Notes: generated from the letters alone by a model not told the origin. 64,000 nucleotides of DNA from Ignavibacteriales bacterium (GCA_015709675.1 CP054182.1:1281448-1345447), one strand, 5' to 3'; counted from the first letter of the stretch, positions 1 through 64,000 are shown. Translations and numbers: made by a program.

Positions 1-1
1 A

Positions 2-763
2 ATCCGGCTTGGCGCGGTATATCAAGAACTGGGGATGTATGATGAGTCATTGAGATATTACTCCGTTGTTATTAATGATTTCCCCATGTATCCAGGAGCC
101 CGTGCTGCCTACCGGGGAAAAGCAGAAGTGCATCTGAGACGGGGGGAATTGCAGGAAGCTGAAAACATCCTCCTGAAGGCAAATGGGCAGCCAGGTCTTG
201 CTCCTCATGAACTGAGCAGTCTGAATTTTCTTCTGGCGAAATTGAAGTTTTACCAGGGGGATTTTCCTGCATCCTCGGAACTTCTTGCCGGGATAACCAG
301 AAGCGGCAGTGATAACACCGCAAATGACGCGCTTGAACTTTCCATGATGATAAACGGAGCCATGAAGGACTCCCTGGCACTGCTTGAATTTTCCCGTGCC
401 GAACAGCTTCTGGCAGGGGGAAAATTTGAGGAGGCGGAACAGAGGTACAACCTGATGCATCTTAATGAGAAATTTCCCTTTTTGCTCAGGCACACTTCTC
501 AGGTCAGAATTGCCCATATAGCGGTTTCAGCCGGCAGATTCAATGAAGCAAAGGGCTTTATTGACAGCATCCTGGCAAAGGAGAAGAATATTTTTGCAGA
601 TAAACTGATGTTTCTGCTTGGGAATATGCTTGAATATGGCATAAAAGATACCCCTGCGGCAGTCTCGGTTTATGAGGATTTTTTAAGTAAATTTCCGAAG
701 TCAATTTTTACAGAAGAAGTAAGAGAAAAACTCGTACGTTTAAGGAATAAGAGCAGCTCATAA
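2..763 (+). CDS. TPR-repeat protein, 5' end outside window
   Basis: The reading frame is open back to the first bases of the window, and the residues before the first ATG at 35 continue the TPR-like pattern, so this is the 3' part of a longer gene. About 250 residues of helical repeats remain, with TPR-type spacing of small and aromatic residues (for example around [11 protein letters not shown] and EEAEQRYN). Such arrays are protein-protein interaction scaffolds; no catalytic motif is visible. The stop codon overlaps the clpX start (TAATG), so the two genes are translationally coupled and probably one operon. Cellular location cannot be judged because the N-terminus is missing. The specific role is unknown. 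Confidence 0.8.
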
Positions 764-2022
764 TGGGAAAAAAACCGGGCGGTAAGCCCTACAAATGTTC
801 GTTTTGCGGCCGCAGCGCCGGAGAAGTAACCAGTCTGATAGCCGGACCGGATGTATATATCTGTGATATCTGTGTTACCAGCAGTGTTGATATCCTGAAA
901 AGCAATATAGCCGCATACAGCGCCCCGAAGGCAAAAAAGGACACCAGAAAACTCACCCCGGCAGGCATAAAGGAAATTCTTGACCAGTTTGTCATAGGCC
1001 AGGACCGCGCCAAAAGAACGCTTTCGGTCGCGGTGTATAATCATTACAAAAGAATAAACTCAGACAATGTGTTCTTTGAACTGGATGATGTTGAGATAGA
1101 AAAAAGCAACATTCTTCTGCTGGGCCCGACCGGGGTAGGTAAAACCCTGCTTGCTCAGACGCTGTCGAAAATTCTGGATGTTCCCTTTGCTATTGCTGAT
1201 GCCACAACCATAACCGAAGCCGGTTACGTCGGGGATGATGTGGAAACCGTTCTGGTGCATCTGCTTCAGGCTTCTGATTATAATCTGGAGCGGGCGCAGA
1301 AGGGAATCGTATATATTGATGAAATAGACAAGATCGCGCGGAAGAGCGAAAGCACTTCCATTACCCGTGATGTTTCAGGCGAGGGAGTGCAGCAGGCACT
1401 TCTGAAAATACTGGAAGGAACGGTTGCCGGTGTTCCCCCGAAAGGCGGCAGAAAGCATCCGGAGCAGAATCTTATAAACGTTAATACAAAAAATATTCTT
1501 TTTATAGTCGGAGGAGCGTTTGAAGGAATTGAAAAAATCATCGCTGCCCGCATTAATAAAAGTAAATACGGCTTTGCCGCGGATATAGACCAGAAGCATC
1601 ATTTAAATGATGATGAACTGCTGCAGTCTGTTGCCCCGGAAGATCTTCTCCGCTTCGGTCTGATACCGGAACTGATCGGAAGAATACCGGTAATTGCTCC
1701 GCTCCACTCCCTGAGTGAAGAAGCGCTGAAGAATATCCTGCTGAAGCCGAAGAATGCCATACTCAGGCAGTATAAAAAGCTGTTTGCGTATGAAAATATC
1801 GAACTTGAATTTGATCCGTTTGCCATAGACGCGATGGTTAAAAAAGCTATCGAGAGGAAAACAGGTGCACGCGCGCTGCGTTCCATTGTGGAGGAGTTTA
1901 TGATTGATATCATGTTTGATCTTCCCTCGCGTGAAACTCCCTGCAAATGTATAATCACCAGGGAGGTGGTTGAGGGGGGTGCTGAACCGATATTTATCGA
2001 AGGCGAAAAACAGTCCGCCTGA
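763..2022 (+). CDS. clpX: ATP-dependent Clp protease ATP-binding subunit ClpX
   Basis: ClpX is the hexameric AAA+ unfoldase that recognises substrates and feeds them into the ClpP peptidase. The N-terminal C4 zinc domain is complete (Cys12, 15, 34, 37). Walker A (GPTGVGKT, near residue 121), Walker B (VYIDEID, near 184) and the [10 protein letters not shown] segment typical of ClpX (near 300) are all present. At 419 residues the length is normal for the family. The start ATG shares one base with the stop of the upstream TPR gene. No clpP lies in this window. A strong hairpin follows the stop codon. The identification is secure. Confidence 0.97.
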
Positions 2023-2039
2023 AACGGAGTATATATTTC

Positions 2040-2073
2040 ATCAGCGGAAAGCCCCATCCGGGCTTCCGCTGAT
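2040..2073 (+). terminator. Stem-loop after clpX
   Basis: ATCAGCGGAA-a-GCCC pairs with GGGC-TTCCGCTGAT around a five-base loop, a 14-bp stem with one bulge, 17 bases after the clpX stop. The T-run after it is poor (ATCCATTCTTTC), so it may end transcription weakly or protect the clpX 3' end. The next gene starts 27 bases further on. Confidence 0.5.
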
Positions 2074-2099
2074 ATCCATTCTTTCAACAATACCTTATC

Positions 2100-3356
2100 A
2101 TGATGCCAAAGATCCTTGTACTGATACTGCTTGCGCAGAGTTTTTTCCTTGCTCAGGATAAACTGCTCATTTATATGGACGGAGCGCAGACAAATCACCT
2201 GAAAGCATACGGCATCACCTTCCGTGCTCTTGAGAAGAATCTGAAAGCTGACTGGCTGCTTAACTACCGGGGCGGCTCTTTTATGATTGACTACTCCCGT
2301 GAGATTGAAACAGAATGCCGCATTGAAGGTGTCTCCTTTGATGTGATTAGTTCATCCAAAATGGTGGATATTTATTCCCTGGTGCAGAGCGAGGATGAAA
2401 ATATGGAACTGATCCGGCTTGAGAAAGCCCCGAAGGTAGCGGTTTATGTGCCGCCCGGATTTGCCCCCTGGGATGACGCGGTAACACTCGCGCTTGAATA
2501 CGCAAAGATTCCGTATGATAAAATCTGGAATGAAGAGATCCTCCGCGGTGATTTATCCAAATATGACTGGCTGCATCTGCATCATGAGGATTTTACCGGT
2601 CAGTACGGAAAATTTTATGCCAGTTTCAGCAATGCTCCCTGGTATATAGAGCAGCAAATCCGCTACGAAAATGAAGCAAAAAAGCTGGGTTACAAAAAAG
2701 TTTCTGATATGATGCTTGCCGTGGCTGCTGAAATGAAAAGCTTTATAAGCAGCGGCGGATTTATGTTTGCCATGTGCTCTGCCACAGACTCCTATGATAT
2801 ATCACTTGCCGCGCACGCGACCGATATATGCGAAAGGATGTTTGACGGAGACGCGGCGGATCCGCAGGCGCAGTCAAAGCTTGATTTTGGAAATGCGCTG
2901 GCTTTTGAAAACTTCCGGCTTGAGACCAATCCGTATGTATATGAATACAGCAGCATTGATATACAGCCGGGCGAAATTCTTGACATGCAGAATGATTATT
3001 TTACCCTGTTTGAGTTTTCCGCGAAATATGACCCGGTTCCCACCATGCTCACGCAGAACCACGCGAATGTGATCCGCGGCTTTATGGGGCAGACCACCAT
3101 GTTCAGGCGGGAATTTATCAAGCCGTCAATAGTTATTATGGGAGAACGTGCCGGTACTGATCAGATAAAATATATACACGGGAATTTCGGGAGAGGTACG
3201 TTTACGTTTTACGGAGGACATGATCCGGAAGATTATCAGCACGCGGTAGGGGATCCGCCCACTGATCTGAATCTGTATAAGAACTCACCGGGTTACCGGC
3301 TGATTCTTAATAATATCTTATTTCCTGCTGCTAAAAAGAAGAAACAAAAGACGTGA
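2100..3356 (+). CDS. Secreted protein of unknown function (often mislabelled asparagine synthetase B)
   Basis: A 418-residue protein with an N-terminal signal peptide (hydrophobic LVLILLAQSFFLAQ, likely cut after AQ), so it acts outside the cytoplasm. I recognise the sequence type from Bacteroidota and Ignavibacteria genomes: YMDGAQTNHLKAYG, LNYRGGSF, YDWLHLHHEDFTGQY, FMFAMCSATD, FTFYGGHDPEDYQH and a Lys-rich C-terminus. Homologues sometimes carry the label asparagine synthetase B, but no ATP-pyrophosphatase SGGxDS loop or N-terminal nucleophile Cys is present, so that label is not supported. The His-rich HLHHED and the GGHDPED segments could bind metal, which is inference. Two adjacent ATGs (2100, 2103) are possible starts; neither has a clear Shine-Dalgarno sequence. 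Function unknown. Confidence 0.8.
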   Translation: MMPKILVLILLAQSFFLAQDKLLIYMDGAQTNHLKAYGITFRALEKNLKADWLLNYRGGSFMIDYSREIETECRIEGVSFDVISSSKMVDIYSLVQSEDENMELIRLEKAPKVAVYVPPGFAPWDDAVTLALEYAKIPYDKIWNEEILRGDLSKYDWLHLHHEDFTGQYGKFYASFSNAPWYIEQQIRYENEAKKLGYKKVSDMMLAVAAEMKSFISSGGFMFAMCSATDSYDISLAAHATDICERMFDGDAADPQAQSKLDFGNALAFENFRLETNPYVYEYSSIDIQPGEILDMQNDYFTLFEFSAKYDPVPTMLTQNHANVIRGFMGQTTMFRREFIKPSIVIMGERAGTDQIKYIHGNFGRGTFTFYGGHDPEDYQHAVGDPPTDLNLYKNSPGYRLILNNILFPAAKKKKQKT

Positions 3357-3455
3357 AAAAAAAGGGGCGCCTCACTTTGAAACAATCGCGGACATCTACT
3401 ATCAGGACAGAACATCGAAAAGGAACACCCCCCACCAGAAACAATCAGATGACCG

Positions 3456-3704
3456 TTAACGAGCTTTTGCTTCGTTGACGATAATCTTGCGTCCGTTCAA
3501 TTCAGAACCATTTAACGCTTGCATCGCTTTTTCGGCTTCGGCATTGTCTTCCATCTCAACAAAACCAAAACCTCTGGACTTGCCAGTATCACGATCTTTA
3601 ATGATCCTGGCATTTACAACCTTGCCATAGGGCTCGAATGTTGATTTCAGAGAATCATCACCCAAAGTCCATGGAAGATTACCGGCGAAAAGTTTTACAG
3701 CCAC
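3456..3704 (-). CDS. Small RRM-type RNA-binding protein
   Basis: A single RNA-recognition motif of about 82 residues. RNP2 (KLFAGNLPW) and RNP1 (KSRGFGFVEM) are intact with the expected aromatic residues, so it should bind single-stranded RNA. Bacterial proteins of this kind, common in Bacteroidota and Cyanobacteria, are linked to cold response or RNA stability. I prefer the GTG start at 3704, read as V-A-V-K-L-F: GAGG lies six bases upstream of it. The in-frame ATG at 3728 would add eight residues outside the RRM fold and lacks such a site. The A/T-rich leader contains a possible promoter at 3767-3797. It is separate from the radA operon, whose last gene ends 188 bases upstream. Confidence 0.9.
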   Translation of the reverse strand: MAVKLFAGNLPWTLGDDSLKSTFEPYGKVVNARIIKDRDTGKSRGFGFVEMEDNAEAEKAMQALNGSELNGRKIIVNEAKAR

Positions 3705-3766
3705 TAAGAACCTCGAAAAAAGAACCAAAAAAATGAATTAACGTTGCGGGCACAAAAACCCGCTTT

Positions 3767-3797
3767 GCAAGATAAAGAGAAATTTCCAAAAAGCAAG
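3767..3797 (-). promoter_or_regulatory. Candidate promoter for the RRM gene
   Basis: On the minus strand TTG is followed 20 bases later by TATCTTGC, a partial match to the Bacteroidota -33/-7 pattern (TTTG and TAnnTTTG). The spacer contains TTTGGAAAT, also seen in two other putative promoters of this window. Weak by itself. Confidence 0.3.
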
Positions 3798-3892
3798 AAC
3801 TTTAACAAAAATTTAACATTAGTCAATAGAAAAATTTGTGGGGTTTAATCTTTATGGGGCAGTACAATCGGTGAACGATAGAAACCGGATAC

Positions 3893-5236
3893 TCAGAGGG
3901 TCTGCAGCGCCGAGGAAAGACTTTCTGCCGGAATCAGACGGGCTGATTTTGAGGAGGCGGCAGAATAGTTTTTTGAGGGTAATACAATCTTCTCAAACCC
4001 CAGTTTCTCTGCTTCAGAGATTCGTTTGTCAGCGTAATTAATACCCCGTACTTCACCCCCGAGTCCAACTTCACCCAGCAGCAGTATCCCCTTATTCACC
4101 GGCTGGTCGGTAACGCTTGACCAGACGGCGGCACAGACAGCAAGATCAACTGCCGGCTCCTCGATTGTAACTCCCCCTGCTATTTTAAGAAAGACATTGT
4201 GGCTGGAGACCCGTACTCCGGCCCTGCGTTCAAGTACAGCCAGAAGAATTGAAAGCCGGCGCTGATCAAAGCCGGTGCTGATCCGCTGAGGATTTCCAAA
4301 GTTGGATGGGGTAACCAATGCCTGTACTTCTATAAGTATTGGGCGCGTACCCTCAACGGCCGCAGTTACCACTGAGCCGGATACTTCTCCGCTTCTTTCA
4401 GAAAGAAATACTTCGCTTGGGTTAAGGACTTCCCGCAAGCCATTTTCTGACATTTCAAAAATACCAAGTTCGTTTGTGGAGCCGAAACGGTTCTTGATTG
4501 CACGCAGGACACGATAGTTGCCGCCGGTTTCAGGTTCAAACTGGATGACTGCATCAACCACGTGCTCGAGCAGTTTTGGCCCGGCTATATATCCTTCTTT
4601 GGTCACATGGCCAATCAGCAGTACGGCAAATCCTTTTTTCTTTGCATCATCAAGAATGCCGGCCGTGCATTCACGGATTTGCGTTACGGTGCCGGGGGAG
4701 TTTTCAAGGCGGGAGTCGTACGTGGTTTGTATTGAATCTACAATCAGTACTACAGGTTCTTCCTTCTGAACGGCATGAAGGATATTGTTAAGCTCTGTTT
4801 CAGATGCCAGGACGATATTTTCCGAGCGCACATTAATCCGGTCGGCACGGAGCTTTATCTGCCGGAGTGACTCCTCTCCTGATATATACATCACTTTTCC
4901 TGCAATGCCGGAAGCGGCCTGAAGCACGAGTGTTGATTTTCCGATGCCTGGGTCTCCGCCTATCAGAACAACTGAGCCGGGGACCAGCCCGCCGCCAAGC
5001 ACGCGGTCAAACTCACCGAGGCCTGTGGTATATCGTTCTTTTTCATCAGCGGATATATGCTTTAAGGTATATAAGGAAAAATCTTTTGACGGAGAGGCTG
5101 AGCGTGAATTTTTTTTGTCTTCCGCGATTTCTTCGACCATAGTATTCCAGCCGGAGCACTCAGGGCATTTCCCAAACCAGCGAAGCGACTCATAACCGCA
5201 TGATGAGCAGACGAATTTTATTTTCTGCTTTTTCAA
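3893..5236 (-). CDS. radA: DNA repair protein RadA (Sms)
   Basis: RadA is a RecA-like ATPase with helicase activity that processes recombination intermediates. Visible in order: C4 zinc finger (Cys10, 13, 24, 27), Walker A GGDPGIGKST near residue 93, the RadA-specific KNRFG motif (KNRFGSTNELGIFEM, around residue 245), and a C-terminal Lon-like domain. Length 447 is standard. The start appears to be TTG at 5236: the N-terminus MKKQKIKFVCSSCGY begins just before the zinc finger as in other RadA proteins, and there is no ATG at that place. It is the last gene of a minus-strand operon and begins four bases after the sirtuin stop, so translation is probably coupled. Confidence 0.96.
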   Translation of the reverse strand: MKKQKIKFVCSSCGYESLRWFGKCPECSGWNTMVEEIAEDKKNSRSASPSKDFSLYTLKHISADEKERYTTGLGEFDRVLGGGLVPGSVVLIGGDPGIGKSTLVLQAASGIAGKVMYISGEESLRQIKLRADRINVRSENIVLASETELNNILHAVQKEEPVVLIVDSIQTTYDSRLENSPGTVTQIRECTAGILDDAKKKGFAVLLIGHVTKEGYIAGPKLLEHVVDAVIQFEPETGGNYRVLRAIKNRFGSTNELGIFEMSENGLREVLNPSEVFLSERSGEVSGSVVTAAVEGTRPILIEVQALVTPSNFGNPQRISTGFDQRRLSILLAVLERRAGVRVSSHNVFLKIAGGVTIEEPAVDLAVCAAVWSSVTDQPVNKGILLLGEVGLGGEVRGINYADKRISEAEKLGFEKIVLPSKNYSAASSKSARLIPAESLSSALQTL

Positions 5237-5240
5237 AGTC

Positions 5241-5969
5241 TCAGGAGAGTGCTTTTACAATTTGCGGAAGGATTTCTCCCGCTTTGCCTTTGAGGAAAAG
5301 ATCAGCATATTCAGTGAACTCCGTTTCAACCGGATTGATTTCCACCACATATACTCCTCTTTTTATTGCTGTGTGCGGCAGTGATGCCGCGGGATATACG
5401 ATGGATGAGGTCCCGACGGAGAAGAGTATATCTGAACTGATTACTTCATCTTCCGCTCGTTCAAATACTCCTTCCGGAAGATTCTCGCCGAACCATACCA
5501 CGTCAGGCCTGATAAGCCCTCCGCAGGTACAGCGGGGAGTTCCTTCAATGTGGAGTTCAGCCGGATGATCATAGCGCTTCTTGCAGGAGAGGCAGTAGTT
5601 CTTTAATATATTACCGTGCAGTTCAATCACGCGGGATGAACCTGCACGGTTATGAAGATCGTCAATATTCTGGGTAATAACGGTTACGCTGAACTTTGAT
5701 TCCAGGTCTTTAATGGCATGATGCCCCGGATGCGGAAGGCACTCGGTGATAATCTGCCGGCGGTGCTGATACCACTCCCACACCATTTCAGGGGAGCGGA
5801 CGAACGCTTTGAAATTGGCAAGCTCCTCCGGGCGGAATTTCTTCCAGATGCCGTCTTCACCGCGGAAGGTTGGTATGCCGCTCTCGGCGGACATGCCCGC
5901 GCCGGTAAAGAAGGTGATTTTTCTGGCGGAGCCAAGTTTATCAAGAAAGACCGGATTCAGTTCAGTCAT
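5241..5969 (-). CDS. cobB: Sir2-family NAD-dependent protein deacylase
   Basis: A 242-residue sirtuin that removes acyl groups from lysine using NAD+. The NAD site GAGMSAESGIPTFRG (residues 23-37), TQNIDDLH (99-106), catalytic His118 and four zinc cysteines (126, 129, 147, 149) are all present. Tyr67 and Arg70 in WYQHRR match the Tyr/Arg pair of class III (SIRT5-like) sirtuins, so desuccinylase or demalonylase activity is likely besides deacetylation; that is inferred from family knowledge. It lies between a TPR protein gene and radA in a tightly packed operon, with nine bases to the upstream gene and four to the downstream one. Confidence 0.95.
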   Translation of the reverse strand: MTELNPVFLDKLGSARKITFFTGAGMSAESGIPTFRGEDGIWKKFRPEELANFKAFVRSPEMVWEWYQHRRQIITECLPHPGHHAIKDLESKFSVTVITQNIDDLHNRAGSSRVIELHGNILKNYCLSCKKRYDHPAELHIEGTPRCTCGGLIRPDVVWFGENLPEGVFERAEDEVISSDILFSVGTSSIVYPAASLPHTAIKRGVYVVEINPVETEFTEYADLFLKGKAGEILPQIVKALS

Positions 5970-5978
5970 GGATATATA

Positions 5979-6752
5979 TTACTTATTCTTAATTTCTTCA
6001 AGAAGTTTCTTTGCGTCACCCGCAAGTTTCACATCATCCTCATCTGCCACGGGAATTGAAGGGATCTTCTGCAGGGCCTGACGCGCGCTTTTATAATCAT
6101 CATCAGCTATATATGCCAGAGCCAGATCATAATGAAACATCCTGAAATTCGGGCGCAGTTCAATGGCTTTCTTTATTTCAGCAATTGCAACCTTTAAATC
6201 ACCCCAGCCCAGACCGAGAGGGAGCCGGACGAAATAAGATTTTTCACAAACTTTGGTATGGGTTCTGCCAAGCACATAGTGAGCGGTTGCCTGAATTTCG
6301 TTTCCGCCATTGCCGAGTTTGATTGCTTTTTCAAGATCTGCTTTCACATCCTTTACCAGTCCAAGTGCATCCCATACTCCCTTAAAGAGAGCAATACGGC
6401 CGTTCACAATAGCGCGGCGGAGGTAGGTTACGGATTTATCCGGAGCGAGTTTTACTGCTTTATCGGCATACGTGAATGCCTGCTGGTATTTTGCAAGTTG
6501 TTCAGCTTTCTGAGCATCGGTGCCTGCCGGGAGGTGTTCGCCGATATCAACATAGGTACGGCTCAGGCGCCAGTAAATTTCCCAGTTATTGGGGGAAAGT
6601 TTATCAGCAGCAAGATATTTTTCAAGAGCTTCGCTGTTTTTGAAGTCCTTAGTAGCAAGCTGATCTCCCTGTGATATCAGTTCTTCAACAGTCTGTGTAT
6701 ATACCAGTGCTGAGATGAGAAAAAAGAATATAAGCAGTAAGTATTGTTTCAT
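5979..6752 (-). CDS. Exported TPR-repeat protein
   Basis: 257 residues with an N-terminal signal peptide (YLLLIFFFLISALVYTQ), then helical repeats. TPR-like units are visible at ALEKYLAADKLSPNNWEIYWRLSRTYVDIGE, AFTYADKAVKLAPDKSVTYLRRA, and near the C-terminus at IAEIKKAIELRPNFRMFHYDLALAYIADDDYKSA. It is probably a periplasmic or envelope-facing interaction protein; no catalytic site is seen. It starts 11 bases after the stop of the UpxY-like gene and ends nine bases before the sirtuin gene, so it belongs to the same operon. Specific function unknown. Confidence 0.85.
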   Translation of the reverse strand: MKQYLLLIFFFLISALVYTQTVEELISQGDQLATKDFKNSEALEKYLAADKLSPNNWEIYWRLSRTYVDIGEHLPAGTDAQKAEQLAKYQQAFTYADKAVKLAPDKSVTYLRRAIVNGRIALFKGVWDALGLVKDVKADLEKAIKLGNGGNEIQATAHYVLGRTHTKVCEKSYFVRLPLGLGWGDLKVAIAEIKKAIELRPNFRMFHYDLALAYIADDDYKSARQALQKIPSIPVADEDDVKLAGDAKKLLEEIKNK

Positions 6753-6763
6753 ACGGTACTCCG

Positions 6764-7309
6764 TTAAGTGATAAGGGTTTCTTCAGGGCGGCTGAGGACT
6801 TCGAACATGCTTCCGTCAGGGAAGTGTGTTACGATCGTGCGGTTCAGCAGTTCGATAGCCACCGCGAATGATTTTTGATTTGATTCTTCTACGATAATAC
6901 CGGTGACCTCGGCAAATGGTCCGCCGGTAATGCGGACTTTAGCCCCCTTCACTAATCCGTTCATGACAATAAATTTTTCTCCCTTGTTCAGGAAACTTCT
7001 CAGGTTTTCAATTTCCCACTCGGGAATGCGCGCCGGCCTGCCATGCTCATAGAGGCAGCGGACAATGGAAGGCTGCTGCAGGGCGAGCGTGCGCTCTTTT
7101 AGTGTGGTATATACAAAAATATAGCTGGGAATAATAATGCTTCTGATTTTCTTCGTACGGTCAGACCAGACGCTTACTTTCTGAATGGAGGGGAGATAGG
7201 ATTCAATACCGGAGCTTTTAAGCTGCATTTCGGCCTTGAATTCCGATCTGGGTTTGGTATAAAGGGCAAACCATGCCCGTTCATCTTCTTTTAGTAACAG
7301 TTCTTTCAT
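6764..7309 (-). CDS. UpxY/RfaH-family transcription antiterminator (NusG paralogue)
   Basis: A 181-residue protein with an N-terminal NusG domain (WFALYTKPRSEFKAEMQLKS, IPSYIFVY, and VRCLYEHGRPARIP where RNA polymerase would be contacted) and a C-terminal KOW domain (KGAKVRITGGPFAEVTGIIVEE). Specialised NusG paralogues of this type (RfaH, LoaP, UpxY) bind paused RNA polymerase and prevent termination in long operons, usually for surface polysaccharides. No polysaccharide operon is nearby. Its ATG follows directly after the TAG stop of the hybrid histidine kinase gene (TAGATG), so the two are tightly coupled. The target operon is unknown; it may act on its own operon or at a distance. Confidence 0.9.
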   Translation of the reverse strand: MKELLLKEDERAWFALYTKPRSEFKAEMQLKSSGIESYLPSIQKVSVWSDRTKKIRSIIIPSYIFVYTTLKERTLALQQPSIVRCLYEHGRPARIPEWEIENLRSFLNKGEKFIVMNGLVKGAKVRITGGPFAEVTGIIVEESNQKSFAVAIELLNRTIVTHFPDGSMFEVLSRPEETLIT

Positions 7310-8788
7310 CTAAGCGAGAATTGAGCGGAGAGCTTTTACCATCTGCTCATTTTTGTAGGGTTTGGTTAATACATGCCGAACCCCGAGTTTGAAATATTTA
7401 TTTTCCGTATCGGAATTTACCTCATCAAGAAGAACCACAAAAGGCGATTTTAGCCCGCTTTCTCCTTTTTTTATGGCTTCGATTAACTGAATGCCGGTCA
7501 TCAGCGGCATATTATGATCGGTGATAACCAGGTTCGGGTGCTTGTCAGTTATGATGGTAATAGCATCGTATCCATTCTGAGCGTTAAATACCGTAAAATC
7601 AGGGAACGTTGCTTTGACCGCTTCTTCCAGGTGTTCAGCTTCAGCGTGGTCTTTCAGAACGATAAGCATTGTGTTAGAGGGGATGGGTACGGTGAAGTGA
7701 AACTCCGATCCGCTTCCTTCCTCAGAATAAAACCAGATATCACCGCTGTGATTGGTGATAATCTCTTTGACGAATGCCAGCCCGAATCCGCTGCCTTTTT
7801 CTCCTCTGGTGCCTTCCTTGGAAAAATTCTTTTCAAGGTTAAAAAGTTTTTGCTGTTCATCCTGCGGTATGCCCACACCGTTATCCTTGACGATAAACTC
7901 AACCTGGGACTCATTAAAGGTACCGGCAATGATTTCAATAACCGATTCCTCGTACGAAAATTTAATGGCATTATTCAGGAGATTGACAATTGCCTGAGTA
8001 ATCAGCCGCTCATCAGCTTCGATATAGAGGTCGCTCCGGACATCAACACGGATTTCAATGTTCTTTCTGATGGCGTTGCCGGTCAGTGAGCTGACGCAGT
8101 TATAAACCAGGGCCGCGGCATTCAGCCGCTGAGGTTCAATGCGGAGCGAGCCTGTGCGAAGGCGGGACCAGTCCAGCAAGTAGCTGATAAACTGCAGCTG
8201 ATTCTGAGATGCATCGTATATATAGGTAAGGTATTCGTTCTTTTCCTTCTGGGAGAGGGCCGGTTCATTCAGCAGGATTTCAGAAAAGCCGAGTATGCTG
8301 GTGAAAGGGGCGCGTAGATCATGTGAAAGGATATTAATAAACCGGTCTTTAGAGGCAATCTGCTCTTTCAGTTTTTTTACCTCTTCCTGCAGCAGCCCCT
8401 CGCTGTTTTTTTCCGCGGAAATATCGGTCAGGTAGCCGGTGATATGATACCGCTCTCCGGAAGGATCCTTTTCACAGTGCAGATACTCCTTGACCCAGAT
8501 CATCTCCCCCGATCTTGACATCAGCCGGTAAATAAGAAATGACTCGACGGATTTTTCTCCCCCCGCAAAAAGGTTTTTGTGGCTTCTGAGCACCTGAGCT
8601 GAATCTTCCGGAAAAATGATATTCAGGATACGGCCCGGGAGCCCGCTGATTTCGGCTGAGGTATAGCCGGTTATCTTCTTGATACCCTCTGAATAGCTAA
8701 GCATCAGGGAGGTGTCAGAAAACTCTCCTGTTATCAGAGCGATATCAATTTGCCTGAGCGCAGCTAAAAACGGTGAACCAACCGGCAT
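7310..8788 (-). CDS. PAS-domain hybrid histidine kinase with C-terminal receiver
   Basis: 492 residues with no membrane segment, so probably a cytoplasmic sensor. Order: PAS domain (about 15-125), short coiled coil, HisKA with His156 in SHDLRAPF, HATPase_c with N box near 272 and G boxes DNGVGIP and GSGFGLA, then a receiver domain (about 373-492). The receiver keeps phosphoacceptor Asp424 and Lys476, but the acidic pair at its start is reduced (VLKDH) and the usual Thr/Ser after beta-4 is Leu, so phosphotransfer there may be weak. The ATG is preceded by AAGGA. It is the first gene of a five-gene operon and lies about 100 bases after a 30-bp tandem repeat array. The signal is unknown. Confidence 0.9.
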   Translation of the reverse strand: MPVGSPFLAALRQIDIALITGEFSDTSLMLSYSEGIKKITGYTSAEISGLPGRILNIIFPEDSAQVLRSHKNLFAGGEKSVESFLIYRLMSRSGEMIWVKEYLHCEKDPSGERYHITGYLTDISAEKNSEGLLQEEVKKLKEQIASKDRFINILSHDLRAPFTSILGFSEILLNEPALSQKEKNEYLTYIYDASQNQLQFISYLLDWSRLRTGSLRIEPQRLNAAALVYNCVSSLTGNAIRKNIEIRVDVRSDLYIEADERLITQAIVNLLNNAIKFSYEESVIEIIAGTFNESQVEFIVKDNGVGIPQDEQQKLFNLEKNFSKEGTRGEKGSGFGLAFVKEIITNHSGDIWFYSEEGSGSEFHFTVPIPSNTMLIVLKDHAEAEHLEEAVKATFPDFTVFNAQNGYDAITIITDKHPNLVITDHNMPLMTGIQLIEAIKKGESGLKSPFVVLLDEVNSDTENKYFKLGVRHVLTKPYKNEQMVKALRSILA

Positions 8789-8891
8789 TAAATCCTTGAG
8801 AACCCTTTATTATTAGTGAAAAACATCCCAAATATAGCAATCTTTTATGATTGAAGAGGGGGGAATTGCGGGTTTTGAACGGTTCCGGAGT

Positions 8892-9252
8892 GGTCCTCGA
8901 CTTCGCTCGAACATTGGTAAGTGGTCCTCGACTGCGCTCGGACACCGGGAAGGGTCCTCGGCTCCGCTCGGACACCAGGGAGGGTCCTCGGCTTCGCCCG
9001 GACATCGATGAGGTTCCTCGGCTCCGCTCGGACACCGGATGGTCCTCGACTGCGCTCGGACACCGGTAAGAGGTCCCCGGCTACGCTCGTACATTGGTGA
9101 GTTGTCCTCAGCTCCGCTCGGACACCAAGGAGGGTCCCCGGCTTCGCTCGGACTCCAAGAGGGTCCTCGGCTTCGCTCGGACATTGGTAAGGGTCCTCGG
9201 CTCCGCTCGGACACCGGTAAGTGGTCCCTGGCTTCGCTCGGATACCGGGTAG
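8892..9252. repeat. Tandem array of about twelve 30-bp repeats
   Basis: About twelve imperfect copies of a 28-32-bp unit, plus-strand form GGTCCTCGGCTTCGCTCGG followed by ACACCGGTAAG. Copies differ mostly in the third base of the CTT/CTC/CTG segment and in the last few bases. Since most copies are 30 bp, several reading frames stay open across the array on both strands; I treat these as artefacts, as none has a convincing start or a match to a folded protein. The array lies in what would be the 5' region of the hybrid-kinase/antiterminator operon. There are no unique spacers of constant size, so it is not CRISPR. Confidence 0.9.
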
Positions 9253-9333
9253 GAGACAGTGCTTCGGGCATTTACCATTTATAGAACCTTTGCAGTATAT
9301 GCGATTTCTCAGCCGCTATTTTCATTAAAATAA

Positions 9334-9360
9334 AAAAGCCCCGGAAATACCGGGGCTTTT
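9334..9360 (-). terminator. Intrinsic terminator of the downstream T9SS gene
   Basis: AAAAGCCCCGG pairs perfectly with CCGGGGCTTTT around a five-base loop, with an A/T-run on both sides. On the minus strand it follows the stop of the T9SS gene at 9416 by about 55 bases. It resembles the terminator after the other T9SS gene at 38338. Confidence 0.9.
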
Positions 9361-9415
9361 ATGATGAAAAATTAAGAATTAAACCAATTCAAACTTCATA
9401 CTTCAAAATTTATAA

Positions 9416-11839
9416 TTATTTAAGCAGAGTCATCTTCTTTGTAATGGTCTGTCCCTTGCCATAGCTGAGTTTATAGATATACACTCCGCTTGCATAATTT
9501 GTACCGTCAAAGGGAATGGTATATCTGCCGGCCTGGTATCTTCCTGATGCAAGTGTTGCTATTTCCTTGCCGAGGATGTCATATATCTTTAAAGTGATTT
9601 CACTTTGTGCCGCTAGCGCGAATTCTATCATGGTCACAGGGTTAAAAGGATTCGGGTAATTCTGGCCAAGTGAAAATGATTCAACAGCTCCGGTGTTTAT
9701 CATGATGACCTGAGAGTAGGTATAACTTCCGTCCAGATCCTTTTGCTTAAGCCGGTAATAAACACTGCCGTCTGATTCAGGCTGGTCGGTAAAGGTATAT
9801 ATATTCCTCTCTGTTGAGGTTCCGGCTCCGGGGACAAATCCGGCTGAGTGCCAGCTGTCGTTCTCTGGTGACTGTGTGTTTCTTTCAATTTCAAAGCCGG
9901 CATTATTGGTTTCAGTTGCGGTTACCCAGGTGAGAGTTACTGTGCCGCCGGTATAATGGGCAGTGAATGAAGTGAGTTCAACCGGGATGGTGGGGTCGGC
10001 GTTGGTTTTAAGTATCATGCCATCAGTGCCGGCAATCCACATTTTGCCTTCAGCGAACTGGATATCGCGTGTTGACTGTGATGAACCGAGCAATGCGGGA
10101 TAGCGATTCCAGGTTTCACCTCCGTCGAGGGTGAAATATATATCACCGCCTGAGGCGCCAAACCAGCCGAGCTGCCGGTTAACAAAACGGACAACGTAGA
10201 TGGTTGTAGCCACCGGACTGGTAATTTCGGTGAAGTTGGTTCCGTTAGTGGTCTTCCAGATCTTGCCGGAGCTTCCGACCACAAAACCGGTATCAGGGTT
10301 AAAGAAGTGCATTGAGTAAAGAGTTGTGGTACCGAGTGTTGGCATTTGCGCAAAGGTACTGCCGCCGTCAACGGATTTGCTTATTCTGCCGCCTGGTCCG
10401 AGCGCAAAAATTACCGACGGGCTGGCGATATATATATCATAGCATGCAGCAGAGCCAAAGCCGGCAGGAAGAGCAGTCCAGGTTGAGCCGCCGTCCGTTG
10501 TTTTGGCAATCTGTCCGCTGGCATACGCGGCAAAGCCGGTATTGGCATCAAGAAAGTCAATGTCATAAATAATGCTGGTTGCAACACCGGTACCGGTATT
10601 CAAAGCCGTCCAGTTTAGTCCGCCGTCCGTTGTTTTATATAGACCAGTCGGACCTTCAGACCCGATATATCCGGTCTGTTCGTTAAGGAAACAGACAGAA
10701 TAGATACGCGTTGTTGTTGAGAAGGAGAGTTTATTCCATGTCATGCCGCCATCGGTGGTTTTTAACAAATCTCCGAAGGTGTTGCCTGAGGCAATACTTC
10801 CTCCAACAGCATATCCGGTCTGTACTGTCGGGAAAGAAATGCGCTGCAACTGCTCCTGGCTGGCTGCATTCATCAATGGCTGAAACGTCAGGCCGTTATC
10901 GGTACTGGTCAGGATTGTTCCGGCATCGCCTGCAGCAATAACCCTGTTGCCGGAGGCGCCAAGTGAATAAAGACTTTTCCGGGAATCTGTCTGCACTATT
11001 GACCAGGTAACCCCGTCATCGGTAGAACGGATAATTCTTCCGGTAGTTGTGGAAGCAAAAGCAAATCCGCCGTCGGCAAAAGCTGTTTTATATATAATGG
11101 TGGTAGTGGAACCGATAGTAAATACCTGGGTCCAGGTGGTACCGCCATCTGAGGTACGATAAATCAGTCCTGAGGCAGTTGATACCAGTCCGGTCAGTGC
11201 ATCTTTAAAGGTAATGCTTCTTACGGCACCGCTGTTGCCTGCAAGAAGTGAAGAGATATCACTCCAGGTAGTTCCAGCATCAGTTGTTTTTACCAGCCGG
11301 CCAGTGGTTGCGGAGGTGGAACCAAGAAAACCGGTTGAAGGGCTTATAAAGGTTATAAGGTAATGAGTAACGGTTCCATAATTTATAGAAACCCAGGTAG
11401 CACCGCCATCCATGGTTTTAAGAATCGTTCCGGATGCGCCTGCAATATAACCGGTATCATTATTAACAAAGTTAATGCCCCAAAGCGAACCGGTAACACC
11501 CGAAGCCTGCTCTGACCAGGTTGCTCCGCCATCAGTGGTTTTGAGTATCATTCCTTCTGATCCGCATGCGTAGCCGATAAGAGGGGAAGGAAAGGATATC
11601 GCGGTAATGTTTCTTTCCAGGGTATCAGCATTGGTTACGACCCAGCCGGTACCGCCGTTGGCAGTTCTGGTTATCGCACCGCCGTTTCCTGCCAGCAAAA
11701 AGTTTGATGCGGAAAACATGACAAGATCATTATGATCAGCACCTGTCGGAAGAGGATTCTGCCAGACAGGCGGAAACATTTGGGCATGGATTGTTACGGT
11801 GAGAATGAGAAAAGTAAGAAAAGGAAAAAGAGTTTTCAT
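9416..11839 (-). CDS. T9SS-exported protein with Ycf48-like (BNR) repeats
   Basis: 807 residues. A signal peptide (FPFLTFLILTVTIHAQ) is followed by many repeats of the type KTTDGGATWxxxxxG with intervening GYxxG segments, the pattern of Ycf48/BNR beta-propellers. Then comes a short Ig-like region (VELTSFTAHYTGGTVTLTW) and a C-terminal T9SS type A sorting domain (NYPNPFNPVT, DILGKEIATLASG, ASGVYIYKLSYG). It should be secreted and anchored on, or released from, the outer surface. The last 85 residues are nearly identical to those of the subtilisin-like protein ending at 38266. The ligand is unknown. A perfect terminator follows. Confidence 0.93.
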   Translation of the reverse strand: MKTLFPFLTFLILTVTIHAQMFPPVWQNPLPTGADHNDLVMFSASNFLLAGNGGAITRTANGGTGWVVTNADTLERNITAISFPSPLIGYACGSEGMILKTTDGGATWSEQASGVTGSLWGINFVNNDTGYIAGASGTILKTMDGGATWVSINYGTVTHYLITFISPSTGFLGSTSATTGRLVKTTDAGTTWSDISSLLAGNSGAVRSITFKDALTGLVSTASGLIYRTSDGGTTWTQVFTIGSTTTIIYKTAFADGGFAFASTTTGRIIRSTDDGVTWSIVQTDSRKSLYSLGASGNRVIAAGDAGTILTSTDNGLTFQPLMNAASQEQLQRISFPTVQTGYAVGGSIASGNTFGDLLKTTDGGMTWNKLSFSTTTRIYSVCFLNEQTGYIGSEGPTGLYKTTDGGLNWTALNTGTGVATSIIYDIDFLDANTGFAAYASGQIAKTTDGGSTWTALPAGFGSAACYDIYIASPSVIFALGPGGRISKSVDGGSTFAQMPTLGTTTLYSMHFFNPDTGFVVGSSGKIWKTTNGTNFTEITSPVATTIYVVRFVNRQLGWFGASGGDIYFTLDGGETWNRYPALLGSSQSTRDIQFAEGKMWIAGTDGMILKTNADPTIPVELTSFTAHYTGGTVTLTWVTATETNNAGFEIERNTQSPENDSWHSAGFVPGAGTSTERNIYTFTDQPESDGSVYYRLKQKDLDGSYTYSQVIMINTGAVESFSLGQNYPNPFNPVTMIEFALAAQSEITLKIYDILGKEIATLASGRYQAGRYTIPFDGTNYASGVYIYKLSYGKGQTITKKMTLLK

Positions 11840-11915
11840 GCTCTGCTCCGGATGAATGTGAAACTGTTACATGAAAAATACTGAAGAATTGAGAATTAAC
11901 ATAGTTAAATAGTGA

Positions 11916-11954
11916 TTGGTGCTTAGTTCTTGGTGCTTAGTGCGTGGTTCTTGG
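11916..11954. repeat. Short direct repeats
   Basis: TTGGTGCTTAGTTC, TTGGTGCTTAGTGCG and a partial TGGTTCTTGGTCC follow each other in the 276-base gap between the T9SS gene and the small lipoprotein gene. Simple sequence, with no evident function. Confidence 0.6.
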
Positions 11955-12115
11955 TCCGGAGGTTCAGGCGCATGGCCAGTGGTGCAGGTTTGCGGTACTT
12001 TGAGTAAACTTCATTAATTTTGAGTTTTGATCTCAGGTTGCATTTCCTGAAGATCAGATTTTACACTATAGTATAACTTTAAACTTTCAATTCGCAAACT
12101 TCTTCGAGACTGCAT

Positions 12116-12394
12116 ATGAAAAACCGGTTATTATTATTCACTGCTCTTGCCGCTGCACTCGTACTTTCCGGCTGTGCTCCTTCACCTGATATTTCAGAAT
12201 GCCTCGCTGCAGAGCCCTACGGATTCTGGGGAGGGCTTTGGCATGGCATAATTGCTCCGGCGAGTTTTGTTCTGAGCTTGTTTTTTGAGGATATTGCCAT
12301 GTACGCGGTGAATAACAACGGAGGATGGTATGACTTCGGTTTTGTTCTTGGCGCCGGAATACTCTTCGGCGGAAGCGGCAAGGCAAGCGGATAA
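12116..12394 (+). CDS. Small conserved lipoprotein
   Basis: 92 residues. The signal peptide ends in the lipobox LSGC, so Cys20 should be lipidated. The mature part has a GFWGGLWHG-IIAPASFVLSLF stretch and VNNNGGWYDFGFVLGAG near the end, a pattern I recognise from short conserved hypothetical proteins in Bacteroidota and other phyla. Two hydrophobic stretches (about 48-62 and 74-87) suggest membrane association beyond the lipid anchor. The gene stands alone, convergent with the tryptophanase gene. Function unknown. Confidence 0.8.
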   Translation: MKNRLLLFTALAAALVLSGCAPSPDISECLAAEPYGFWGGLWHGIIAPASFVLSLFFEDIAMYAVNNNGGWYDFGFVLGAGILFGGSGKASG

Positions 12395-12402
12395 TATATA
12401 TA

Positions 12403-12432
12403 AAGGCCGCGCCCGCCCTAAGGCACGGCCTT
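12403..12432 (-). terminator. Hairpin between convergent genes
   Basis: AAGGCCG pairs with CGGCCTT, extended by three more pairs after one mismatch. On the minus strand it is followed by TTTATATATATT, so it can end tryptophanase transcription; on the plus strand the T-run is poor. It lies between the stops at 12394 and 12443. Confidence 0.45.
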
Positions 12433-12442
12433 CAGCAAAAAA

Positions 12443-13813
12443 TCAGAGCGGCTTGAAGGTCGCGGTAAAATGCCTGAGAATAGGGGCTTCCCAGGTGATG
12501 GCATACCCGCGGAGCTGATGCCGCTTGTTATATACTTCCATGATAACTTCAATAAGGAAGTCAACATGGCTCTGTGTATATACACGGCGTGGTATGGCAA
12601 GGCGAACCAGTTCCATCGGCGGTGAAATAAGACTGCCGTCCGGAGCATATTTGCCAAACATCACGCTTCCGATCTCAACGCTGCGGACTCCTCCTTCAAG
12701 ATAGAGAGCGCAGACGATTGACTGCCCCGGATAGTGATGGGGCGGAATATCCGGCAGAAAGCGCTTTGCGTCAATATATATAGCGTGGCCTCCGGGGGGT
12801 TCGATTATCGGAATTCCCGCAGCCACTAATTTCTCGCCGAGATACTCAACGCTGCGGACGCGGTACTGCAGATAATGCTCATCCATCACTTCATCCAGCC
12901 CGATGGCAATTGCCTCAAGGTCACGTCCGGCGAGTCCGCCATAAGTGGGAAATCCCTCGGTAACAATCAGCAGATTACGGCACTGCAATGCCAGTTCATC
13001 ATTATTAAGCGCCAGAAAGCCGCCGATATTCACCAGCGCGTCTTTTTTTGCGCTCATGGTTGCTCCCTGGCAGAAGGAGAACATCATGCGGCAGATATCG
13101 GGGATGGACATATCAGCAAAGCCGGGTTCCCGTTTTTTGATGAACCATGCATTCTCGGCAAAACGGCAGGCATCTATATATAAAGGGATGCCATACTTTT
13201 TGCAGATCCGCGAGGTCTCCTCAATATTCTTCATTGAGACCGGCTGTCCGCCGCCTGAGTTGTTCGTAATGGTAAGCATAACAAGGGGAATATGTTCCGG
13301 GCCTTTTTCTTTGATAAAGGCCTCAAGTGCAGGGAGATCTATATCTCCTTTGAAGTCAGCACGCTGTTCGGGATGTTTGCCTACTTCGGTAAGAAAATCA
13401 AACGCTTCAGCGCCGGTATATTCGATGTTAGCCCGTGTGGTGTCAAAGAAGGTGTTAGCCGCAAAATATTTACCTTTGCCGCCGAGGATGGAGAAGAGGA
13501 TTTTTTCAGCAGCGCGTCCCTGATGCGTCGGGATGATATTGGTTAATCCTGTTATCTCTTTAACCTTGCTTTCAAAGGCGTAAAAACTTTTTGAGCCGGC
13601 ATAGGACTCATCACCTTTCATAATACCCGCCCACTGATTAGCGCTCATGGCTGAAGTGCCGCTGTCAGTAAGGAGGTCAATCATTACATCATCAGCATGG
13701 ATGAGAAAGGGATTGTATCCGGCGGTTTCCAGGATTTTTTCCCGCTCCGGGCGTGTGGTAAAGCGGATTGGCTCGACGGATTTTATTTTGAATGGTTCAA
13801 TGATGGTCTTCAT
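12443..13813 (-). CDS. tnaA: Tryptophanase (beta-eliminating lyase)
   Basis: 456 residues, a PLP enzyme of the tryptophanase / tyrosine phenol-lyase family, which splits tryptophan into indole, pyruvate and ammonia. Family blocks: IDLLTDSGTSAMS near the N-terminus, THQGRAAE, NNSGGGQPVSM, the PLP lysine block MSAKKDALVNIGG, and EGFPTYGGLAGRDLEA. In the segment GVRSVEIG, tyrosine phenol-lyases have Arg before the last Gly, the residue that reads the tyrosine ring, while tryptophanases have Ile. Ile here favours tryptophanase. The gene appears monocistronic, and no tnaB permease or TnaC-like leader was recognised. Indole signalling or amino acid catabolism are possible uses. Confidence 0.88.
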   Translation of the reverse strand: MKTIIEPFKIKSVEPIRFTTRPEREKILETAGYNPFLIHADDVMIDLLTDSGTSAMSANQWAGIMKGDESYAGSKSFYAFESKVKEITGLTNIIPTHQGRAAEKILFSILGGKGKYFAANTFFDTTRANIEYTGAEAFDFLTEVGKHPEQRADFKGDIDLPALEAFIKEKGPEHIPLVMLTITNNSGGGQPVSMKNIEETSRICKKYGIPLYIDACRFAENAWFIKKREPGFADMSIPDICRMMFSFCQGATMSAKKDALVNIGGFLALNNDELALQCRNLLIVTEGFPTYGGLAGRDLEAIAIGLDEVMDEHYLQYRVRSVEYLGEKLVAAGIPIIEPPGGHAIYIDAKRFLPDIPPHHYPGQSIVCALYLEGGVRSVEIGSVMFGKYAPDGSLISPPMELVRLAIPRRVYTQSHVDFLIEVIMEVYNKRHQLRGYAITWEAPILRHFTATFKPL

Positions 13814-14330
13814 ATTTGATAATTAGTAATTAGGAGTTAGTAATTAGAAATCAATGTACAATTTATAGTGTACATGTTCTTTGCGGCTTAGCGTTTTTGA
13901 GCGAACCGCTCAGGTTAACGGGCCGCAGATTTTTAACGGTTGCCTGGTGCGAAGATTCACTTTTAAATTAGCAGTTAGTAATGAGAAATTAGTAAACCTG
14001 AAACTCTGCCTGTTAATCTTTTGTGCCTCTGCGTAAACTGCTCCGCAAATGGGCCGTCTATAGAAAAGAAAGTCAAGAGAAAACAGTAATCCTGTAAAGA
14101 ATTTTACAAAATTCAGTCTCTGACTTGGGGTTTCACAAGCCACGTTCTTGAAAATGCCAACCAAAATGTACCAACTCAGAGTTTCCCCCTTGGGTTCATG
14201 GGTTCTTCAACTGCTTTCTTTATTCGCTTTTACTTTATAAGTTTTTCTATGCGTCTATTTGAGCCATGCCAATGTTTCAGGCTGCTACGATAAATTCCAG
14301 AATTAAACCGGAAGAGGATTAATCGCGGAT
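13814..14330. other. Gene-free stretch with AT-rich dispersed repeats
   Basis: No credible gene. It carries copies of an AATTAGTAATTAG-type repeat at about 13822-13850 and 13966-13996; an inverted relative lies at 15720-15757 on the other side of the IS element. An open frame of 84 codons on the minus strand (13910-14164) has no Shine-Dalgarno site and no domain character, and I treat it as chance. The tryptophanase promoter must lie at the left end, but no clear motif was found. Confidence 0.6.
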
Positions 14331-14466
14331 ATGTGCTATAAAGAAATTATTCTTTTGCAACGGGCCATTGTGAATGCTCTCTTCCTTAATACTCTAGTAA
14401 GCGTGTTTACTGTCTCCATGAGAATGTTCTTTGCCGGTAAACAGAATGGTATCTAATTGGATATGT

Positions 14467-15525
14467 TTACTTCTTGGATTTCACCTTTGTTTTTTTACTG
14501 ATAAATGGTTTTTCTGTTTTGAGAATGCCAAAAGTAACCCTTGCAACATACCGTGCTACAGCATTCCTTGCATTGTGCTGGCTTACACCTCTTTTTAGCA
14601 GATCCTTGTAAAGAGCCGATAATTCATTCTCACCGTTAATGCAAGTTGAAGCAGCAACCTTAAATGCCTGTTTGAGGATTCTGCTGTATCGACCTTTCCT
14701 GTGCCCGTAAGTCTTTCCTCCGCTCTGTTTAACGTGAGTAACCAATCCGGAGTAGGCAAGAAATTTTCCAACACTGTCGAAGCGTTTAACATCTATAACC
14801 GTTCCGAGGATGGTTACTGCACCAATTATACCGATACCAGGTATGCTCATCAGGTTTTTCAGAGTTTTGTTTTTCTTACACAGCCCGGTGAAGAGAACTT
14901 CAAAATCCTTCTTCTGCTTCTCATACTGCTGAATATCTTCTTCCAGTTGGTTGAGGATAAACTTTGTACTTTCTTTCTCTGCTTTAGAAAGATTCCGGGT
15001 TTTCCGGGAAAGTCCGTCCTGCCCAAGAAATGCTGTTTTCTGATTCTGGAGCCTTACCCCTCGTTTTATCAGATCACTGTAAGCGCTGATATATTTTCGC
15101 AACTCAAATTCTTCTTTCTTTGCATGGTAAGTTTCCTTGAGCATGCCGTTATAAAGCAAGGTGCTGAGTTTTTGAGCATCAATAGGATCAGTCTTTGGCC
15201 CCTGGGTTAACAGTCGGTTCTGATAAGGATCACAGATAACCACTTTTGCAGCGTAATCGTACAAATTGACAAAGAGCCAGTGAGCCGGAGAGCTTTCCTC
15301 TAAGGCAATAATGGTTTTACCGGACAGACTCTTGAGCAGTTGCTGAAGCTGCTTCAGAGAGCTTGGGTGCTCGGTTACCCGGATACGGTTCTGATAGGGT
15401 GCTCTTATCATTGCAATTGCCATGGTGCTTTGCGACCAGTCAACGGCAAGATAATTATCGTATCCTGCATATTTGTTGACCACTGAATAACTTTTGCCGG
15501 TCAGTTGTTTTTTTATAAGTTTCAT
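14467..15525 (-). CDS. IS110-family transposase (DEDD recombinase)
   Basis: 352 residues. The N-terminal RuvC-like DEDD domain shows AVDWSQSTM near residue 29, ALEESSPAHW near 75, and DPYQN...KTDPIDAQKLS near 100-120. The C-terminal Transposase_20 domain shows LMSIPGIGIIGAVTILG and FLAYSGLVTHVKQSGG...GRYSRILKQA, which carries the catalytic Ser region. Both domains are complete with no frameshift. IS110 enzymes move circular intermediates guided by a bridge RNA. The start ATG at 15525 sits one base after the 3' arm of an inverted repeat that can block its ribosome site. C-terminal Lys-rich tail (KKTKVKSKK). Confidence 0.92.
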   Translation of the reverse strand: MKLIKKQLTGKSYSVVNKYAGYDNYLAVDWSQSTMAIAMIRAPYQNRIRVTEHPSSLKQLQQLLKSLSGKTIIALEESSPAHWLFVNLYDYAAKVVICDPYQNRLLTQGPKTDPIDAQKLSTLLYNGMLKETYHAKKEEFELRKYISAYSDLIKRGVRLQNQKTAFLGQDGLSRKTRNLSKAEKESTKFILNQLEEDIQQYEKQKKDFEVLFTGLCKKNKTLKNLMSIPGIGIIGAVTILGTVIDVKRFDSVGKFLAYSGLVTHVKQSGGKTYGHRKGRYSRILKQAFKVAASTCINGENELSALYKDLLKRGVSQHNARNAVARYVARVTFGILKTEKPFISKKTKVKSKK

Positions 15526-15526
15526 G

Positions 15527-15611
15527 AGCGGTTTCCTTAGTTTAATGAGATGTCAACTGTTATGGTGAATAAAATTCACTTTTACTACACCTTAAATTAA
15601 GTGAAACCGCT
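15527..15611 (-). promoter_or_regulatory. Inverted repeat in transposase leader, overlapping the ribosome site
   Basis: AGCGGTTTC at 15527-15535 and GAAACCGCT at 15603-15611 are perfect 9-bp inverted arms. A second perfect hairpin, GTGAAT-aaa-ATTCAC (15565-15579), lies inside. In the minus-strand transcript the 3' arm overlaps the AAGGA Shine-Dalgarno region and ends one base before the transposase ATG, so a read-through transcript could fold and hide the start. The same bases may also serve as subterminal repeats of the element. Confidence 0.55.
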
Positions 15612-15739
15612 TTTCTAATTTATCGCGGATCTTAAACGGATGCTGAAGCAGCACGGATTTACACGGATCGGAACAGGGCAGTTGTATTCTGCAAATTTGC
15701 AATCCCTCCTTAATTGAAAACATTACTAATTACTAACTG

Positions 15740-17038
15740 CTAATTACTAATTCTAACTGTTCCGCTTAGCTCAACTTCCTTTGACGGAGCAGAAGGAGTG
15801 GTTCCTACCGATTCACGGGTCACAAGGAAAGTGAGAGACTTCTCTTTTGAAAAATCGCCGCTGATACTCACTGGTATATATCCGGTTGAACTGGAAGAGA
15901 CTTCAATACCGATGAACAGCGCTGAACGCGATCCTTTTACCCAGAGCTGATACACTTTCTGATCCTGCGGAGGAATGATGCGGAGATCATTCAGGATGAG
16001 CTGTCCCTGCCGCAGTGAAGGGCTGTAGAGCAGTTTTCCATAAGCACTGCTGCCGGTTCCCGGACTGAGTTTAACAAAAAGAACATCTGACTGTCCAAGC
16101 AGGGTAAGCACCTGCTGCTGGCGGTCAAGCTGAACCAGTTTGGCATCATACTCAGAAGTAATGCGGGTTATTTCAGCAGGCAGGCCTGTTTTAAGCGAGT
16201 TGATTTTCTGTTCAAGCAGATAGTATGTGGTATATATTGCTCCTGCCAGAATGAGCACTGCAATAATAAAAAACGCAGGCGGCACACCTTTTTTAATAAT
16301 AATGGGCTGATCAGAAGGAGCAGCGGGGGAGTCCGTCTGGGTTATCAGCAGCGGGGTAGAGTGAATCCGCTGCTGCGGTTCCTCCTCCTGATGATGTATA
16401 TGCGGGCTTTCCTGCCGGAGAGGTTCTTCTTCCTGCTGATACTGCTGAGGTTCTGCGGGGGTCTCCTGCGTGGTTTCATGGATATGCTCATCAATTGCAT
16501 CCATGTTCAGATGGAATCCGCCGCCCGCCGGCTGTTCCTGCGGAACTTCGGGAATTCTGATCTGCGGTATATCCTGGCGGAATTCTTCCGGAGGTGCTTC
16601 AACAGGGCGTTCTGAACCGGGCTCGGAACTTCTCATTTCCACCTGAGTGCGCTGAGTTGGACGGCCTGTTCCGGAATCAGAGTGATGCCTCTGCGGAGGT
16701 TCAAATACCGGGGCTGGCTTGGGAGCAGCAGCCACAGGCACGGGAGGCGCAGGTGCCGGTTCACGTACCGGTCTCTGCTGTTGTGCCTGAGCCAGTTTCT
16801 TTTCTTCTTTCAGACGGTATAAACGCTGGGCTACTTTATTTTTTACGGAAGCCGCAGGGTCTTCAGTCTGCAGGAATGAGGGGAGCAGTGCGGCAAGATT
16901 CTGGAATTCGCCAAGCTCCACCCAGTTAAAATCGCTGCTGCCTTCAAGATACTCGGTCAGTTCAATGAATTCATCTTTATCAAGACATCCGAGCGCGTAA
17001 GCGTGTATATATGAATTGTATTTTTCCTGGTCTGACAC
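15740..17038 (-). CDS. Anti-sigma factor with C-terminal RskA-type domain
   Basis: 432 residues. A short N-terminal domain (about 1-75, YIHAYALGCLDKDEFIELTEYLEGS) fits a sigma-binding region without zinc ligands. A very long Pro/Gln/Glu-rich linker follows (about 80-250), then one membrane helix (PPAFFIIAVLILAGAIYTTYYL) and a C-terminal anti-sigma-K (RskA) domain with YQLWVKG. It should hold the adjacent ECF sigma factor at the membrane. The start is GTG at 17038, with AAGGAGGGG upstream inside the end of the sigma gene. It lies three bases after the sigma stop, so sigma and anti-sigma are coupled. Confidence 0.85.
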   Translation of the reverse strand: MSDQEKYNSYIHAYALGCLDKDEFIELTEYLEGSSDFNWVELGEFQNLAALLPSFLQTEDPAASVKNKVAQRLYRLKEEKKLAQAQQQRPVREPAPAPPVPVAAAPKPAPVFEPPQRHHSDSGTGRPTQRTQVEMRSSEPGSERPVEAPPEEFRQDIPQIRIPEVPQEQPAGGGFHLNMDAIDEHIHETTQETPAEPQQYQQEEEPLRQESPHIHHQEEEPQQRIHSTPLLITQTDSPAAPSDQPIIIKKGVPPAFFIIAVLILAGAIYTTYYLLEQKINSLKTGLPAEITRITSEYDAKLVQLDRQQQVLTLLGQSDVLFVKLSPGTGSSAYGKLLYSPSLRQGQLILNDLRIIPPQDQKVYQLWVKGSRSALFIGIEVSSSSTGYIPVSISGDFSKEKSLTFLVTRESVGTTPSAPSKEVELSGTVRISN

Positions 17039-17041
17039 GGC

Positions 17042-17629
17042 TTATTCCCCTCCTTTCAGAAGATTATCCTTCAGGTTTGTGAGTGCTATAACGATTTTTG
17101 ATTTCACCGTCTGCACGGGAATTTTCAGTTTAGCAGCAATTTCATCCTGTGTAAGCCCTTCGTAGTAGGCAAGATAGATGACATATTGCTGCGCGTCGGT
17201 AAGTTTATGCAGCGCTTCCTCGATATTCCCTTTTATCTGCAGCGCGGTCGCAAGATCAAGCTGGTCAATTTCAAGAGAAAGCCTGGGCATGATGAAATAA
17301 TTTTCGTATTCATCAGTGTATTCATAATTCTCAAACTGATCCGGCTTCTGGCGGCGGATGGTATCAACGGCCTTATTTCGCGCGAGATTAATCAGCCAGC
17401 AGTAAGCATTTCCGCTTTCCCTGTGATAAAAGCGGATCTTTGTCCAGATAAGGACGTAAACATCCACCAGTACTGATTCAGCCAGCGCCTGATCTCCGAC
17501 GATCTTTTTGATGAGAGTATAGAGAATGGATGAATACCGGTTATAAAGCGCTTCAAGCGCCCGTGAATCTGACTGGGCGACCTTCTGCATCAGGTCAGCA
17601 TCTGATAGATCTGAATAAGAGACTGCCAA
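17042..17629 (-). CDS. ECF-type RNA polymerase sigma factor
   Basis: 195 residues with region 2 (ALEALYNRYSSILYTLIKKIVGD, CWLINLARNKAVDTIRR) and region 4 helix-turn-helix (LTDAQQYVIYLAYYEGLTQDEIAAKLKIPVQTVKSKI). It redirects RNA polymerase to a small regulon under control of the membrane anti-sigma factor encoded next. The start is taken as TTG at 17629: GGGAG lies six bases upstream and SYSDLSDADLMQKVAQSD is a typical ECF N-terminus. The next in-frame ATG would cut into this conserved part. The signal and regulon are unknown. Confidence 0.92.
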   Translation of the reverse strand: MAVSYSDLSDADLMQKVAQSDSRALEALYNRYSSILYTLIKKIVGDQALAESVLVDVYVLIWTKIRFYHRESGNAYCWLINLARNKAVDTIRRQKPDQFENYEYTDEYENYFIMPRLSLEIDQLDLATALQIKGNIEEALHKLTDAQQYVIYLAYYEGLTQDEIAAKLKIPVQTVKSKIVIALTNLKDNLLKGGE

Positions 17630-17713
17630 AGCTACTCCCTATCGTTTAAATGATTTATAAAATTAGTCATATATACAAATTCGTTATGTACTGAAAACCT
17701 TTTCATAAGGCGG

Positions 17714-19003
17714 TCAGAGGATTTTTTTAAGCACGCGGCCTGCCGCTGCAATGGTTTCATCTATATCAGCTTCCGTATGGGCGGTTGAAACAAACCATGC
17801 CTCATACTGAGCGGGAGGCAGATAGTGTCCCTCCTCGAGCATACCGTGGAAGAATTTTCCGTAGAGAGCCGTGTCAGATGTAACCGCTGAAGCAAAATCA
17901 GTAACCGGATGTTCGGTGAAGAACATGCTGATCATGGAGCCGACGCGGTTAATCGTATAGTTTTTTCCTGCCGAGCGCGATGCTGCTTCAAGTCCTTTGT
18001 GCAGCCGCAAAGTTAGTGCCTCAAGGCGGGTATATATACCGGGATTCTGCTGAATATACCGGAGTGCGGCAAGTCCTGCAGCCATGGCAAGGGGATTGCC
18101 GCTGAGAGTGCCTGCCTGGTAGACCGGGCCTGCCGGGGCAACCTTCATCATAATTTCTTTTTTGCCGCCGTATGCGCCGACCGGAAGGCCTCCGCCAATA
18201 ATCTTTCCGAAGACGGACATATCAGGCGTGATGTCAAAAACTTCCTGTGCGCCTCCTTTTGCAAGCCGGAAACCGGTCATCACCTCATCAAAAATCAGAA
18301 CAATGCCTTCTTTTGTGCAGAGTTCCCGGAGACCTGTCATGAATTCTTTTGAAGGCAGCACCGTGCCCATATTGCCCACAACTGGTTCGATAATGATTGC
18401 GGCTATCTCCCCTTTATACTTTGCAGCCAGTTCTTCTACTTCCTGCAGATTGTTATATGTTGCGAGCAGGGTATCAGCAGCGTTGCCTTTGGTAACTCCG
18501 GGGCTGGTGGGTACACCGAGGGTGAGAGCGCCGGAGCCGGCTTTGATGAGGAAATAGTCACCATGGCCATGGTAGCATCCTTCAAACTTGATGAATTTAT
18601 CGCGCCCGGTGAAACCGCGGGCAGCCCGGATGGCAGACATAGTGGCTTCGGTTCCGCTGTTTACCATTCGCACCATTTCAACCGAAGGAACAAGCGAGGT
18701 AATCAGTTCAGCCATTTCAACTTCCAGACCGCACGGGGCTCCGAAAGAAACCCCTTTTTCCAGCTGATTCAGGATGGCGGCTTTAATAAACTCAGGATTA
18801 TGGCCAAAAAGATGCGGTCCCCAGCTTCCGATGTAGTCCAGATAGCTGTTTCCGTCAACATCCGTAACCCTTGCGCCGCTGCCGGAAGCAAAGAATACAG
18901 GGGTGCCGCCAACTGATTTAAAAGCGCGGACCGGGGAATTTACCCCGCCGGGGATGAGGGTTTGTGCCTTCTCAAAAAGCTGCTTGCTGGTACTTATCTG
19001 CAT
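17714..19003 (-). CDS. hemL: Glutamate-1-semialdehyde 2,1-aminomutase
   Basis: 429 residues, PLP-dependent class III aminotransferase fold. HemL converts glutamate-1-semialdehyde to 5-aminolevulinate in the C5 route to tetrapyrroles. Diagnostic blocks: LIPGGVNSPVRAFKSVGG, NSGTEATMSAIRAARG, KFEGCYHGH, FDEVMTGFR, and the PLP lysine in FGKIIGGGLPVGAYGG. The length is normal. It supplies heme for cytochromes such as the octaheme protein at the right end. No other hem gene is adjacent. It is divergent from the T9SS gene at 19264. Confidence 0.96.
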   Translation of the reverse strand: MQISTSKQLFEKAQTLIPGGVNSPVRAFKSVGGTPVFFASGSGARVTDVDGNSYLDYIGSWGPHLFGHNPEFIKAAILNQLEKGVSFGAPCGLEVEMAELITSLVPSVEMVRMVNSGTEATMSAIRAARGFTGRDKFIKFEGCYHGHGDYFLIKAGSGALTLGVPTSPGVTKGNAADTLLATYNNLQEVEELAAKYKGEIAAIIIEPVVGNMGTVLPSKEFMTGLRELCTKEGIVLIFDEVMTGFRLAKGGAQEVFDITPDMSVFGKIIGGGLPVGAYGGKKEIMMKVAPAGPVYQAGTLSGNPLAMAAGLAALRYIQQNPGIYTRLEALTLRLHKGLEAASRSAGKNYTINRVGSMISMFFTEHPVTDFASAVTSDTALYGKFFHGMLEEGHYLPPAQYEAWFVSTAHTEADIDETIAAAGRVLKKIL

Positions 19004-19103
19004 AAGAATAGAAAATCCGGAATTTATGAAAGATAAACAATAAATATAGCCATTTGGAGGGAGTTTTTATGCCGTAGTTTACCCCTGGGGCAGAAAAGAA
19101 GTC

Positions 19104-19135
19104 ACCCCCTGAAAGCGGTTGTCAGGGGGTTTTAT
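19104..19135 (+). terminator. Strong hairpin with T-run between divergent genes
   Basis: ACCCCCTGA pairs with TCAGGGGGT around a nine-base loop and is followed by TTTATT on the plus strand. No plus-strand gene ends upstream of it, since hemL runs the other way, so it is not an ordinary gene-end terminator. It could end a short unannotated transcript from the hemL side, or block transcription entering the next gene. Confidence 0.55.
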
Positions 19136-19163
19136 TCCGGAGAATGCCCGGTTTTTAATGGTG

Positions 19164-19193
19164 TTTGGAAATCTTTTTTTTTTCGTAATTTTA
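19164..19193 (+). promoter_or_regulatory. Candidate promoter of the T9SS gene
   Basis: TTTG at 19164-19167 and TAATTTTA at 19186-19193 with an 18-base T-rich spacer fit the Bacteroidota -33/-7 pattern, with the last G as A. Transcription would start near 19200, giving a leader of about 65 bases before the ATG at 19264. Confidence 0.55.
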
Positions 19194-19263
19194 CTTGCCG
19201 GATTGCTCACCGATTCCCGGTTCTGGCTTTCCGGCTGATTTACCACAAAAGGAGAGCAATCTC

Positions 19264-20985
19264 ATGAAATATATATCCTTGTTTACTGTCCTCATTCTCA
19301 CAGCCCCTCTTTATGCCCAGTTCACCGGATCGGATACTATTCCATCGGTTCAGGTAATTACCATCGGTGATATAGTTCTGCCTTTTGAGCATAACGGAAA
19401 TATTGCCGATGCAAATTATAATGGTGTAAGCGGAGGAACCTATCTTGGCAAATCATTGATATTCTCAGCAGGATTTGCGTTATCCGGCAAATACGGCGAC
19501 TCGGTCTTTGCAAACGGAGTGAATAACTCCTCACGTGTTACTGACTATGTCCGCGGAATGGCAGGCGCCGATTCAAATGACAACCGCGCAGGCATATATA
19601 AAATTACAAAACAGGATACCGCGTTCGGAACCTCCTGGAAGATGTATAAATACGCTGTTGAACTTGGAGCGCTCTATTATGACGGCAACGGTGACGGATT
19701 ATATAACCCGGTTGATCTGAACAGCAACGGCCAGTGGGATGCAAATGAAGACCGTCCTGATTTTCTTGGTGATGTTTTTACCTTTACGGTATTTAACGAC
19801 GCGCAGATTCCTTCACGCCGAAGGTTTAACACCGTTCCGCCGCTGGGAATCGAAATGCAGCAGTATATATACGCGTGGCATATCCCCTCTGATTATTACA
19901 AAAACCTCATCTTTATTAACTATCGAATGGTCAACAAAGGAACGGCGGCGGATGTGATTGACTCTGCCTACTTCAGTATCTGGTCAGACCCTGATATGGG
20001 CAATTACGCAAACGACTTTATTGGAAGCGACAGTCTGCGGGAAGGCGGGTATGTATATGAGGGAGAGCCGGATAATGTATGGGGAGCTCAGCCGCCGGCT
20101 TTGATGTACCGGTTCCTGCAAAAACCCTATTCATATATCCCCGGGGTAAGTTATTCTGATGTAAACAGCAATGGATTGTATGATGAAGGAACAGATATTG
20201 CTCTTGATTCGGTTATCATCCATTATGGAACGCTGCGGGGAACAAAAACTGTGCGCGGGGCAGTGTTTACCCGCCAGAATTCTGTAACGCAGCTGATGAG
20301 TTCACATCCCACCCATGGCGATCCAAATACGTTATGGGAAATGCGGAATTATCAGATAGGGGGCAGATGGAAAACTGGTACGCCAATTGATGTGTGCAGC
20401 TGGGGATTTGGAAACGGCACTTCTCTTGCCAACTGTGCACAGATTAATCCGGCATACTTTTATTCCGGATATCCTGAAAACGGTACCGGCTGGCTCAATA
20501 GCGGTCAGGCGGATCAGCGTATTATGGTTTCAGCCGGACCATTCCGGATAGAGAAGAATAAACCGGTTGATATTACGGTTGCGTATCTTGTCGGGCAAGG
20601 GAACTCAGCCATGGGCTCGGTTGCTGCCATGCGTGAAGTTGCTGATTATGCTCATCAGATATATACCTCAAATTACGCGAACTTTGTAACCGATGTTAAG
20701 GATGCTGAGGCCGGACTTCCGCAGAGATTTACGCTTCAGCAGAATTATCCGAATCCCTTTAACCCGGAAACGAATATTCATTATTCCCTGACCTGGTCAG
20801 GAAATATAAAACTTGCCGTGTATGATATACTTGGCAGAGAAGTGAAAGTCCTGGAAAGCGGATATAAAGGAGCAGGTTCATATAACCTGAAATTTAATGC
20901 AGCAGATATTCCCAGCGGAGTGTATATCTGCAGATTGACTACGGAACAGGAATCTGCCGTTATTAAGATGATGTACATAAAATAA
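19264..20985 (+). CDS. T9SS-exported protein of unknown function
   Basis: 573 residues from the ATG at 19264, which has AAAAGGAGAG eight bases upstream; an in-frame TTG 69 bases earlier would put extra residues before the signal peptide and is rejected. Signal peptide ISLFTVLILTAPLYAQ. The body has Asp/Asn-rich calcium-type loops (DGNGDGLYNPVDLNSNG, DVNSNGLYDEGTD) and aromatic stretches. The C-terminus is a T9SS sorting domain (NYPNPFNPETNIHYSL, DILGREVKVLESG, SGVYICRL). It should be exported to the cell surface. Proteins of this layout are common in Ignavibacteria, and their role is unknown. Confidence 0.88.
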   Translation: MKYISLFTVLILTAPLYAQFTGSDTIPSVQVITIGDIVLPFEHNGNIADANYNGVSGGTYLGKSLIFSAGFALSGKYGDSVFANGVNNSSRVTDYVRGMAGADSNDNRAGIYKITKQDTAFGTSWKMYKYAVELGALYYDGNGDGLYNPVDLNSNGQWDANEDRPDFLGDVFTFTVFNDAQIPSRRRFNTVPPLGIEMQQYIYAWHIPSDYYKNLIFINYRMVNKGTAADVIDSAYFSIWSDPDMGNYANDFIGSDSLREGGYVYEGEPDNVWGAQPPALMYRFLQKPYSYIPGVSYSDVNSNGLYDEGTDIALDSVIIHYGTLRGTKTVRGAVFTRQNSVTQLMSSHPTHGDPNTLWEMRNYQIGGRWKTGTPIDVCSWGFGNGTSLANCAQINPAYFYSGYPENGTGWLNSGQADQRIMVSAGPFRIEKNKPVDITVAYLVGQGNSAMGSVAAMREVADYAHQIYTSNYANFVTDVKDAEAGLPQRFTLQQNYPNPFNPETNIHYSLTWSGNIKLAVYDILGREVKVLESGYKGAGSYNLKFNAADIPSGVYICRLTTEQESAVIKMMYIK

Positions 20986-20986
20986 A

Positions 20987-21063
20987 TGTGAATTGTGAAT
21001 TGTGAATTATGAATTGTGAATTGTGAATTGTGAATTGTGAATTGTGAATTGTGAATTGTGAAT
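20987..21063. repeat. 8-bp tandem repeat (TGTGAATT)
   Basis: About nine copies of TGTGAATT, one with TATGAATT, begin at the stop codon of the T9SS gene. This is a microsatellite that can change copy number by slippage. It lies outside the coding frame, before the terminator at 21103. Confidence 0.9.
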
Positions 21064-21102
21064 ATAAGGGGACTATAAGCGTTAATCAAAATGGCTTTCA
21101 AT

Positions 21103-21135
21103 CCGCCCTCTGGTAATTCGGAGGGCGGGTTTTTT
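21103..21135 (+). terminator. Intrinsic terminator after the T9SS gene
   Basis: CCGCCCTC pairs with GAGGGCGG around a ten-base loop and is followed by GTTTTTTAT. It lies 118 bases after the stop of the T9SS gene. Confidence 0.85.
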
Positions 21136-21270
21136 ATCCCGCACAAAGGCGCTAAGAAATTATCCGGGAAATACTTTGACTTGTATGGATTACTCACCTG
21201 ACGGCCGCGGGGAACTGCACAAAACTAATTATTTTCTGTACATTGTTCATTGTAAATTGTACATTAGTTT

Positions 21271-22440
21271 ATGACAGATTCAAAATCTTTTTATACTAAT
21301 CTGCCTTTCATTCATACGATTGAGGAAATCGGGATGGATGAATATTTCCGTGAGCTCCCTGAAGACTGGGTTATTATCATCACGGACATCAAAGGCTCAA
21401 CTAAAGCTATTCAGGAGGGGAGGTACCGGCAGGTAAATACCATCGGTGCTTCGGTAATTGCTGCAGTAAAGAACAGGCTGGGGAATCTGGAGTTCCCGTT
21501 TGTTTTTGGCGGTGACGGTGCCACGCTGCTGGTGCACCGTGATTTTCTTGAGGAAGTACTTTCGGTGCTGCACGGACTTAAGGAGCAGTCAGCGCTGGTC
21601 TATAAACTTGAGCTGAGAGTAGGGTATATCTACTACTCTGAGGTACTGAAGCGGGGAGCGAAGGTGATGATTTCAAAAATGAAGTATTCTGATTTCTTTT
21701 ATCAGGCAGTGTTTAAGGGAGGAGGGCTTGAAACTGCGGAGACGATTATAAAATCAGGAAGTTATTCTCAGAGTAAAACAGAAACTCCGGTAAAAGCTGA
21801 CCTGACGGGTCTGGAATGCCGGTGGGAAGACATAAAACCCCCCGGGGGTGAGGTAGTGGCTATGCTGGTGAAGTGTGTCTCCCGGACACTTCCGGAGTCT
21901 GATGTATATATGAGCGTTCTTGCCTTCCTTAAAGAACTTGAAGAAGAGGAAGAAGGATTCCATCCGATCAAAAACGCAAGACTGAAACTTACACTCAGCA
22001 TCCGGCGGTTCCTGAATGAAACCAACGCAAGAGTAATGCCTCCGGCAATGCTTCGCAAAATTGCTTATCTTGCTAATCTTGTTTATGCGGTCATCATGGG
22101 TAAGATTCTGATGAGGTTTAATGTTTCAACCAGCCAGACCAACTGGGGGGAATACAAAAAATATCTGATCATCAATACTGATTACCGGAAGTTTGATGAA
22201 ATGCTTCGTATGGTTATAAGTATCAAAGAGGAAAAAAGAAAACGGCTGGAAAATTTTCTTGAATCACTTTACCAGCGGGGACATATTGTCTATGGAATGC
22301 ACATCTCTGAAAAAGCCCAGCTGACCTGCCTTGTTTCAAAATATGAAAAAGACCATATCCACTTTGTTGATGCAGCCGGAGGGGGCTACACCTCAGCAGC
22401 GGTGCAGCTCAAGCAGCAGTTAAAAGGAATTATCAATTAA
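21271..22440 (+). CDS. DUF3095 protein with nucleotidyl-cyclase-like motifs
   Basis: 389 residues, soluble. The overall sequence fits the DUF3095 family as I know it: FYTNLPFIHTIEEI, LPEDWVIIITDIKGSTKAIQEGRY, NTIGASVIAAV, FPFVFGGDGATLLV, and a C-terminal half ending in a GGGYTSAA block. ITDIKGST followed about 60 residues later by GGDGATL resembles the two metal-binding Asp segments of class III nucleotidyl cyclases, so a cyclase-like fold or activity is plausible. The residues that choose ATP or GTP cannot be judged by eye. It stands alone, with no Shine-Dalgarno site before the ATG. Confidence 0.8.
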   Translation: MTDSKSFYTNLPFIHTIEEIGMDEYFRELPEDWVIIITDIKGSTKAIQEGRYRQVNTIGASVIAAVKNRLGNLEFPFVFGGDGATLLVHRDFLEEVLSVLHGLKEQSALVYKLELRVGYIYYSEVLKRGAKVMISKMKYSDFFYQAVFKGGGLETAETIIKSGSYSQSKTETPVKADLTGLECRWEDIKPPGGEVVAMLVKCVSRTLPESDVYMSVLAFLKELEEEEEGFHPIKNARLKLTLSIRRFLNETNARVMPPAMLRKIAYLANLVYAVIMGKILMRFNVSTSQTNWGEYKKYLIINTDYRKFDEMLRMVISIKEEKRKRLENFLESLYQRGHIVYGMHISEKAQLTCLVSKYEKDHIHFVDAAGGGYTSAAVQLKQQLKGIIN

Positions 22441-22791
22441 TGATTGACGTGCTGAGTGAGTGAGAATCAGGACGATTTATATGGACTCCGATAAACATCT
22501 ATCATTTTTTGAACCCCTTTCCCGGGTGACCGCCTAATAGCGAATCAGCAAAACCACACCTATTATGATTTCGCAATTGAGCGATCCCAGCGAGTATTTT
22601 GGCAAGGTTCCCGCAGATTTCGCAGATTGTCGCAGAATTTGATGCGATATTGACAAAATTACTAGAATCATTGCTCTCAAGCGAGAATCGTTAGTATCCT
22701 TTATCCATTTCCCTCTGTCTATTTTAGTAAAAACTTTCAGCCCGGCTGCTTATCTTTAAAGCTAATTTATTTTAAAATTCTCGGAGATCGA
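22441..22791. other. Intergenic region with a CGCAGATT-type dispersed repeat
   Basis: No gene seen. At about 22608-22640 there is a short copy of the dispersed repeat (CCGCAGATTTCGCAGATT). The FKBP promoter should lie near the right end; TATCTTTA at about 22750 is a weak -7 candidate. The FKBP ATG is preceded by CGGAG. Confidence 0.5.
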
Positions 22792-23490
22792 ATGAAATTT
22801 AATATGATTGCCGTCCTGCTGGTTGCGGGGCTGGGCGTTGTTTCCTGCCAGGATGCAAAAGTCTCGAAAAGTGATTTTAAGACCCAGAAAGACAGCGTTT
22901 CTTACAGCATCGGCGCTGATATCGGTAAAAACCTCAAAATGAATGACCTGGATGTTGACCTGAAAATGCTCTATATGGGCATGAGGGACGCAATGCTGGA
23001 CTCCTCAACCGTCCTGACCGAAGAGGAAATGCAGGATGTGATGGTCCGTTACCAGACAGAACTAATGGCAAAAAAGGATGAAAAAAACCAGATGATTGGA
23101 AAACAGAATAAAGAAGCAGGGGATAAGTTCCTCGCTGACAACGCAAAAAAAGAAGGTGTGGTCACTCTCGCCAGCGGCCTGCAGTATAAGGTAATCACCA
23201 AGGGCAACGGCAAATCGCCAAAAGCCACCGATAAAGTTACTACCCACTACCGCGGTACCCTGATTGACGGAACCGTATTTGATGAATCCTACAAAAGAGG
23301 TGAGCCGATTCAGTTCCCCGTAAACGGTGTGATTGCCGGATGGACTGAAGTGCTTCAGCTCATGAAAGAAGGCGATATCTGGGAAGTATATATTCCCTCG
23401 AATCTCGCTTATGGTGAAAGAGGAGCCGGCGCTGATATCGGCCCGAACGCCACTCTGATTTTTACAATTGAACTGATTAAAGTTAATTAA
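22792..23490 (+). CDS. FKBP-type peptidyl-prolyl isomerase lipoprotein
   Basis: 232 residues. The signal peptide ends in VVSC, a plausible lipobox, so it is probably attached to a membrane in the periplasm. The N-terminal half is the helical dimerisation domain of FkpA/Mip proteins ([13 protein letters not shown]). The C-terminal FKBP domain (about 130-232) has [43 protein letters not shown] and LAYGERGAG. It assists folding of exported proteins. CGGAG precedes the ATG. The glycosyltransferase gene follows after 13 bases in the same direction. Confidence 0.93.
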
Positions 23491-23503
23491 GATACTCCCG
23501 GCC

Positions 23504-24967
23504 ATGAAAAAAGCATCTGTTTTTCTCCCTTACAGCGGACAGGAATTCACCAAAGAAACCATTGCCAGTCTGCGCAAATCAGCTCATACAGGCAGTATAT
23601 ATCTTATCACTTCTGACAGCTCGCTTATACTGCCGGATACCACCACCCTGGTTTCAGGCAGAGGACTTCTTTCATCAGAAGCGATGGAGCTTGCCGCAAA
23701 GCATGCCGCGGATGAATACTTCTTTTTTGTCCGCCAGGAAACAAAGATCGAAATGGGACAGTTTGCCGTAGAACGTTTTCTGCAGTCGGCGGTGATGAGC
23801 GGAGCAGCAATGCTTTACTCTGATTACTACGAACTTGCCGGAGAAACAAGAAGCGTGCATCCGGTGATTGATTACCAGTACGGCAGTCTGCGTGATGATT
23901 TTGATTTCGGAGCGCTGCTGCTGTTTCATACTGCATCATTCAGAAGAGTGATCGCCGCGGAGAAAACAGATTTTACTTTTGCAGGTCTTTATGATATGCG
24001 TCTGAGACTGAGCGCGGAAAACCTCCCGCTCAGAATCGGCGAATATTTATATACAAAGGTTGAAACGGACACCCGCAAATCAGGCGAAAAACTGTTTGAC
24101 TATGTTGACCCGAAGAACCGCGCGTATCAGATTGAAATGGAGCAGGCCTGCACTCTTCATCTCAGGAGGATTGGCGGATATCTTGAGCCGCAATTTACTC
24201 CGGTTGAATTTGCCTCAGGATTCAAATATGAGGCTTCGGTTGTAATTCCGGTTAAGAACCGGGTGAAAACGGTTGCTGATGCAGTGAATTCCGTGCTTAA
24301 TCAGAAAACTAATTTCCCTTTTAATATCATTGTTGTTGATAACTTCTCAGATGACGGTACAACGGATATCCTCAGGGAACTGGCTGCAAAAGACAGCCGT
24401 CTGATTCACCTGATACCAGAGCGGAAAGATCTTGGTATTGGCGGATGCTGGAACACCGCCGTGCATCATCCTGAATGCGGACGCTTTGCCGTTCAGCTTG
24501 ACAGCGATGATTTATATAAAGATGAAAACACCCTGGCGGTGATTGTTGCAAAATTCCATGAGGAAAAAGCAGCGATGGTTATCGGCAGTTATCAGATGAC
24601 AAACTTTAAGTTGGAAGAAATTCCCCCGGGAATTATTGACCATAAAGAATGGACACCGGATAACGGACGGAACAATGCACTGCGCATTAACGGACTCGGC
24701 GCTCCGCGTGCATTCTATACACCGGTGCTGCGTGAGCTGAATCTGCCTAACACCAGTTACGGAGAGGACTATGCCGCAGCAATTGCCATCAGCCGTGATT
24801 ATCAGATTGCCCGCATCTATGAGCCGGTATATCTCTGCCGCAGATGGGAAGGAAATACTGATGCCTCACTGACCATACAGCAGCAGAACGCACATAATTT
24901 CTATAAGGATAAAGTCCGTACCTTTGAGCTTCTGGCACGCATCCGGAAGAACAGCGGTCTGATATAA
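23504..24967 (+). CDS. Glycosyltransferase with two GT-A-like domains (family 2 type)
   Basis: 487 residues. The C-terminal half is a complete GT2 domain: [54 protein letters not shown] for the DxD metal site, and [12 protein letters not shown] near the acceptor side. The N-terminal half (about 1-180) looks like a degenerate second GT-A domain ([31 protein letters not shown]). It probably transfers a sugar from a nucleotide donor; the acceptor is unknown. It is followed after 26 bases by the DUF4922 gene. In Bacteroidota, similar pairs seem to recur, which suggests a shared pathway; that is from memory. Confidence 0.85.
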
Positions 24968-24993
24968 CATCTGGCAACTGATATATATTTCTG

Positions 24994-25956
24994 ATGTCCT
25001 CTAAACTTCACCTGCTTCAGGAATTTTTTACCCGGCAGACGGCTGAGTGGCCGCTTGCCGGGGATAATTTTGCCGCGCTTGCAGACTGTCTTGTAAAACA
25101 ATTCAGCGTGCGTGGCAATACGGTAAAGGTGCAGTTTAATCCCGGCAGGATAGTATCAACCGCAGCAAAAGTGGATACCAAGAGTATATCCGAGCGGAAA
25201 TGCTTTCTCTGCAGAGAGAACCGGCCTAAAGAGCAGCACGATTTCCCGTTTGGTAATGATTATGTGGTGCTGATCAATCCCTTTCCTATCTTCCCTGAAC
25301 ATTTCACCATTCCTAAGACTGCTCACGTAGACCAGAAGATAAGCGGAGAGGTAAAGGCTCTTGTTGAGATGACAATGGAGTTTGGTGATGCGTACTCCAT
25401 TTTTTATAACGGTCCCCGCTGCGGCGCTTCAGCTCCTGATCATCATCATTTTCAGATGGGAACCGCAGGGTTTATGCCGATGGAAAAAGAAGTACCCGGA
25501 CATCTTTCGCTCCTGAAAGTGAAAGATAAACAGGGATATACTGCTGATGCCATACATGACGGACTGAGGTCATATATACGATTCGTCCTGAATGACACTG
25601 CCGCTATTGATTCATACATCAGTGAGGTTGAATCGTTTATCAGATTCTATCAGGAGTTCAGCGGTGAAGCTGCTGAACCGATGATGAATATCGTTTCTTT
25701 TAAGCAGAAGGAAACAGGAAAGCTGTATCTTCTCATCCTGCTGCGCAGGAAGCACCGTCCTGATGTATATTTTGCTGATGAACCGGAGCGTCTGGTAATC
25801 AGCCCTGCCTCAGTGGATGTCGGAGGAAAGATTATTACTCCCCGCAGGGAAGACTTTGACCGGATAAATGAAGAACTGATTACCTCAATTTTTGATGAGG
25901 TTTTTGAGGATAACGCACGCCTGAAAGAAATTTTTACCGCATATACTGAACGGTAG
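24994..25956 (+). CDS. DUF4922 HIT-superfamily nucleotidyl-phosphorylase-like protein
   Basis: 320 residues. The HIT-like motif in APDHHHFQMG matches the HxHxQ active site of GalT, Ap4A phosphorylase and GDP-glucose phosphorylase relatives. CFLCRENRP near residue 67 and the segment INPFPIFPEHFTIP match the family block before the active site. It should act on a nucleotide sugar or dinucleoside polyphosphate, breaking or making a phosphoanhydride bond; the substrate is unknown. Its place directly after the glycosyltransferase gene favours a role in sugar nucleotide handling. Confidence 0.85.
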   Translation: MSSKLHLLQEFFTRQTAEWPLAGDNFAALADCLVKQFSVRGNTVKVQFNPGRIVSTAAKVDTKSISERKCFLCRENRPKEQHDFPFGNDYVVLINPFPIFPEHFTIPKTAHVDQKISGEVKALVEMTMEFGDAYSIFYNGPRCGASAPDHHHFQMGTAGFMPMEKEVPGHLSLLKVKDKQGYTADAIHDGLRSYIRFVLNDTAAIDSYISEVESFIRFYQEFSGEAAEPMMNIVSFKQKETGKLYLLILLRRKHRPDVYFADEPERLVISPASVDVGGKIITPRREDFDRINEELITSIFDEVFEDNARLKEIFTAYTER

Positions 25957-25967
25957 CATCAGCCGTT

Positions 25968-27068
25968 TTACTGCTGTACTCTGTTGCTCATCAGCTGATT
26001 AATGAACTGCAGATTACGGCTCTGGCTGTTTGAAATCATAATTTTGATGATGGCAGTCAGAGGAACAGCCAGCAGCATTCCCGCGACTCCCCATATATAT
26101 CCCCATACAAGCACCGAAAGCAGAATAGCGATTGGGTTAAGTCCCAGATTTTTTCCCACAAATACCGGTTCCAGAACATTAAAGAAAATGGTCTGGATCA
26201 GAATAATGATAGAACCGATGAGCAGCGCGTAACCCGGGGCATCATATTGAATAAGCGCCATCAGGACCGGCAGAACAAGCGAGAAGACAGAACCGATGGT
26301 TGGGACAAAATTGAGCAGCACGGTGAGAATTCCCCACACGAGTGGGAAGTCCAGACCGATCAGCCAGAGCACCAGCCCCATTACCACCCCCGCGCTCAGA
26401 TTGATGGATACCTTAGTTATGATATACCGCTGAATCTGCTGCGTGATTTCCCTGAACGTTGCCTCAAGCCGTGCTTCATTGTAATAGCCCGGCTCTGATA
26501 AACTTTCCGTCTCTTCAGGACCGGCAGCCTTCTCCGTCACATACCGCTTTTTGATAGCTGTATATATTGCTTTGTGTCCGCTGACAATGAAGGCAAAGAA
26601 GATTATTATAAAGAATACCATCGTTGTCAGGTCGGCCGCAAAAGAGAGGAAATCAGCAGCAAGGGTTTTATAATCGAGCCGGTCAATCACCCGTTCAAGG
26701 TTGAACTTTCTGAAGTAGGGGTCTTTTATGCCAAGCGATATTGAAAACTCCCGCACAACCAGATTAAGTTTGTTGTAATATGCGGGGAGATTATCACCGA
26801 TCTGTATGAACGAGGTATAAAGAATTGTTCCTGCTCCGGCGAATATGACGGTTATGATGATCAGATTAAAAGGGATGACCAGAAAAAGGGGAATCTTCTT
26901 TGCCGTAAGCCAGTTGTTCAGCGGCGAGAAGAGGAAAAAGAACATATAGGCGACAATGAACGGGAGAAAAATATGCTGCAATTCCTTAAGGGTCAGTCCG
27001 AGCAGCACAATTCCAGAGATAACGATAAAAAACTTTACCGTGGAAGAGGTAGTGGGAATGAGTTTCAT
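25968..27068 (-). CDS. AI-2E family membrane transporter (YdiK/PerM type)
   Basis: 366 residues with about seven or eight membrane helices: paired helices near the N-terminus (FFIVISGIVLLGLTL, FLPFIVAYMFFFLFSPL), a cytoplasmic or periplasmic middle, and a C-terminal set (GVVMGLVLWLIGLDFPLVWGILTVLLNFVPTIGSVFSLVLPVLMAL). The block LNFVPTIGSVFSLVLPV and the ending VWGYIWGVAGMLLAVPLTAIIKI are diagnostic. Members have been linked to autoinducer-2 export, Na+/H+ exchange, or other solutes, so the substrate cannot be given. It is convergent with the DUF4922 gene, with a gap of 11 bases. Confidence 0.92.
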   Translation of the reverse strand: MKLIPTTSSTVKFFIVISGIVLLGLTLKELQHIFLPFIVAYMFFFLFSPLNNWLTAKKIPLFLVIPFNLIIITVIFAGAGTILYTSFIQIGDNLPAYYNKLNLVVREFSISLGIKDPYFRKFNLERVIDRLDYKTLAADFLSFAADLTTMVFFIIIFFAFIVSGHKAIYTAIKKRYVTEKAAGPEETESLSEPGYYNEARLEATFREITQQIQRYIITKVSINLSAGVVMGLVLWLIGLDFPLVWGILTVLLNFVPTIGSVFSLVLPVLMALIQYDAPGYALLIGSIIILIQTIFFNVLEPVFVGKNLGLNPIAILLSVLVWGYIWGVAGMLLAVPLTAIIKIMISNSQSRNLQFINQLMSNRVQQ

Positions 27069-27185
27069 ACCGGTTCTAAGCTGCCTATAAGATTAAGATT
27101 AAACTGCTTTGCAAATTTACATCACAGAAATCATAAACAAGAGAAAATCTGTTTCCCTGTGTTTTGGATAGGATAGTCAGCCTCC

Positions 27186-27292
27186 CCGGAACATGGGCCG
27201 CGGATTAAAACGGATGCAGAGCAACGCAGATGAAAACGGATCGGAAGATTGTTGGTATGAGTTCCGCAGAAATCAGCGTAGTCTGCGGGAAA
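27186..27292. repeat. Dispersed GCGGATT/GCAGAT repeat, long copy
   Basis: Starts with CGCGGATTAAAACGGATGC, continues with GCAACGCAGATGAAAACGGAT and ends with CCGCAGAAATCAGCG...CTGCGGG. Related copies lie at 15619, 22608, 31985 and 52030. The repeat runs in frame into the downstream FAH gene, creating a false N-terminal extension. It fills most of the 302-base gap between the transporter and FAH genes. Confidence 0.7.
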
Positions 27293-27370
27293 CCTTTTTC
27301 TCTCCCGTTAAATGAAGAAAACCCGCCAATTGGTATCTTTAAGCTTTCAAAAATAAATTTCCTGGCAAAA

Positions 27371-28030
27371 ATGAAACACTATATAAAAGAACAAAACGGA
27401 TCAAAAACTTTTGAAGTCGGCAAGATGGTATGTGTCGGGCGGAATTATGCAGCCCATGCAGCCGAACTGGGTAACGAAGTCCCGGAATTTCCCCTGATTT
27501 TCATTAAACCCGCCTCGGCAATGATTCCAAACGGAAGCAAAATGAGGAAGCCGGACTGGTCAGACGAAATGCACCATGAGGTTGAACTGGTGCTGGTCAT
27601 CGGTAAAACCATCAAGGATGCTGACGAGAAAAAAGCGGAAGAGGCAATTGCCGGATACACGGTTGGGCTGGATATGACTCTGCGGGACTGGCAGATGAAG
27701 CTGAAGGAAAAAGGGGAGCCCTGGACCCTGGCAAAGTGCTTTGATGACTCAGCCATGGTCGCCGATTACATTTCTAAAGAGAAACACAAACTGACACTTA
27801 AGGAAAAGATTACACTCGAGGTAAACGGCACCCGCCGCCAGGATGCCGAACTTGATCTGATGCTTTATAAGCCGGTGCAGATAGTATCTTTCCTCTCAAA
27901 AAGAATGACACTTGAAGAAGGAGATTTAGTGTTTACCGGAACCCCGGCCGGAGTGGGCAAGGTTGTTCCGGGCGATGTGATCACCGGAGCGATTGAGGGA
28001 ATAGCAACATTGCGGGCAGAGGTTATATAG
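27371..28030 (+). CDS. Fumarylacetoacetate hydrolase (FAH) family protein
   Basis: 219 residues from the ATG at 27371. The FAHD1-type core is clear: MVCVGRNYAAHAAELGN, FIKPASAMIPNG, MHHEVELVLVIG with the acidic metal ligands, GYTVGLDMTLRDWQ, and FTGTPAGVGKV near the C-terminus. Relatives act as oxaloacetate decarboxylase, acylpyruvase or 2-hydroxyhepta-2,4-diene-1,7-dioate isomerase, and the exact substrate is open. Two starts compete: 27371, and 27425 directly before MVCVGRN. I chose 27371 because the FEVGK segment is found in relatives. The open frame back to 27230 is dispersed repeat and not part of the protein. Confidence 0.85.
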   Translation: MKHYIKEQNGSKTFEVGKMVCVGRNYAAHAAELGNEVPEFPLIFIKPASAMIPNGSKMRKPDWSDEMHHEVELVLVIGKTIKDADEKKAEEAIAGYTVGLDMTLRDWQMKLKEKGEPWTLAKCFDDSAMVADYISKEKHKLTLKEKITLEVNGTRRQDAELDLMLYKPVQIVSFLSKRMTLEEGDLVFTGTPAGVGKVVPGDVITGAIEGIATLRAEVI

Positions 28031-28080
28031 TTAGTAATGAGCAATATATAGATATATCTCATCCGGGCGGATATAGGGTA

Positions 28081-28099
28081 ATCCTGAAGGGATGACATT
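28081..28099 (-). repeat. AATGTCA-hairpin repeat, single copy
   Basis: ATCCTGAAGGGATGACATT, on the minus strand AATGTCATCCCTTCAGGAT. The ATCC(C/T)/GGGAT stem has one G-T pair. It belongs to the same family as the copies at 28194-28374, in the opposite orientation. Confidence 0.7.
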
Positions 28100-28193
28100 T
28101 GACACAAGCTTCGCAACATTAAACGCAAAGGAAGCAAAGTTTCGCAGAGTTATATATTGTTCGAAAGTTGGGTGAGAACAAATAACATTAGAT

Positions 28194-28374
28194 AATGTCA
28201 CGCCTTCGGCGTTTTGGATTGTATGTCTTGGTGTGATTTCTATAATAATATCACGCCCTCGGTGTTTTGATTTGTATGTCTTGGTGTGATTTCTATAATA
28301 ATGTCACGCCCTCGGCGTTTTGATTTGTATGTCTTGATGTGGTTTCTACAATAATGTCACGCCTTCGGCGTTAA
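28194..28374 (+). repeat. 53-bp tandem repeat, about 3.5 copies
   Basis: Copies start at 28194, 28247, 28300 and 28353 (last one partial), each opening with AATGTCACGCCTTCGGCGTT or a close variant. The CACGCC block recurs at 28199, 28252, 28305 and 28358, an exact period of 53. Each copy holds a small hairpin, ACGCC-TTC-GGCGT. The second copy has GGTGT, which keeps the pairing through G-T. There are no unique spacers, so this is not CRISPR. Together with the single copies it occupies most of the 508-base gap before ruvA. Confidence 0.9.
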
Positions 28375-28402
28375 AAAGAAAACTTTGCAGAGAAATATAG
28401 AA

Positions 28403-28473
28403 ATCCCGAAGGGATGAAATTACTGTAGAAAATCAGTTACACGAAAATAAAAAAATCCCGAAGGGATGACATT
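28403..28473 (-). repeat. Two further AATGTCA-hairpin copies
   Basis: ATCCCGAAGGGATGAAAT at 28403-28420 and ATCCCGAAGGGATGACATT at 28455-28473. Each has a perfect 5-bp stem, ATCCC/GGGAT. Both point opposite to the tandem copies at 28194. Confidence 0.75.
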
Positions 28474-28538
28474 ATACTTAAGATAGGCGGATTTAACAGC
28501 AAAGGATTCGCAGAGGTAAATCCATACCTCTTACTTCA

Positions 28539-29123
28539 TCATCGCGAAGCGAATTTGCGGAGAGCTGTTTTAAGCAGCTCTTCGATTGATATATCCGGAG
28601 TTGTTCCTAATATATCACGCACTGCCTGTTCGGCATTCTTCTGATTATATCCGAGCGCGATCAGTGCTGATACCGCTTCTGAACGGATTCCGGCAGGTGC
28701 AGCACCAGCGGCTGATGAGGGAACCGCATCCACTTTTTCGCGCAGCTCAAGCACCAGACGCTCTGCTGTTTTTTTGCCGATGCCGGGTATGGTTGAAAGC
28801 CGGGCAGTATCCGCGTGTGTTATTGTACGGCGGAGTTCTTCAGCGCGGATGCCGGAAAGAATTGAAAGCGCTGACTTTGCACCGATGCCGCTTACCGAGA
28901 TCAGCAGTTCAAACATGGCTTTTTCTTCCTCGCCTGAAAATCCGTAAAGACTGATGGAATCTTCCCGCACTATTGTAGATATATACAGCTGGACGGTTTT
29001 CTTTCCGCTCACCGCTTCAAACGTATTGAGTGAAATATTAACCAGATATCCCACTCCGTTTACATCAATCACCAGCCGTGTGGGCGCGGCGGAAAAAATC
29101 TCGCCTTTAAGATATCCTATCAT
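28539..29123 (-). CDS. ruvA: Holliday junction branch migration protein RuvA
   Basis: 194 residues. RuvA binds four-way junctions as a tetramer and loads the RuvB motor. The OB-fold domain I (MIGYLKGEIFSAAPTRLVIDVNGVGYLV), the two HhH motifs in domain II (LISVSGIGAKSALSILSG, STIPGIGKKTAERLVLELREK) and the C-terminal RuvB-contacting domain III (SALIALGYNQKNAEQAVRDIL) are present. The start overlaps the end of ruvC by four bases, so the two are coupled. No ruvB lies in the window. Confidence 0.97.
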   Translation of the reverse strand: MIGYLKGEIFSAAPTRLVIDVNGVGYLVNISLNTFEAVSGKKTVQLYISTIVREDSISLYGFSGEEEKAMFELLISVSGIGAKSALSILSGIRAEELRRTITHADTARLSTIPGIGKKTAERLVLELREKVDAVPSSAAGAAPAGIRSEAVSALIALGYNQKNAEQAVRDILGTTPDISIEELLKTALRKFASR

Positions 29124-29656
29124 TCTATTACTCTTCCGGGATTTTTCTTAATAAAGTCGCTCCAGTTCTTCGGGGCGCCTGCTGTTTCTGTTTTTCTGAA
29201 TGAGTGGCAGAGTGCAATACCGAGAGCATCGGCAGCATCCGGGGTCATTGGCTTGTTTTTAATATTAAGGATGGTCTTTACCATAAACGCAACCTGCTCT
29301 TTGGCAGCGGCACCGTTTCCTGTAACGGATTTCTTTACCTCCCGGGGCGAATATTCATAGACGGCAAGCCCCTTGTTAACCGCGGCAACAATTGCAACAC
29401 CGCGCGCGTAACCAAGCTTTAGCGCGGACTGCACATTTTTCCCGAAGAATGCTGTTTCTATGGCAAGTTCATCAGGACGATATTCATGTATCTTTTTCTG
29501 AAGTCCGGTATATATCGCATGCAGACGCTGGCTCATGGGCAGGCCGGCTTTAAAGGTAATTGCGCCTGCGTCAAGCAGCTTCAGTTTTCCTTTTTCCGAG
29601 GAGATTATTCCCCATCCGGTGCGGACTGAGCCGGGGTCAATGCCGAGGATAATCAT
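29120..29656 (-). CDS. ruvC: Crossover junction endodeoxyribonuclease RuvC
   Basis: 178 residues. RuvC cuts Holliday junctions as a dimer. The acidic active site is visible: Asp7 in ILGIDPGSVRTGWG, Glu in LAIETAFFGKN (near residue 66), and the C-terminal Asp pair in TPDAADALGIALCH. The family block YSPREVKKSVTGNGAAAKEQVA is intact. It lies 23 bases after recJ and overlaps ruvA by four bases, so recJ-ruvC-ruvA form one recombination operon. Confidence 0.97.
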   Translation of the reverse strand: MIILGIDPGSVRTGWGIISSEKGKLKLLDAGAITFKAGLPMSQRLHAIYTGLQKKIHEYRPDELAIETAFFGKNVQSALKLGYARGVAIVAAVNKGLAVYEYSPREVKKSVTGNGAAAKEQVAFMVKTILNIKNKPMTPDAADALGIALCHSFRKTETAGAPKNWSDFIKKNPGRVIE

Positions 29657-29679
29657 TCTGCTGCCGGTGTCCTTGCTGC

Positions 29680-31425
29680 TTAACCGGCTTTATTGCTGCT
29701 TACCGCCTGACCGGACATCGCAAGATCCTTCAGTTTTAACTGCGGAAAGCGTTTGCCGTCGCGGGTGTAATAGTCAATGCTGAAAACCGCCGATATATCT
29801 CCCCCCTCAGCGGTGAGTCGTTTTGTATCGTCGTTCAGCATGTTAAAACCGATAGAATCAAAATCACGTTCAGAATCTTTATCGCGCAGTGTTGCGGCAA
29901 AATGAATGCTTTTAAGAAAACGCGCGGCACCTCGGCGTATATGCACATTATCTGACTTAAATACCGGACGATGGTTCCCCGGACCAAAAGGCGCGAACTG
30001 TTCAAGAATCCGGATGAACTTTGGTGTTATTTCAGAAAGGGGAAGTTCCGTGTCGATCTCGATGGTTCTGGTTTTTGATTCATCGGAGATTGATTCCATA
30101 ACAATCCTGTTGAACCGTTCTTTGAACTCTTCCAGTTTGTCAAGTTCAACGGCAAGACCTGCGGCTGCCTCGTGACCGCCGTAATGAAGCAGGATATCCT
30201 CACAGTTACGCAGGGCATCATATATATTGAACCGGGAGACGCTGCGTGCGGAACCTTTTGCCACACCGTCAACCGTGGTGAGCATGATGGTTGGTTTATA
30301 ATATTTTTCAACCATGCGCGAGGCAACAATACCGATCACGCCCGGATGCCACTGTTCATTATGCAGCACGATGGAGCACTGTTCCGCGAGCATCTCAGAA
30401 TTTTCAACCTGCAGACTTGCTTCATTCCAGGTGCCTTCATCAATCTTGCGGCGCTCGGTATTTTCTGACTCAAGATCCTGCGCGAGCCGGTCAGCCGTTG
30501 CCTGATCATTGGTAATAAGCAGTTCGACAGCTATCTTTGCGTCACTCAGGCGGCCGGCTGCGTTGATACGGGGAGCGAGCGAAAAAACAATCTGCCCTGA
30601 GCTTAGATATCCGTCCGGAATGCGGCTGGTGCGGATGAGAGCAGCCACACCGGGGCGGGGATTTTTATTAATAATCTGCAGTCCGGCGGTAACCAGAATC
30701 CGGTTTTCATCAGTAAGGGGAACAATGTCAGCGGCTCCTGCCAATGCAACCAGATCCAGATATTTCATCGGTTTATCATGCAGACCGACGCGTTCAGATA
30801 TACCCTGCGCCAGTTTGAATGCAACTCCCGCGCCTGATAAATATTTAAAGGGATAATCACATTGCGGTTTAAGGGGATCAAGCACCGCGAAGGCAGCCGG
30901 CAGTATATCTTTCGGCTTGTGGTGATCGCAGATGATCAGTTCAACCCCGAGTGATTTTGCATAATCAGTTTCTTCGATGGCGGTAATGCCGCAGTCAACG
31001 GAAATCATCAGGTTGGTGCCTATGGAGGCAGCATAGTCTATACCCTGTGTGGATATACCATACCCTTCTTTCATCCTGTTCGGTATATAATACTCAACCT
31101 GTGCACCCAGTTCTTTAAGGAACATATACATCAGCGCGGTGGAGCAGGTGCCGTCCACATCATAGTCGCCATAGACAAGGATCTTCTCATTGTGGGTAAC
31201 GGCATGAATCACCCTGCCGGTGGCGGCTTCCATGCCGTCCATCAGAAAAGGGTCGTGAAGATAAGAGAGGTCAGGGCGGAAAAACCTTTTCGCCTCATCA
31301 AAGGTTCTGATGTTTCTCATAACCAGAAGCCGGGCGAGACTCTGCGGGATGTTGAGCGCCTCAGAAAGATGTAGCACATCCTTCTGATTGTCCGGCTCAA
31401 GAATTTTCCAAACATTGTTGCTCAT
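29680..31425 (-). CDS. recJ: Single-stranded-DNA-specific exonuclease RecJ
   Basis: 581 residues from the ATG at 31425, which has GGAGG at a good distance (GGAGGAACAATG). RecJ degrades single-stranded DNA 5'-3' in recombination and repair. The DHH phosphoesterase motifs are present: VYGDYDVDGTCSTAL, ISVDCGIT, and IICDHHKP. The DHHA1 region near residues 395-450 (YGGHEAAAGLAVELDKLEEFKERF) is also clear. An in-frame start 72 bases earlier would run into the RNase P RNA and is rejected. It leads the recJ-ruvC-ruvA operon. Confidence 0.95.
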   Translation of the reverse strand: MSNNVWKILEPDNQKDVLHLSEALNIPQSLARLLVMRNIRTFDEAKRFFRPDLSYLHDPFLMDGMEAATGRVIHAVTHNEKILVYGDYDVDGTCSTALMYMFLKELGAQVEYYIPNRMKEGYGISTQGIDYAASIGTNLMISVDCGITAIEETDYAKSLGVELIICDHHKPKDILPAAFAVLDPLKPQCDYPFKYLSGAGVAFKLAQGISERVGLHDKPMKYLDLVALAGAADIVPLTDENRILVTAGLQIINKNPRPGVAALIRTSRIPDGYLSSGQIVFSLAPRINAAGRLSDAKIAVELLITNDQATADRLAQDLESENTERRKIDEGTWNEASLQVENSEMLAEQCSIVLHNEQWHPGVIGIVASRMVEKYYKPTIMLTTVDGVAKGSARSVSRFNIYDALRNCEDILLHYGGHEAAAGLAVELDKLEEFKERFNRIVMESISDESKTRTIEIDTELPLSEITPKFIRILEQFAPFGPGNHRPVFKSDNVHIRRGAARFLKSIHFAATLRDKDSERDFDSIGFNMLNDDTKRLTAEGGDISAVFSIDYYTRDGKRFPQLKLKDLAMSGQAVSSNKAG

Positions 31426-31454
31426 TGTTCCTCCGCACAACAGCAAAAGAATAG

Positions 31455-31880
31455 GAGACCAGCCCGATAAGCCGGATTTTGTACCCGAAGGCGGCAATCA
31501 TTTATCTGGGAGTGCCATTACTGACACCCTCGTGCGGTCTACCCGGAAGTAAGGAAACGGACGGTTCCCGGCGCCCGAAAGCGCCATTCTTCCTGCTTGA
31601 CCTTGCTCCGGATGAGGTTTTCCATGACGGCAATACCCCTGTAAAGGGATATTCCGCTCCCTTTTAAGGGACCGGCCAGGTTACCCCGGCCGCGGTAGGC
31701 TCTTAACCTGCCTTTTCACCCTTACTCTGCATTAAGCAAAGCGGTATCTTTTCTGTGGAACTTGTCTGTGGACAGCGGCTTGCGCCATCTGCCCCCCGGG
31801 GGTTACCCGGCATCCCATCCGTCGGAGTCCGGACTTTCCTCTATGTACCTACGTACACAGCGATTGCCTGAGCTGATCTC
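31455..31880 (-). ncRNA. rnpB: RNase P RNA, bacterial type A
   Basis: About 426 nucleotides on the minus strand. The ends form the P1 helix: GAGATCAGCTC at the 5' end pairs with GGGCTGGTCTC at the 3' end over 11 positions with two G-U pairs. Conserved core parts are recognisable: GAGGAAAGTCCGGACTCC near the 5' side, AGCAAGGTCAAGCAGG, GGGTAGACCGCACGAG, CAGATAAATGATTGCCGCC, and ACAAAATCCGGCTTAT near the 3' end. A small P3 (TGTAC-gtag-GTACA) precedes the first core part. The RNA processes the 5' ends of tRNAs with the RnpA protein. The recJ start lies 30 bases downstream and no terminator is seen between, so the two may share a primary transcript. Confidence 0.95.
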
Positions 31881-31984
31881 GTATCTTTTCTATTGTAACT
31901 AAGCTTAAAATGAATTAATAATTAATTATAATGAGTCCAATATAATAAATAGCCGGCTCATTGTCAGTACACGGGAGGGCGGAC

Positions 31985-32020
31985 AAGGATAGCGGATTAA
32001 GCGGATTACGCGGATTGCAC
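31985..32020. repeat. Dispersed GCGGATT repeat, short copy
   Basis: AGCGGATTAAGCGGATTACG followed by CGGATTGCACGG: three GCGGATT units in a row. It is related to the copies at 15619, 22608, 27186 and 52030. Confidence 0.7.
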
Positions 32021-32032
32021 GGAAAAAATCGT

Positions 32033-32057
32033 TAGGGACAAGTTGCGACCTGTCCTA
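32033..32057. repeat. Imperfect palindrome around GTTGCGAC
   Basis: TAGGGACA-AGTTGCGACC-TGTCCTA folds into a hairpin with one bulged G and one A-C mismatch. It resembles hairpin repeats scattered in other bacterial genomes (general impression, not checked). Confidence 0.55.
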
Positions 32058-32128
32058 TACCATGTTTTGCCACAGCAATTGCATGGTCTTGACCTGCCTC
32101 ATTGTCGTTGTCGTCCTTTGATGGATCT

Positions 32129-32575
32129 GAGACGCTGCAATCGCCGTGATGGTTCATGTGATTATACATATCTGTGACGGCGATTGCAACGTCTCTACGA
32201 AAAAATGAATATCAATTTTGTAGAGACGTCGCAAATGCTAACCGGATATTTTGCTAACGGCAATGTTTTGCATTTGCGGCGTCTCAGGGGAGATAGATTG
32301 TAAACACCGGTGAAACGCAGACACACAATGAGACGACGCAATCGTAAAAATAATAGGTATATAAAAATCTGTCACAGCGAATGCAACATCTCTGCTAAAT
32401 TAATAAATCAATTCATAATCCAAACTTCATAACGCATAATTCTTAATCGCATTTGCGGCGTCTCAGAGAAAACATTGAGGTTATTACCATATGTGGGTTT
32501 GAGACGACGCAACCGCGGTTCGGGTTTGTATCTTTATATATATTATCAGCAACGATTGCAGAGTCTCTGCAGAGT
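32129..32575. repeat. Field of nine alternating GAGACG/GCAATCGC repeats
   Basis: Half-copies of GAGACG(A/T)(C/T)GCAATCGC and its reverse complement lie at about 32129, 32180, 32221, 32270, 32330, 32377, 32449, 32501 and 32549, mostly alternating in direction. The pair 32180-32198 / 32221-32238 forms the longest inverted repeat (arms about 17-18 bases, few mismatches). No gene overlaps. Together with other repeats this fills the 1081-base gap 31881-32961. Confidence 0.8.
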
Positions 32576-32599
32576 TTATAAATTCATTCATGCTTCATT

Positions 32600-32611
32600 C
32601 CGCCGCGGCGG
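32600..32611. repeat. 12-bp perfect GC palindrome
   Basis: CCGCCGCGGCGG, in otherwise AT-rich DNA. The same palindrome occurs at 38406-38417, on the other side of the 33-38 kb operon. Confidence 0.85.
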
Positions 32612-32630
32612 CTCACAATTCATAATTATT

Positions 32631-32661
32631 TTTGGAAATCTTTGTTTTTGAGCTAAATTAC
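32631..32661 (+). promoter_or_regulatory. Candidate promoter upstream of the 33-38 kb operon
   Basis: TTTG at 32631 and TAAATTAC at 32654, spacer 19. The stretch TTTGGAAATCTTT is the same as in the candidate promoter at 19164. A second option nearer the gene is TTG followed after 20 bases by TATCTTTT at about 32721. The leader would be about 230-290 bases. Confidence 0.35.
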
Positions 32662-32961
32662 AAACATTTTGGTAAAAATACATATTTTCTGAAAAAATTG
32701 CATTTTTTACTTGCATCATGTATCTTTTTTTTTATTATTTTTAACTGAGTTCTAAAAGAAATTAATTAACTCCCCGGGTGAGAGAACATTTGGGAAGTAA
32801 ATTCTGGGTACTTCAGGGAAAAATTTTCTCCGATTACAATCCTGCTTTTTAGATTGATTTCTGTTGTTTTGTTTTCAGATACAGTTTTAATCAATTCTAT
32901 TGATTTAAGCTGTCCCGTTCGTATTTGATATGTATTTGTTCAAATAAACTGGAGTGGACGA

Positions 32962-33123
32962 ATGGCTTTTCAATATAGGTTCCTTTATAAACTGCTTCTT
33001 TTGGCGGTACCGGGGCTTACTGCGCTTTTTACTTTCCATGATCCTCCTCAATATTACGCCTTTCCCTGGCTGAAAATTACTCTGTTTATTTCTTTTCCTA
33101 TTATTTCATTGGTAATTCTATGA
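32962..33123 (+). CDS. 53-residue membrane peptide, coupled to the next gene
   Basis: ATG at 32962 with GGAG nine bases upstream opens a frame of 53 codons: MAFQYRFLYKLLLLAVPG at the start, two hydrophobic stretches (about 7-24 and 39-53), and a short polar middle (FHDPPQYYAFPWLK). Its TGA overlaps the ATG of the lipoprotein gene (ATGA), so translation is coupled and the frame is probably real. It may be a small inner-membrane protein. I recognise no family. Confidence 0.65.
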   Translation: MAFQYRFLYKLLLLAVPGLTALFTFHDPPQYYAFPWLKITLFISFPIISLVIL

Positions 33124-34472
33124 AACATTTACTTAGCATAAAACTTAAACTCACCTCATTTTTCTTAATCTTCCTTCTAGTGTTATTACTCTCTTCCGGC
33201 TGCCAGAAGCCAACCGAGCCGGTTATAACTGATCCTCCGCATGTTACAGCCAATACCATGAAAATAGAATATTTATGGGCAGATTTTGAGCGGATTGCTC
33301 TCGGTCTTAAGAAAAGCCGGCTTGACAGCAGCAATACCTTTACCTACGAACTGCACCGGAAAGATGAAAACGGCGCAAACCAGATGATTTATAAAGGAAG
33401 GTTACTGAACGATACCACCATTACCGACAGCGGCGGGCTCAGCCAGGAAAAAATTTACCGCTACCGGTTTCTGGGCTATACCGACAGCACCAAAATTTTA
33501 GACACCGCTGTTACCTTAACTGCAAAAGTATTAAGCCCCACGGGGCACAGTTTTATTTGGGAGGTTGACACTCTCGGCGAACCTGGTGATGCAGGCATAA
33601 AAGATTTATGGGGGATGGATGAGAATAATGTTTGGGGGATAGGCGGAGCATTATTACCTACTGGACCATCAGAATTTATGAAATGGAATGGGCAAACTTG
33701 GCAAGGTGTTCCTGGGTTCACTAGTTTAATCTTAAATGGTATTTATGGCTTTTCTGCTAATCAAATCTGGGTTGTTGGGAATGGCAATTATAACTGGGGA
33801 GGTGCTGCTTTCTGGAACGGTACAAGTTTCACGGAATACAAATTTGATGCAGATAAACCGGAGTATGCCGATACGATTTATGCCCTAAACGCTGTCTGGG
33901 GCAGTGCCCCCGATGATGTGTGGGCAGGTGGCTCAGAAGGTACTTTAATACACTGGAATGGAAGCAATTGGAAAAAAGTACAAAGCCCGACACGGTTAAG
34001 AATTTCTGACATCTGGGGCAGGTCGTCAAATGACATTTATGCAATTGGGTTCAGCTTACTGGGTAAATACGAACTATTGCAATATGATGGTCTTAGATGG
34101 AAACTTGTAACAGAAACGATGCCTCCTGCAAGTAGCTATCAATTGAGTACAATATGGATTGATAAAAGCGGTGGGGGGGTTATTGCAGGAAGTCGCGGTT
34201 TTATGAAAAATGGTAATCATTGGGAATTGATGGCAGGATCGGATTTTTCACGGATGACAACTGTCAGAGGAAGTGGAATGAATAACATATTTGCTTGCGG
34301 GCAATATGGCAGACTACTACATTATAATGGGGAGAGTTGGTTTCGGATCAGAGATTTTGAAGGAGGGCCACCGCTATTCAGTATGGATGCAATAGCTGTT
34401 TTTGATAGTTTGGTGATAATAGGGGGGAAATCCCATTCCGGAGTTCCGGTCTGGATAGGAAGAAGAAAATAA
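33120..34472 (+). CDS. Lipoprotein with fibronectin-like and propeller-like repeats
   Basis: 450 residues. Signal peptide with lipobox SSGC, so it is membrane-anchored. Residues about 45-140 look like a fibronectin type III-like module (TYELHRKDENG, YRYRFLGYTDST). The rest has repeats of the type IWGxSxNDxWxxG followed by WNGxxW (VWGSAPDDVWAGGSEGTLIHW; DIWGRSSNDIYAIG), a beta-propeller-like pattern seen in cell-surface proteins. Base use changes inside the gene: the first third uses G/C-ending codons, while the propeller part is AT-rich with many TTA codons. It overlaps the preceding small gene by four bases. Function unknown. Confidence 0.85.
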   Translation: MKHLLSIKLKLTSFFLIFLLVLLLSSGCQKPTEPVITDPPHVTANTMKIEYLWADFERIALGLKKSRLDSSNTFTYELHRKDENGANQMIYKGRLLNDTTITDSGGLSQEKIYRYRFLGYTDSTKILDTAVTLTAKVLSPTGHSFIWEVDTLGEPGDAGIKDLWGMDENNVWGIGGALLPTGPSEFMKWNGQTWQGVPGFTSLILNGIYGFSANQIWVVGNGNYNWGGAAFWNGTSFTEYKFDADKPEYADTIYALNAVWGSAPDDVWAGGSEGTLIHWNGSNWKKVQSPTRLRISDIWGRSSNDIYAIGFSLLGKYELLQYDGLRWKLVTETMPPASSYQLSTIWIDKSGGGVIAGSRGFMKNGNHWELMAGSDFSRMTTVRGSGMNNIFACGQYGRLLHYNGESWFRIRDFEGGPPLFSMDAIAVFDSLVIIGGKSHSGVPVWIGRRK

Positions 34473-34588
34473 GAAATAAGCAGCCACAGAGGTGTTAGCG
34501 CACCCCTGCGGCCGGGAGTGAGCATAACAAATGACCGTCAGCTCACTCCTAATTTAATAACAAAATACATTAAATGTTAGGAGAAAAA

Positions 34589-37500
34589 ATGAAAACAAAG
34601 CTTTTTTTACTGCTGTTTGTAACGGTGACTTCGTTACTCCGTGGTCAGCCCAATGACACATATTGGAGCTCACAGCATTGGCTGCGCACAATTTCGGTTG
34701 ATTCACTATGGACACACGCAGGTACATATGGCTCGTCCAATATTATTATTGCAGTGATAGGAATGGGTGTTGAGATAACTCATGAGGACCTTGCAGCAAA
34801 TATTTGGGTTAATAACGGTGAAGTGCCAAATAATTTCATTGACGATGATGATAATGAATTTATTGATGATGTAAACGGCTGGAATTTTGTTGAGAACAGC
34901 AATGATGTTAACCCGGATGCTTTAACTTCAAATCATAGCCATGAAACAAAGGTAGCAGGTCTAATTGCTGCGGTCAGAAATAACTCGAAAGGAATCTCAG
35001 GAATTGCACCCGGCTGTCGAATTATGCCTGTTAAATTCTGGTCACATCAATCCACAAAAGAACAAAATTTTGAGAGGTTACCCGCAGCTTTACTCTATGT
35101 CAGAGATATGCAATTACTTTTTCCGTCCAAAAGATTTATAATAAATTTAAGCTATCAATTAACTGGAATATCAGTGGCAGACAGCATTGCAGTCTATAAC
35201 GCATTACTCGAGTGTCACTTAGCAAATATCCCGATATTTGCCGGACCTGGCAATGATCATAATGATCCTGTGAGATTCCCTGCAAATGTTCCATTCGTAA
35301 ATAGTGTTTCTGAGCTTGGTGGCGGAGAGAATAATGATTTTACAGTAATAGGATCAACAAACAGGGGTGCCGAGAATGATTTTGCCGCTCCGGGAACTGC
35401 TCAATATACAACAGCAGAAAATAATAGTTATCTTTTGTTTGACGGCGCATCAATGTCGAGTCCGGTTGCAGCAGGAGTAGCAGCATTGTTACTTTCTATT
35501 AAGCCAGATTTAACACCTGATCAACTTACAAGAATACTAAGAGAAACCGCCTCACAAGTTGGCGGAGTTGATTATTACTGGAATTCTCAGTTACCAGGTC
35601 AGTCAATCGAATTAGGTTACGGTAAAATTGATGCTTTAGAAGCAACATTAAAAGGAATGTTTGATGTTACATTCTCAAACAACGTAGAAGGTAATACAAC
35701 CTCCTTTGGTCAGATTAAGATAAACAATACTTGGTATCCTACCAGTACTTCGCTTCCGTTTATTGTTGCTGATGCAATCGAAACAGAAGCTGAAAACACA
35801 CTCTTTAATTACAATGGCTATTCGAACCGGTTTTATAGTTGGAATTATACTGAATCTGCAATTTATGATAGAGCTTTTAATAATTCCTTTAAAGCCATTT
35901 CTGAATATTCAATCATTAATGCACTCTACAAAAAAACCAAAACCCTCACCATTAAAAACTACCTCGAAGGCGGGTCTGCGGGACTCATCAAATTTGGTGA
36001 AACCGGGTCTGGAAGTATCACTGGCGATTTTAAGGACAGAAGTTCCGGGTATCAGGAGAATGCATTTTATTATAATTTTAATCAAAATGTCAAAATCGAA
36101 TACAAATCCGAAGCATATAACACTCATAGCAATTTGTTTGGCACTAACTGGAACTTTTTTAAATGGGAAAATGGCTCAGGTTCAACAGTCAGGCAGGAAC
36201 AGATTAACAGCAATACCTCTTCTGAATGGAAGGCAATGTATAAGGGAGTGAGCAGGAGTGATAATGCTGCCGGTTTCAGCAATACCAGCCAGAGAAAATT
36301 TGTGCGTGATCTGGCAGGAAACCTTCACAAGGTCTATGAAAGTATGGACAATGTGTGGTATGAACTGAGTACCAACAACGGCAGCAGTTGGAGCATAATG
36401 AATGGCGGCGCTCCGCTTGGTGCATCGAAAAGCAAACTCCCCTCCATTGATAACTTTGGCAATAGTGTTGTGATAGTTTTCCAGGAGGAGACAGCATCAG
36501 GGAGCAAAATTTCCCTCAGAACATTTAATCTTAGCAGCGGTTCTTATTATGCTGATATTTATACTACTCTTGCATCATCGGTAGGGCAGTATAGCATTAA
36601 TGCAAATCCGGCAGTAACCTGGGGTTACCTGCGGCAGGGTATAGCAGCATATCAAAATGGCACTGAAGGTCAGGAGGGTATTAAATTTGCTCATTTTACC
36701 ATTTCAGAGCAGGTACCCTGCAGTTTGACCATTCATACACATGATGATCTCGGATATTATCCGGTAATAGAAACATCAGAATATTCAGTAACTCCGTCAG
36801 TTTATGGGGATGATAATGGCGGAGGTCAGTTTGCAGTTGCCTGGGAGGAAATTGACAAAAGCAATGCCGAATATTCAGATATTTATTGTATGTTCCTTAA
36901 ACGGGGCAGCAATAATACGATCACTTTTCATAAAGTGTTTAATGTTTCAGCCGGAAGAGGATACACCAAAAACAGTAACCCCTCATTGGTAACCGTATAT
37001 ATAAACCAGCCGGATTCAGTCCGCGCGCGGCTGAGCTGGGTCGGGAGCAGAGAGATAGTAAGTGAGGAGGAATCTTTTGAAAAGGGAACCGGGACGGAGA
37101 CCGTTACTTATGAATACAGGACAATGTTTGCTGACCCTGAAAATACAGCAAATACCTGGGTATTTGGAAATGAAGTTGACGGAACCAATATGAACATTAC
37201 CGTAAACGGATCTTACCAGGTAAATGGTTATATCATAAGCTGGAGCGAGGATGGAGGAAGTGCAGTTAAATGTATAAACTCCAGTCTAAATCCGAACAAT
37301 ATAAAAAATATGGGAATCAGCGGTAAAGATGTGCAGATTAATAACAGTTACAGCGGGACCTCTTCTATGTTCGGTTTAGGATTTCAGACTCCGAGTTTAC
37401 CATACAGCTTTGCACAATCAGCAGCAATAAGCAGTTTGGGGTTAAACAAAGAACAAAACGTGCTGATCAGTAAAGCCAGAGAAGGAGTTATACTTAAGGA

Positions 37501-38266
37501 TACAGCGCAGTTCTATTTTAGCTTAGGAGATATTTCTGTTGATGGAAATGAAGTTGAGTTTGTGGAGCTCAGCGATACGGCACAGTTACATAGTATCTCC
37601 GATTTTAACCAGTATCTGCAAAGCAAACCGTTTATGATGTCAGAAAGTAAAGTATTGCAGTACAGTGTGCAATATGGAGTGAGTGATTCGGCAGAGGCAG
37701 GCAGTGTGCTGGCAGCAGGTGAGAAAATCAGATATAGAGTTGAGTTAGTGGAAAGTGATGGCGGTACAGTATTGGGGACTTTTGATGATGTAAGTTATAC
37801 AAGTGATTACAGCGGCAGGTATAATAATATATCCTATGTGGTTTCAGCTCCGGGGATGGCTGAAACGAGTGTTTATCTGCGTTTAATAATGGAAGACAAT
37901 ACAGGTTCAAAGTACTCTTTATCGCAGAAATTCGCAGAACCGGATAATATCCGGAAGAGAAAGCACAGAGCTATTCAGATTGAAAACGGAACCAACCCTT
38001 ATGAGTATTCGCTTTCACAAAACTACCCGAACCCATTTAATCCGGTTACTGAGATAGAATTTGCGCTCCCTGAGCAAAGTGATGTCACCTTAAAAGTATT
38101 TGACATACTCGGTAAAGAGATCGCAACCCTTGCTTCCGGCAATTATTCAGCAGGAAGATATACCGTTCCTTTTGACGGCACTAATCACGCCAGCGGAGTA
38201 TATATTTATAAACTCAGCTACGGCAAGGGGCAGAATATTACAAGGAAGATGACACTGCTAAAGTAA
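34589..38266 (+). CDS. T9SS-exported subtilisin-like (S8) protein lacking the catalytic Asp
   Basis: 1225 residues from the ATG at 34589, with AGGAG five bases upstream; the ATG at 34574 lacks such a site. Signal peptide LFLLLFVTVTSLLRGQ. The S8 domain (about 20-355) keeps the His block (SHETKVAGLIAAV), the oxyanion Asn (FAGPGNDH) and the Ser block (GASMSSPVAAGVAALL). The Asp block reads AVIGMGVEITHEDL where active enzymes have the sequence AVIDTG, so the catalytic Asp is Gly. A long beta-rich region follows, then a T9SS sorting domain (NYPNPFNPVTEIEFAL). It is exported to the surface. Whether it still cleaves proteins is doubtful. The N-terminal third is AT-rich compared with the remainder. 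Confidence 0.9.
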   Translation: MKTKLFLLLFVTVTSLLRGQPNDTYWSSQHWLRTISVDSLWTHAGTYGSSNIIIAVIGMGVEITHEDLAANIWVNNGEVPNNFIDDDDNEFIDDVNGWNFVENSNDVNPDALTSNHSHETKVAGLIAAVRNNSKGISGIAPGCRIMPVKFWSHQSTKEQNFERLPAALLYVRDMQLLFPSKRFIINLSYQLTGISVADSIAVYNALLECHLANIPIFAGPGNDHNDPVRFPANVPFVNSVSELGGGENNDFTVIGSTNRGAENDFAAPGTAQYTTAENNSYLLFDGASMSSPVAAGVAALLLSIKPDLTPDQLTRILRETASQVGGVDYYWNSQLPGQSIELGYGKIDALEATLKGMFDVTFSNNVEGNTTSFGQIKINNTWYPTSTSLPFIVADAIETEAENTLFNYNGYSNRFYSWNYTESAIYDRAFNNSFKAISEYSIINALYKKTKTLTIKNYLEGGSAGLIKFGETGSGSITGDFKDRSSGYQENAFYYNFNQNVKIEYKSEAYNTHSNLFGTNWNFFKWENGSGSTVRQEQINSNTSSEWKAMYKGVSRSDNAAGFSNTSQRKFVRDLAGNLHKVYESMDNVWYELSTNNGSSWSIMNGGAPLGASKSKLPSIDNFGNSVVIVFQEETASGSKISLRTFNLSSGSYYADIYTTLASSVGQYSINANPAVTWGYLRQGIAAYQNGTEGQEGIKFAHFTISEQVPCSLTIHTHDDLGYYPVIETSEYSVTPSVYGDDNGGGQFAVAWEEIDKSNAEYSDIYCMFLKRGSNNTITFHKVFNVSAGRGYTKNSNPSLVTVYINQPDSVRARLSWVGSREIVSEEESFEKGTGTETVTYEYRTMFADPENTANTWVFGNEVDGTNMNITVNGSYQVNGYIISWSEDGGSAVKCINSSLNPNNIKNMGISGKDVQINNSYSGTSSMFGLGFQTPSLPYSFAQSAAISSLGLNKEQNVLISKAREGVILKDTAQFYFSLGDISVDGNEVEFVELSDTAQLHSISDFNQYLQSKPFMMSESKVLQYSVQYGVSDSAEAGSVLAAGEKIRYRVELVESDGGTVLGTFDDVSYTSDYSGRYNNISYVVSAPGMAETSVYLRLIMEDNTGSKYSLSQKFAEPDNIRKRKHRAIQIENGTNPYEYSLSQNYPNPFNPVTEIEFALPEQSDVTLKVFDILGKEIATLASGNYSAGRYTVPFDGTNHASGVYIYKLSYGKGQNITRKMTLLK

Positions 38267-38337
38267 TTGTGAAGTATGAACGATTAATTATGAATTATGA
38301 ATTGGTTTTAATTTATAATTCTTAATTTTTAATTAAA

Positions 38338-38367
38338 AAAAGCCCTGGTTTTTAGCCGGGGCTTTTT
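38338..38367 (+). terminator. Intrinsic terminator of the T9SS subtilase operon
   Basis: AAAAGCCCTGG pairs with CCGGGGCTTTT (one G-T) around a seven-base loop and continues into a T-run. It closely resembles the terminator at 9334, and the AT-rich DNA before it (ATTGGTTTTAATTT...CTTAATTTTT) matches too. Confidence 0.9.
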
Positions 38368-38405
38368 GTTTCTAAATAGTTTGCTGCGCCTCTTATTAAC
38401 GCAAT

Positions 38406-38417
38406 CCGCCGCGGCGG
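38406..38417. repeat. 12-bp perfect GC palindrome, second copy
   Basis: CCGCCGCGGCGG, identical to 32600-32611. It lies in the 347-base gap 38267-38613, which otherwise holds the terminator and an AACGCAGAG / GCGCAAAG-type dispersed repeat (38440-38510). Confidence 0.85.
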
Positions 38418-38613
38418 AAAACGAAATTCAATGCTAAGCAACGCAGAGTTTAAGACCATTCACCCCAAAAGATCGCGCAAAGCCGCGAAGATGCAAAGTT
38501 ATCTTTAAACACAATATCAGCAAAGTTGAATGTTAAGTATTACAGAACTTATGAGTAGTTTAAAACACAAAGCGGAGCCGGGTTGGGGCTCCGCTTGAAT
38601 TAAAAGGGGCTCT

Positions 38614-39351
38614 TTAAATTGCGAATTCTTTTTCGACTTCTTCAGTGATGCGGTCGGAGATGAGTATGCGTCCGCAGTATTCACAGGTGTGAATTTTATC
38701 TTCTTTTCTGATTTCAAGAAGGTTGTTCGGTCTGATAACACTGTGGCATCCGGAACAGGATTCTCTCTTGATGCTGGCAACCGCTTTGCCTCCGCGGGCT
38801 TTGCGTACGCGCAGGTAAACATTAAGATCAGGTTTCTTTATCTGAGCTTCAACTGTCGCGCGGCGGTCTTCCAGTTTTTTTCTTTCTTTTTCTGATGCTT
38901 TCTGAATTTCAGCCAGTTCCGCTTCTTTCTCTGCCAGTTCCTTCTGCATATCCTTTATCTCCGGCTGCATCAGTTCAATATCCTCAGCCAGATTTACTGA
39001 TTTGGTTTCAAGATGTTCATTTTCAAGCACCATTTTTTTTATGGTGTCTTCTGCATGATCTATCTGCTTGCTGAGTGCATCATAAACTTTATTGCTGCGG
39101 ACAGAGAAGCGCTCTTTCTGCGATTTATTGATGGTTTCTTTCAGCTTTTCTGCTTCTTCCTTATTCTTTTCGATGCGGACTTTTATATCCTGAATCTCCT
39201 GCTGCCGTTCTTCTATGCCTGACTGGCGGAAGCGGATTTCTTCTTTGATATGATTAATGCTTGCGGGAAGATCGCCTAATGAGGCCTGAAGTTCATCAAG
39301 CTGGTCATCAAGCAGCTGCAGTTCGTATAAGGTAGATATATATTTCTTCAA
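38614..39351 (-). CDS. Coiled-coil zinc-ribbon protein (zf-RING_7 / CT398 type)
   Basis: 245 residues. A long coiled coil (about 5-180) with heptads rich in Glu, Lys and Leu is followed by a C4 zinc ribbon: CSGCHSVI and CEYCGRIL. This is the C4-type zinc ribbon family (DUF164, CT398/HP0958 type). Relatives interact with secretion or flagellar components or RNA, but here no such genes are near. The start overlaps the end of the Nif3-like gene by four bases, so the two are translated together, an arrangement that suggests a linked role. Confidence 0.9.
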   Translation of the reverse strand: MKKYISTLYELQLLDDQLDELQASLGDLPASINHIKEEIRFRQSGIEERQQEIQDIKVRIEKNKEEAEKLKETINKSQKERFSVRSNKVYDALSKQIDHAEDTIKKMVLENEHLETKSVNLAEDIELMQPEIKDMQKELAEKEAELAEIQKASEKERKKLEDRRATVEAQIKKPDLNVYLRVRKARGGKAVASIKRESCSGCHSVIRPNNLLEIRKEDKIHTCEYCGRILISDRITEEVEKEFAI

Positions 39352-40481
39352 TGTAAGTACTCCGTTGATTTATAAAAATAGTTCACAGGGTTGGTGGTAC
39401 CGCTGTAGATAAAAGTCTGAATTTCATTTTCCTGAGAGGCGGTAAACCCCTCAATTCTCTTTTTGATATATGGAAGCACGGGTGCTTCGGTTTCATAGTG
39501 TCCGGCGCTGATAAGCATGATCTTTTCACCGGCATCGTGAAAGGCATGGTAGCGGACATCCGCGGTGATGAATGCATCCGCTCCGGCAGCAATAGCTTTT
39601 GGGAGCAGTTCTGATGCTGATCCTCCGCATACAGCCACACGGCTGATAAATTCTTTATTTCCCTTGGTATAGGTGAAGAAGGGGTTTATTCTGGCAGCAA
39701 CCATTTCAAGAAATGCATCATGAATAGCCGGAGCTGGCAGATCGCCGATGATACCAAACCCGTATGCTTTAGTGTTGGTTTTCACCGGATAGATATCATA
39801 AGCCGGCTCCTCATATGGGTGTGCGGTTTTAAGAGCAATGATGGCATCCTTCAGCTGCCATTCATACAGCAGAACTTCAAGCCGCTGTTCGCTTACAGAT
39901 TCGCGTCTTCCTTTTTCTCCCAGAGCTGGGTTAGCATTTTCAGAGCCGAAGAAAGTGCCGGTTCCTTGGGAGGAGAAAGAACATTCGGAATACTCACCGA
40001 TAACTCCCGCTCCCGCGCTGAAGAGTGCAGAAGATACTTTTTCAAGTGCGGTATCAGGAACAAAAACGGCAAGTTTAAATTGTTTTACATCCGGTGAGGG
40101 TTCCAGGAAACGGGTATTTTTAAGTTCGAGAAGGTCTGCCAGTGCGGTATTTACTCCGCCGAGGGTAAAATCAAGATTTGTGTGATAAGCTAAAAGTGTA
40201 AGGTCGTTTTTGAGGGCAAAGGAAAGAATTCTGGAAATTTCGTCGGAATCGGTATTAATCTTTTTCAGAGGACTGAAAATAAGCGGATGATGCGAAATGA
40301 CAAGGCTGCACTTTCGCTTTAAGGCCTCTTCAAGCACAGGGAGGGTACAATCCAGAGAAATCATGATATTTGTAACCTTAGCTTTAAGAGACCCTGCCTG
40401 AAGACCGACATTGTCTCTCTCCCATGCCGCTCCCGGCGGCGCCCACTCATCGAGGAATTTTACTATATCCTTTACAACCAT
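39348..40481 (-). CDS. Nif3-like dinuclear metal-centre protein
   Basis: 377 residues from the ATG at 40481. The Nif3/YbgI fold has metal ligands in ISHHPLIF (about residue 62), HTNLD (about 97), and the C-terminal HYETEAP. The length shows the long form with an inserted PII-like middle domain (about 125-240, KLAVFVPDTALEKVSSALF... YEEPAYDIYPV). Bacterial Nif3 proteins are hexamers of unclear role, sometimes labelled GTP cyclohydrolase I type 2. An in-frame ATG at 40502 is less likely because it lies inside a terminator stem. It precedes the zinc-ribbon gene with a four-base overlap. Confidence 0.9.
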   Translation of the reverse strand: MVVKDIVKFLDEWAPPGAAWERDNVGLQAGSLKAKVTNIMISLDCTLPVLEEALKRKCSLVISHHPLIFSPLKKINTDSDEISRILSFALKNDLTLLAYHTNLDFTLGGVNTALADLLELKNTRFLEPSPDVKQFKLAVFVPDTALEKVSSALFSAGAGVIGEYSECSFSSQGTGTFFGSENANPALGEKGRRESVSEQRLEVLLYEWQLKDAIIALKTAHPYEEPAYDIYPVKTNTKAYGFGIIGDLPAPAIHDAFLEMVAARINPFFTYTKGNKEFISRVAVCGGSASELLPKAIAAGADAFITADVRYHAFHDAGEKIMLISAGHYETEAPVLPYIKKRIEGFTASQENEIQTFIYSGTTNPVNYFYKSTEYLH

Positions 40482-40488
40482 ACTTTGG

Positions 40489-40521
40489 AAAAAAAAATGC
40501 ACTCTGGCAATCAGAGTGCAT
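40489..40521 (-). terminator. Strong terminator directly before the nif3-like start codon
   Basis: TGCACTCTG pairs perfectly with CAGAGTGCA around a five-base loop. On the minus strand it is followed by nine T's (40497 to 40489). It is well placed to end the ispG transcript, but only seven bases separate the T-run from the nif3-like ATG at 40481. Confidence 0.85.
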
Positions 40522-40639
40522 TTTTCCTTGTTAAAACATCAGATTTTTGCACGCAGGCAAAAATGTTATCAGCAACCGTAAATTATTTTTCGTTTTCACT
40601 AAAAAGCAACTTACCAAAAAAAACTGAATTTTTCAAGAA

Positions 40640-42595
40640 TCAAGCGGAAATTATTTTACTTTCTACCCAGTTTCCGTCCTCCCTGATCAGCTCTATCAGC
40701 TCATCCACGGCATTTTCGGTATTCACATTGCGCTTCACGATATTTTTACCCCGGTAGAGGGTAATTTTTCCGGGGCCGGAGCCCACGTAGCCATAGTCGG
40801 CATCAGCCATTTCACCCGGACCGTTTACTATGCATCCCATAATCGCAATTTTTACCCCCTTCAGGTGCTCAGTTCTTTTACGGATACGGTCGGTGGTTTC
40901 AACCAGGTCAAAGAGTGTTCTGCCGCAGGAGGGGCAGGCAATGTATTCGGTTTTTGAGATCCGCACGCGGGCTGCCTGCAGGATTCCGAATGAAATCCGG
41001 TTAATATCTTTGGGACTCAGACCAGAGCAGTTTAGCCATAGGCCGTCGCCCAGTCCGTCAATCAGAAGCGCTCCTGCATCGGTGGATGCGTGAATGCGGA
41101 ATGTTTCATCATTTACCTCATAACCCCGGCGGATGATTACCGGAGCGGTGATGCCATGATTCATAAAGTCAATGAACATCCTTCTCTGCTCGGCCATTCC
41201 ATGGGGATTGGAAGTAACGAATACCGGTATGATGGAGTTTTCTTTTTTCAGCAGTTTCAGATGTGCATCTGTCAGGTCATCTATGTTCATCTCAACAAAA
41301 CTGAAAAGGGGTGCTTCATCCTGCTCTGAAAGATATTCAGTAAAGGTATAATAGGGCTGTCCTTTGCCGAAGAGGTTTTTCTCTTTCCAGAAGGAAGCTT
41401 TATATATCGCTCGGAGTCCGTTCGGTATGTCAAAAGGAAGTTCCTGTTCTCCCATGTAAATAAAGTCAGACGCGGAGTCCAGCATGTTCCATTTATCACT
41501 CGGCTCATCATAGAAATAACCAATCTGATTCAGGTCATTTGGCTGAGAGATGGCAGTGTGTGAAAGGTCCGCAACCACGCGGGGCACATTTGAGCCGCCA
41601 ATGCCGATCATCTCCGAAGAAGTTCTGCGTGTATATACAAACGGATCTATGGGGTTTCCGTCAACTTCTTTAATCGCGGGGTGATTTTCACGCCCGTTAT
41701 ATCTGGATGCAAGTGAGATTGCAACCGGGGCTTCAAATTCCGGTTCTTCAGTTAGTGAAACGCGGATGGTATCGCCTATGCCGTCTTCAAGCAGGGCACC
41801 GATACCAACAGCCGATTTAATGCGGCCATCTTCACCGTCGCCGGCTTCGGTAACACCAAGATGAAGGGGATAATTCATTCCTTCCTCTTCCATCTTCTGA
41901 ATGAGGAGCCGGTATGCCTGAACCATCACCTGAGTGTTGCTTGCCTTCATGGAAAGAACAATCTCATGATAATCGTTATCGCGGCAGATGCGGAGGAACT
42001 CCAGCGCGGATTCAACCATGCCAAGCGGTGTATCACCATAACGGCTCATAATGCGGTCGGAGAGTGAGCCATGGTTTGTGCCGATGCGCATTGCGGTACC
42101 GTATTCTTTGCAGATTTTTACCAGCGGTGTGAATTTTTCACGGATGCGGTCAATCTCTTCTTCGTACTCAGCATCGGTATATTCAATCACTTCAAATTTC
42201 TTTTTGTCAACATAGTTGCCCGGGTTAACGCGCACTTTTTCAACGATGCGCGCGGCGAGTTCCGCTGCATTGGGTGTGAAGTGGATGTCAGCTATCAGGG
42301 GAACATTGTATCCTCTTTTGCGGAGCTCTTTTTTTATCTCAGCCAGATTTTGTGCTTCATTCATGCTGGGTGCGGTGATGCGCACGTATTCACATCCGGC
42401 GTGCACCATGCGGATGGTCTGCTCAACTGTTGCGAGGGTATTCATCGTATCCGTGGTGGTCATGGATTGAATCCGGATCGGGTTCGAACCGCCAATGGGG
42501 ATATCACCGATTTTAACTTCCCGCGTTTTGTAACGGGAATAACGTGTAATGGAATTACAATATTTTTTAAACTCTGCTAACTGTTCTGTATTCAT
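40640..42595 (-). CDS. ispG: 4-hydroxy-3-methylbut-2-enyl diphosphate synthase, long form
   Basis: 651 residues. IspG (GcpE) makes HMBPP from MEcPP in the non-mevalonate isoprenoid pathway and needs a 4Fe-4S cluster. The TIM-barrel part starts RYKTREVKIGDIPIGGSNPIRIQSMTTTDT. The C-terminal ferredoxin-like part carries CPSCGRTLFD and GCIVNGPGEMADADYGYVG with the cluster cysteines. A large insertion (about 340-540) marks the long form of plants, Chlorobi and Bacteroidota. I use the ATG at 42595, eight bases after the DJ-1 gene stop; the ATG at 42625 would overlap that gene. No strong Shine-Dalgarno site is seen. Confidence 0.96.
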   Translation of the reverse strand: MNTEQLAEFKKYCNSITRYSRYKTREVKIGDIPIGGSNPIRIQSMTTTDTMNTLATVEQTIRMVHAGCEYVRITAPSMNEAQNLAEIKKELRKRGYNVPLIADIHFTPNAAELAARIVEKVRVNPGNYVDKKKFEVIEYTDAEYEEEIDRIREKFTPLVKICKEYGTAMRIGTNHGSLSDRIMSRYGDTPLGMVESALEFLRICRDNDYHEIVLSMKASNTQVMVQAYRLLIQKMEEEGMNYPLHLGVTEAGDGEDGRIKSAVGIGALLEDGIGDTIRVSLTEEPEFEAPVAISLASRYNGRENHPAIKEVDGNPIDPFVYTRRTSSEMIGIGGSNVPRVVADLSHTAISQPNDLNQIGYFYDEPSDKWNMLDSASDFIYMGEQELPFDIPNGLRAIYKASFWKEKNLFGKGQPYYTFTEYLSEQDEAPLFSFVEMNIDDLTDAHLKLLKKENSIIPVFVTSNPHGMAEQRRMFIDFMNHGITAPVIIRRGYEVNDETFRIHASTDAGALLIDGLGDGLWLNCSGLSPKDINRISFGILQAARVRISKTEYIACPSCGRTLFDLVETTDRIRKRTEHLKGVKIAIMGCIVNGPGEMADADYGYVGSGPGKITLYRGKNIVKRNVNTENAVDELIELIREDGNWVESKIISA

Positions 42596-42603
42596 TGAAT
42601 TAC

Positions 42604-43119
42604 TTATGTTTTCAAAAGACTGCAATAGTTCATCGCGAATGTCGGGAGGGATGCAGCACCCCGTCCGGTTATAATCTTTCCGCTGATGACATATTCTTTA
42701 TCAGTAAAATTTACTCCGGCTTTAATTAGTTCCTGCTTGTAAAGAGGATTGCAGACCGCATTCAGTCCGGTCAGGACTCCGCTTCTGGCCAGGACAACAG
42801 GGCCGGAGCAGACCGCCCCGATCACTTTTTTAGACGCATAAAATGCCTTCACAACCCGGTCAAATCCCCCTTTTATTTCAGTTTTCAGCCACCCCTCACC
42901 GCCGGTTATAAGGAGAGCGGCAAAATTTGATGCGTGAACCTGGAAGAGGTGAATTTCAGGCTGAACTTTGGTACCGTTCAGGCCGGTAATCAGCGATCCG
43001 GAGGAAGATGCAACTGCAACGGTGAATCCCTTTTCAGAAAGTGCCTGCTTCATAAAGCGGTACCCTTCATCGGCAAAACCTGACGGGGGCAGAAGCAGGA
43101 GAACTGTATTTTTAACCAA
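42604..43119 (-). CDS. DJ-1/PfpI family protein
   Basis: 171 residues with the class I glutamine amidotransferase-like fold. The nucleophile elbow GAVCSGPVVLARSGVLTG carries the reactive Cys near residue 100; the acidic partner is probably in ITGGEGWL. Family members act as glyoxalase III, protein deglycase, chaperone or peptidase, so the reaction is not certain. It is upstream of ispG by eight bases and probably cotranscribed. Confidence 0.88.
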   Translation of the reverse strand: MVKNTVLLLLPPSGFADEGYRFMKQALSEKGFTVAVASSSGSLITGLNGTKVQPEIHLFQVHASNFAALLITGGEGWLKTEIKGGFDRVVKAFYASKKVIGAVCSGPVVLARSGVLTGLNAVCNPLYKQELIKAGVNFTDKEYVISGKIITGRGAASLPTFAMNYCSLLKT

Positions 43120-43319
43120 AAGTCTTTACTTAAAATGCCTGAATGTTACTATAATAATGGTTAATTTTGACACCGGGATAACGAAAAACCCGCATCCCGA
43201 TACACACAAAATCATAAAATGCTGACAGGAAATATAACCAGAAAATACATGGCTTCCGGCCCCGCTGCTGAGGCCGCAAAGCTGCTTTTATGCCGTTTTA
43301 ATTACGGGGAGCGGTGCTG

Positions 43320-45221
43320 ATGCGGATTTCTGAGCACTTGATTGAAGAAATCAAATTTAAATCTGATATTGTCGAGGTTATTGAATCGGTTGTCCGGCTG
43401 AAAAAGCGGGGTAAAAACTATCAGGGGCTCTGCCCTTTTCATAACGAAAAGACTCCTTCTTTTAATGTTAACCCTGAAAAACAGATTTATAAATGCTTTG
43501 GCTGCGGCAAGGCAGGCAATGTTATTTCATTTCTGATTGAATATAAAAAGATTTCATTTCTTGATGCCGTGCGTGAACTTGCAGACCGGCTGGGTATAAA
43601 AATTGAGTATGAAGATGCCGGTGATAAAACCAAAGTAAGCGAGCGGGATGAACTGTATGAACTGAACAGCGCCATTGGCAGATATTTTTATGATCTTCTG
43701 ATGAAACATCCTGATGCACGCATTGCGCGGGACTATCTGCAGAGCCGCGGCATCAAACAGCAGACGATTAACACCTTCGGGCTCGGCTATGCATTAAGCG
43801 GCAGGACAGAACTTTTTCACTGGATGAAAGCGCAGAATCTGGATATACAAAAAGCGCTCTCGCTCGGGGTAATCGGCGAAAATGAACGGGGCACCTATGA
43901 CCGCTTTGCCGGGCGTCTTATATATCCCATCTTTGCTCCCGGCGGCAGAATAGCCGCTTTCGCGGGACGAATTCTTGAAAAGCGTGATGATATAGCCAAG
44001 TATGTCAACTCCCCTGAATCCATGATCTACTCAAAGGGGAAGATTCTCTACGGCATTAATTTCACCAAGGATGATATACGCAACCTTGACTCAGCGATCA
44101 TCGTTGAGGGATATATGGACCTGATTTCCCTCTATCAGCACGGAGTGAAGAATGTGGTCGCGGTATCAGGAACTTCGCTCACTGATGATCAGGTGCTGCT
44201 GCTGAGCAGATATACCAAAAGAGTTTACCTTATCTTTGATGCTGACAGCGCGGGAGTGAGGGCGGCAATGAGGAGCATTGAAATTCTGCTGAAGCTTGAT
44301 TTTGACATCATGATTGTTGACCTGGACAAGGGGGAGGATCCTGATTCGTATATACAAACGCACGGGCGCGAGAAGTTTGAGGACCGTGTGGCAAAAGCCA
44401 TTCCTTTTCTGGAGTTTCAGTACCGGATTAAAAAGCAGGAGGGGGCATTTGACGATCCTGGTAAAACCAGCGAGGCAATCCGCGATATGCTCCGTCCGCT
44501 TGCCAGGATGGGGGATATACTAAAGCGTTCACTTTTACTGCAGGATCTTGCAAAGCGGACGGGACTGCGGGAAACCGTGCTTGACGACGAACTGAAGAAA
44601 CTGGTAAAGGATCAGCAGCGGTCTGACCAGCGGGAAGAAAATTACCGCAGGGAAGAACAGAGGCATGAAGTTCCCGCTGAAAACAGGACGCTTTTCACTC
44701 CGTCCGTTCAGAAGCCAAGAAATATTGCCGAGCAGGAGCTTATCAAACTTCTTTATGAAGGTGATCTGAATACAACAAGCGTTATTGCTGAAAACATACA
44801 CCCGGAGGATTTCATAAATCCTCTCCATCAGAAGCTTTCGGTTATTGTATATACTGAGTATGATGACAACAATGACATTTCATTTAAATCGCTTAACACC
44901 AAAATTGAGGACGAACAGCTCCGCGAGTATCTTTATTCGCTGACGATGGATCAATATACCATCTCCGAACGGTGGAATTCTGATTTAAAGGGATGGCAGG
45001 AAGAAGACAGAATGATGCGCGCTGAGATACTTCTGAGGCGCGCGTTTGATACCATACGGAGATTTAAGATTCTGCAGTTAGATGAAAAAATTGCGGAATT
45101 GCAGGCAAAGATATCTTCCGCTCCCGGAAAAACGGATGAGGAAGTGCTTTTTAAGGAAATCTGGGAACTCACGCAGGAAAAACTGCGGATTGATAAAGAG
45201 TTTACTTTTAACGCAAGATAA
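43320..45221 (+). CDS. dnaG: DNA primase DnaG
   Basis: 633 residues. DnaG makes RNA primers at the replication fork. The N-terminal CHC2 zinc domain has CPFHNEKTPSF and CFGCGKAGN (about 38-66). The catalytic domain has the Toprim motifs IIVEGYMDLISL and LIFDADSAG (DxD). The C-terminal helicase-binding domain follows a hydrophilic linker (about 425-475). The start ATG at 43320 has GGGGAG upstream; GTG at 43314 is an alternative. It leads a five-gene operon, with the SNF2 gene 18 bases downstream. Confidence 0.96.
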   Translation: MRISEHLIEEIKFKSDIVEVIESVVRLKKRGKNYQGLCPFHNEKTPSFNVNPEKQIYKCFGCGKAGNVISFLIEYKKISFLDAVRELADRLGIKIEYEDAGDKTKVSERDELYELNSAIGRYFYDLLMKHPDARIARDYLQSRGIKQQTINTFGLGYALSGRTELFHWMKAQNLDIQKALSLGVIGENERGTYDRFAGRLIYPIFAPGGRIAAFAGRILEKRDDIAKYVNSPESMIYSKGKILYGINFTKDDIRNLDSAIIVEGYMDLISLYQHGVKNVVAVSGTSLTDDQVLLLSRYTKRVYLIFDADSAGVRAAMRSIEILLKLDFDIMIVDLDKGEDPDSYIQTHGREKFEDRVAKAIPFLEFQYRIKKQEGAFDDPGKTSEAIRDMLRPLARMGDILKRSLLLQDLAKRTGLRETVLDDELKKLVKDQQRSDQREENYRREEQRHEVPAENRTLFTPSVQKPRNIAEQELIKLLYEGDLNTTSVIAENIHPEDFINPLHQKLSVIVYTEYDDNNDISFKSLNTKIEDEQLREYLYSLTMDQYTISERWNSDLKGWQEEDRMMRAEILLRRAFDTIRRFKILQLDEKIAELQAKISSAPGKTDEEVLFKEIWELTQEKLRIDKEFTFNAR

Positions 45222-45239
45222 CACTCTTCGCGTCAGAGT

Positions 45240-48200
45240 ATGATATACCCTTCACATTTCAAGGATTACTTTACTTCCAAAACCCGCTATCAGGCAATGC
45301 TCTTCCTTGTCGGGGGAAAAATCGCCGTGCAGAAGATTGAAAAGGAAGCATTGTATTATACAGTATGGGATGAACTTACTGAAGAAGCGGTACTCCGCAT
45401 TGATAAACCCGGTTCTTTTATTCAGGATCATTGTACCTGCGGCAGGAGTGCTCCCGGCAGTTTTTGCAAACATATAGCAGCGGGGATACTGCTCTTAAAT
45501 CAGTTTCATTATTTTGATAATTCAGTTTCAACCATGGCTGAGGTGCTTAAGGATTATCCCCGTCTGTTTCAGCCGAAGCCCCGTGAGTTAAAACTTGTTA
45601 CTCCGTTTGATCAGGAAAAGAAAAAGCCTGCGGTAAGAGAATACGAACCGCCGCCTAAACCTCCTGTACCTAAGAAGAGCCGCGAGGAACTGCAGGCCGC
45701 AAAAAAAGCGAGAGAGGAAGCAAAGGAGCGGGAAGAAAAAATAAAAGCGGAGGCGGAAAACCGTATTAAAGAAAAGCTGATGAGCATTTTACCTCCGGGA
45801 TATGACATCAGGGAAAAAAAGCATGAGCCCAGACAAGACCTGGTTTTCGTACTGAATCCAAAACTCAGCGGAGTCTCCATTACTCTTGAAAAAGCAGTTT
45901 TTGAGGATGGTCTGGGCCCCGTCTTTAAGGGAAAAGTTACGGCAAAAGATATTTCAGCCCGCAGTCCGCTCAGTTTTGAAGATGAGATGCTGTATAACTT
46001 TTTTCTGATGAGAGGCAGCAGTTTTGATCTCGGGCAGAAGTTTTTTGAATATGACAACACATCTGCCCCTTCTGAAGGACAGGAACATCTGATGCTCTTT
46101 CCTGAAATGATGAGGAGGATTCTGGGAGAAAGCCGCCTTTACTGGAGAAAGGATGCACAGTCCTCTCCGGAACCGGTTCAGCGGCCGGGAATCACTCTTC
46201 AGGCAGTCATAAAAACAGAACAGAAGAAGGATGAATATATATTACGTCTGGCATTTTCGGGCGACGGTGAAATTGACTCACTGGAAAACGTTCACCGTCT
46301 GATGCTTAACCCGATGGTGGTTTTGTATAAAGGAACCATGATAACCATCCCTAATCTTACCAATCAGCAGTTTAGATATTTCAGAGGGCAGGGAAGCAAA
46401 GTGGCCATTCCGGATTCACTCCGCCTGTTCGCTGAAGACACACTGATACCCGGACTGATTCAGTATATAGATGTTGAGGGGGTGAATCTAAGGCGGATAA
46501 AGGAGCCGGAAGTTCTTAAAAAGGGTGTGCTTCTTGGCGAAAATGATATGTCTCTGACATTGAAGCTGGTTTTCTCCTATGATGATACACTTGTGCAGCA
46601 TGATCCGGCCAGGATTCGTGAAGTGGTAAGGAATCATGAAGGATATACCGTAATAAACCGGAATAAGCAGTTCGAAAGAGATGCGTATGAGCTTCTCTCG
46701 GAATATCCTGTGAAAGAAACCCAGCCGGGGGTTTTTCTCCCCAGGCAGGATCCTGTTCTTTTTCTCCACAGAAAGCTTGACGAACTAAAGAGGGATGGGT
46801 TTGAGATATACGGGGAGAAGGAACTGAAGAACCTTATCGTGAAGGAGCAGAGCCCCCGGCTGGTCCTTACAATCCGTTCCGGTACCGACTGGTTTGACCT
46901 GCGGGGCGATGTGAAGTTCGGGGAACATACTCTGAGACTGAAAGATCTTGCTGATTCGGTAAAAGAGGGGAAGCAGTATATACGTCTGGATGATGGTTCG
47001 CTTGGCGTGCTGCCGGAAAGCTGGGTGCGTAAGTTTATGCGCGTGCTGCCCATGAGCAGCCAGTCAGATGAGGGGCTGCTCTATTCACACGCGCAGGCGC
47101 TTCTGGTGAGCGAAATTGCTGAAGAAGCTGAATCCGTCGAAGAAGATGAGATATATACATCACGTCTTGAACGGCTGAAGGATTTCAGAGGAATTCAGAT
47201 AAAGGAAATTCCGGATGATATTAATGCCACAGTGCGGGAATATCAGAAGGCAGGATACTCCTGGCTGCATTTTCTGAAGGAATTTTCATTCGGGGGCATC
47301 CTTGCCGATGATATGGGGCTTGGCAAAACTCTGCAGGTGCTGATGATGCTCCTGCATGAAAAAAGAAACAGACCGGGTGTTCCTTCTCTGATTGTTGCTC
47401 CCACTTCTCTTCTCTTTAACTGGATTAATGAATCGGAGAAATTCACACCGGAGCTCCGCTTCTTCCGCTATCATGGCGGGGAACGAAAGGAAACGGACCG
47501 TCTCGGTAAAATGGATTACGATATCCTGATTACTACCTATGGCATCATGCTGAATGACGCGGAGATGCTCAGGGAAATCAGATTTAATTTTATCATCCTT
47601 GATGAATCGCAGAAAATAAAAAATCCACTTTCCAAAACAGCCAGAGTGGCATACAGGCTGCGGGGAGAAAGCAGAATCTGCGTGACGGGTACTCCGGTGG
47701 AAAATAACCTTGCAGAACTCTGGTCACAGTTTCATTTTACCAACCCGGGGCTGCTTTCCAGTCTGAACACATTTAAACAGTTATATATAACCCCGATTCA
47801 GAAGCATGAAGATAAAGATACGCTTGCGGCACTGAGGAAGATAACCTTCCCGTTTATACTCCGCAGAACCAAAGAACTGGTGGCTCCGGAACTGCCTGAA
47901 AAGACCGAAATCATCCATTACTGCGAAATGGAAGAAGAACAAAGGAAATTTTATGAGTACTGGCGGGATACAATAAAACTGGATATCCTGAGCGAGATTC
48001 AGGAGAAAGGGCTGAATAAATCCAGGATAAAGATACTGGAGGGGCTTCTCCGGCTGAGGCAGATAGCCAATCATCCGCGGCTGCTGAAGCAGAAAGAGGT
48101 GAATAAATCAGGAAAATTTGATGAGTTCCGTCTTTTGGCAGATTCAGTGACCAAAGAGAATCATAAAATATTGGTATTTTCGCAGTTTACAAAAATGCTT

Positions 48201-48614
48201 GAAATACTGAGGCATTCTGCTGAAAAGATGGGTATTCAGTATGCATTCCTGACCGGACAGACCATGAACCGGGAGGAGGAAGTAGAAAAGTTTCAGACCA
48301 ATCCGGAGGTAAAATTGTTTTTTATCAGTCTTAAAGCCGGAGGTTTTGGATTGAATCTTACCGCTGCTGATTATGTTATTCATTATGACCCCTGGTGGAA
48401 TCCGGCTGCGGAGTCGCAGGCAACTGACCGCGCACACCGGATAGGGCAGAATAAAAAGGTTTTTGTGTACCGGCTGATAACGCGTAATACGGTTGAGGAA
48501 AAAATCATAAAACTGCAGGAAGATAAACGCCGCCTTGCTGAAAGCGTCCTTTCTCTGGAAGGAAGCGGCTTTAAGAATCTTACCGCGGACGATATTAAGG
48601 AATTATTTTCATAG
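45240..48614 (+). CDS. SWIM zinc-finger SNF2-family helicase
   Basis: 1124 residues. The N-terminal SWIM finger has Cys65, Cys67, Cys76, His78 (CTCGRSAPGSFCKHIAAG). A charged coiled region follows (about 120-185). The C-terminal half is a full SNF2 ATPase: GGILADDMGLGKTLQ, LIVAPTSLLFNW, ILDESQKIKNP in place of DEAH, VTGTPVENNLAELWSQ, FSQFTKML, and DPWWNPAAESQATDRAHRIGQ. It moves along double-stranded DNA using ATP, and a role in DNA repair or transcription is likely. It sits between dnaG and the ferredoxin gene with gaps of 18 and six bases. Confidence 0.93.
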   Translation: MIYPSHFKDYFTSKTRYQAMLFLVGGKIAVQKIEKEALYYTVWDELTEEAVLRIDKPGSFIQDHCTCGRSAPGSFCKHIAAGILLLNQFHYFDNSVSTMAEVLKDYPRLFQPKPRELKLVTPFDQEKKKPAVREYEPPPKPPVPKKSREELQAAKKAREEAKEREEKIKAEAENRIKEKLMSILPPGYDIREKKHEPRQDLVFVLNPKLSGVSITLEKAVFEDGLGPVFKGKVTAKDISARSPLSFEDEMLYNFFLMRGSSFDLGQKFFEYDNTSAPSEGQEHLMLFPEMMRRILGESRLYWRKDAQSSPEPVQRPGITLQAVIKTEQKKDEYILRLAFSGDGEIDSLENVHRLMLNPMVVLYKGTMITIPNLTNQQFRYFRGQGSKVAIPDSLRLFAEDTLIPGLIQYIDVEGVNLRRIKEPEVLKKGVLLGENDMSLTLKLVFSYDDTLVQHDPARIREVVRNHEGYTVINRNKQFERDAYELLSEYPVKETQPGVFLPRQDPVLFLHRKLDELKRDGFEIYGEKELKNLIVKEQSPRLVLTIRSGTDWFDLRGDVKFGEHTLRLKDLADSVKEGKQYIRLDDGSLGVLPESWVRKFMRVLPMSSQSDEGLLYSHAQALLVSEIAEEAESVEEDEIYTSRLERLKDFRGIQIKEIPDDINATVREYQKAGYSWLHFLKEFSFGGILADDMGLGKTLQVLMMLLHEKRNRPGVPSLIVAPTSLLFNWINESEKFTPELRFFRYHGGERKETDRLGKMDYDILITTYGIMLNDAEMLREIRFNFIILDESQKIKNPLSKTARVAYRLRGESRICVTGTPVENNLAELWSQFHFTNPGLLSSLNTFKQLYITPIQKHEDKDTLAALRKITFPFILRRTKELVAPELPEKTEIIHYCEMEEEQRKFYEYWRDTIKLDILSEIQEKGLNKSRIKILEGLLRLRQIANHPRLLKQKEVNKSGKFDEFRLLADSVTKENHKILVFSQFTKMLEILRHSAEKMGIQYAFLTGQTMNREEEVEKFQTNPEVKLFFISLKAGGFGLNLTAADYVIHYDPWWNPAAESQATDRAHRIGQNKKVFVYRLITRNTVEEKIIKLQEDKRRLAESVLSLEGSGFKNLTADDIKELFS

Positions 48615-48620
48615 AGAACG

Positions 48621-48854
48621 ATGAGTGAAGTGCAATACAGGCAGGCTAAAACCGGCAAACTGCTTATTGAAATACTGCCGGACAAATGTGACTTTTGCGG
48701 ATGCTGTGTGGGTGTCTGTCCTGAAGACGCCATAGAACTGAAAGAAGCCGAGATATATATAATTGACCCCCGCTGCACCAACTGCGCCAAATGTATCTGG
48801 AGCTGTCCGATAGAAGTGATACAACTGAACAAAAACGGAGTGCCGGTAAAATAA
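48621..48854 (+). CDS. Ferredoxin with two 4Fe-4S clusters
   Basis: 77 residues with two CxxCxxCxxxC motifs: CDFCGCCVGVCP and CTNCAKCIWSCP. It is a small soluble electron carrier. It starts six bases after the SNF2 gene and ends four bases before the flavoprotein gene, so it is probably the electron donor of that reductase, as known for some geranylgeranyl reductases. Confidence 0.93.
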   Translation: MSEVQYRQAKTGKLLIEILPDKCDFCGCCVGVCPEDAIELKEAEIYIIDPRCTNCAKCIWSCPIEVIQLNKNGVPVK

Positions 48855-48858
48855 TCGA

Positions 48859-50028
48859 ATGAAACAGGAATATGATATTATAGTAGTAGGTGCCGGTCCG
48901 GCTGGTTCAATGGCAGCCCGTTACGCTGCTGATCAGGGAGTGAGCGTGCTGGTGCTTGAAAAAGACCGTGATGTGGGCTACCCGGTCCGCTGCGGAGAAG
49001 CGGTAAGCAAAGAAGGGGTCGAAGAGTTTATTCCATCAGACGAAAAATGGATTACAGCTCATATCACCAAATTTGCCATGATTGCCCCGGATGGTACCGA
49101 GGCAGTCATTGAACTCCCCGGTGAAGGGTATATACTTGAGCGGAGAATCTTTGATTATGAGCTGGCGAAATCGGCAGCTGCCTCGGGAGCCGAATATATA
49201 ACCCGTGCCTATGTAAACGGACTGATCATTGAAGATGATACCGTAAAAGGGGTGAAGTATCAGTTCAGAGGAGAGGATAAGGAAGTCCGCGCTAAAATTG
49301 TGATTGCAGCAGACGGGGTTGAAAGCAGAGTGGGAAGATGGGCCGGACTGAAAACCCACATAGACTTCAGGGATATGGAGTGCTGCTCACAGGCAACAGT
49401 GAGCGGGCTTCAGGTGAATACGGATACCTGTTACTTTTATTTTGGCGAGAATGTAGCCCCAAGCGGATACTTCTGGGTATTTCCCAAAGGAGAGGGTATC
49501 GCAAATGTGGGGCTGGGAGTGAGCGGAGCGGTAGGCAAAAAACGCTCGGCGCTATCTTTCCTGAATAATTTTATGGAACAGCACTATCCGAATGCATCTA
49601 TACTGACCTGCATAGCAGGCGGTGTACCCTGCTCGCCAACACTTGATAAAATAACCGGCAAAGGAATAATGCTTGTCGGGGATGCAGCACGTCAGGTGAA
49701 CCCTTTAAGCGGCGGCGGAATAGCAAGCGGAATGATAGGAGGAAAACTGGCCGGCATTACCGCGGGAGAAGCGATACTAACCGGAAACCTGAATCATATA
49801 CACGAATATGAAAAGCGCTGGCATGACCGGCTTGGCAGAAGGCATGAGACCTTTAACCGGATAAAAGAAGGTATATATAACTTTAAGGATGAAAAGTTTA
49901 ATGCCATTGCGCATTCTTTTAATAAGGTACCCTATGAGAAGCGGTCACTGGGGAACTTATTCACCACCGCGCTTTTTAATCAGCCTTCTCTGCTGATAGA
50001 TGTGGCAAAAGTATTTCTGATAAAATGA
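48859..50028 (+). CDS. Geranylgeranyl-reductase-family FAD oxidoreductase
   Basis: 389 residues. The N-terminal FAD-binding motif DIIVVGAGPAGSMAARYAA and the second FAD segment IMLVGDAARQVNPLSGGGIASGMIGG are clear, and YPVRCGEAVS matches the GGR family Cys motif (PxxCGE). Such enzymes saturate double bonds of isoprenoid chains, for example of chlorophylls, archaeal lipids or menaquinone. With the ferredoxin gene before it, a ferredoxin-dependent prenyl reductase is likely; the substrate, possibly menaquinone, is inference. It overlaps the SGNH gene by four bases. Confidence 0.9.
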   Translation: MKQEYDIIVVGAGPAGSMAARYAADQGVSVLVLEKDRDVGYPVRCGEAVSKEGVEEFIPSDEKWITAHITKFAMIAPDGTEAVIELPGEGYILERRIFDYELAKSAAASGAEYITRAYVNGLIIEDDTVKGVKYQFRGEDKEVRAKIVIAADGVESRVGRWAGLKTHIDFRDMECCSQATVSGLQVNTDTCYFYFGENVAPSGYFWVFPKGEGIANVGLGVSGAVGKKRSALSFLNNFMEQHYPNASILTCIAGGVPCSPTLDKITGKGIMLVGDAARQVNPLSGGGIASGMIGGKLAGITAGEAILTGNLNHIHEYEKRWHDRLGRRHETFNRIKEGIYNFKDEKFNAIAHSFNKVPYEKRSLGNLFTTALFNQPSLLIDVAKVFLIK

Positions 50029-51962
50029 AAAAGAAAAAACAGAAGAAAGAAGAAAAGCAGAATCAACCGGATCTGCAGCAGCCGCAAGAGAAGAAAAAAT
50101 ATCCCTGGTGGTTTTACGCAGTCGGGTTTTCGCTTCCGGTTATATTTTTATTGCTCCTCGAGGCCGGTCTCAGATTATTCAATTACGGAAGAGAATATGA
50201 GGTGTTTTCGGAACTCTCTGAAGTATATCCCGGTATGCTCTTTCTTAATCCGGATATAACGCATAAGTACTTCGTAAACCTGGAATCACCCCCGGGTACT
50301 ATCCCTGATGGATTTTACCGTGAAAAGAAACCGAATACCTTCCGCGTTTTTGTCCTCGGAGAAAGCAGCACAGCGGGCTGGCCGTATGTTCCCAACGCAA
50401 GTTTCCCCCGCTATATCCGCAGAAAGCTGCAAAAGCTGTATATCAATCATCATGTAGAAGTTATTAATCTTGGGGTTTCGGCAATATCAAGCTATACGAT
50501 TCTTGATTTTGCAAAAGCCGCCGCTGAACATGATCCTGATCTGGTACTGGTTTACACCGGACACAATGAGTATTATGGTGCTCTTGGCGCCGGTTCAACA
50601 CAGAGTCTGGGAGCAAGCCGATGGTTTATTAATACGATGCTTTCACTGCAGGAGTATAAAACAGTTCAGCTGCTTCAAAACTCTATTAAGGGAATCTGGT
50701 CTGCCGCTGCCTCGTTTGGCGATGACGCAAAGGGAACCACAAATGAGACCCTAATGGCCAGGATGATCGGTGAAAGTCTTATTCCTTACGGTTCTCCGGT
50801 ATATGAAAACGGTAAAGAACAGTTCAGAGGGAATCTCGAAGATATACTGGAGGTATTCAGGGAGAAACAGATTCCGGTTATCCTCAGTTCGGTTGCATCC
50901 AACCTGAAAGATCTGCCCCCGTTTATCCCGGGTGATACTTCAGATGAAAACAGTGCCGGCCGTATATATGCCTCTGCCGGAGAAAAACTTTCTGCCGGCG
51001 ATACTGCCGCTGCTTTGAAGCTTTACAGCCGCGCGCGCGATCTTGATCCGCTCCGCTTCCGTGCTTCTTCCGACATGAATCAGATTATCCGCGATATATC
51101 AAAGAAATCCAATACGCCATTTGTGGATGCTGAATCTGAGCTTAACAGGATAGCTGAAGCCGGCATCACGGGAGCTGATCTGATGACGGATCATCTTCAT
51201 CCTAACATCAGAGGATACAGTTATATCGGAGAGCTTTTCTTCGAAAAGATGAAAGAGCTGAGCTATTTGCCTGGAAAAGAAATCCCCCCTGCTGATATCG
51301 AAAAAGCAATTGACAGCATACTGGCTGATGATTTTCCTTTTACACCGCTTGACTCGGTCATAGCCGATTTGCGTCTGCGGATTCTGCTCGGCGGATATCC
51401 GTTTGTTCCGCGGGGAGAACCGAACCTTCTGGTGAAAAACTTTGTCAGAAAGAACCGGATTGATTCCCTGGCCGCGGAAGTGGTTGACCGTATAATCCTG
51501 TGGGAGGACGCTCATTACCGGATGGCGGAATATTATCTGCAGAGGGGGGATATATATTCCGCGGAGAAAGAAATCAGAGCGCTGGTGCAGGACCGTCCCC
51601 AGAATAAATCAAATTACGAGCAGGCCGCCCGGATGTTTATTGAAGCCGGGATGTATGATGATGCGATGAGATATCTGGTACCTATTCATAAGCTTGGACC
51701 TACAGAGTACTCCTATAAATGGATGGGGGCAATTTATCTGCAGCAGGGGGTATATAAGCGGGCTGTTGATTATCTGAGCGGCGCGCTTAAGTTTAATCAG
51801 CAGGATCCCCAGGTGTGGTATAATCTTGCGGGTGCGTATTACTATAACGGCAGAAATCAGGAAGCAATTGATGCAGTAAAGCGGTGCATTCAGATTGATC
51901 CGCAGAATACAGCCGCGAAGAGCTTTTATATACAGCTTAGTCAGATTACGGGACTCAAATAA
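50025..51962 (+). CDS. Membrane-anchored SGNH hydrolase with TPR repeats
   Basis: 645 residues. The Lys/Gln-rich cytoplasmic N-terminus is followed by one membrane helix (YAVGFSLPVIFLLLLEAGLRLF). The SGNH domain (about 100-420) has Ser in VLGESSTAGWPY, Gly in INLGVSAISSYT, Asn in YTGHNEYYGA and the C-terminal Asp/His in TDHLHPNIRGY, so all four catalytic blocks are present. TPR repeats follow (about 495-640, AVDYLSGALKFNQQDPQVWYNLAGAYYYNGR). It may act as an esterase or O-acetylhydrolase on envelope sugars or lipids; substrate unknown. Last gene of the dnaG operon. Confidence 0.88.
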   Translation: MKKKKQKKEEKQNQPDLQQPQEKKKYPWWFYAVGFSLPVIFLLLLEAGLRLFNYGREYEVFSELSEVYPGMLFLNPDITHKYFVNLESPPGTIPDGFYREKKPNTFRVFVLGESSTAGWPYVPNASFPRYIRRKLQKLYINHHVEVINLGVSAISSYTILDFAKAAAEHDPDLVLVYTGHNEYYGALGAGSTQSLGASRWFINTMLSLQEYKTVQLLQNSIKGIWSAAASFGDDAKGTTNETLMARMIGESLIPYGSPVYENGKEQFRGNLEDILEVFREKQIPVILSSVASNLKDLPPFIPGDTSDENSAGRIYASAGEKLSAGDTAAALKLYSRARDLDPLRFRASSDMNQIIRDISKKSNTPFVDAESELNRIAEAGITGADLMTDHLHPNIRGYSYIGELFFEKMKELSYLPGKEIPPADIEKAIDSILADDFPFTPLDSVIADLRLRILLGGYPFVPRGEPNLLVKNFVRKNRIDSLAAEVVDRIILWEDAHYRMAEYYLQRGDIYSAEKEIRALVQDRPQNKSNYEQAARMFIEAGMYDDAMRYLVPIHKLGPTEYSYKWMGAIYLQQGVYKRAVDYLSGALKFNQQDPQVWYNLAGAYYYNGRNQEAIDAVKRCIQIDPQNTAAKSFYIQLSQITGLK

Positions 51963-52029
51963 TCACAAATTATTATGGACAATAGAACTTTGGCTGTAAT
52001 ATATTCTGATAACCAGACTCCTTTATCTC

Positions 52030-52077
52030 CCGCAGATTACGCAGATTAACGCAGATGACTGCAGCGAAATCTGCGGA
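52030..52077. repeat. Dispersed CGCAGATT repeat with inverted end
   Basis: CCGCAGATTACGCAGATTAA continues into CGCAGATGACTGCAG and ends GAAATCTGCGG, so the two ends can pair. It lies in the convergent gap between the SGNH and hydA genes. Confidence 0.75.
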
Positions 52078-52147
52078 AATCATTGAGTATTTCTCGAAAC
52101 TTTTTACTAACCGCATTTACTCTGCAAATAGATAATTTAAAATAAAA

Positions 52148-52173
52148 ATCCTCCGCAGGTGGAGGCGGAGGAT
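52148..52173 (-). terminator. Terminator of the hydrogenase operon
   Basis: ATCCTCCGC pairs with GCGGAGGAT around an eight-base loop. On the minus strand TTTTATTTT follows. It lies 38 bases after the hydA stop. Confidence 0.8.
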
Positions 52174-52211
52174 TTGCATTGATGAAGGAACTTTATCAGG
52201 ATGCTTCCAGC

Positions 52212-53999
52212 TCAGTAACGGTTTCTCTTCGTATAGTGAGTGTGAAGCAGTTTGTGTGACTTCTTCCCAAGCGGACCCTCGGGGAGGAAGTCTTTGTATA
52301 TCTGAACTATTTCAGGGTTCTCATGTGATTTCCTGACCTCCTTGCCTTCATCTTCAGCATAAATTGCGGCAATTCTTTTCTTTCTTATTGCGTCATTTGT
52401 TGGTATCGGCTGACCGCCTCCGCCGATGCATCCGCCGGGGCATGCCATAATTTCAATGAAGTGATATGGAGATTCATTCTTCTTTATCTGCTCCATGATG
52501 GTTCTGGCATTTTTAAGACCGTGAGCTATAGCGACACGCAGTTCAACACCCTCAAGGAAATCCCATTCAGGTTTGCAACCCTTAAGCAGGATTGATGCCT
52601 CCTTTATTTTTTCAAGTCCGCGTGCGGCTGTAATATTCAGGTTCTTGAACGGTACCGGCTTTCCGGTAACGATTTCATAGACGGTTCTGAGAGCAGCTTC
52701 CATAACACCGCCGGTTGCTCCGAAGAGCACAGCAGCGCCGGAGGAGTCACCCATCATGCTGTCAAATTTTTCATCATCCAGTTTGCCGAAATCAATACCT
52801 GCCTGCCGGATCATTCTGCCAAGCTCCCTGGTGGTAAGACCGGCATCAATATCCTGGAATCCGCTGGATTTCATTTCAGGACGGTTGGCCTCAAACTTCT
52901 TTGCTGCACAGGGCATAACCGAAACTGATACAATATCTTCCGGTTTGATACCTTTCTTGTGGGCGTAATAAGTTTTTGCCAGAGCTCCGAACATCTGCTG
53001 GGGAGATTTGCAGGTGGACAAATGATCCAAATGTTCGGGATACATATGTTCTATATATTTTACCCATCCCGGGGAGCAGGATGTGATCATCGGAAGTGCT
53101 ACGTTTTCCTTATCCTGAAATGCTTTTTTAAGGCGCATTAGCAGTTCCGATCCTTCTTCCATGATGGTCAGATCTGCTGTGAAATCTGTATCCAGGACTG
53201 AATCGAAACCAAGTTTTTTCATCGCCGCGACCATTTTGCCGGTAACTCTCTGACCCGGCGGATAGTCAAGCGTTTCTCCAAGTGCCACACGGACACTTGG
53301 CGCGGAATTAATGATCACATGCTTGCCCGGATCTCCTATTGCTTCCCATATATCATCATAATATCTTCTTTCGGTGAGCGCGCCGGTTGGGCAATGTATA
53401 ACGCACTGGCCGCAGTTAACACAAACCACTTCGTTAAGAGGAAGATCCATGAAGGTTGAAATCTTCATATCCTTTCCTTTGTGCGCAACGGTTATTGCGT
53501 TCACATGCTGCAATTCGGAACAGGTACGCACGCATCGCTGGCAGCGTACGCATTTACTGTCATCTTTTTCAATTGACCATGATGACTGGTCAACTTCGAG
53601 ATTCGCTTTTAGTACACTCAGGTAGCGTGTGTTGTCAACATTATATTCAGCTGCAAGACTCTGCAGTTCGCAGTTAAGACTCCTGAAGCATGTAGTACAC
53701 TGAGTATTATGTTCTGATACTAAAAGTGCAATCACATCTTTGCGGGCATTTCTTACAACGGGGGAACTTGTGTGAACAATCATGCCGTTTGAAGCAGGAG
53801 TGGCACAGGAGGCAACAAGAGTGCGTGAGCCTTCAACCTCAACAACGCAAATACGGCAATTGCCCGCTACACATAAATCTTCATGATAACAGAGCGTTGG
53901 GATATTAACTTTTGCTTTATGAGCGGCCTGAAGTATTGAGGTTCCTTCCGGAACAGTTACTTCACGGTTATCAATAGTAAGTGTGATATAGTTTTCCAT
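52212..53999 (-). CDS. hydA: FeFe-hydrogenase catalytic subunit (HydA/HndD type)
   Basis: 595 residues. Order: N-terminal 2Fe-2S domain (Cys37, 48, 51, 65), His/Cys-ligated 4Fe-4S segment (HNTQCTTCFRSLNC, 97-110), two 4Fe-4S clusters (Cys150, 153, 156, 160 and 193, 196, 199, 203), then the H-cluster domain: L1 TSCSPGW (Cys308), L2 MPCAAKKFE (Cys364), L3 IMACPGGCIGGGGQ (Cys520, 524). Ser309 stands where many enzymes have Cys, as in HndD-type proteins. It makes or uses H2. GGAG precedes the ATG. It ends the hydCBA operon. The hydEFG maturation genes are not in this window. Confidence 0.95.
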   Translation of the reverse strand: MENYITLTIDNREVTVPEGTSILQAAHKAKVNIPTLCYHEDLCVAGNCRICVVEVEGSRTLVASCATPASNGMIVHTSSPVVRNARKDVIALLVSEHNTQCTTCFRSLNCELQSLAAEYNVDNTRYLSVLKANLEVDQSSWSIEKDDSKCVRCQRCVRTCSELQHVNAITVAHKGKDMKISTFMDLPLNEVVCVNCGQCVIHCPTGALTERRYYDDIWEAIGDPGKHVIINSAPSVRVALGETLDYPPGQRVTGKMVAAMKKLGFDSVLDTDFTADLTIMEEGSELLMRLKKAFQDKENVALPMITSCSPGWVKYIEHMYPEHLDHLSTCKSPQQMFGALAKTYYAHKKGIKPEDIVSVSVMPCAAKKFEANRPEMKSSGFQDIDAGLTTRELGRMIRQAGIDFGKLDDEKFDSMMGDSSGAAVLFGATGGVMEAALRTVYEIVTGKPVPFKNLNITAARGLEKIKEASILLKGCKPEWDFLEGVELRVAIAHGLKNARTIMEQIKKNESPYHFIEIMACPGGCIGGGGQPIPTNDAIRKKRIAAIYAEDEGKEVRKSHENPEIVQIYKDFLPEGPLGKKSHKLLHTHYTKRNRY

Positions 54000-54009
54000 A
54001 ATTCAGCTC

Positions 54010-55191
54010 CTAATAAATCATTTCTTCAGCAAAGTTTGTAACAATAGAAGAGAAGGAATTCGCGACAGACTGTCCGAGTCCGCACTTGGAAGTAATCTTC
54101 ATTGTTTCGCTGAGTTTAAGTAGCTGATTAAGGTAATCCGGACTTTTCACACCCTTCTTAACAGCCTCGATGCCGTTTTTGAGCTGCTGGCATCCGATGC
54201 GGCATGGGGTGCACTGTCCGCAGGATTCCTCTGCAAAGAAGTCAAGATAGTTCCTGAGGATATTATACATGGAGCGCGAGCTGTTAAAAAGCATCATAGA
54301 GCCGCCGGTAGGGAGTGAGTCACCGGTGAGGCCACCGCGGTAGCCGATAGTGGTCTCATTGAACTTCTTACGGGGAACGCAGAAACCCGATGCACCTCCC
54401 ACCTGTACAGCTTTAGTGTCTCCGTCACCAAACTCGTCAACAAACTCGGCAAGGGAAAGGCCGAACTCCAGGTCATATATACCCGGCTTCGGAGTATCAC
54501 CTGATACGGAGAAAAGTTTAGAACCGCGGGAATCCTGAATGCCGAGCTTCTTGAATTCATCCGGTCCAATACGGCAAACCATAAATGCTGAAACAAGAGT
54601 TTCAACATTATTTACCACTGTGGGTTTTCCGAGATATCCGTTGGTTGTGGGGAAAGGAGGTTTGTTTCTCGGTTCGCCACGTTTCCCCTCCATGCTTTGC
54701 AGCAGGGCGGTTTCTTCACCGCATATATAAGCGCCGCATCCCATGAAGATTTCAACTTTAAACTTAATATTGTTGCTCTTCATGATTTTGTGGAACTCTT
54801 CCAGTTCTTTATACAGTTTGTTAACCAGAAATGCATATTCGGCGCGAAGATAAATATATCCTTTAGCTGCTCCGGTTACTCTTGAGGCTATTGCCATGCC
54901 GGCAAGAACCCGTTTTGGCACCCTGTCAAGTATTTCTCTGTCCTTAAAAGTGCCGGGTTCTCCTTCATCCGCGTTGCAGACAATATACTTATCATCAGCA
55001 ACAGCTTCAGCACAAAGTTTCCATTTAAGTCCGGTAGGGAAACCGGCACCGCCTCTTCCTTTCAGGCCGGATTCAATTAAGTCTTTAAGGATGTCCTCAT
55101 TTTTTCTCTCAAGCAGTTCGAAGAGGATTTTATATTCTTCATGGGAGTAGTTTCCGAGGATCAGGTCAACTTTTCGTAATGATAATTTCAT
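54010..55191 (-). CDS. hydB: NADH-binding hydrogenase subunit HydB (NuoF-like), short form
   Basis: 393 residues of NuoF core: SGLKGRGGAGFPTGLKW for NAD(P)H/FMN binding, VCNADEGEPGTFKDR, YICGEETALLQSMEGKRGEPR, and the 4Fe-4S motif ESCGQCTPCRIG plus the later SKCGLGQS Cys. HydB of bifurcating enzymes such as that of Thermotoga is longer, about 600 residues, with an extra N-terminal thioredoxin-like 2Fe-2S domain and a C-terminal two-cluster ferredoxin domain. Both are missing here. This fits an NAD(H)-linked hydrogenase that may not bifurcate electrons; that is inference. It lies between hydC and hydA with gaps of 12 and ten bases. Confidence 0.93.
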   Translation of the reverse strand: MKLSLRKVDLILGNYSHEEYKILFELLERKNEDILKDLIESGLKGRGGAGFPTGLKWKLCAEAVADDKYIVCNADEGEPGTFKDREILDRVPKRVLAGMAIASRVTGAAKGYIYLRAEYAFLVNKLYKELEEFHKIMKSNNIKFKVEIFMGCGAYICGEETALLQSMEGKRGEPRNKPPFPTTNGYLGKPTVVNNVETLVSAFMVCRIGPDEFKKLGIQDSRGSKLFSVSGDTPKPGIYDLEFGLSLAEFVDEFGDGDTKAVQVGGASGFCVPRKKFNETTIGYRGGLTGDSLPTGGSMMLFNSSRSMYNILRNYLDFFAEESCGQCTPCRIGCQQLKNGIEAVKKGVKSPDYLNQLLKLSETMKITSKCGLGQSVANSFSSIVTNFAEEMIY

Positions 55192-55203
55192 GATGTTTTC
55201 TCC

Positions 55204-55668
55204 CTATCTGTTCTTGTAACTGGTGATGATCTGGCGGACTTTTTCGGGTGTAAGGTCAGTGTATGCTTCATTATTGATAAGCATTGCCGGTGCCTTATGG
55301 CAGAGTCCGAGGCAGTTTGTGTAGCAGAGGGAAAATTTTCTGTTGTGAGTTGTCTGCCCCATTTTTATTTTAAGAAGATTCTCAAGCGTGTCAACAATGA
55401 GTTTTTTATTTTTCATATCACAGACAATGGTTTTGCAGATACGAATAACAAATTCCCCCTGCGGCGAGCCGCTCAGAAAGGAGTAAAAGGTTGCCTTACC
55501 AAAGACCTCAGCCGAAGAAATATCGAGCTGCCTGGCAATCTCAACCATGGATTCATCGGAAATGTAATGGAATTTTTCATAAACTCCGCGCAGGATGGGG
55601 AGCAACTGACGCCGTTCTTTACCGTATTTAAGCGTCAGTTCCGTTACGGTGGATTCTACTAATGTCAT
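55204..55668 (-). CDS. hydC: Hydrogenase subunit HydC (NuoE-like)
   Basis: 154 residues of the thioredoxin-like 2Fe-2S family. Helical N-terminus (LLPILRGVYEKFHYISDESMVEIARQL) and cluster cysteines in CKTIVC and NCLGLCHKAPAM (Cx4C and Cx3C pairs). It passes electrons between the FMN subunit and the other clusters. It is the first gene of the operon. A promoter candidate and a perfect palindrome lie upstream. Confidence 0.93.
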   Translation of the reverse strand: MTLVESTVTELTLKYGKERRQLLPILRGVYEKFHYISDESMVEIARQLDISSAEVFGKATFYSFLSGSPQGEFVIRICKTIVCDMKNKKLIVDTLENLLKIKMGQTTHNRKFSLCYTNCLGLCHKAPAMLINNEAYTDLTPEKVRQIITSYKNR

Positions 55669-55692
55669 ATTTTAACTCTCCGGGTTCACATT

Positions 55693-55706
55693 CAGTTAGC
55701 TAACTG
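55693..55706. promoter_or_regulatory. 14-bp palindrome in the hydC leader
   Basis: CAGTTAGCTAACTG is a perfect inverted repeat, 24 bases before the hydC ATG and about 50 bases after the expected transcription start. It could be a repressor site for redox or H2 control. It does not match the Rex consensus that I know. Confidence 0.5.
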
Positions 55707-55755
55707 TCCTCTTTGCACTCGGAAAGACTTCTTCAGCAGAAAAATATCTGCATTT

Positions 55756-55786
55756 CAAAATTAGGCAGAATAAAAATCACTTCAAA
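55756..55786 (-). promoter_or_regulatory. Bacteroidota-type promoter of hydCBA
   Basis: On the minus strand TTTG (55786-55783), then 19 bases, then TAATTTTG (55763-55756). Both elements match the -33/-7 consensus exactly. Transcription should start near 55750, giving a leader of about 80 bases. Confidence 0.75.
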
Positions 55787-55878
55787 CGGAAACTAATAAT
55801 TATTTTTACTGTTATATATATCATTTGACGGGCCTGACAGCATGTAAAATAATTCATCAGACACAGCCTTAAAGATGT

Positions 55879-55886
55879 TATTTTTG
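55879..55886 (+). promoter_or_regulatory. Candidate -7 element of the DoxX gene
   Basis: TATTTTTG fits TAnnTTTG exactly, 54 bases before the ATG at 55940. No TTTG or TTG was found at the expected -33 distance. Confidence 0.4.
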
Positions 55887-55939
55887 TAAACACTTTTTTC
55901 AAGCAATGTTCACTTATTCAACACCCAGGAGGATCGTTT

Positions 55940-56353
55940 ATGAGGAAAATTTTATCACCGGAGCCGCTGATGCAGGATTTTGGTTTGCTGATCGCCAGAG
56001 TCTGGCTTGGCATTACCTTTATCATATTTCACGGATATAAGAAAATTATCAACCCTGGCGGATGGGAGAAACTGGGTTCAAATATGGCTCATCTGGGGCT
56101 GGATTTTGCCCCGACATTCTGGGGTTTTATGGCGGCTTTTACAGAATCCTTCGGGGCTCTCTTTCTGATGCTGGGGTTATTTACCAGACCGGTCTCCGGA
56201 CTGCTTGCCTTTACCATGCTGGTTGCCACCCTGAAGCATGTTATGGCTGAGGAAAAGTATTCCTATCCTTTGGAAATGATGGCGGTTTTTCTTCTGATTG
56301 CATTTCTTGGGGCGGGACGCTACAGTCTGGATCAACTACTCTTCCGGAAATGA
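55940..56353 (+). CDS. DoxX-family membrane protein
   Basis: 137 residues with four membrane helices (LLIARVWLGITFIIFHGYKK, FWGFMAAFTESFGALFLMLG, PVSGLLAFTMLVATLKHV, PLEMMAVFLLIAFLGAGRYSLD). RVWLGITFIIFHGYKKI and the ending GAGRYSLDQLL fit the DoxX/DoxD family. Members take part in thiosulfate oxidation, redox stress response or unknown membrane functions. AGGAGG lies nine bases before the ATG, a strong ribosome site. The gene stands alone and is followed by a strong hairpin. Confidence 0.88.
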   Translation: MRKILSPEPLMQDFGLLIARVWLGITFIIFHGYKKIINPGGWEKLGSNMAHLGLDFAPTFWGFMAAFTESFGALFLMLGLFTRPVSGLLAFTMLVATLKHVMAEEKYSYPLEMMAVFLLIAFLGAGRYSLDQLLFRK

Positions 56354-56381
56354 TTTAGCGTTCACCTTGTTTTCTTTTAGT

Positions 56382-56411
56382 CTGCCGGAGAAATATGTGC
56401 TTCTCCGGCAG
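56382..56411 (+). terminator. Terminator after the DoxX gene
   Basis: CTGCCGGAGAA pairs perfectly with TTCTCCGGCAG around an eight-base loop; CTTTGT follows, a short T-run. It lies 28 bases after the DoxX stop. Confidence 0.65.
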
Positions 56412-56503
56412 CTTTGTATATATACCAGGTTAAAGACCATAATTAATCCTGCCGGGTTGCTTATTTTGCCAGTTATCTTTTAAAAATAAGTAACGTTTGA
56501 CAA

Positions 56504-58945
56504 ATGATTTTTCATAACAGGCTTCTGCCCCTTCTTCTTTTACCGGCTTTGCTTTTTGGGGGAACTGCCGACTCTCTGAAAAAATTACTCCCATCAGCAA
56601 GGGGAGAAGAACGTGTTGACCTACTCATTTCTCTGAGCAGGCACTATACTGACAGGGAACCGGATTCCTCACTTGTATTTGCAAAAATGGCGAAAGACTA
56701 TCATGTGAAACAGGATAATCCGGAAAAAGATTACAGAGTATTCTTCACTCTTGCGCTTGCTTATGACTATCTTTCCAAACTTGACAGCGCTCTTTTGTGG
56801 TATGAAAAAGCACATGCAGCCGCGGCAAGGGAAGGCAATAGCAAAGATCAGGCCGGTGTTCTGAGCAATATCGGTATTGTGTATAAGAACCGCTCGCAGA
56901 TGGAGCTGGCAATCAGAAATCAGATGAAAGCCAGGAATATATATGAAGAACTTCAGGATACGGTTGGCGTTATAAGAACCACCGTTAATATTGCAACGGT
57001 ATATAGTAATCTCTGGGACATGGCTAATGCAGTTGTTTATTATACCCAGGCTTTGGAATTGTCAAAAAAGATTAATCTTGAAATAGGTGTACTGATTGCA
57101 TCTTCGGGGCTCGGGGTTGTGGAACTGCGGAGAAAAAATACTGAAGCGGCATACGAATATTTATCCGCTTTTTACAAAAAGGCAAAGGAGATGAAAAGCA
57201 ATACATTCATTTTAAATGCCGCGCTTAATCTCGGGGATTGTCATATTCTTATGAATGAACCGGAGACTGCTCTGATATATCTGAATGAAGCCGGACGCAT
57301 TGCCCAAAAAATGGAGGACTGGGAGTCTCTGATTAATATAGATGCCGGAAAGGCGCTTTGTTACGCAAAACTTGGCGATTTTACGAAAGGGGAAGGATTG
57401 ATGATGAGGGCGCTGGAGCAATCAAAAAATTCAAAAGACAGAATGCTCAAAAAAACAGTTCTTGAACATATTGTTAATTTTTATCTTATGAAAAATGACG
57501 CTAAAGCTGCTATGCGTTATTTTGACCGCTTCACCATGATTTCTGACAGTCTTAGCATCATAGCCGGATCTGAGGCAGTTAAACTTTTGCTGAGTAATTA
57601 CGAACTGGAAAAAAAAGAGCGGGAAATTGCTGATCTGAAAAACAAGGAGCAGAAACTTGAAATTCAGAGACAGCAGCTCATTATTTTACTGGTTTCCATT
57701 TTGCTTGCAACCGGTATCGGTATCATTATCTACCTGTTTAATCAGAATAAACGAAAACTCCGTTATGCTAAAGAACTTGAAACGGAGATTGAACTTCGGA
57801 AGCAGGCTGAAATGCAGACTCTTATTGATACCAATAATAAATTGCAGCTTATCATGAAGTTTGCAAAACTTGGCTACTGTGAAGTGGAGGAACGCGAGCG
57901 TGTGGTTACCTCAGCTGATTTGCTTTTCACCAACATATTTGGCGTGCATCCGCTTCCTCAGAAAAGGTTGACGTTTAATGAAATAGCGCTGTATTTCAGC
58001 AAAGAATCACGTTATGTTTTCAGGGACTACGTTGAAAAGTATTTTGCTGATCCTCAGAGGATGCAGGGAAAGCAATATGACATCCCATTTACTTCTTCCG
58101 GAGGAAGAGATTTTTTTGCAAGCTTTCTTGTACTCCCTGACTCCGAGAGCACTCCGGGTAATCTTCATATGCGGGTACTGATACAGGATATTACCGAAAG
58201 AAAAACTAATGAGGAGTATATTGCCTCTGCCAATAAACGGCTCACTGAACTGAATGCAGTAAAAGACCGCTTTTTCTCGATTATTGCACATGATCTGAAG
58301 AGTCCGTTCCATGGGCTTATTGGTATAACACAGCTCATAAGCACAGAACTCAGCCCGAAGCTGACTCAGGAGGAAGCTGAACTTGTTAATTATCTTCACT
58401 CCATCTCCAAAAACACGTTTGAATTGCTGGAAAACCTGCTTGAATGGTCCAGAACGCAGACCGGCGGCATTACATATACACCTGAAACCATTATGCTTGA
58501 TGAGCTTGTGAAGAAGGTGATATCAGTTCAATCAGGGCAGGCAAAAAGCAAAGGTGTCCGTCTGACAGCTGATTATGAATCTGGAATTTTTGTTTATGCA
58601 GACCGGTATATGCTTACGGCTGTACTGAGAAATCTGCTGTCAAACGCGATTAAATTCTCTTACCCGGAAACGGAGGTTTCCATCAGCTATTCAAAAGAAG
58701 GAACAAATGCCATTGTGTGCGTTGCGGATCAGGGGGTAGGAATTCCGGATGAAATAAGCACCAAGCTGTTCCGAATAGAGGAAAAAATAAGCACACCGGG
58801 AACCAATGACGAACCGGGAACGGGACTGGGACTTGCGCTTGCACATGAGTTTATTGTAAAGAACGGCGGAGATATCCGGGTTGAAAGCAAGCTTAATGAA
58901 GGAAGCCGGTTTTATTTCTCACTGCCCCTTTCAAAAGGGCAGTGA
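56504..58945 (+). CDS. TPR sensor histidine kinase
   Basis: 813 residues. Signal peptide (LLPLLLLPALLFGGTA), then a periplasmic domain of about six TPR repeats (60-370), coiled coil (ELEKKEREIADLKNKEQKLEIQRQQ), membrane helix (LIILLVSILLATGIGIIIYLF), a PAS-like segment (about 450-570), HisKA with His in FSIIAHDLKSPF, and HATPase_c with N box NLLSNAIKFSY and G boxes ADQGVGIP and GTGLGLA. This layout is typical of Bacteroidota. No response regulator gene is adjacent, so its partner is unknown. The start ATG lacks a good Shine-Dalgarno site. Confidence 0.9.
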   Translation: MIFHNRLLPLLLLPALLFGGTADSLKKLLPSARGEERVDLLISLSRHYTDREPDSSLVFAKMAKDYHVKQDNPEKDYRVFFTLALAYDYLSKLDSALLWYEKAHAAAAREGNSKDQAGVLSNIGIVYKNRSQMELAIRNQMKARNIYEELQDTVGVIRTTVNIATVYSNLWDMANAVVYYTQALELSKKINLEIGVLIASSGLGVVELRRKNTEAAYEYLSAFYKKAKEMKSNTFILNAALNLGDCHILMNEPETALIYLNEAGRIAQKMEDWESLINIDAGKALCYAKLGDFTKGEGLMMRALEQSKNSKDRMLKKTVLEHIVNFYLMKNDAKAAMRYFDRFTMISDSLSIIAGSEAVKLLLSNYELEKKEREIADLKNKEQKLEIQRQQLIILLVSILLATGIGIIIYLFNQNKRKLRYAKELETEIELRKQAEMQTLIDTNNKLQLIMKFAKLGYCEVEERERVVTSADLLFTNIFGVHPLPQKRLTFNEIALYFSKESRYVFRDYVEKYFADPQRMQGKQYDIPFTSSGGRDFFASFLVLPDSESTPGNLHMRVLIQDITERKTNEEYIASANKRLTELNAVKDRFFSIIAHDLKSPFHGLIGITQLISTELSPKLTQEEAELVNYLHSISKNTFELLENLLEWSRTQTGGITYTPETIMLDELVKKVISVQSGQAKSKGVRLTADYESGIFVYADRYMLTAVLRNLLSNAIKFSYPETEVSISYSKEGTNAIVCVADQGVGIPDEISTKLFRIEEKISTPGTNDEPGTGLGLALAHEFIVKNGGDIRVESKLNEGSRFYFSLPLSKGQ

Positions 58946-58984
58946 GTCTAATATAGATTGGTCAGATCTGCCTGCGTATATATA

Positions 58985-59743
58985 CTACTGCAGGCGGAAC
59001 TGAACCGGAATAACGATTTTTACTTTAACTTTCTTCCCATTATGCTCTCCCGGAGTAAAGCTGGTTTTGTTTATTGCCGCGAGTGCGGCAGCGTCAAGTT
59101 CAGGATGAGCACCTTTTATCACCTCTGAGGAGAGAATTTTACCGTTTTCTCCGATAACAACCGAAACAAAAACTTTTCCCTGAATGCCGGCATTTTTAGC
59201 GGAAACCGGATATACAACTGCTTTAAGAAGCGCTTCCATTCCGCCAATGATTTCAGGCATCTTATCAGCTTCGGTCAGGATATCGTTTTTGCTCTCCTTG
59301 TCGGTATCGTCCTTTTGCGTTTTTTTATCCTTGCTCAGTTTGAATGAAACTGGTATGGTAATTTTTACGCGGACATTTTTGCCGTTCTTCTGCCCCGGAG
59401 TAAATTTTGTTTTCCGGATAGCGCTGACCGCAGCTTCATCGAGAAGTTTATCCGCGCTTTTCTCAACGGAAATTGAACCGGGTTCTCCTTTTTCATTGAT
59501 AATCGTACTGACAAAAACAATGCCCTCTTTGCCTGCCTTTGCCGCTTCTTTTGGATAGATAACATTTTTCATAATGGCTTCAATGCCGCCTTCAGGCATT
59601 GGCATTACATCCGCTTCGGTATATACTGTGGTATCGGATGACTCAGCCAGCAGCGCCAGTTCCGGTTCAGGAAGGATGGTTTTTATGGCATCCTGTGCGA
59701 GCAGGCCTCCTCCGAGCAATATAAAAATGATTAGATATTTCAT
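58985..59743 (-). CDS. Exported protein with two TonB C-terminal domains
   Basis: 252 residues. A signal peptide or N-terminal anchor (YLIIFILLGGGLLAQ) is followed by two TonB_C domains (about 55-135 and 170-252), each with IYPKEAAKAGKEGIVFVSTIINEKG-type and AIRKTKFTPGQKNGKNVRVKITIPVSFKL-type blocks. The two are clearly duplicates. The usual Pro-rich spacer is absent, so energy transduction from ExbBD is uncertain; it may act as a periplasmic or outer-membrane-contacting protein. AAAAGGAGAAG lies before the ATG. It is the last gene of an ECF sigma/anti-sigma operon. Confidence 0.88.
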   Translation of the reverse strand: MKYLIIFILLGGGLLAQDAIKTILPEPELALLAESSDTTVYTEADVMPMPEGGIEAIMKNVIYPKEAAKAGKEGIVFVSTIINEKGEPGSISVEKSADKLLDEAAVSAIRKTKFTPGQKNGKNVRVKITIPVSFKLSKDKKTQKDDTDKESKNDILTEADKMPEIIGGMEALLKAVVYPVSAKNAGIQGKVFVSVVIGENGKILSSEVIKGAHPELDAAALAAINKTSFTPGEHNGKKVKVKIVIPVQFRLQ

Positions 59744-59754
59744 GACTTCTCCTT

Positions 59755-60201
59755 TTAGTTGTTAATTACCGGTTTAACCGTAACCACCGGAAAACTGTTA
59801 TACAGCATTTCAATGGTCTGATTTTGTGTTTTAATTTTTTCGTCAAGCTGTGCAAGTGACATTCTGTAAGACTGCAGTTCAGACATCAGGAAAAACGCAA
59901 TGAGTGCAAAAACCACCGCGAAAGCACCGGCGGCAGGAAGCATCCACTGCTGAAATCTGCCCGCACGGAACTGCTGTACCGGCTTAGAAGCGACTGACAT
60001 CAGAATTTTGTTATCCAGTGCATCCGGAAAATCTTCTTCAGAAAGCTCAACCCCGCTTCTCAGAAGATGCAGGTTTCTGAAATAGTCCCGCGCCTCTTCA
60101 TCGGCAGACATCATTGAAAAAAGTGCCGGTTCATCCTTCTTTGAAAGTTCACCGTCAAAGTATGCGTTGATAAGTTCCGTAAGATTACTATTCTTTTCCA
60201 T
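59755..60201 (-). CDS. Membrane anti-sigma factor
   Basis: 148 residues. The N-terminal region (LTELINAYFDGELSKKDEPALFSMMSADEEARDYF) looks like an anti-sigma domain of the FecR/zf-HC2 type, but without zinc ligands. One membrane helix (MLPAAGAFAVVFALIAFFLM) is followed by a short coiled periplasmic tail. It should hold the sigma factor encoded directly before it. It begins one base after the sigma stop (TAACATG). Confidence 0.82.
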   Translation of the reverse strand: MEKNSNLTELINAYFDGELSKKDEPALFSMMSADEEARDYFRNLHLLRSGVELSEEDFPDALDNKILMSVASKPVQQFRAGRFQQWMLPAAGAFAVVFALIAFFLMSELQSYRMSLAQLDEKIKTQNQTIEMLYNSFPVVTVKPVINN

Positions 60202-60202
60202 G

Positions 60203-60721
60203 TTACACCTTGTTGTAATACCCTGAGAATTTCTTAATAAGTTTTTGCCGTGTTTTAAATAGCCGGCTTTTTACCAGATTCTGATCAATATCCAGCAGAG
60301 CAGCAATTTCCTCATAATGAAGCCCGCCATACTCCCTGAGGACGAATACCTCCCGCTGTTCGGGAGGGAGCTTTTCAAGTTCCTTGTTCACCAGAGTACC
60401 GAGTTCCTGAATTGAGTATTCAGATTCAGGGTCATTTCCGCCGCTCATCTGAAGGTCATCCGTATCATACGGGGTATCCAGGTCCGTTTTTATTTTTTTC
60501 TGGCGGAACCAGTTAAACACCTCATTCCGGGCGGTGCGGAAGAGCCAGAATTCAACTGAGGCCTGATTTCTGATGGTATCAAAGTTTTCGTAAAATTTAA
60601 GGTACACGCTCTGCACCAGGTCCTCAGTGAGCATTCTGTTGCCGGTCATTTTGAGGACGTAATTAAAAATCCGCTTCTTAGTCCTGTTATAATGAACGGT
60701 AAAGGGTATTATCTCATTCAT
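60203..60721 (-). CDS. ECF-type RNA polymerase sigma factor
   Basis: 172 residues from the ATG at 60721. Region 2: FNYVLKMTGNRMLTEDLVQSVYLKFYENF and FWLFRTARNEVFNWFRQKK. Region 4: LEKLPPEQREVFVLREYGGLHYEEIAALLDIDQNLVKSRLFKTRQKL. An in-frame extension back to 60931 encodes a hydrophobic sequence unlike sigma factors and is rejected. It should control a small regulon with the membrane anti-sigma factor, and the TonB-like protein gene is the third gene. The regulon is unknown. Confidence 0.9.
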   Translation of the reverse strand: MNEIIPFTVHYNRTKKRIFNYVLKMTGNRMLTEDLVQSVYLKFYENFDTIRNQASVEFWLFRTARNEVFNWFRQKKIKTDLDTPYDTDDLQMSGGNDPESEYSIQELGTLVNKELEKLPPEQREVFVLREYGGLHYEEIAALLDIDQNLVKSRLFKTRQKLIKKFSGYYNKV

Positions 60722-60934
60722 ATGCTGCTGTGCTTTCTCATACTTAAAAGATGACCAGGAGGAGGAAAAGTTGCCACTAATGAAAAATTTTTTCTGAATA
60801 ATGATAAAAATAGGCAGATAAGAGAAAAAACAGAGAGATAAACGCTGAAAATGAATAAAAAACGGGGCATCCGGCATAGTTATGGATGGCACAAATGTTG
60901 ATAGCCATAAATATAGGTTTGAAGGAAACAATCA

Positions 60935-61384
60935 ATGCACACTGAAAACGATTCGATTTATTCAATAGGTACAGCAGCCAGACTAACCGGAATAAGCGTC
61001 CACACACTCAGACTATATGAGCGGGAGGGGCTTGTAAGGCCGGTAAAATCCTCAGGCAATCAGCGGCTATACTCGGACAGTGATATTGAACGCATCCGGT
61101 GCATCCGGGACGCGATTAATTCCGAAAAAATAAGCATTGCCGGAATCCGCCATATTCATGGAATGATACCCTGCTGGAAGATTAAGAACTGCCCTGATGA
61201 GCAGAGAATCGTTTGTAAGGCATTTACCGGAAACGGCAACGGCGGCTGCTGGACATATGAGCATGAGGGAAACGTCTGCAGCACCAGTGAGTGCCGCGAG
61301 TGCCCCGTCTATCAGTTCTCAAGCAACTGCAAATCAGTAAAGCTGCTTGTTACCGGAAACTATTCTGAATTACAAAACATCTGA
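60935..61384 (+). CDS. MerR-family regulator with Cys-rich C-terminus
   Basis: 149 residues. The N-terminal MerR DNA-binding domain (IGTAARLTGISVHTLRLYEREGLVRPVKSSGNQRLYSDSDIERI) is complete. The C-terminal half carries nine Cys: CWKIKNC, C, CW, C, C, CRECPVY, C. This resembles the two-CW type domain of some signalling proteins and could bind a metal or iron-sulfur cluster. It is divergent from the ECF sigma gene and 32 bases before the octaheme cytochrome gene, so it probably controls that cluster in response to redox state or a sulfur compound (inference). Confidence 0.88.
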   Translation: MHTENDSIYSIGTAARLTGISVHTLRLYEREGLVRPVKSSGNQRLYSDSDIERIRCIRDAINSEKISIAGIRHIHGMIPCWKIKNCPDEQRIVCKAFTGNGNGGCWTYEHEGNVCSTSECRECPVYQFSSNCKSVKLLVTGNYSELQNI

Positions 61385-61416
61385 TATATAAAAAGCAGAC
61401 AACGGACTAAACCACC

Positions 61417-63030
61417 ATGAAAAAGATACTGCTTTCAGTTCTCGTGCTTGCACTGGGAACGTTTCTGATACTCAATCTCCTGATCGGAAAGAATGAGTTT
61501 CAGAATAACCTCCCCGAACTGAAAGAAAAATTCGCGAAAAAAGAAAAAACCTCAGCCGATCACACCAAATTCACTCAGCTTCAGAAAGATTTTACGCGCC
61601 CGCAGGAAGTTACCGCGGCATGCATCTCCTGCCACAATGAACGGCATACAGAAGTGATGCAGACCTCCCACTGGAACTGGGAACGGACAGAATATATACC
61701 AGGAAAAGGAATTAAGCGCGTCGGAAAGAAAAATATCCTCAATAATTTCTGTATCGGTATAGCAGGCAACGAACAGAGCTGCAACAAATGCCACATCGGT
61801 TACGGCTGGAATGAACCGGATTTCGATTTTAAGGATCCTACCAATGTTGACTGCCTTGCCTGTCATGATAACAGCAATGAATATATGAAGCAAAACAGCG
61901 GAGCGGGCATGCCTGATCCTTCTGTTAACCTTGCTTTTGTGGCGCAGCGCGTGGGGAAACCTCAGCGTGAAAACTGCGGTACCTGCCACTTCCTTGGCGG
62001 CGGCGGTAACAACGTTAAACACGGTGATCTTGAAACCGAGTTGTTCGCCACTACCAGGGATATTGACGTGCACATGGGTATTGATGCCAGCAATCTGAGC
62101 TGTGTTGACTGCCATACCGCGGAAAACCATCAGATGAAAGGAAAGGTTTTTTCACTTTCATCAATGAATAAAGACAGGTCAGAGTGCGAAACGTGTCATT
62201 CCAATCTGCCGCATGAAAACCCGGTTCTGAATGAACATACGCAGAAAGTTGCCTGCCAGACCTGCCATATACCCCTCTATGCAAAGGCTAATCCTACCAA
62301 GATGACCTGGGACTGGTCAACCGCCGGAAAACTTAAGGATGGCAAGCCCTATGTTGAGCTTGATGAATTCGGCAAAGAGGCATATACCAGTCTGAAGGGA
62401 AATTTTACCTGGGCGAAGAATGTTGAACCGGAGTATATATGGTTCAACGGAACCGCTTCACACTATCTGCTGGGTGATACTCTTGATCCCGGTCAGACAC
62501 TGCAGCTTAACCGGCTCTACGGAAGTTATAATGACCCGATGGCTAAAATTATTCCGGTTAAGATACACCGTGCCAAGCAGATTTATGATGCGGAACATAA
62601 ATATCTCATTCAGCCAAAGACAGTTTCAAACTTTGAAGGAGACGGCGGTTTCTGGAGAGAATTTGACTGGAACAGAGCTTCTGAAGAAGGCATGAAACGG
62701 CTAAACCTGCCGTATAGCGGCAGCTACGACTTTGTAAAAACAGAAATGACCTGGCCTCTGAACCACATGGTTGCGCCTAAAGAGCAGTCACTTGCATGTG
62801 CTGACTGCCACACCCGTGAAAACAGCAGACTTGCATCACTGACTGACTTCTATCTGCCGGGAAGAGATTACTCCCCCGCGGTTGATACTCTGGGAGCAGG
62901 TGTTATTTTCTTTACGGCTCTTGGCATTATTACTCACGCTGTCGCCCGCATTATGAAGTGGAGAAAGAAGAAGGAAGGGAACAAAGTGGCAGCAGAAAAA
63001 AATGAGGAGCAGGAAAATGAAAAGTCATAA
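61417..63030 (+). CDS. Octaheme c-type cytochrome, tetrathionate reductase family
   Basis: 537 residues. An N-terminal anchor (LSVLVLALGTFLILNLL), eight CxxCH heme motifs (CISCH, CNKCH, CLACH, CGTCH, CVDCH, CETCH, CQTCH, CADCH) and a C-terminal membrane helix (LGAGVIFFTALGIITHAVARIM) with a charged tail. The heme count and spacing match the octaheme tetrathionate reductase (OTR) family, whose Shewanella member reduces tetrathionate, nitrite and hydroxylamine. The natural substrate here is inferred to be a sulfur oxyanion from the neighbours. It overlaps the cytochrome b gene by 14 bases. Confidence 0.92.
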   Translation: MKKILLSVLVLALGTFLILNLLIGKNEFQNNLPELKEKFAKKEKTSADHTKFTQLQKDFTRPQEVTAACISCHNERHTEVMQTSHWNWERTEYIPGKGIKRVGKKNILNNFCIGIAGNEQSCNKCHIGYGWNEPDFDFKDPTNVDCLACHDNSNEYMKQNSGAGMPDPSVNLAFVAQRVGKPQRENCGTCHFLGGGGNNVKHGDLETELFATTRDIDVHMGIDASNLSCVDCHTAENHQMKGKVFSLSSMNKDRSECETCHSNLPHENPVLNEHTQKVACQTCHIPLYAKANPTKMTWDWSTAGKLKDGKPYVELDEFGKEAYTSLKGNFTWAKNVEPEYIWFNGTASHYLLGDTLDPGQTLQLNRLYGSYNDPMAKIIPVKIHRAKQIYDAEHKYLIQPKTVSNFEGDGGFWREFDWNRASEEGMKRLNLPYSGSYDFVKTEMTWPLNHMVAPKEQSLACADCHTRENSRLASLTDFYLPGRDYSPAVDTLGAGVIFFTALGIITHAVARIMKWRKKKEGNKVAAEKNEEQENEKS

Positions 63031-63715
63031 GAAAAAAGAAAAGGTTTATGTATATCGTTCATATGAACGGTTCTGGCACTGGACCCAGGCGCTGCTGATG
63101 ATTATTCTGATGGTTACCGGGTTTGAAATCCACGGCAATATATCATTCTTCGGATTTGAATATGCGGTCTCCATACACAGCACTTCGGCAATAATACTGG
63201 TGGTGCTTACGGTATTCACTATCTTCTGGCATCTGAGCACCGGTGAGTGGAGGCAGTATATACCCACGCGGCAGAATATTAAAGCACAGCTTCATTATTA
63301 CGTATTCGGTATCTTTGAAGATGCCCCGCATCCGTTCCGCAAGACCAAACTGAGCAAGCTGAATCCTTTGCAGAAGCTGGTTTATGCAGGTCTGAAGGTG
63401 TTTATCATTCCCCTGATGATACTTACGGGACTTGCGTATATGTATTACCGCTACCCTCATTATAACAAAATCGCTCAGCTTAATATAGCCGGCCTGAAAG
63501 TAATTGCACTTCTGCATACGTTCGGTGCCTTTCTTTTGGTTGCGTTTTTCCTGGCTCATTTATATCTGATGACAACAGGCGAAACGGTTACCTCCAATCT
63601 GAAGGCGATGGTTACCGGTTATGAAGAGCTTGAAACGGACGAGAGCAAAGAAGACAAACATGTGATTATTTCTGAAAAGCAGGAGACGCTTTCAGAGAAA
63701 GAAGCAGTATCATGA
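63017..63715 (+). CDS. Membrane cytochrome b (b561 / thiosulfate reductase type)
   Basis: 232 residues from the ATG at 63017; AGGAG lies ten bases upstream, while the ATG at 63002 lacks one. Four membrane helices: FWHWTQALLMIILMVTGFEI, HSTSAIILVVLTVFTIFWH, VFIIPLMILTGLAYMYY and ALLHTFGAFLLVAFFLAHLYL. Conserved His in RFWHWTQ, VSIHSTS, LLHTFGA and AHLYLMTTG fit heme b ligands of the FdnI/PhsC class. It should pass quinol electrons to the octaheme cytochrome. A C-terminal charged tail extends about 40 residues. It overlaps the next gene by four bases. Confidence 0.9.
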   Translation: MKSHKKKEKVYVYRSYERFWHWTQALLMIILMVTGFEIHGNISFFGFEYAVSIHSTSAIILVVLTVFTIFWHLSTGEWRQYIPTRQNIKAQLHYYVFGIFEDAPHPFRKTKLSKLNPLQKLVYAGLKVFIIPLMILTGLAYMYYRYPHYNKIAQLNIAGLKVIALLHTFGAFLLVAFFLAHLYLMTTGETVTSNLKAMVTGYEELETDESKEDKHVIISEKQETLSEKEAVS

Positions 63716-64000
63716 AAACAAAATACATGAATCCTTATCTGGCAGGATTTCTTCTCGGACTCCTGCTCATCGGAACATTTTATATATCAGGCCGCGGACT
63801 TGGCGCAAGCGGGGCAATCAAGGCAGTAACCGTTCATACGGTAAATGTGGTTGCGCCTGAACACTCACAGGGAAACGGATTTTACGCGGCATTCAACTCA
63901 TCCCGTGCCGGCAACCCGCTGCGAGACTGGCTGGTTCTGGAAGTATTCGGCGTTATTATCGGTGCATTCATTTCGGGACTGATCTCTGACCGGCTGAAAT
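63712..64000 (+). CDS. YeeE/YedE-family transporter, 3' end outside window
   Basis: The ATG at 63712 overlaps the stop of the cytochrome b gene (ATGA). 96 residues are visible: a membrane helix (YLAGFLLGLLLIGTFYISG), the GRGLGASGAIKAV block, and the WLVLEVFGVIIGAFISGLISDRL helix, all typical of YeeE/YedE (DUF395) proteins. Members include the thiosulfate permease TsuA and selenium-linked proteins. Its place after the octaheme cytochrome and cytochrome b suggests uptake of thiosulfate or release of a product. Confidence 0.88.
   Translation, partial: MKTKYMNPYLAGFLLGLLLIGTFYISGRGLGASGAIKAVTVHTVNVVAPEHSQGNGFYAAFNSSRAGNPLRDWLVLEVFGVIIGAFISGLISDRLK

Follow-up and report, generated by a model that had tools for sequence, protein, structure and literature searches.

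OTR-family octaheme cytochromes are widespread, and it is disputed whether their physiological substrates are sulfur or nitrogen compounds. The Shewanella oneidensis enzyme (1SP3) also reduces nitrite and hydroxylamine in vitro, and for nitrite a periplasmic shuttle supplies its electrons (PMC4484225). In Ignavibacteriae Ch128a (PMC7509429) and Thermosulfurimonas dismutans (PMC4911364), Otr lies next to a membrane cytochrome b561 and was proposed to be quinol-linked; the passages of these accounts drawn on here make no mention of a merR gene, a YeeE pair, a Cys-tipped rhodanese, an operator or replacement by Psr. A further arrangement was proposed for Desulfurivibrio dismutans, in which a periplasmic Psr, secreted rhodaneses and YeeE/YedE would cooperate and the Psr operon encodes a triple-rhodanese lipoprotein (PMC12142623). 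As far as the cited passages of that report go, its YeeE genes lie at other loci, and neither a Cys-tipped tail nor a merR cassette is described. Elsewhere, a split YedE1E2 pair is reported to import zero-valent sulfur (PMC10812762). Here we describe an operon with OTR, cytochrome b and a split YeeE pair.

Layout of the operon and its respiratory subunits

The window, that is, the whole stretch of 64,000 nucleotides analysed, corresponds to positions 1281448–1345447 of a complete 4.21 Mb Ignavibacteria genome; among named relatives, an Ignavibacteriaceae MAG comes nearest (95% identity in YEE1). The original prediction described four genes at the end of the window, packed in one direction with overlaps of 14 and four bases. 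Our ORF calls on the window agree: all four ORFs were found on one strand, with overlaps of 14 bases between OTR and cytochrome b (63017–63030) and of 4 bases between cytochrome b and YEE1 (63712–63715), while merR and OTR are separated by a 32-base gap, without overlap. A rhodanese had been anticipated beyond position 64000, and the next gene after YEE1 is indeed YEE2, which is fused to a rhodanese-like domain. The complete operon reads merR–OTR–cytochrome b561–YEE1–YEE2 fused to the rhodanese-like domain:

60887–60916, + strand: conserved promoter/operator TGGCACAAATGTTGATAGCCATAAATATAG, with an imperfect dyad behind sigma-54-like -24 (TGGCA) and -12 (TTG) elements
60935–61384, + strand: merR, Cys-rich MerR-family regulator, 149 aa (profile match, fold model, alignment)
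61417–63030, + strand: OTR-family octaheme cytochrome, 537 aa, eight CXXCH motifs (TIGR04315, 1SP3 homology)
63017–63715, + strand: PhsC-like cytochrome b561, the quinol-side subunit, with 232 aa when counted from the ATG at 63017 (PF01292)
63712–64000, running on to 64224, + strand: YEE1, first half-size YeeE/YedE protein, 170 aa (Sulf_transp)
64234–65421 (L002:10234–11421), outside the window: YEE2 with rhodanese-like domain, 395 aa (Sulf_transp; Foldseek)

The genes 3′ of YEE2 encode a DUF4440 protein and a GxGYxYP putative glycoside hydrolase, and are apparently unrelated to the operon.

The octaheme protein scores 603.5 bits against TIGR04315 (octaheme_Shew; cut-off 375) and is homologous to 1SP3 over its whole length (E = 7e-142). 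Residues N61, C64 and K153 of 1SP3 and the eight CXXCH motifs are invariant in all 76 OTR homologues, the window OTR included; D150 has given way to N in all but 3 of the 58 YeeE-linked copies (55 of 58). Unlike the soluble Shewanella protein, the window OTR is anchored in the membrane at both ends, by its hydrophobic N-terminus and by a TM segment (residues 492–510) at the C-terminal end, and it is encoded with its own cytochrome b in an operon with YeeE and merR genes. The cytochrome b matches Ni_hydr_CYTB (PF01292, 95.5 bits; cut-off 30.1) and remains under the equivalog cut-off for PhsC (NF011582, 116.7 bits versus 204). Profiles, TM segments and gene order are thus in accord with the predicted pairing of a membrane-anchored OTR with a quinol-type cytochrome b in one conserved operon.

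Reductase exchange around a conserved gene set

Of 59 near relatives, 42 encode a TIGR04315 protein, scoring over the cut-off in 37; at the level of the phylum, 67 of 395 genomes do so, with 54 over the cut-off. Neighbourhoods were gathered around OTR and, independently, around YEE1 from named genomes. A check of gene-order conservation had been suggested, and the order OTR–cytochrome b–YEE1–YEE2 with rhodanese is kept in Ignavibacteria, other Bacteroidota and Acidobacteriota. Cassettes of the ~525-residue OTR with a C-terminal anchor generally have this order, and merR heads many of them. The short OTR of ~460 residues is mostly found without YeeE, and Chlorobi-like genomes carry OTR and cytochrome b without YeeE. 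In a plasmid search for the OTR context outside Bacteroidota, Paracoccus megaplasmids carried OTR beside suf genes, without YeeE, and a search with YEE2 gave weak partial matches only. The plasmid search also returned an unannotated Photobacterium record.

In a second type of cassette, a Psr module precedes YEE1, behind merR where the latter is present. It comprises a PhsA/PsrA-type molybdoenzyme, a 4Fe–4S protein and an NrfD-type membrane subunit (PF03916); the best model for the molybdoenzyme is thiosulfate reductase PhsA, at 484 bits (cut-off 694). Psr cassettes occur in Fidelibacterota (Neomarinimicrobiota), Bacteroidota (Bacteroidales) and many Ignavibacteria. The 125 YEE1 loci divide into 56 with OTR, 56 with Psr and 13 with neither, and at one locus (L162) OTR and Psr modules lie side by side. 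In the YEE1 tree, OTR and Psr loci group into a small number of blocks, with two changes. Parsimony on the merR tree needs no fewer than 12 switches of the linked module, and well-supported branches force 2–3 of them; an OTR-linked and a Psr-linked copy (L065 and L274) are sisters. The rhodanese is fused to YEE2 in 55 of 56 OTR loci and separate in 55 of 56 Psr loci, so the fusion state follows the module, shared ancestry explaining part of this pattern. Across soil and sediment bacteria, the cassettes form a single conserved operon, probably for sulfur respiration: merR, the split transporter and the rhodanese are its fixed set, and the enzymes combined with them are unrelated.

The Cys-rich regulator, its operator and the link to sulfur

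The merR product matches MerR_1 (PF13411) with 73.2 bits (cut-off 21.6), and its model (pLDDT 86.7) retrieves CarH, CadR and SoxR in Foldseek (best E = 1.6e-3, probability 1.00). It had been described as a regulator with nine Cys in a two-CW-like arrangement. The nine Cys (positions 56, 80, 86, 94, 105, 115, 120, 123 and 132) and two CW motifs are visible, but the two_CW_domain model (NF045718) gives 10.1 bits (E = 0.81; cut-off 35), so this is a resemblance only. The C-terminal domain holds eight conserved Cys with the two CW motifs, and in the alignment these eight are common to OTR- and Psr-linked copies with few exceptions. This Cys-rich domain may sense the sulfur or redox state.

The operator at 60887–60916 stops 18 bases short of the merR start codon. 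It takes the form TGGCA-N6-TTG followed by an AT-rich dyad, with TTGATATTTATAAATATCAA as its best form, and is the sole match in the window and in the genome at up to two mismatches. Across 59 relatives, the operator pattern has 54 matches, compared with 8 for a reversed control pattern; this pattern search is a fairer test than our weight matrix, which was trained on the cassette sites. Relatives carry the operator 5′ of merR in cassettes of the OTR, Psr and SQR (sulfide:quinone reductase) types, and OTR cassettes that lack merR also lack the operator. Its left part has the sigma-54 spacing GG-N10-G. Several Neomarinimicrobiota copies read GG-N10-GC, and one (L125) is a perfect sigma-54 consensus (TGGCAC-N5-TTGC). 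RpoN is encoded in the genome, and a simple scan for sigma-70 promoters had no match near merR. The window promoter, TGGCAC-N5-TTGA, scores 12.5 out of 14.5, which is above the 95% background level and below the 99% level; its -12 element, TTGA instead of TTGC, counts against sigma-54. From the sequence, we predict that MerR controls the operon through this operator, probably with sigma-54.

In relatives, the same merR and operator head SQR–DUF1641–DsrC–DsrE2 clusters, whose SQR scores 675 bits (cut-off 525). By family, SQR, DsrC and DsrE2 all count as sulfur proteins. DsrC is absent from the window genome, and this branch is therefore known from relatives only. There the operator also precedes moaA, moaC and a MobA-like gene, a Rieske/cytochrome gene pair and the gene for a FadL-type outer-membrane protein. 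The molybdenum-cofactor genes fit a Psr-type molybdoenzyme, and the FadL-type channel may bring substrate through the outer membrane.

The same merR thus accompanies YeeE and rhodanese genes with a Phs/Psr module, and the same merR and operator accompany SQR–DsrC–DsrE2, which argues for sulfur and not nitrogen. That OTR and Phs/Psr share regulator, operator and transporter, and share regulator and operator with SQR–DsrC, provides an independent argument for sulfur. Together with the rhodanese gene directly after YEE1, the sulfur assignment of the operon by gene association is well supported. Downstream genes for nitrogen oxyanions had been named as evidence that would speak against a sulfur role. 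No such genes lie downstream, no nitrogen gene was recognised in the cassettes of the neighbourhood survey, and the genome encodes a full NrfA elsewhere (600 bits). An ammonifying nitrite or hydroxylamine reductase operon, with OTR acting on nitrogen compounds and the YeeE genes incidental, would agree with the in vitro activities and shuttle-borne electrons of the Shewanella enzyme (PMC4484225). In view of the missing nitrogen genes, the separate NrfA and the company of Phs/Psr and SQR–DsrC–DsrE2 modules, we reject this nitrogen role as very improbable.

Within a sulfur role, the SQR cluster under the same operator bears on the direction of electron flow. An oxidative operon would oxidize sulfide or thiosulfate, pass electrons to quinone via cytochrome b and import the sulfur formed through YeeE; DsrC and DsrE2 often serve sulfur oxidation. 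However, the partner modules are of reductase type (PhsA-, NrfD- and PhsC-like) and OTR has been characterized as a reductase. We consider oxidation unlikely and favour a respiratory sulfur reductase.

The split transporter and its Cys-tipped rhodanese-like domain

YEE1 and YEE2 both match Sulf_transp (PF04143; 74.8 and 61.6 bits, cut-off 27) and are the sole such pair in the genome. One Cys in each half is conserved, C131 of YEE1 in 100 of 100 homologues and C107 of YEE2 in 103 of 104, and C131 aligns with the GGCNIG motif of TsuA, a thiosulfate transporter of solved structure. The transporter had been called a thiosulfate-type permease, a label that does not hold. YEE1 is half-size, being one half of a split pair and not a complete TsuA-type protein, and the scores lie far under the TsuA equivalog cut-offs (NF052577, 45.7 versus 400 bits; NF041049, 24.4 versus 645 bits). 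With YedE1E2, PmpA/PmpB and TsuA, the pair shares PF04143 and channel-type Cys motifs, and with YedE1E2 also the split. It differs from all of these in that its second half is fused to, or adjoins, a Cys-tipped rhodanese-like domain. One TusA-type frame is present elsewhere in the genome.

Membership of a selenium-linked transporter subgroup would have pointed away from sulfur. The YedE selenium model (TIGR04112) gives 37 bits (equivalog cut-off 200), every selenium model tried on the cassette proteins scored far under its cut-off, and the subgroup was rejected. A selenium or tellurium oxyanion system could draw on the weak similarity of YEE2 to seleno_YedE and on one operator-linked cytochrome gene of a relative that resembles ExtM (252 bits; cut-off 800). 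Set against these model scores and the DsrC, DsrE2, SQR and PhsA context, we find such a system extremely unlikely and continue with sulfur.

The C-terminal 170 residues of YEE2 form the rhodanese-like domain, which ends in -KKVKGGC. We compared 127 such domains (126 clusters at 95% identity, 70 at 60%), and all 127 have a Cys among their last three residues. The tip is mostly -GGC, with -EGC in Ignavibacteria Psr cassettes, and its Cys is the sole one in 105 domains. A chance origin was rejected: among 1439 other ORFs of the same loci, none ends in GGC and 33 have any Cys in the last four residues. At the catalytic position, Ser (63), Ala (36), Gly (25) and Asp (1) take the place of the Cys that only 2 domains retain; it is missing in 125 of 127. 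The tail before the tip has many Lys/Arg residues (a median of 6 in the final 20 positions) and otherwise varies in length and sequence, with the G–C at the tip fixed.

Separate copies of the domain match the Pfam rhodanese family (PF00581, 51–62 bits; cut-off 22.2). The fused copy of the window's own lineage has no Pfam rhodanese match at E 0.01, and the top Foldseek matches of the fused domain are almost all rhodanese domains. In the AlphaFold model of YEE2, which is poor in the membrane part and was used for this domain alone, pLDDT is about 70–86 across the domain and below 50 for residues 386–395, as expected of a flexible arm. Judged by the net charge around the preceding TM segment, the domain would lie outside the cytoplasm in 48 of 57 fused copies and in 37 of 44 separate ones. 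Three proteins with the same Cys tip are encoded in some Bacteroidales cassettes: besides the YEE2 fusion, there is a lipoprotein with two rhodanese domains and catalytic cysteines, and a small anchored protein. The charge bias and the lipoproteins with the same tail point to a periplasmic location.

SoxY (C-terminal GGCGG) and DsrC (C-terminal arm with a penultimate Cys) are sulfur carriers with a flexible arm. The rhodanese-like domain has such a C-terminal arm with an invariant tip Cys beside Gly, but differs from both in its rhodanese-like fold, its membrane tether and the loss of the catalytic Cys. By analogy, it looks like a swinging-arm sulfur carrier. Where a catalytically dead rhodanese has an invariant tip Cys and adjoins a transporter with conserved cysteines, a carrier role is the simplest interpretation, and it suggests a previously unrecognised carrier; our search of a mainly open-access full-text collection found no description of a Cys-tipped rhodanese. 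Somewhat tentatively, at a shade under even chances, we propose a new class of membrane-tethered carriers, in which the reactive Cys would have left the catalytic loop and now sit at the tip of an arm, linking a split YeeE transporter to respiratory sulfur reductases that are non-homologous and exchangeable, all under one Cys-rich MerR.

Even the 13 loci without a nearby reductase gene retain the tail, so the YeeE pair, more likely than the reductase, is its constant and perhaps obligate partner. Its retention whatever the reductase, the absence of the catalytic Cys in nearly all copies and the fact that a GGC tip need not be chemically active would also suit a fixed attachment: the tip Cys could tether the domain to YeeE or the reductase by a disulfide, or serve as a metal or heme ligand, with the rhodanese domain structural. 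A variable tail with a fixed G–C tip suits a movable arm, and the Bacteroidales rhodanese-type partners carry the same tip with their catalytic Cys intact. We regard a fixed attachment as the less likely role, though one to be taken seriously, and build on a mobile carrier.

The best explanation of the whole, which we consider slightly more probable than its negation, is an operon for inorganic-sulfur respiration and uptake with a Cys-tip carrier. The cytochrome b561 subunit would oxidize quinol and pass electrons to the membrane-anchored octaheme OTR. OTR would reduce a periplasmic S–S compound, such as tetrathionate, thiosulfate or a related species, with polysulfide as a further candidate, at the Lys-ligated heme beside Cys64. 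Sulfane or thiosulfonate sulfur could then be held on the tip Cys of the flexible Lys-rich tail, the rhodanese-like domain without its catalytic Cys acting as a tethered swinging arm. This arm would deliver the sulfur to the channel cysteines of YEE1 and YEE2 (C131 and C107) for import, and the Cys-rich MerR would adjust the operon to the sulfur or redox state. Such a carrier would join periplasmic sulfur respiration to sulfur import. The DsrC proteins encoded under the same operator in relatives have tails that end in -PKPKGCI.

Variants of the octaheme cytochrome cassette

A second, short form of the octaheme cytochrome OTR (~460 aa), which has no C-terminal anchor, was found among the loci fetched from relatives (L067, L073, L075, L077, L079, L081, L082, L084, L086, L105 and L113); cytochrome b and YeeE are absent there and the gene context varies between loci. 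L072 and L111 carry OTR, YEE1 and YEE2 with its rhodanese-like domain, without cytochrome b, and the rhodanese tail reads -GGLCS. In OTR cassettes lacking merR, a putative MarR-looking regulator of ~150 aa often lies directly upstream in merR's place (L060, L062, L063, L066, L069, L085, L089, L092, L094 and L097).

FadL/TodX-type outer-membrane proteins adjoin OTR cassettes or sit behind the same operator as merR, possibly providing an outer-membrane route for the sulfur compound:

L267:1359, FadL/TodX-type protein
L095:5126-6628, FadL/TodX-type protein
L071, L072 and L111, FadL/TodX-type proteins

Rhodanese-type proteins

Six loci (L126, L127, L131, L132, L133 and L155) encode YEE1–YEE2–rhodanese with the tail -GGCE and no reductase in the vicinity; the genes that come next specify a related protein of small size and a double rhodanese of divergent sequence. 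The Bacteroidales cassettes L123, L129, L137 and L140 each encode three GGC-tipped rhodanese-type proteins, one being a double-rhodanese lipoprotein with an intact catalytic Cys. The rhodanese gene of the molybdoenzyme (Psr) cassette in the relative genome G002 (L270:6448-7100) is frameshifted, and the tail -KKKKREGC can still be made out in a different frame.

Surroundings of the operon

Two further features flank the operon, the first ~5 kb upstream and not linked to it, the second downstream and representing repeated DNA:

Window 55940-56353, same strand as the operon, DoxX/DoxD-like membrane protein
L002:14054-14683 (window locus, extended downstream), spurious-looking ORF composed of repeats of the short unit FLLTGHPxCGFRV
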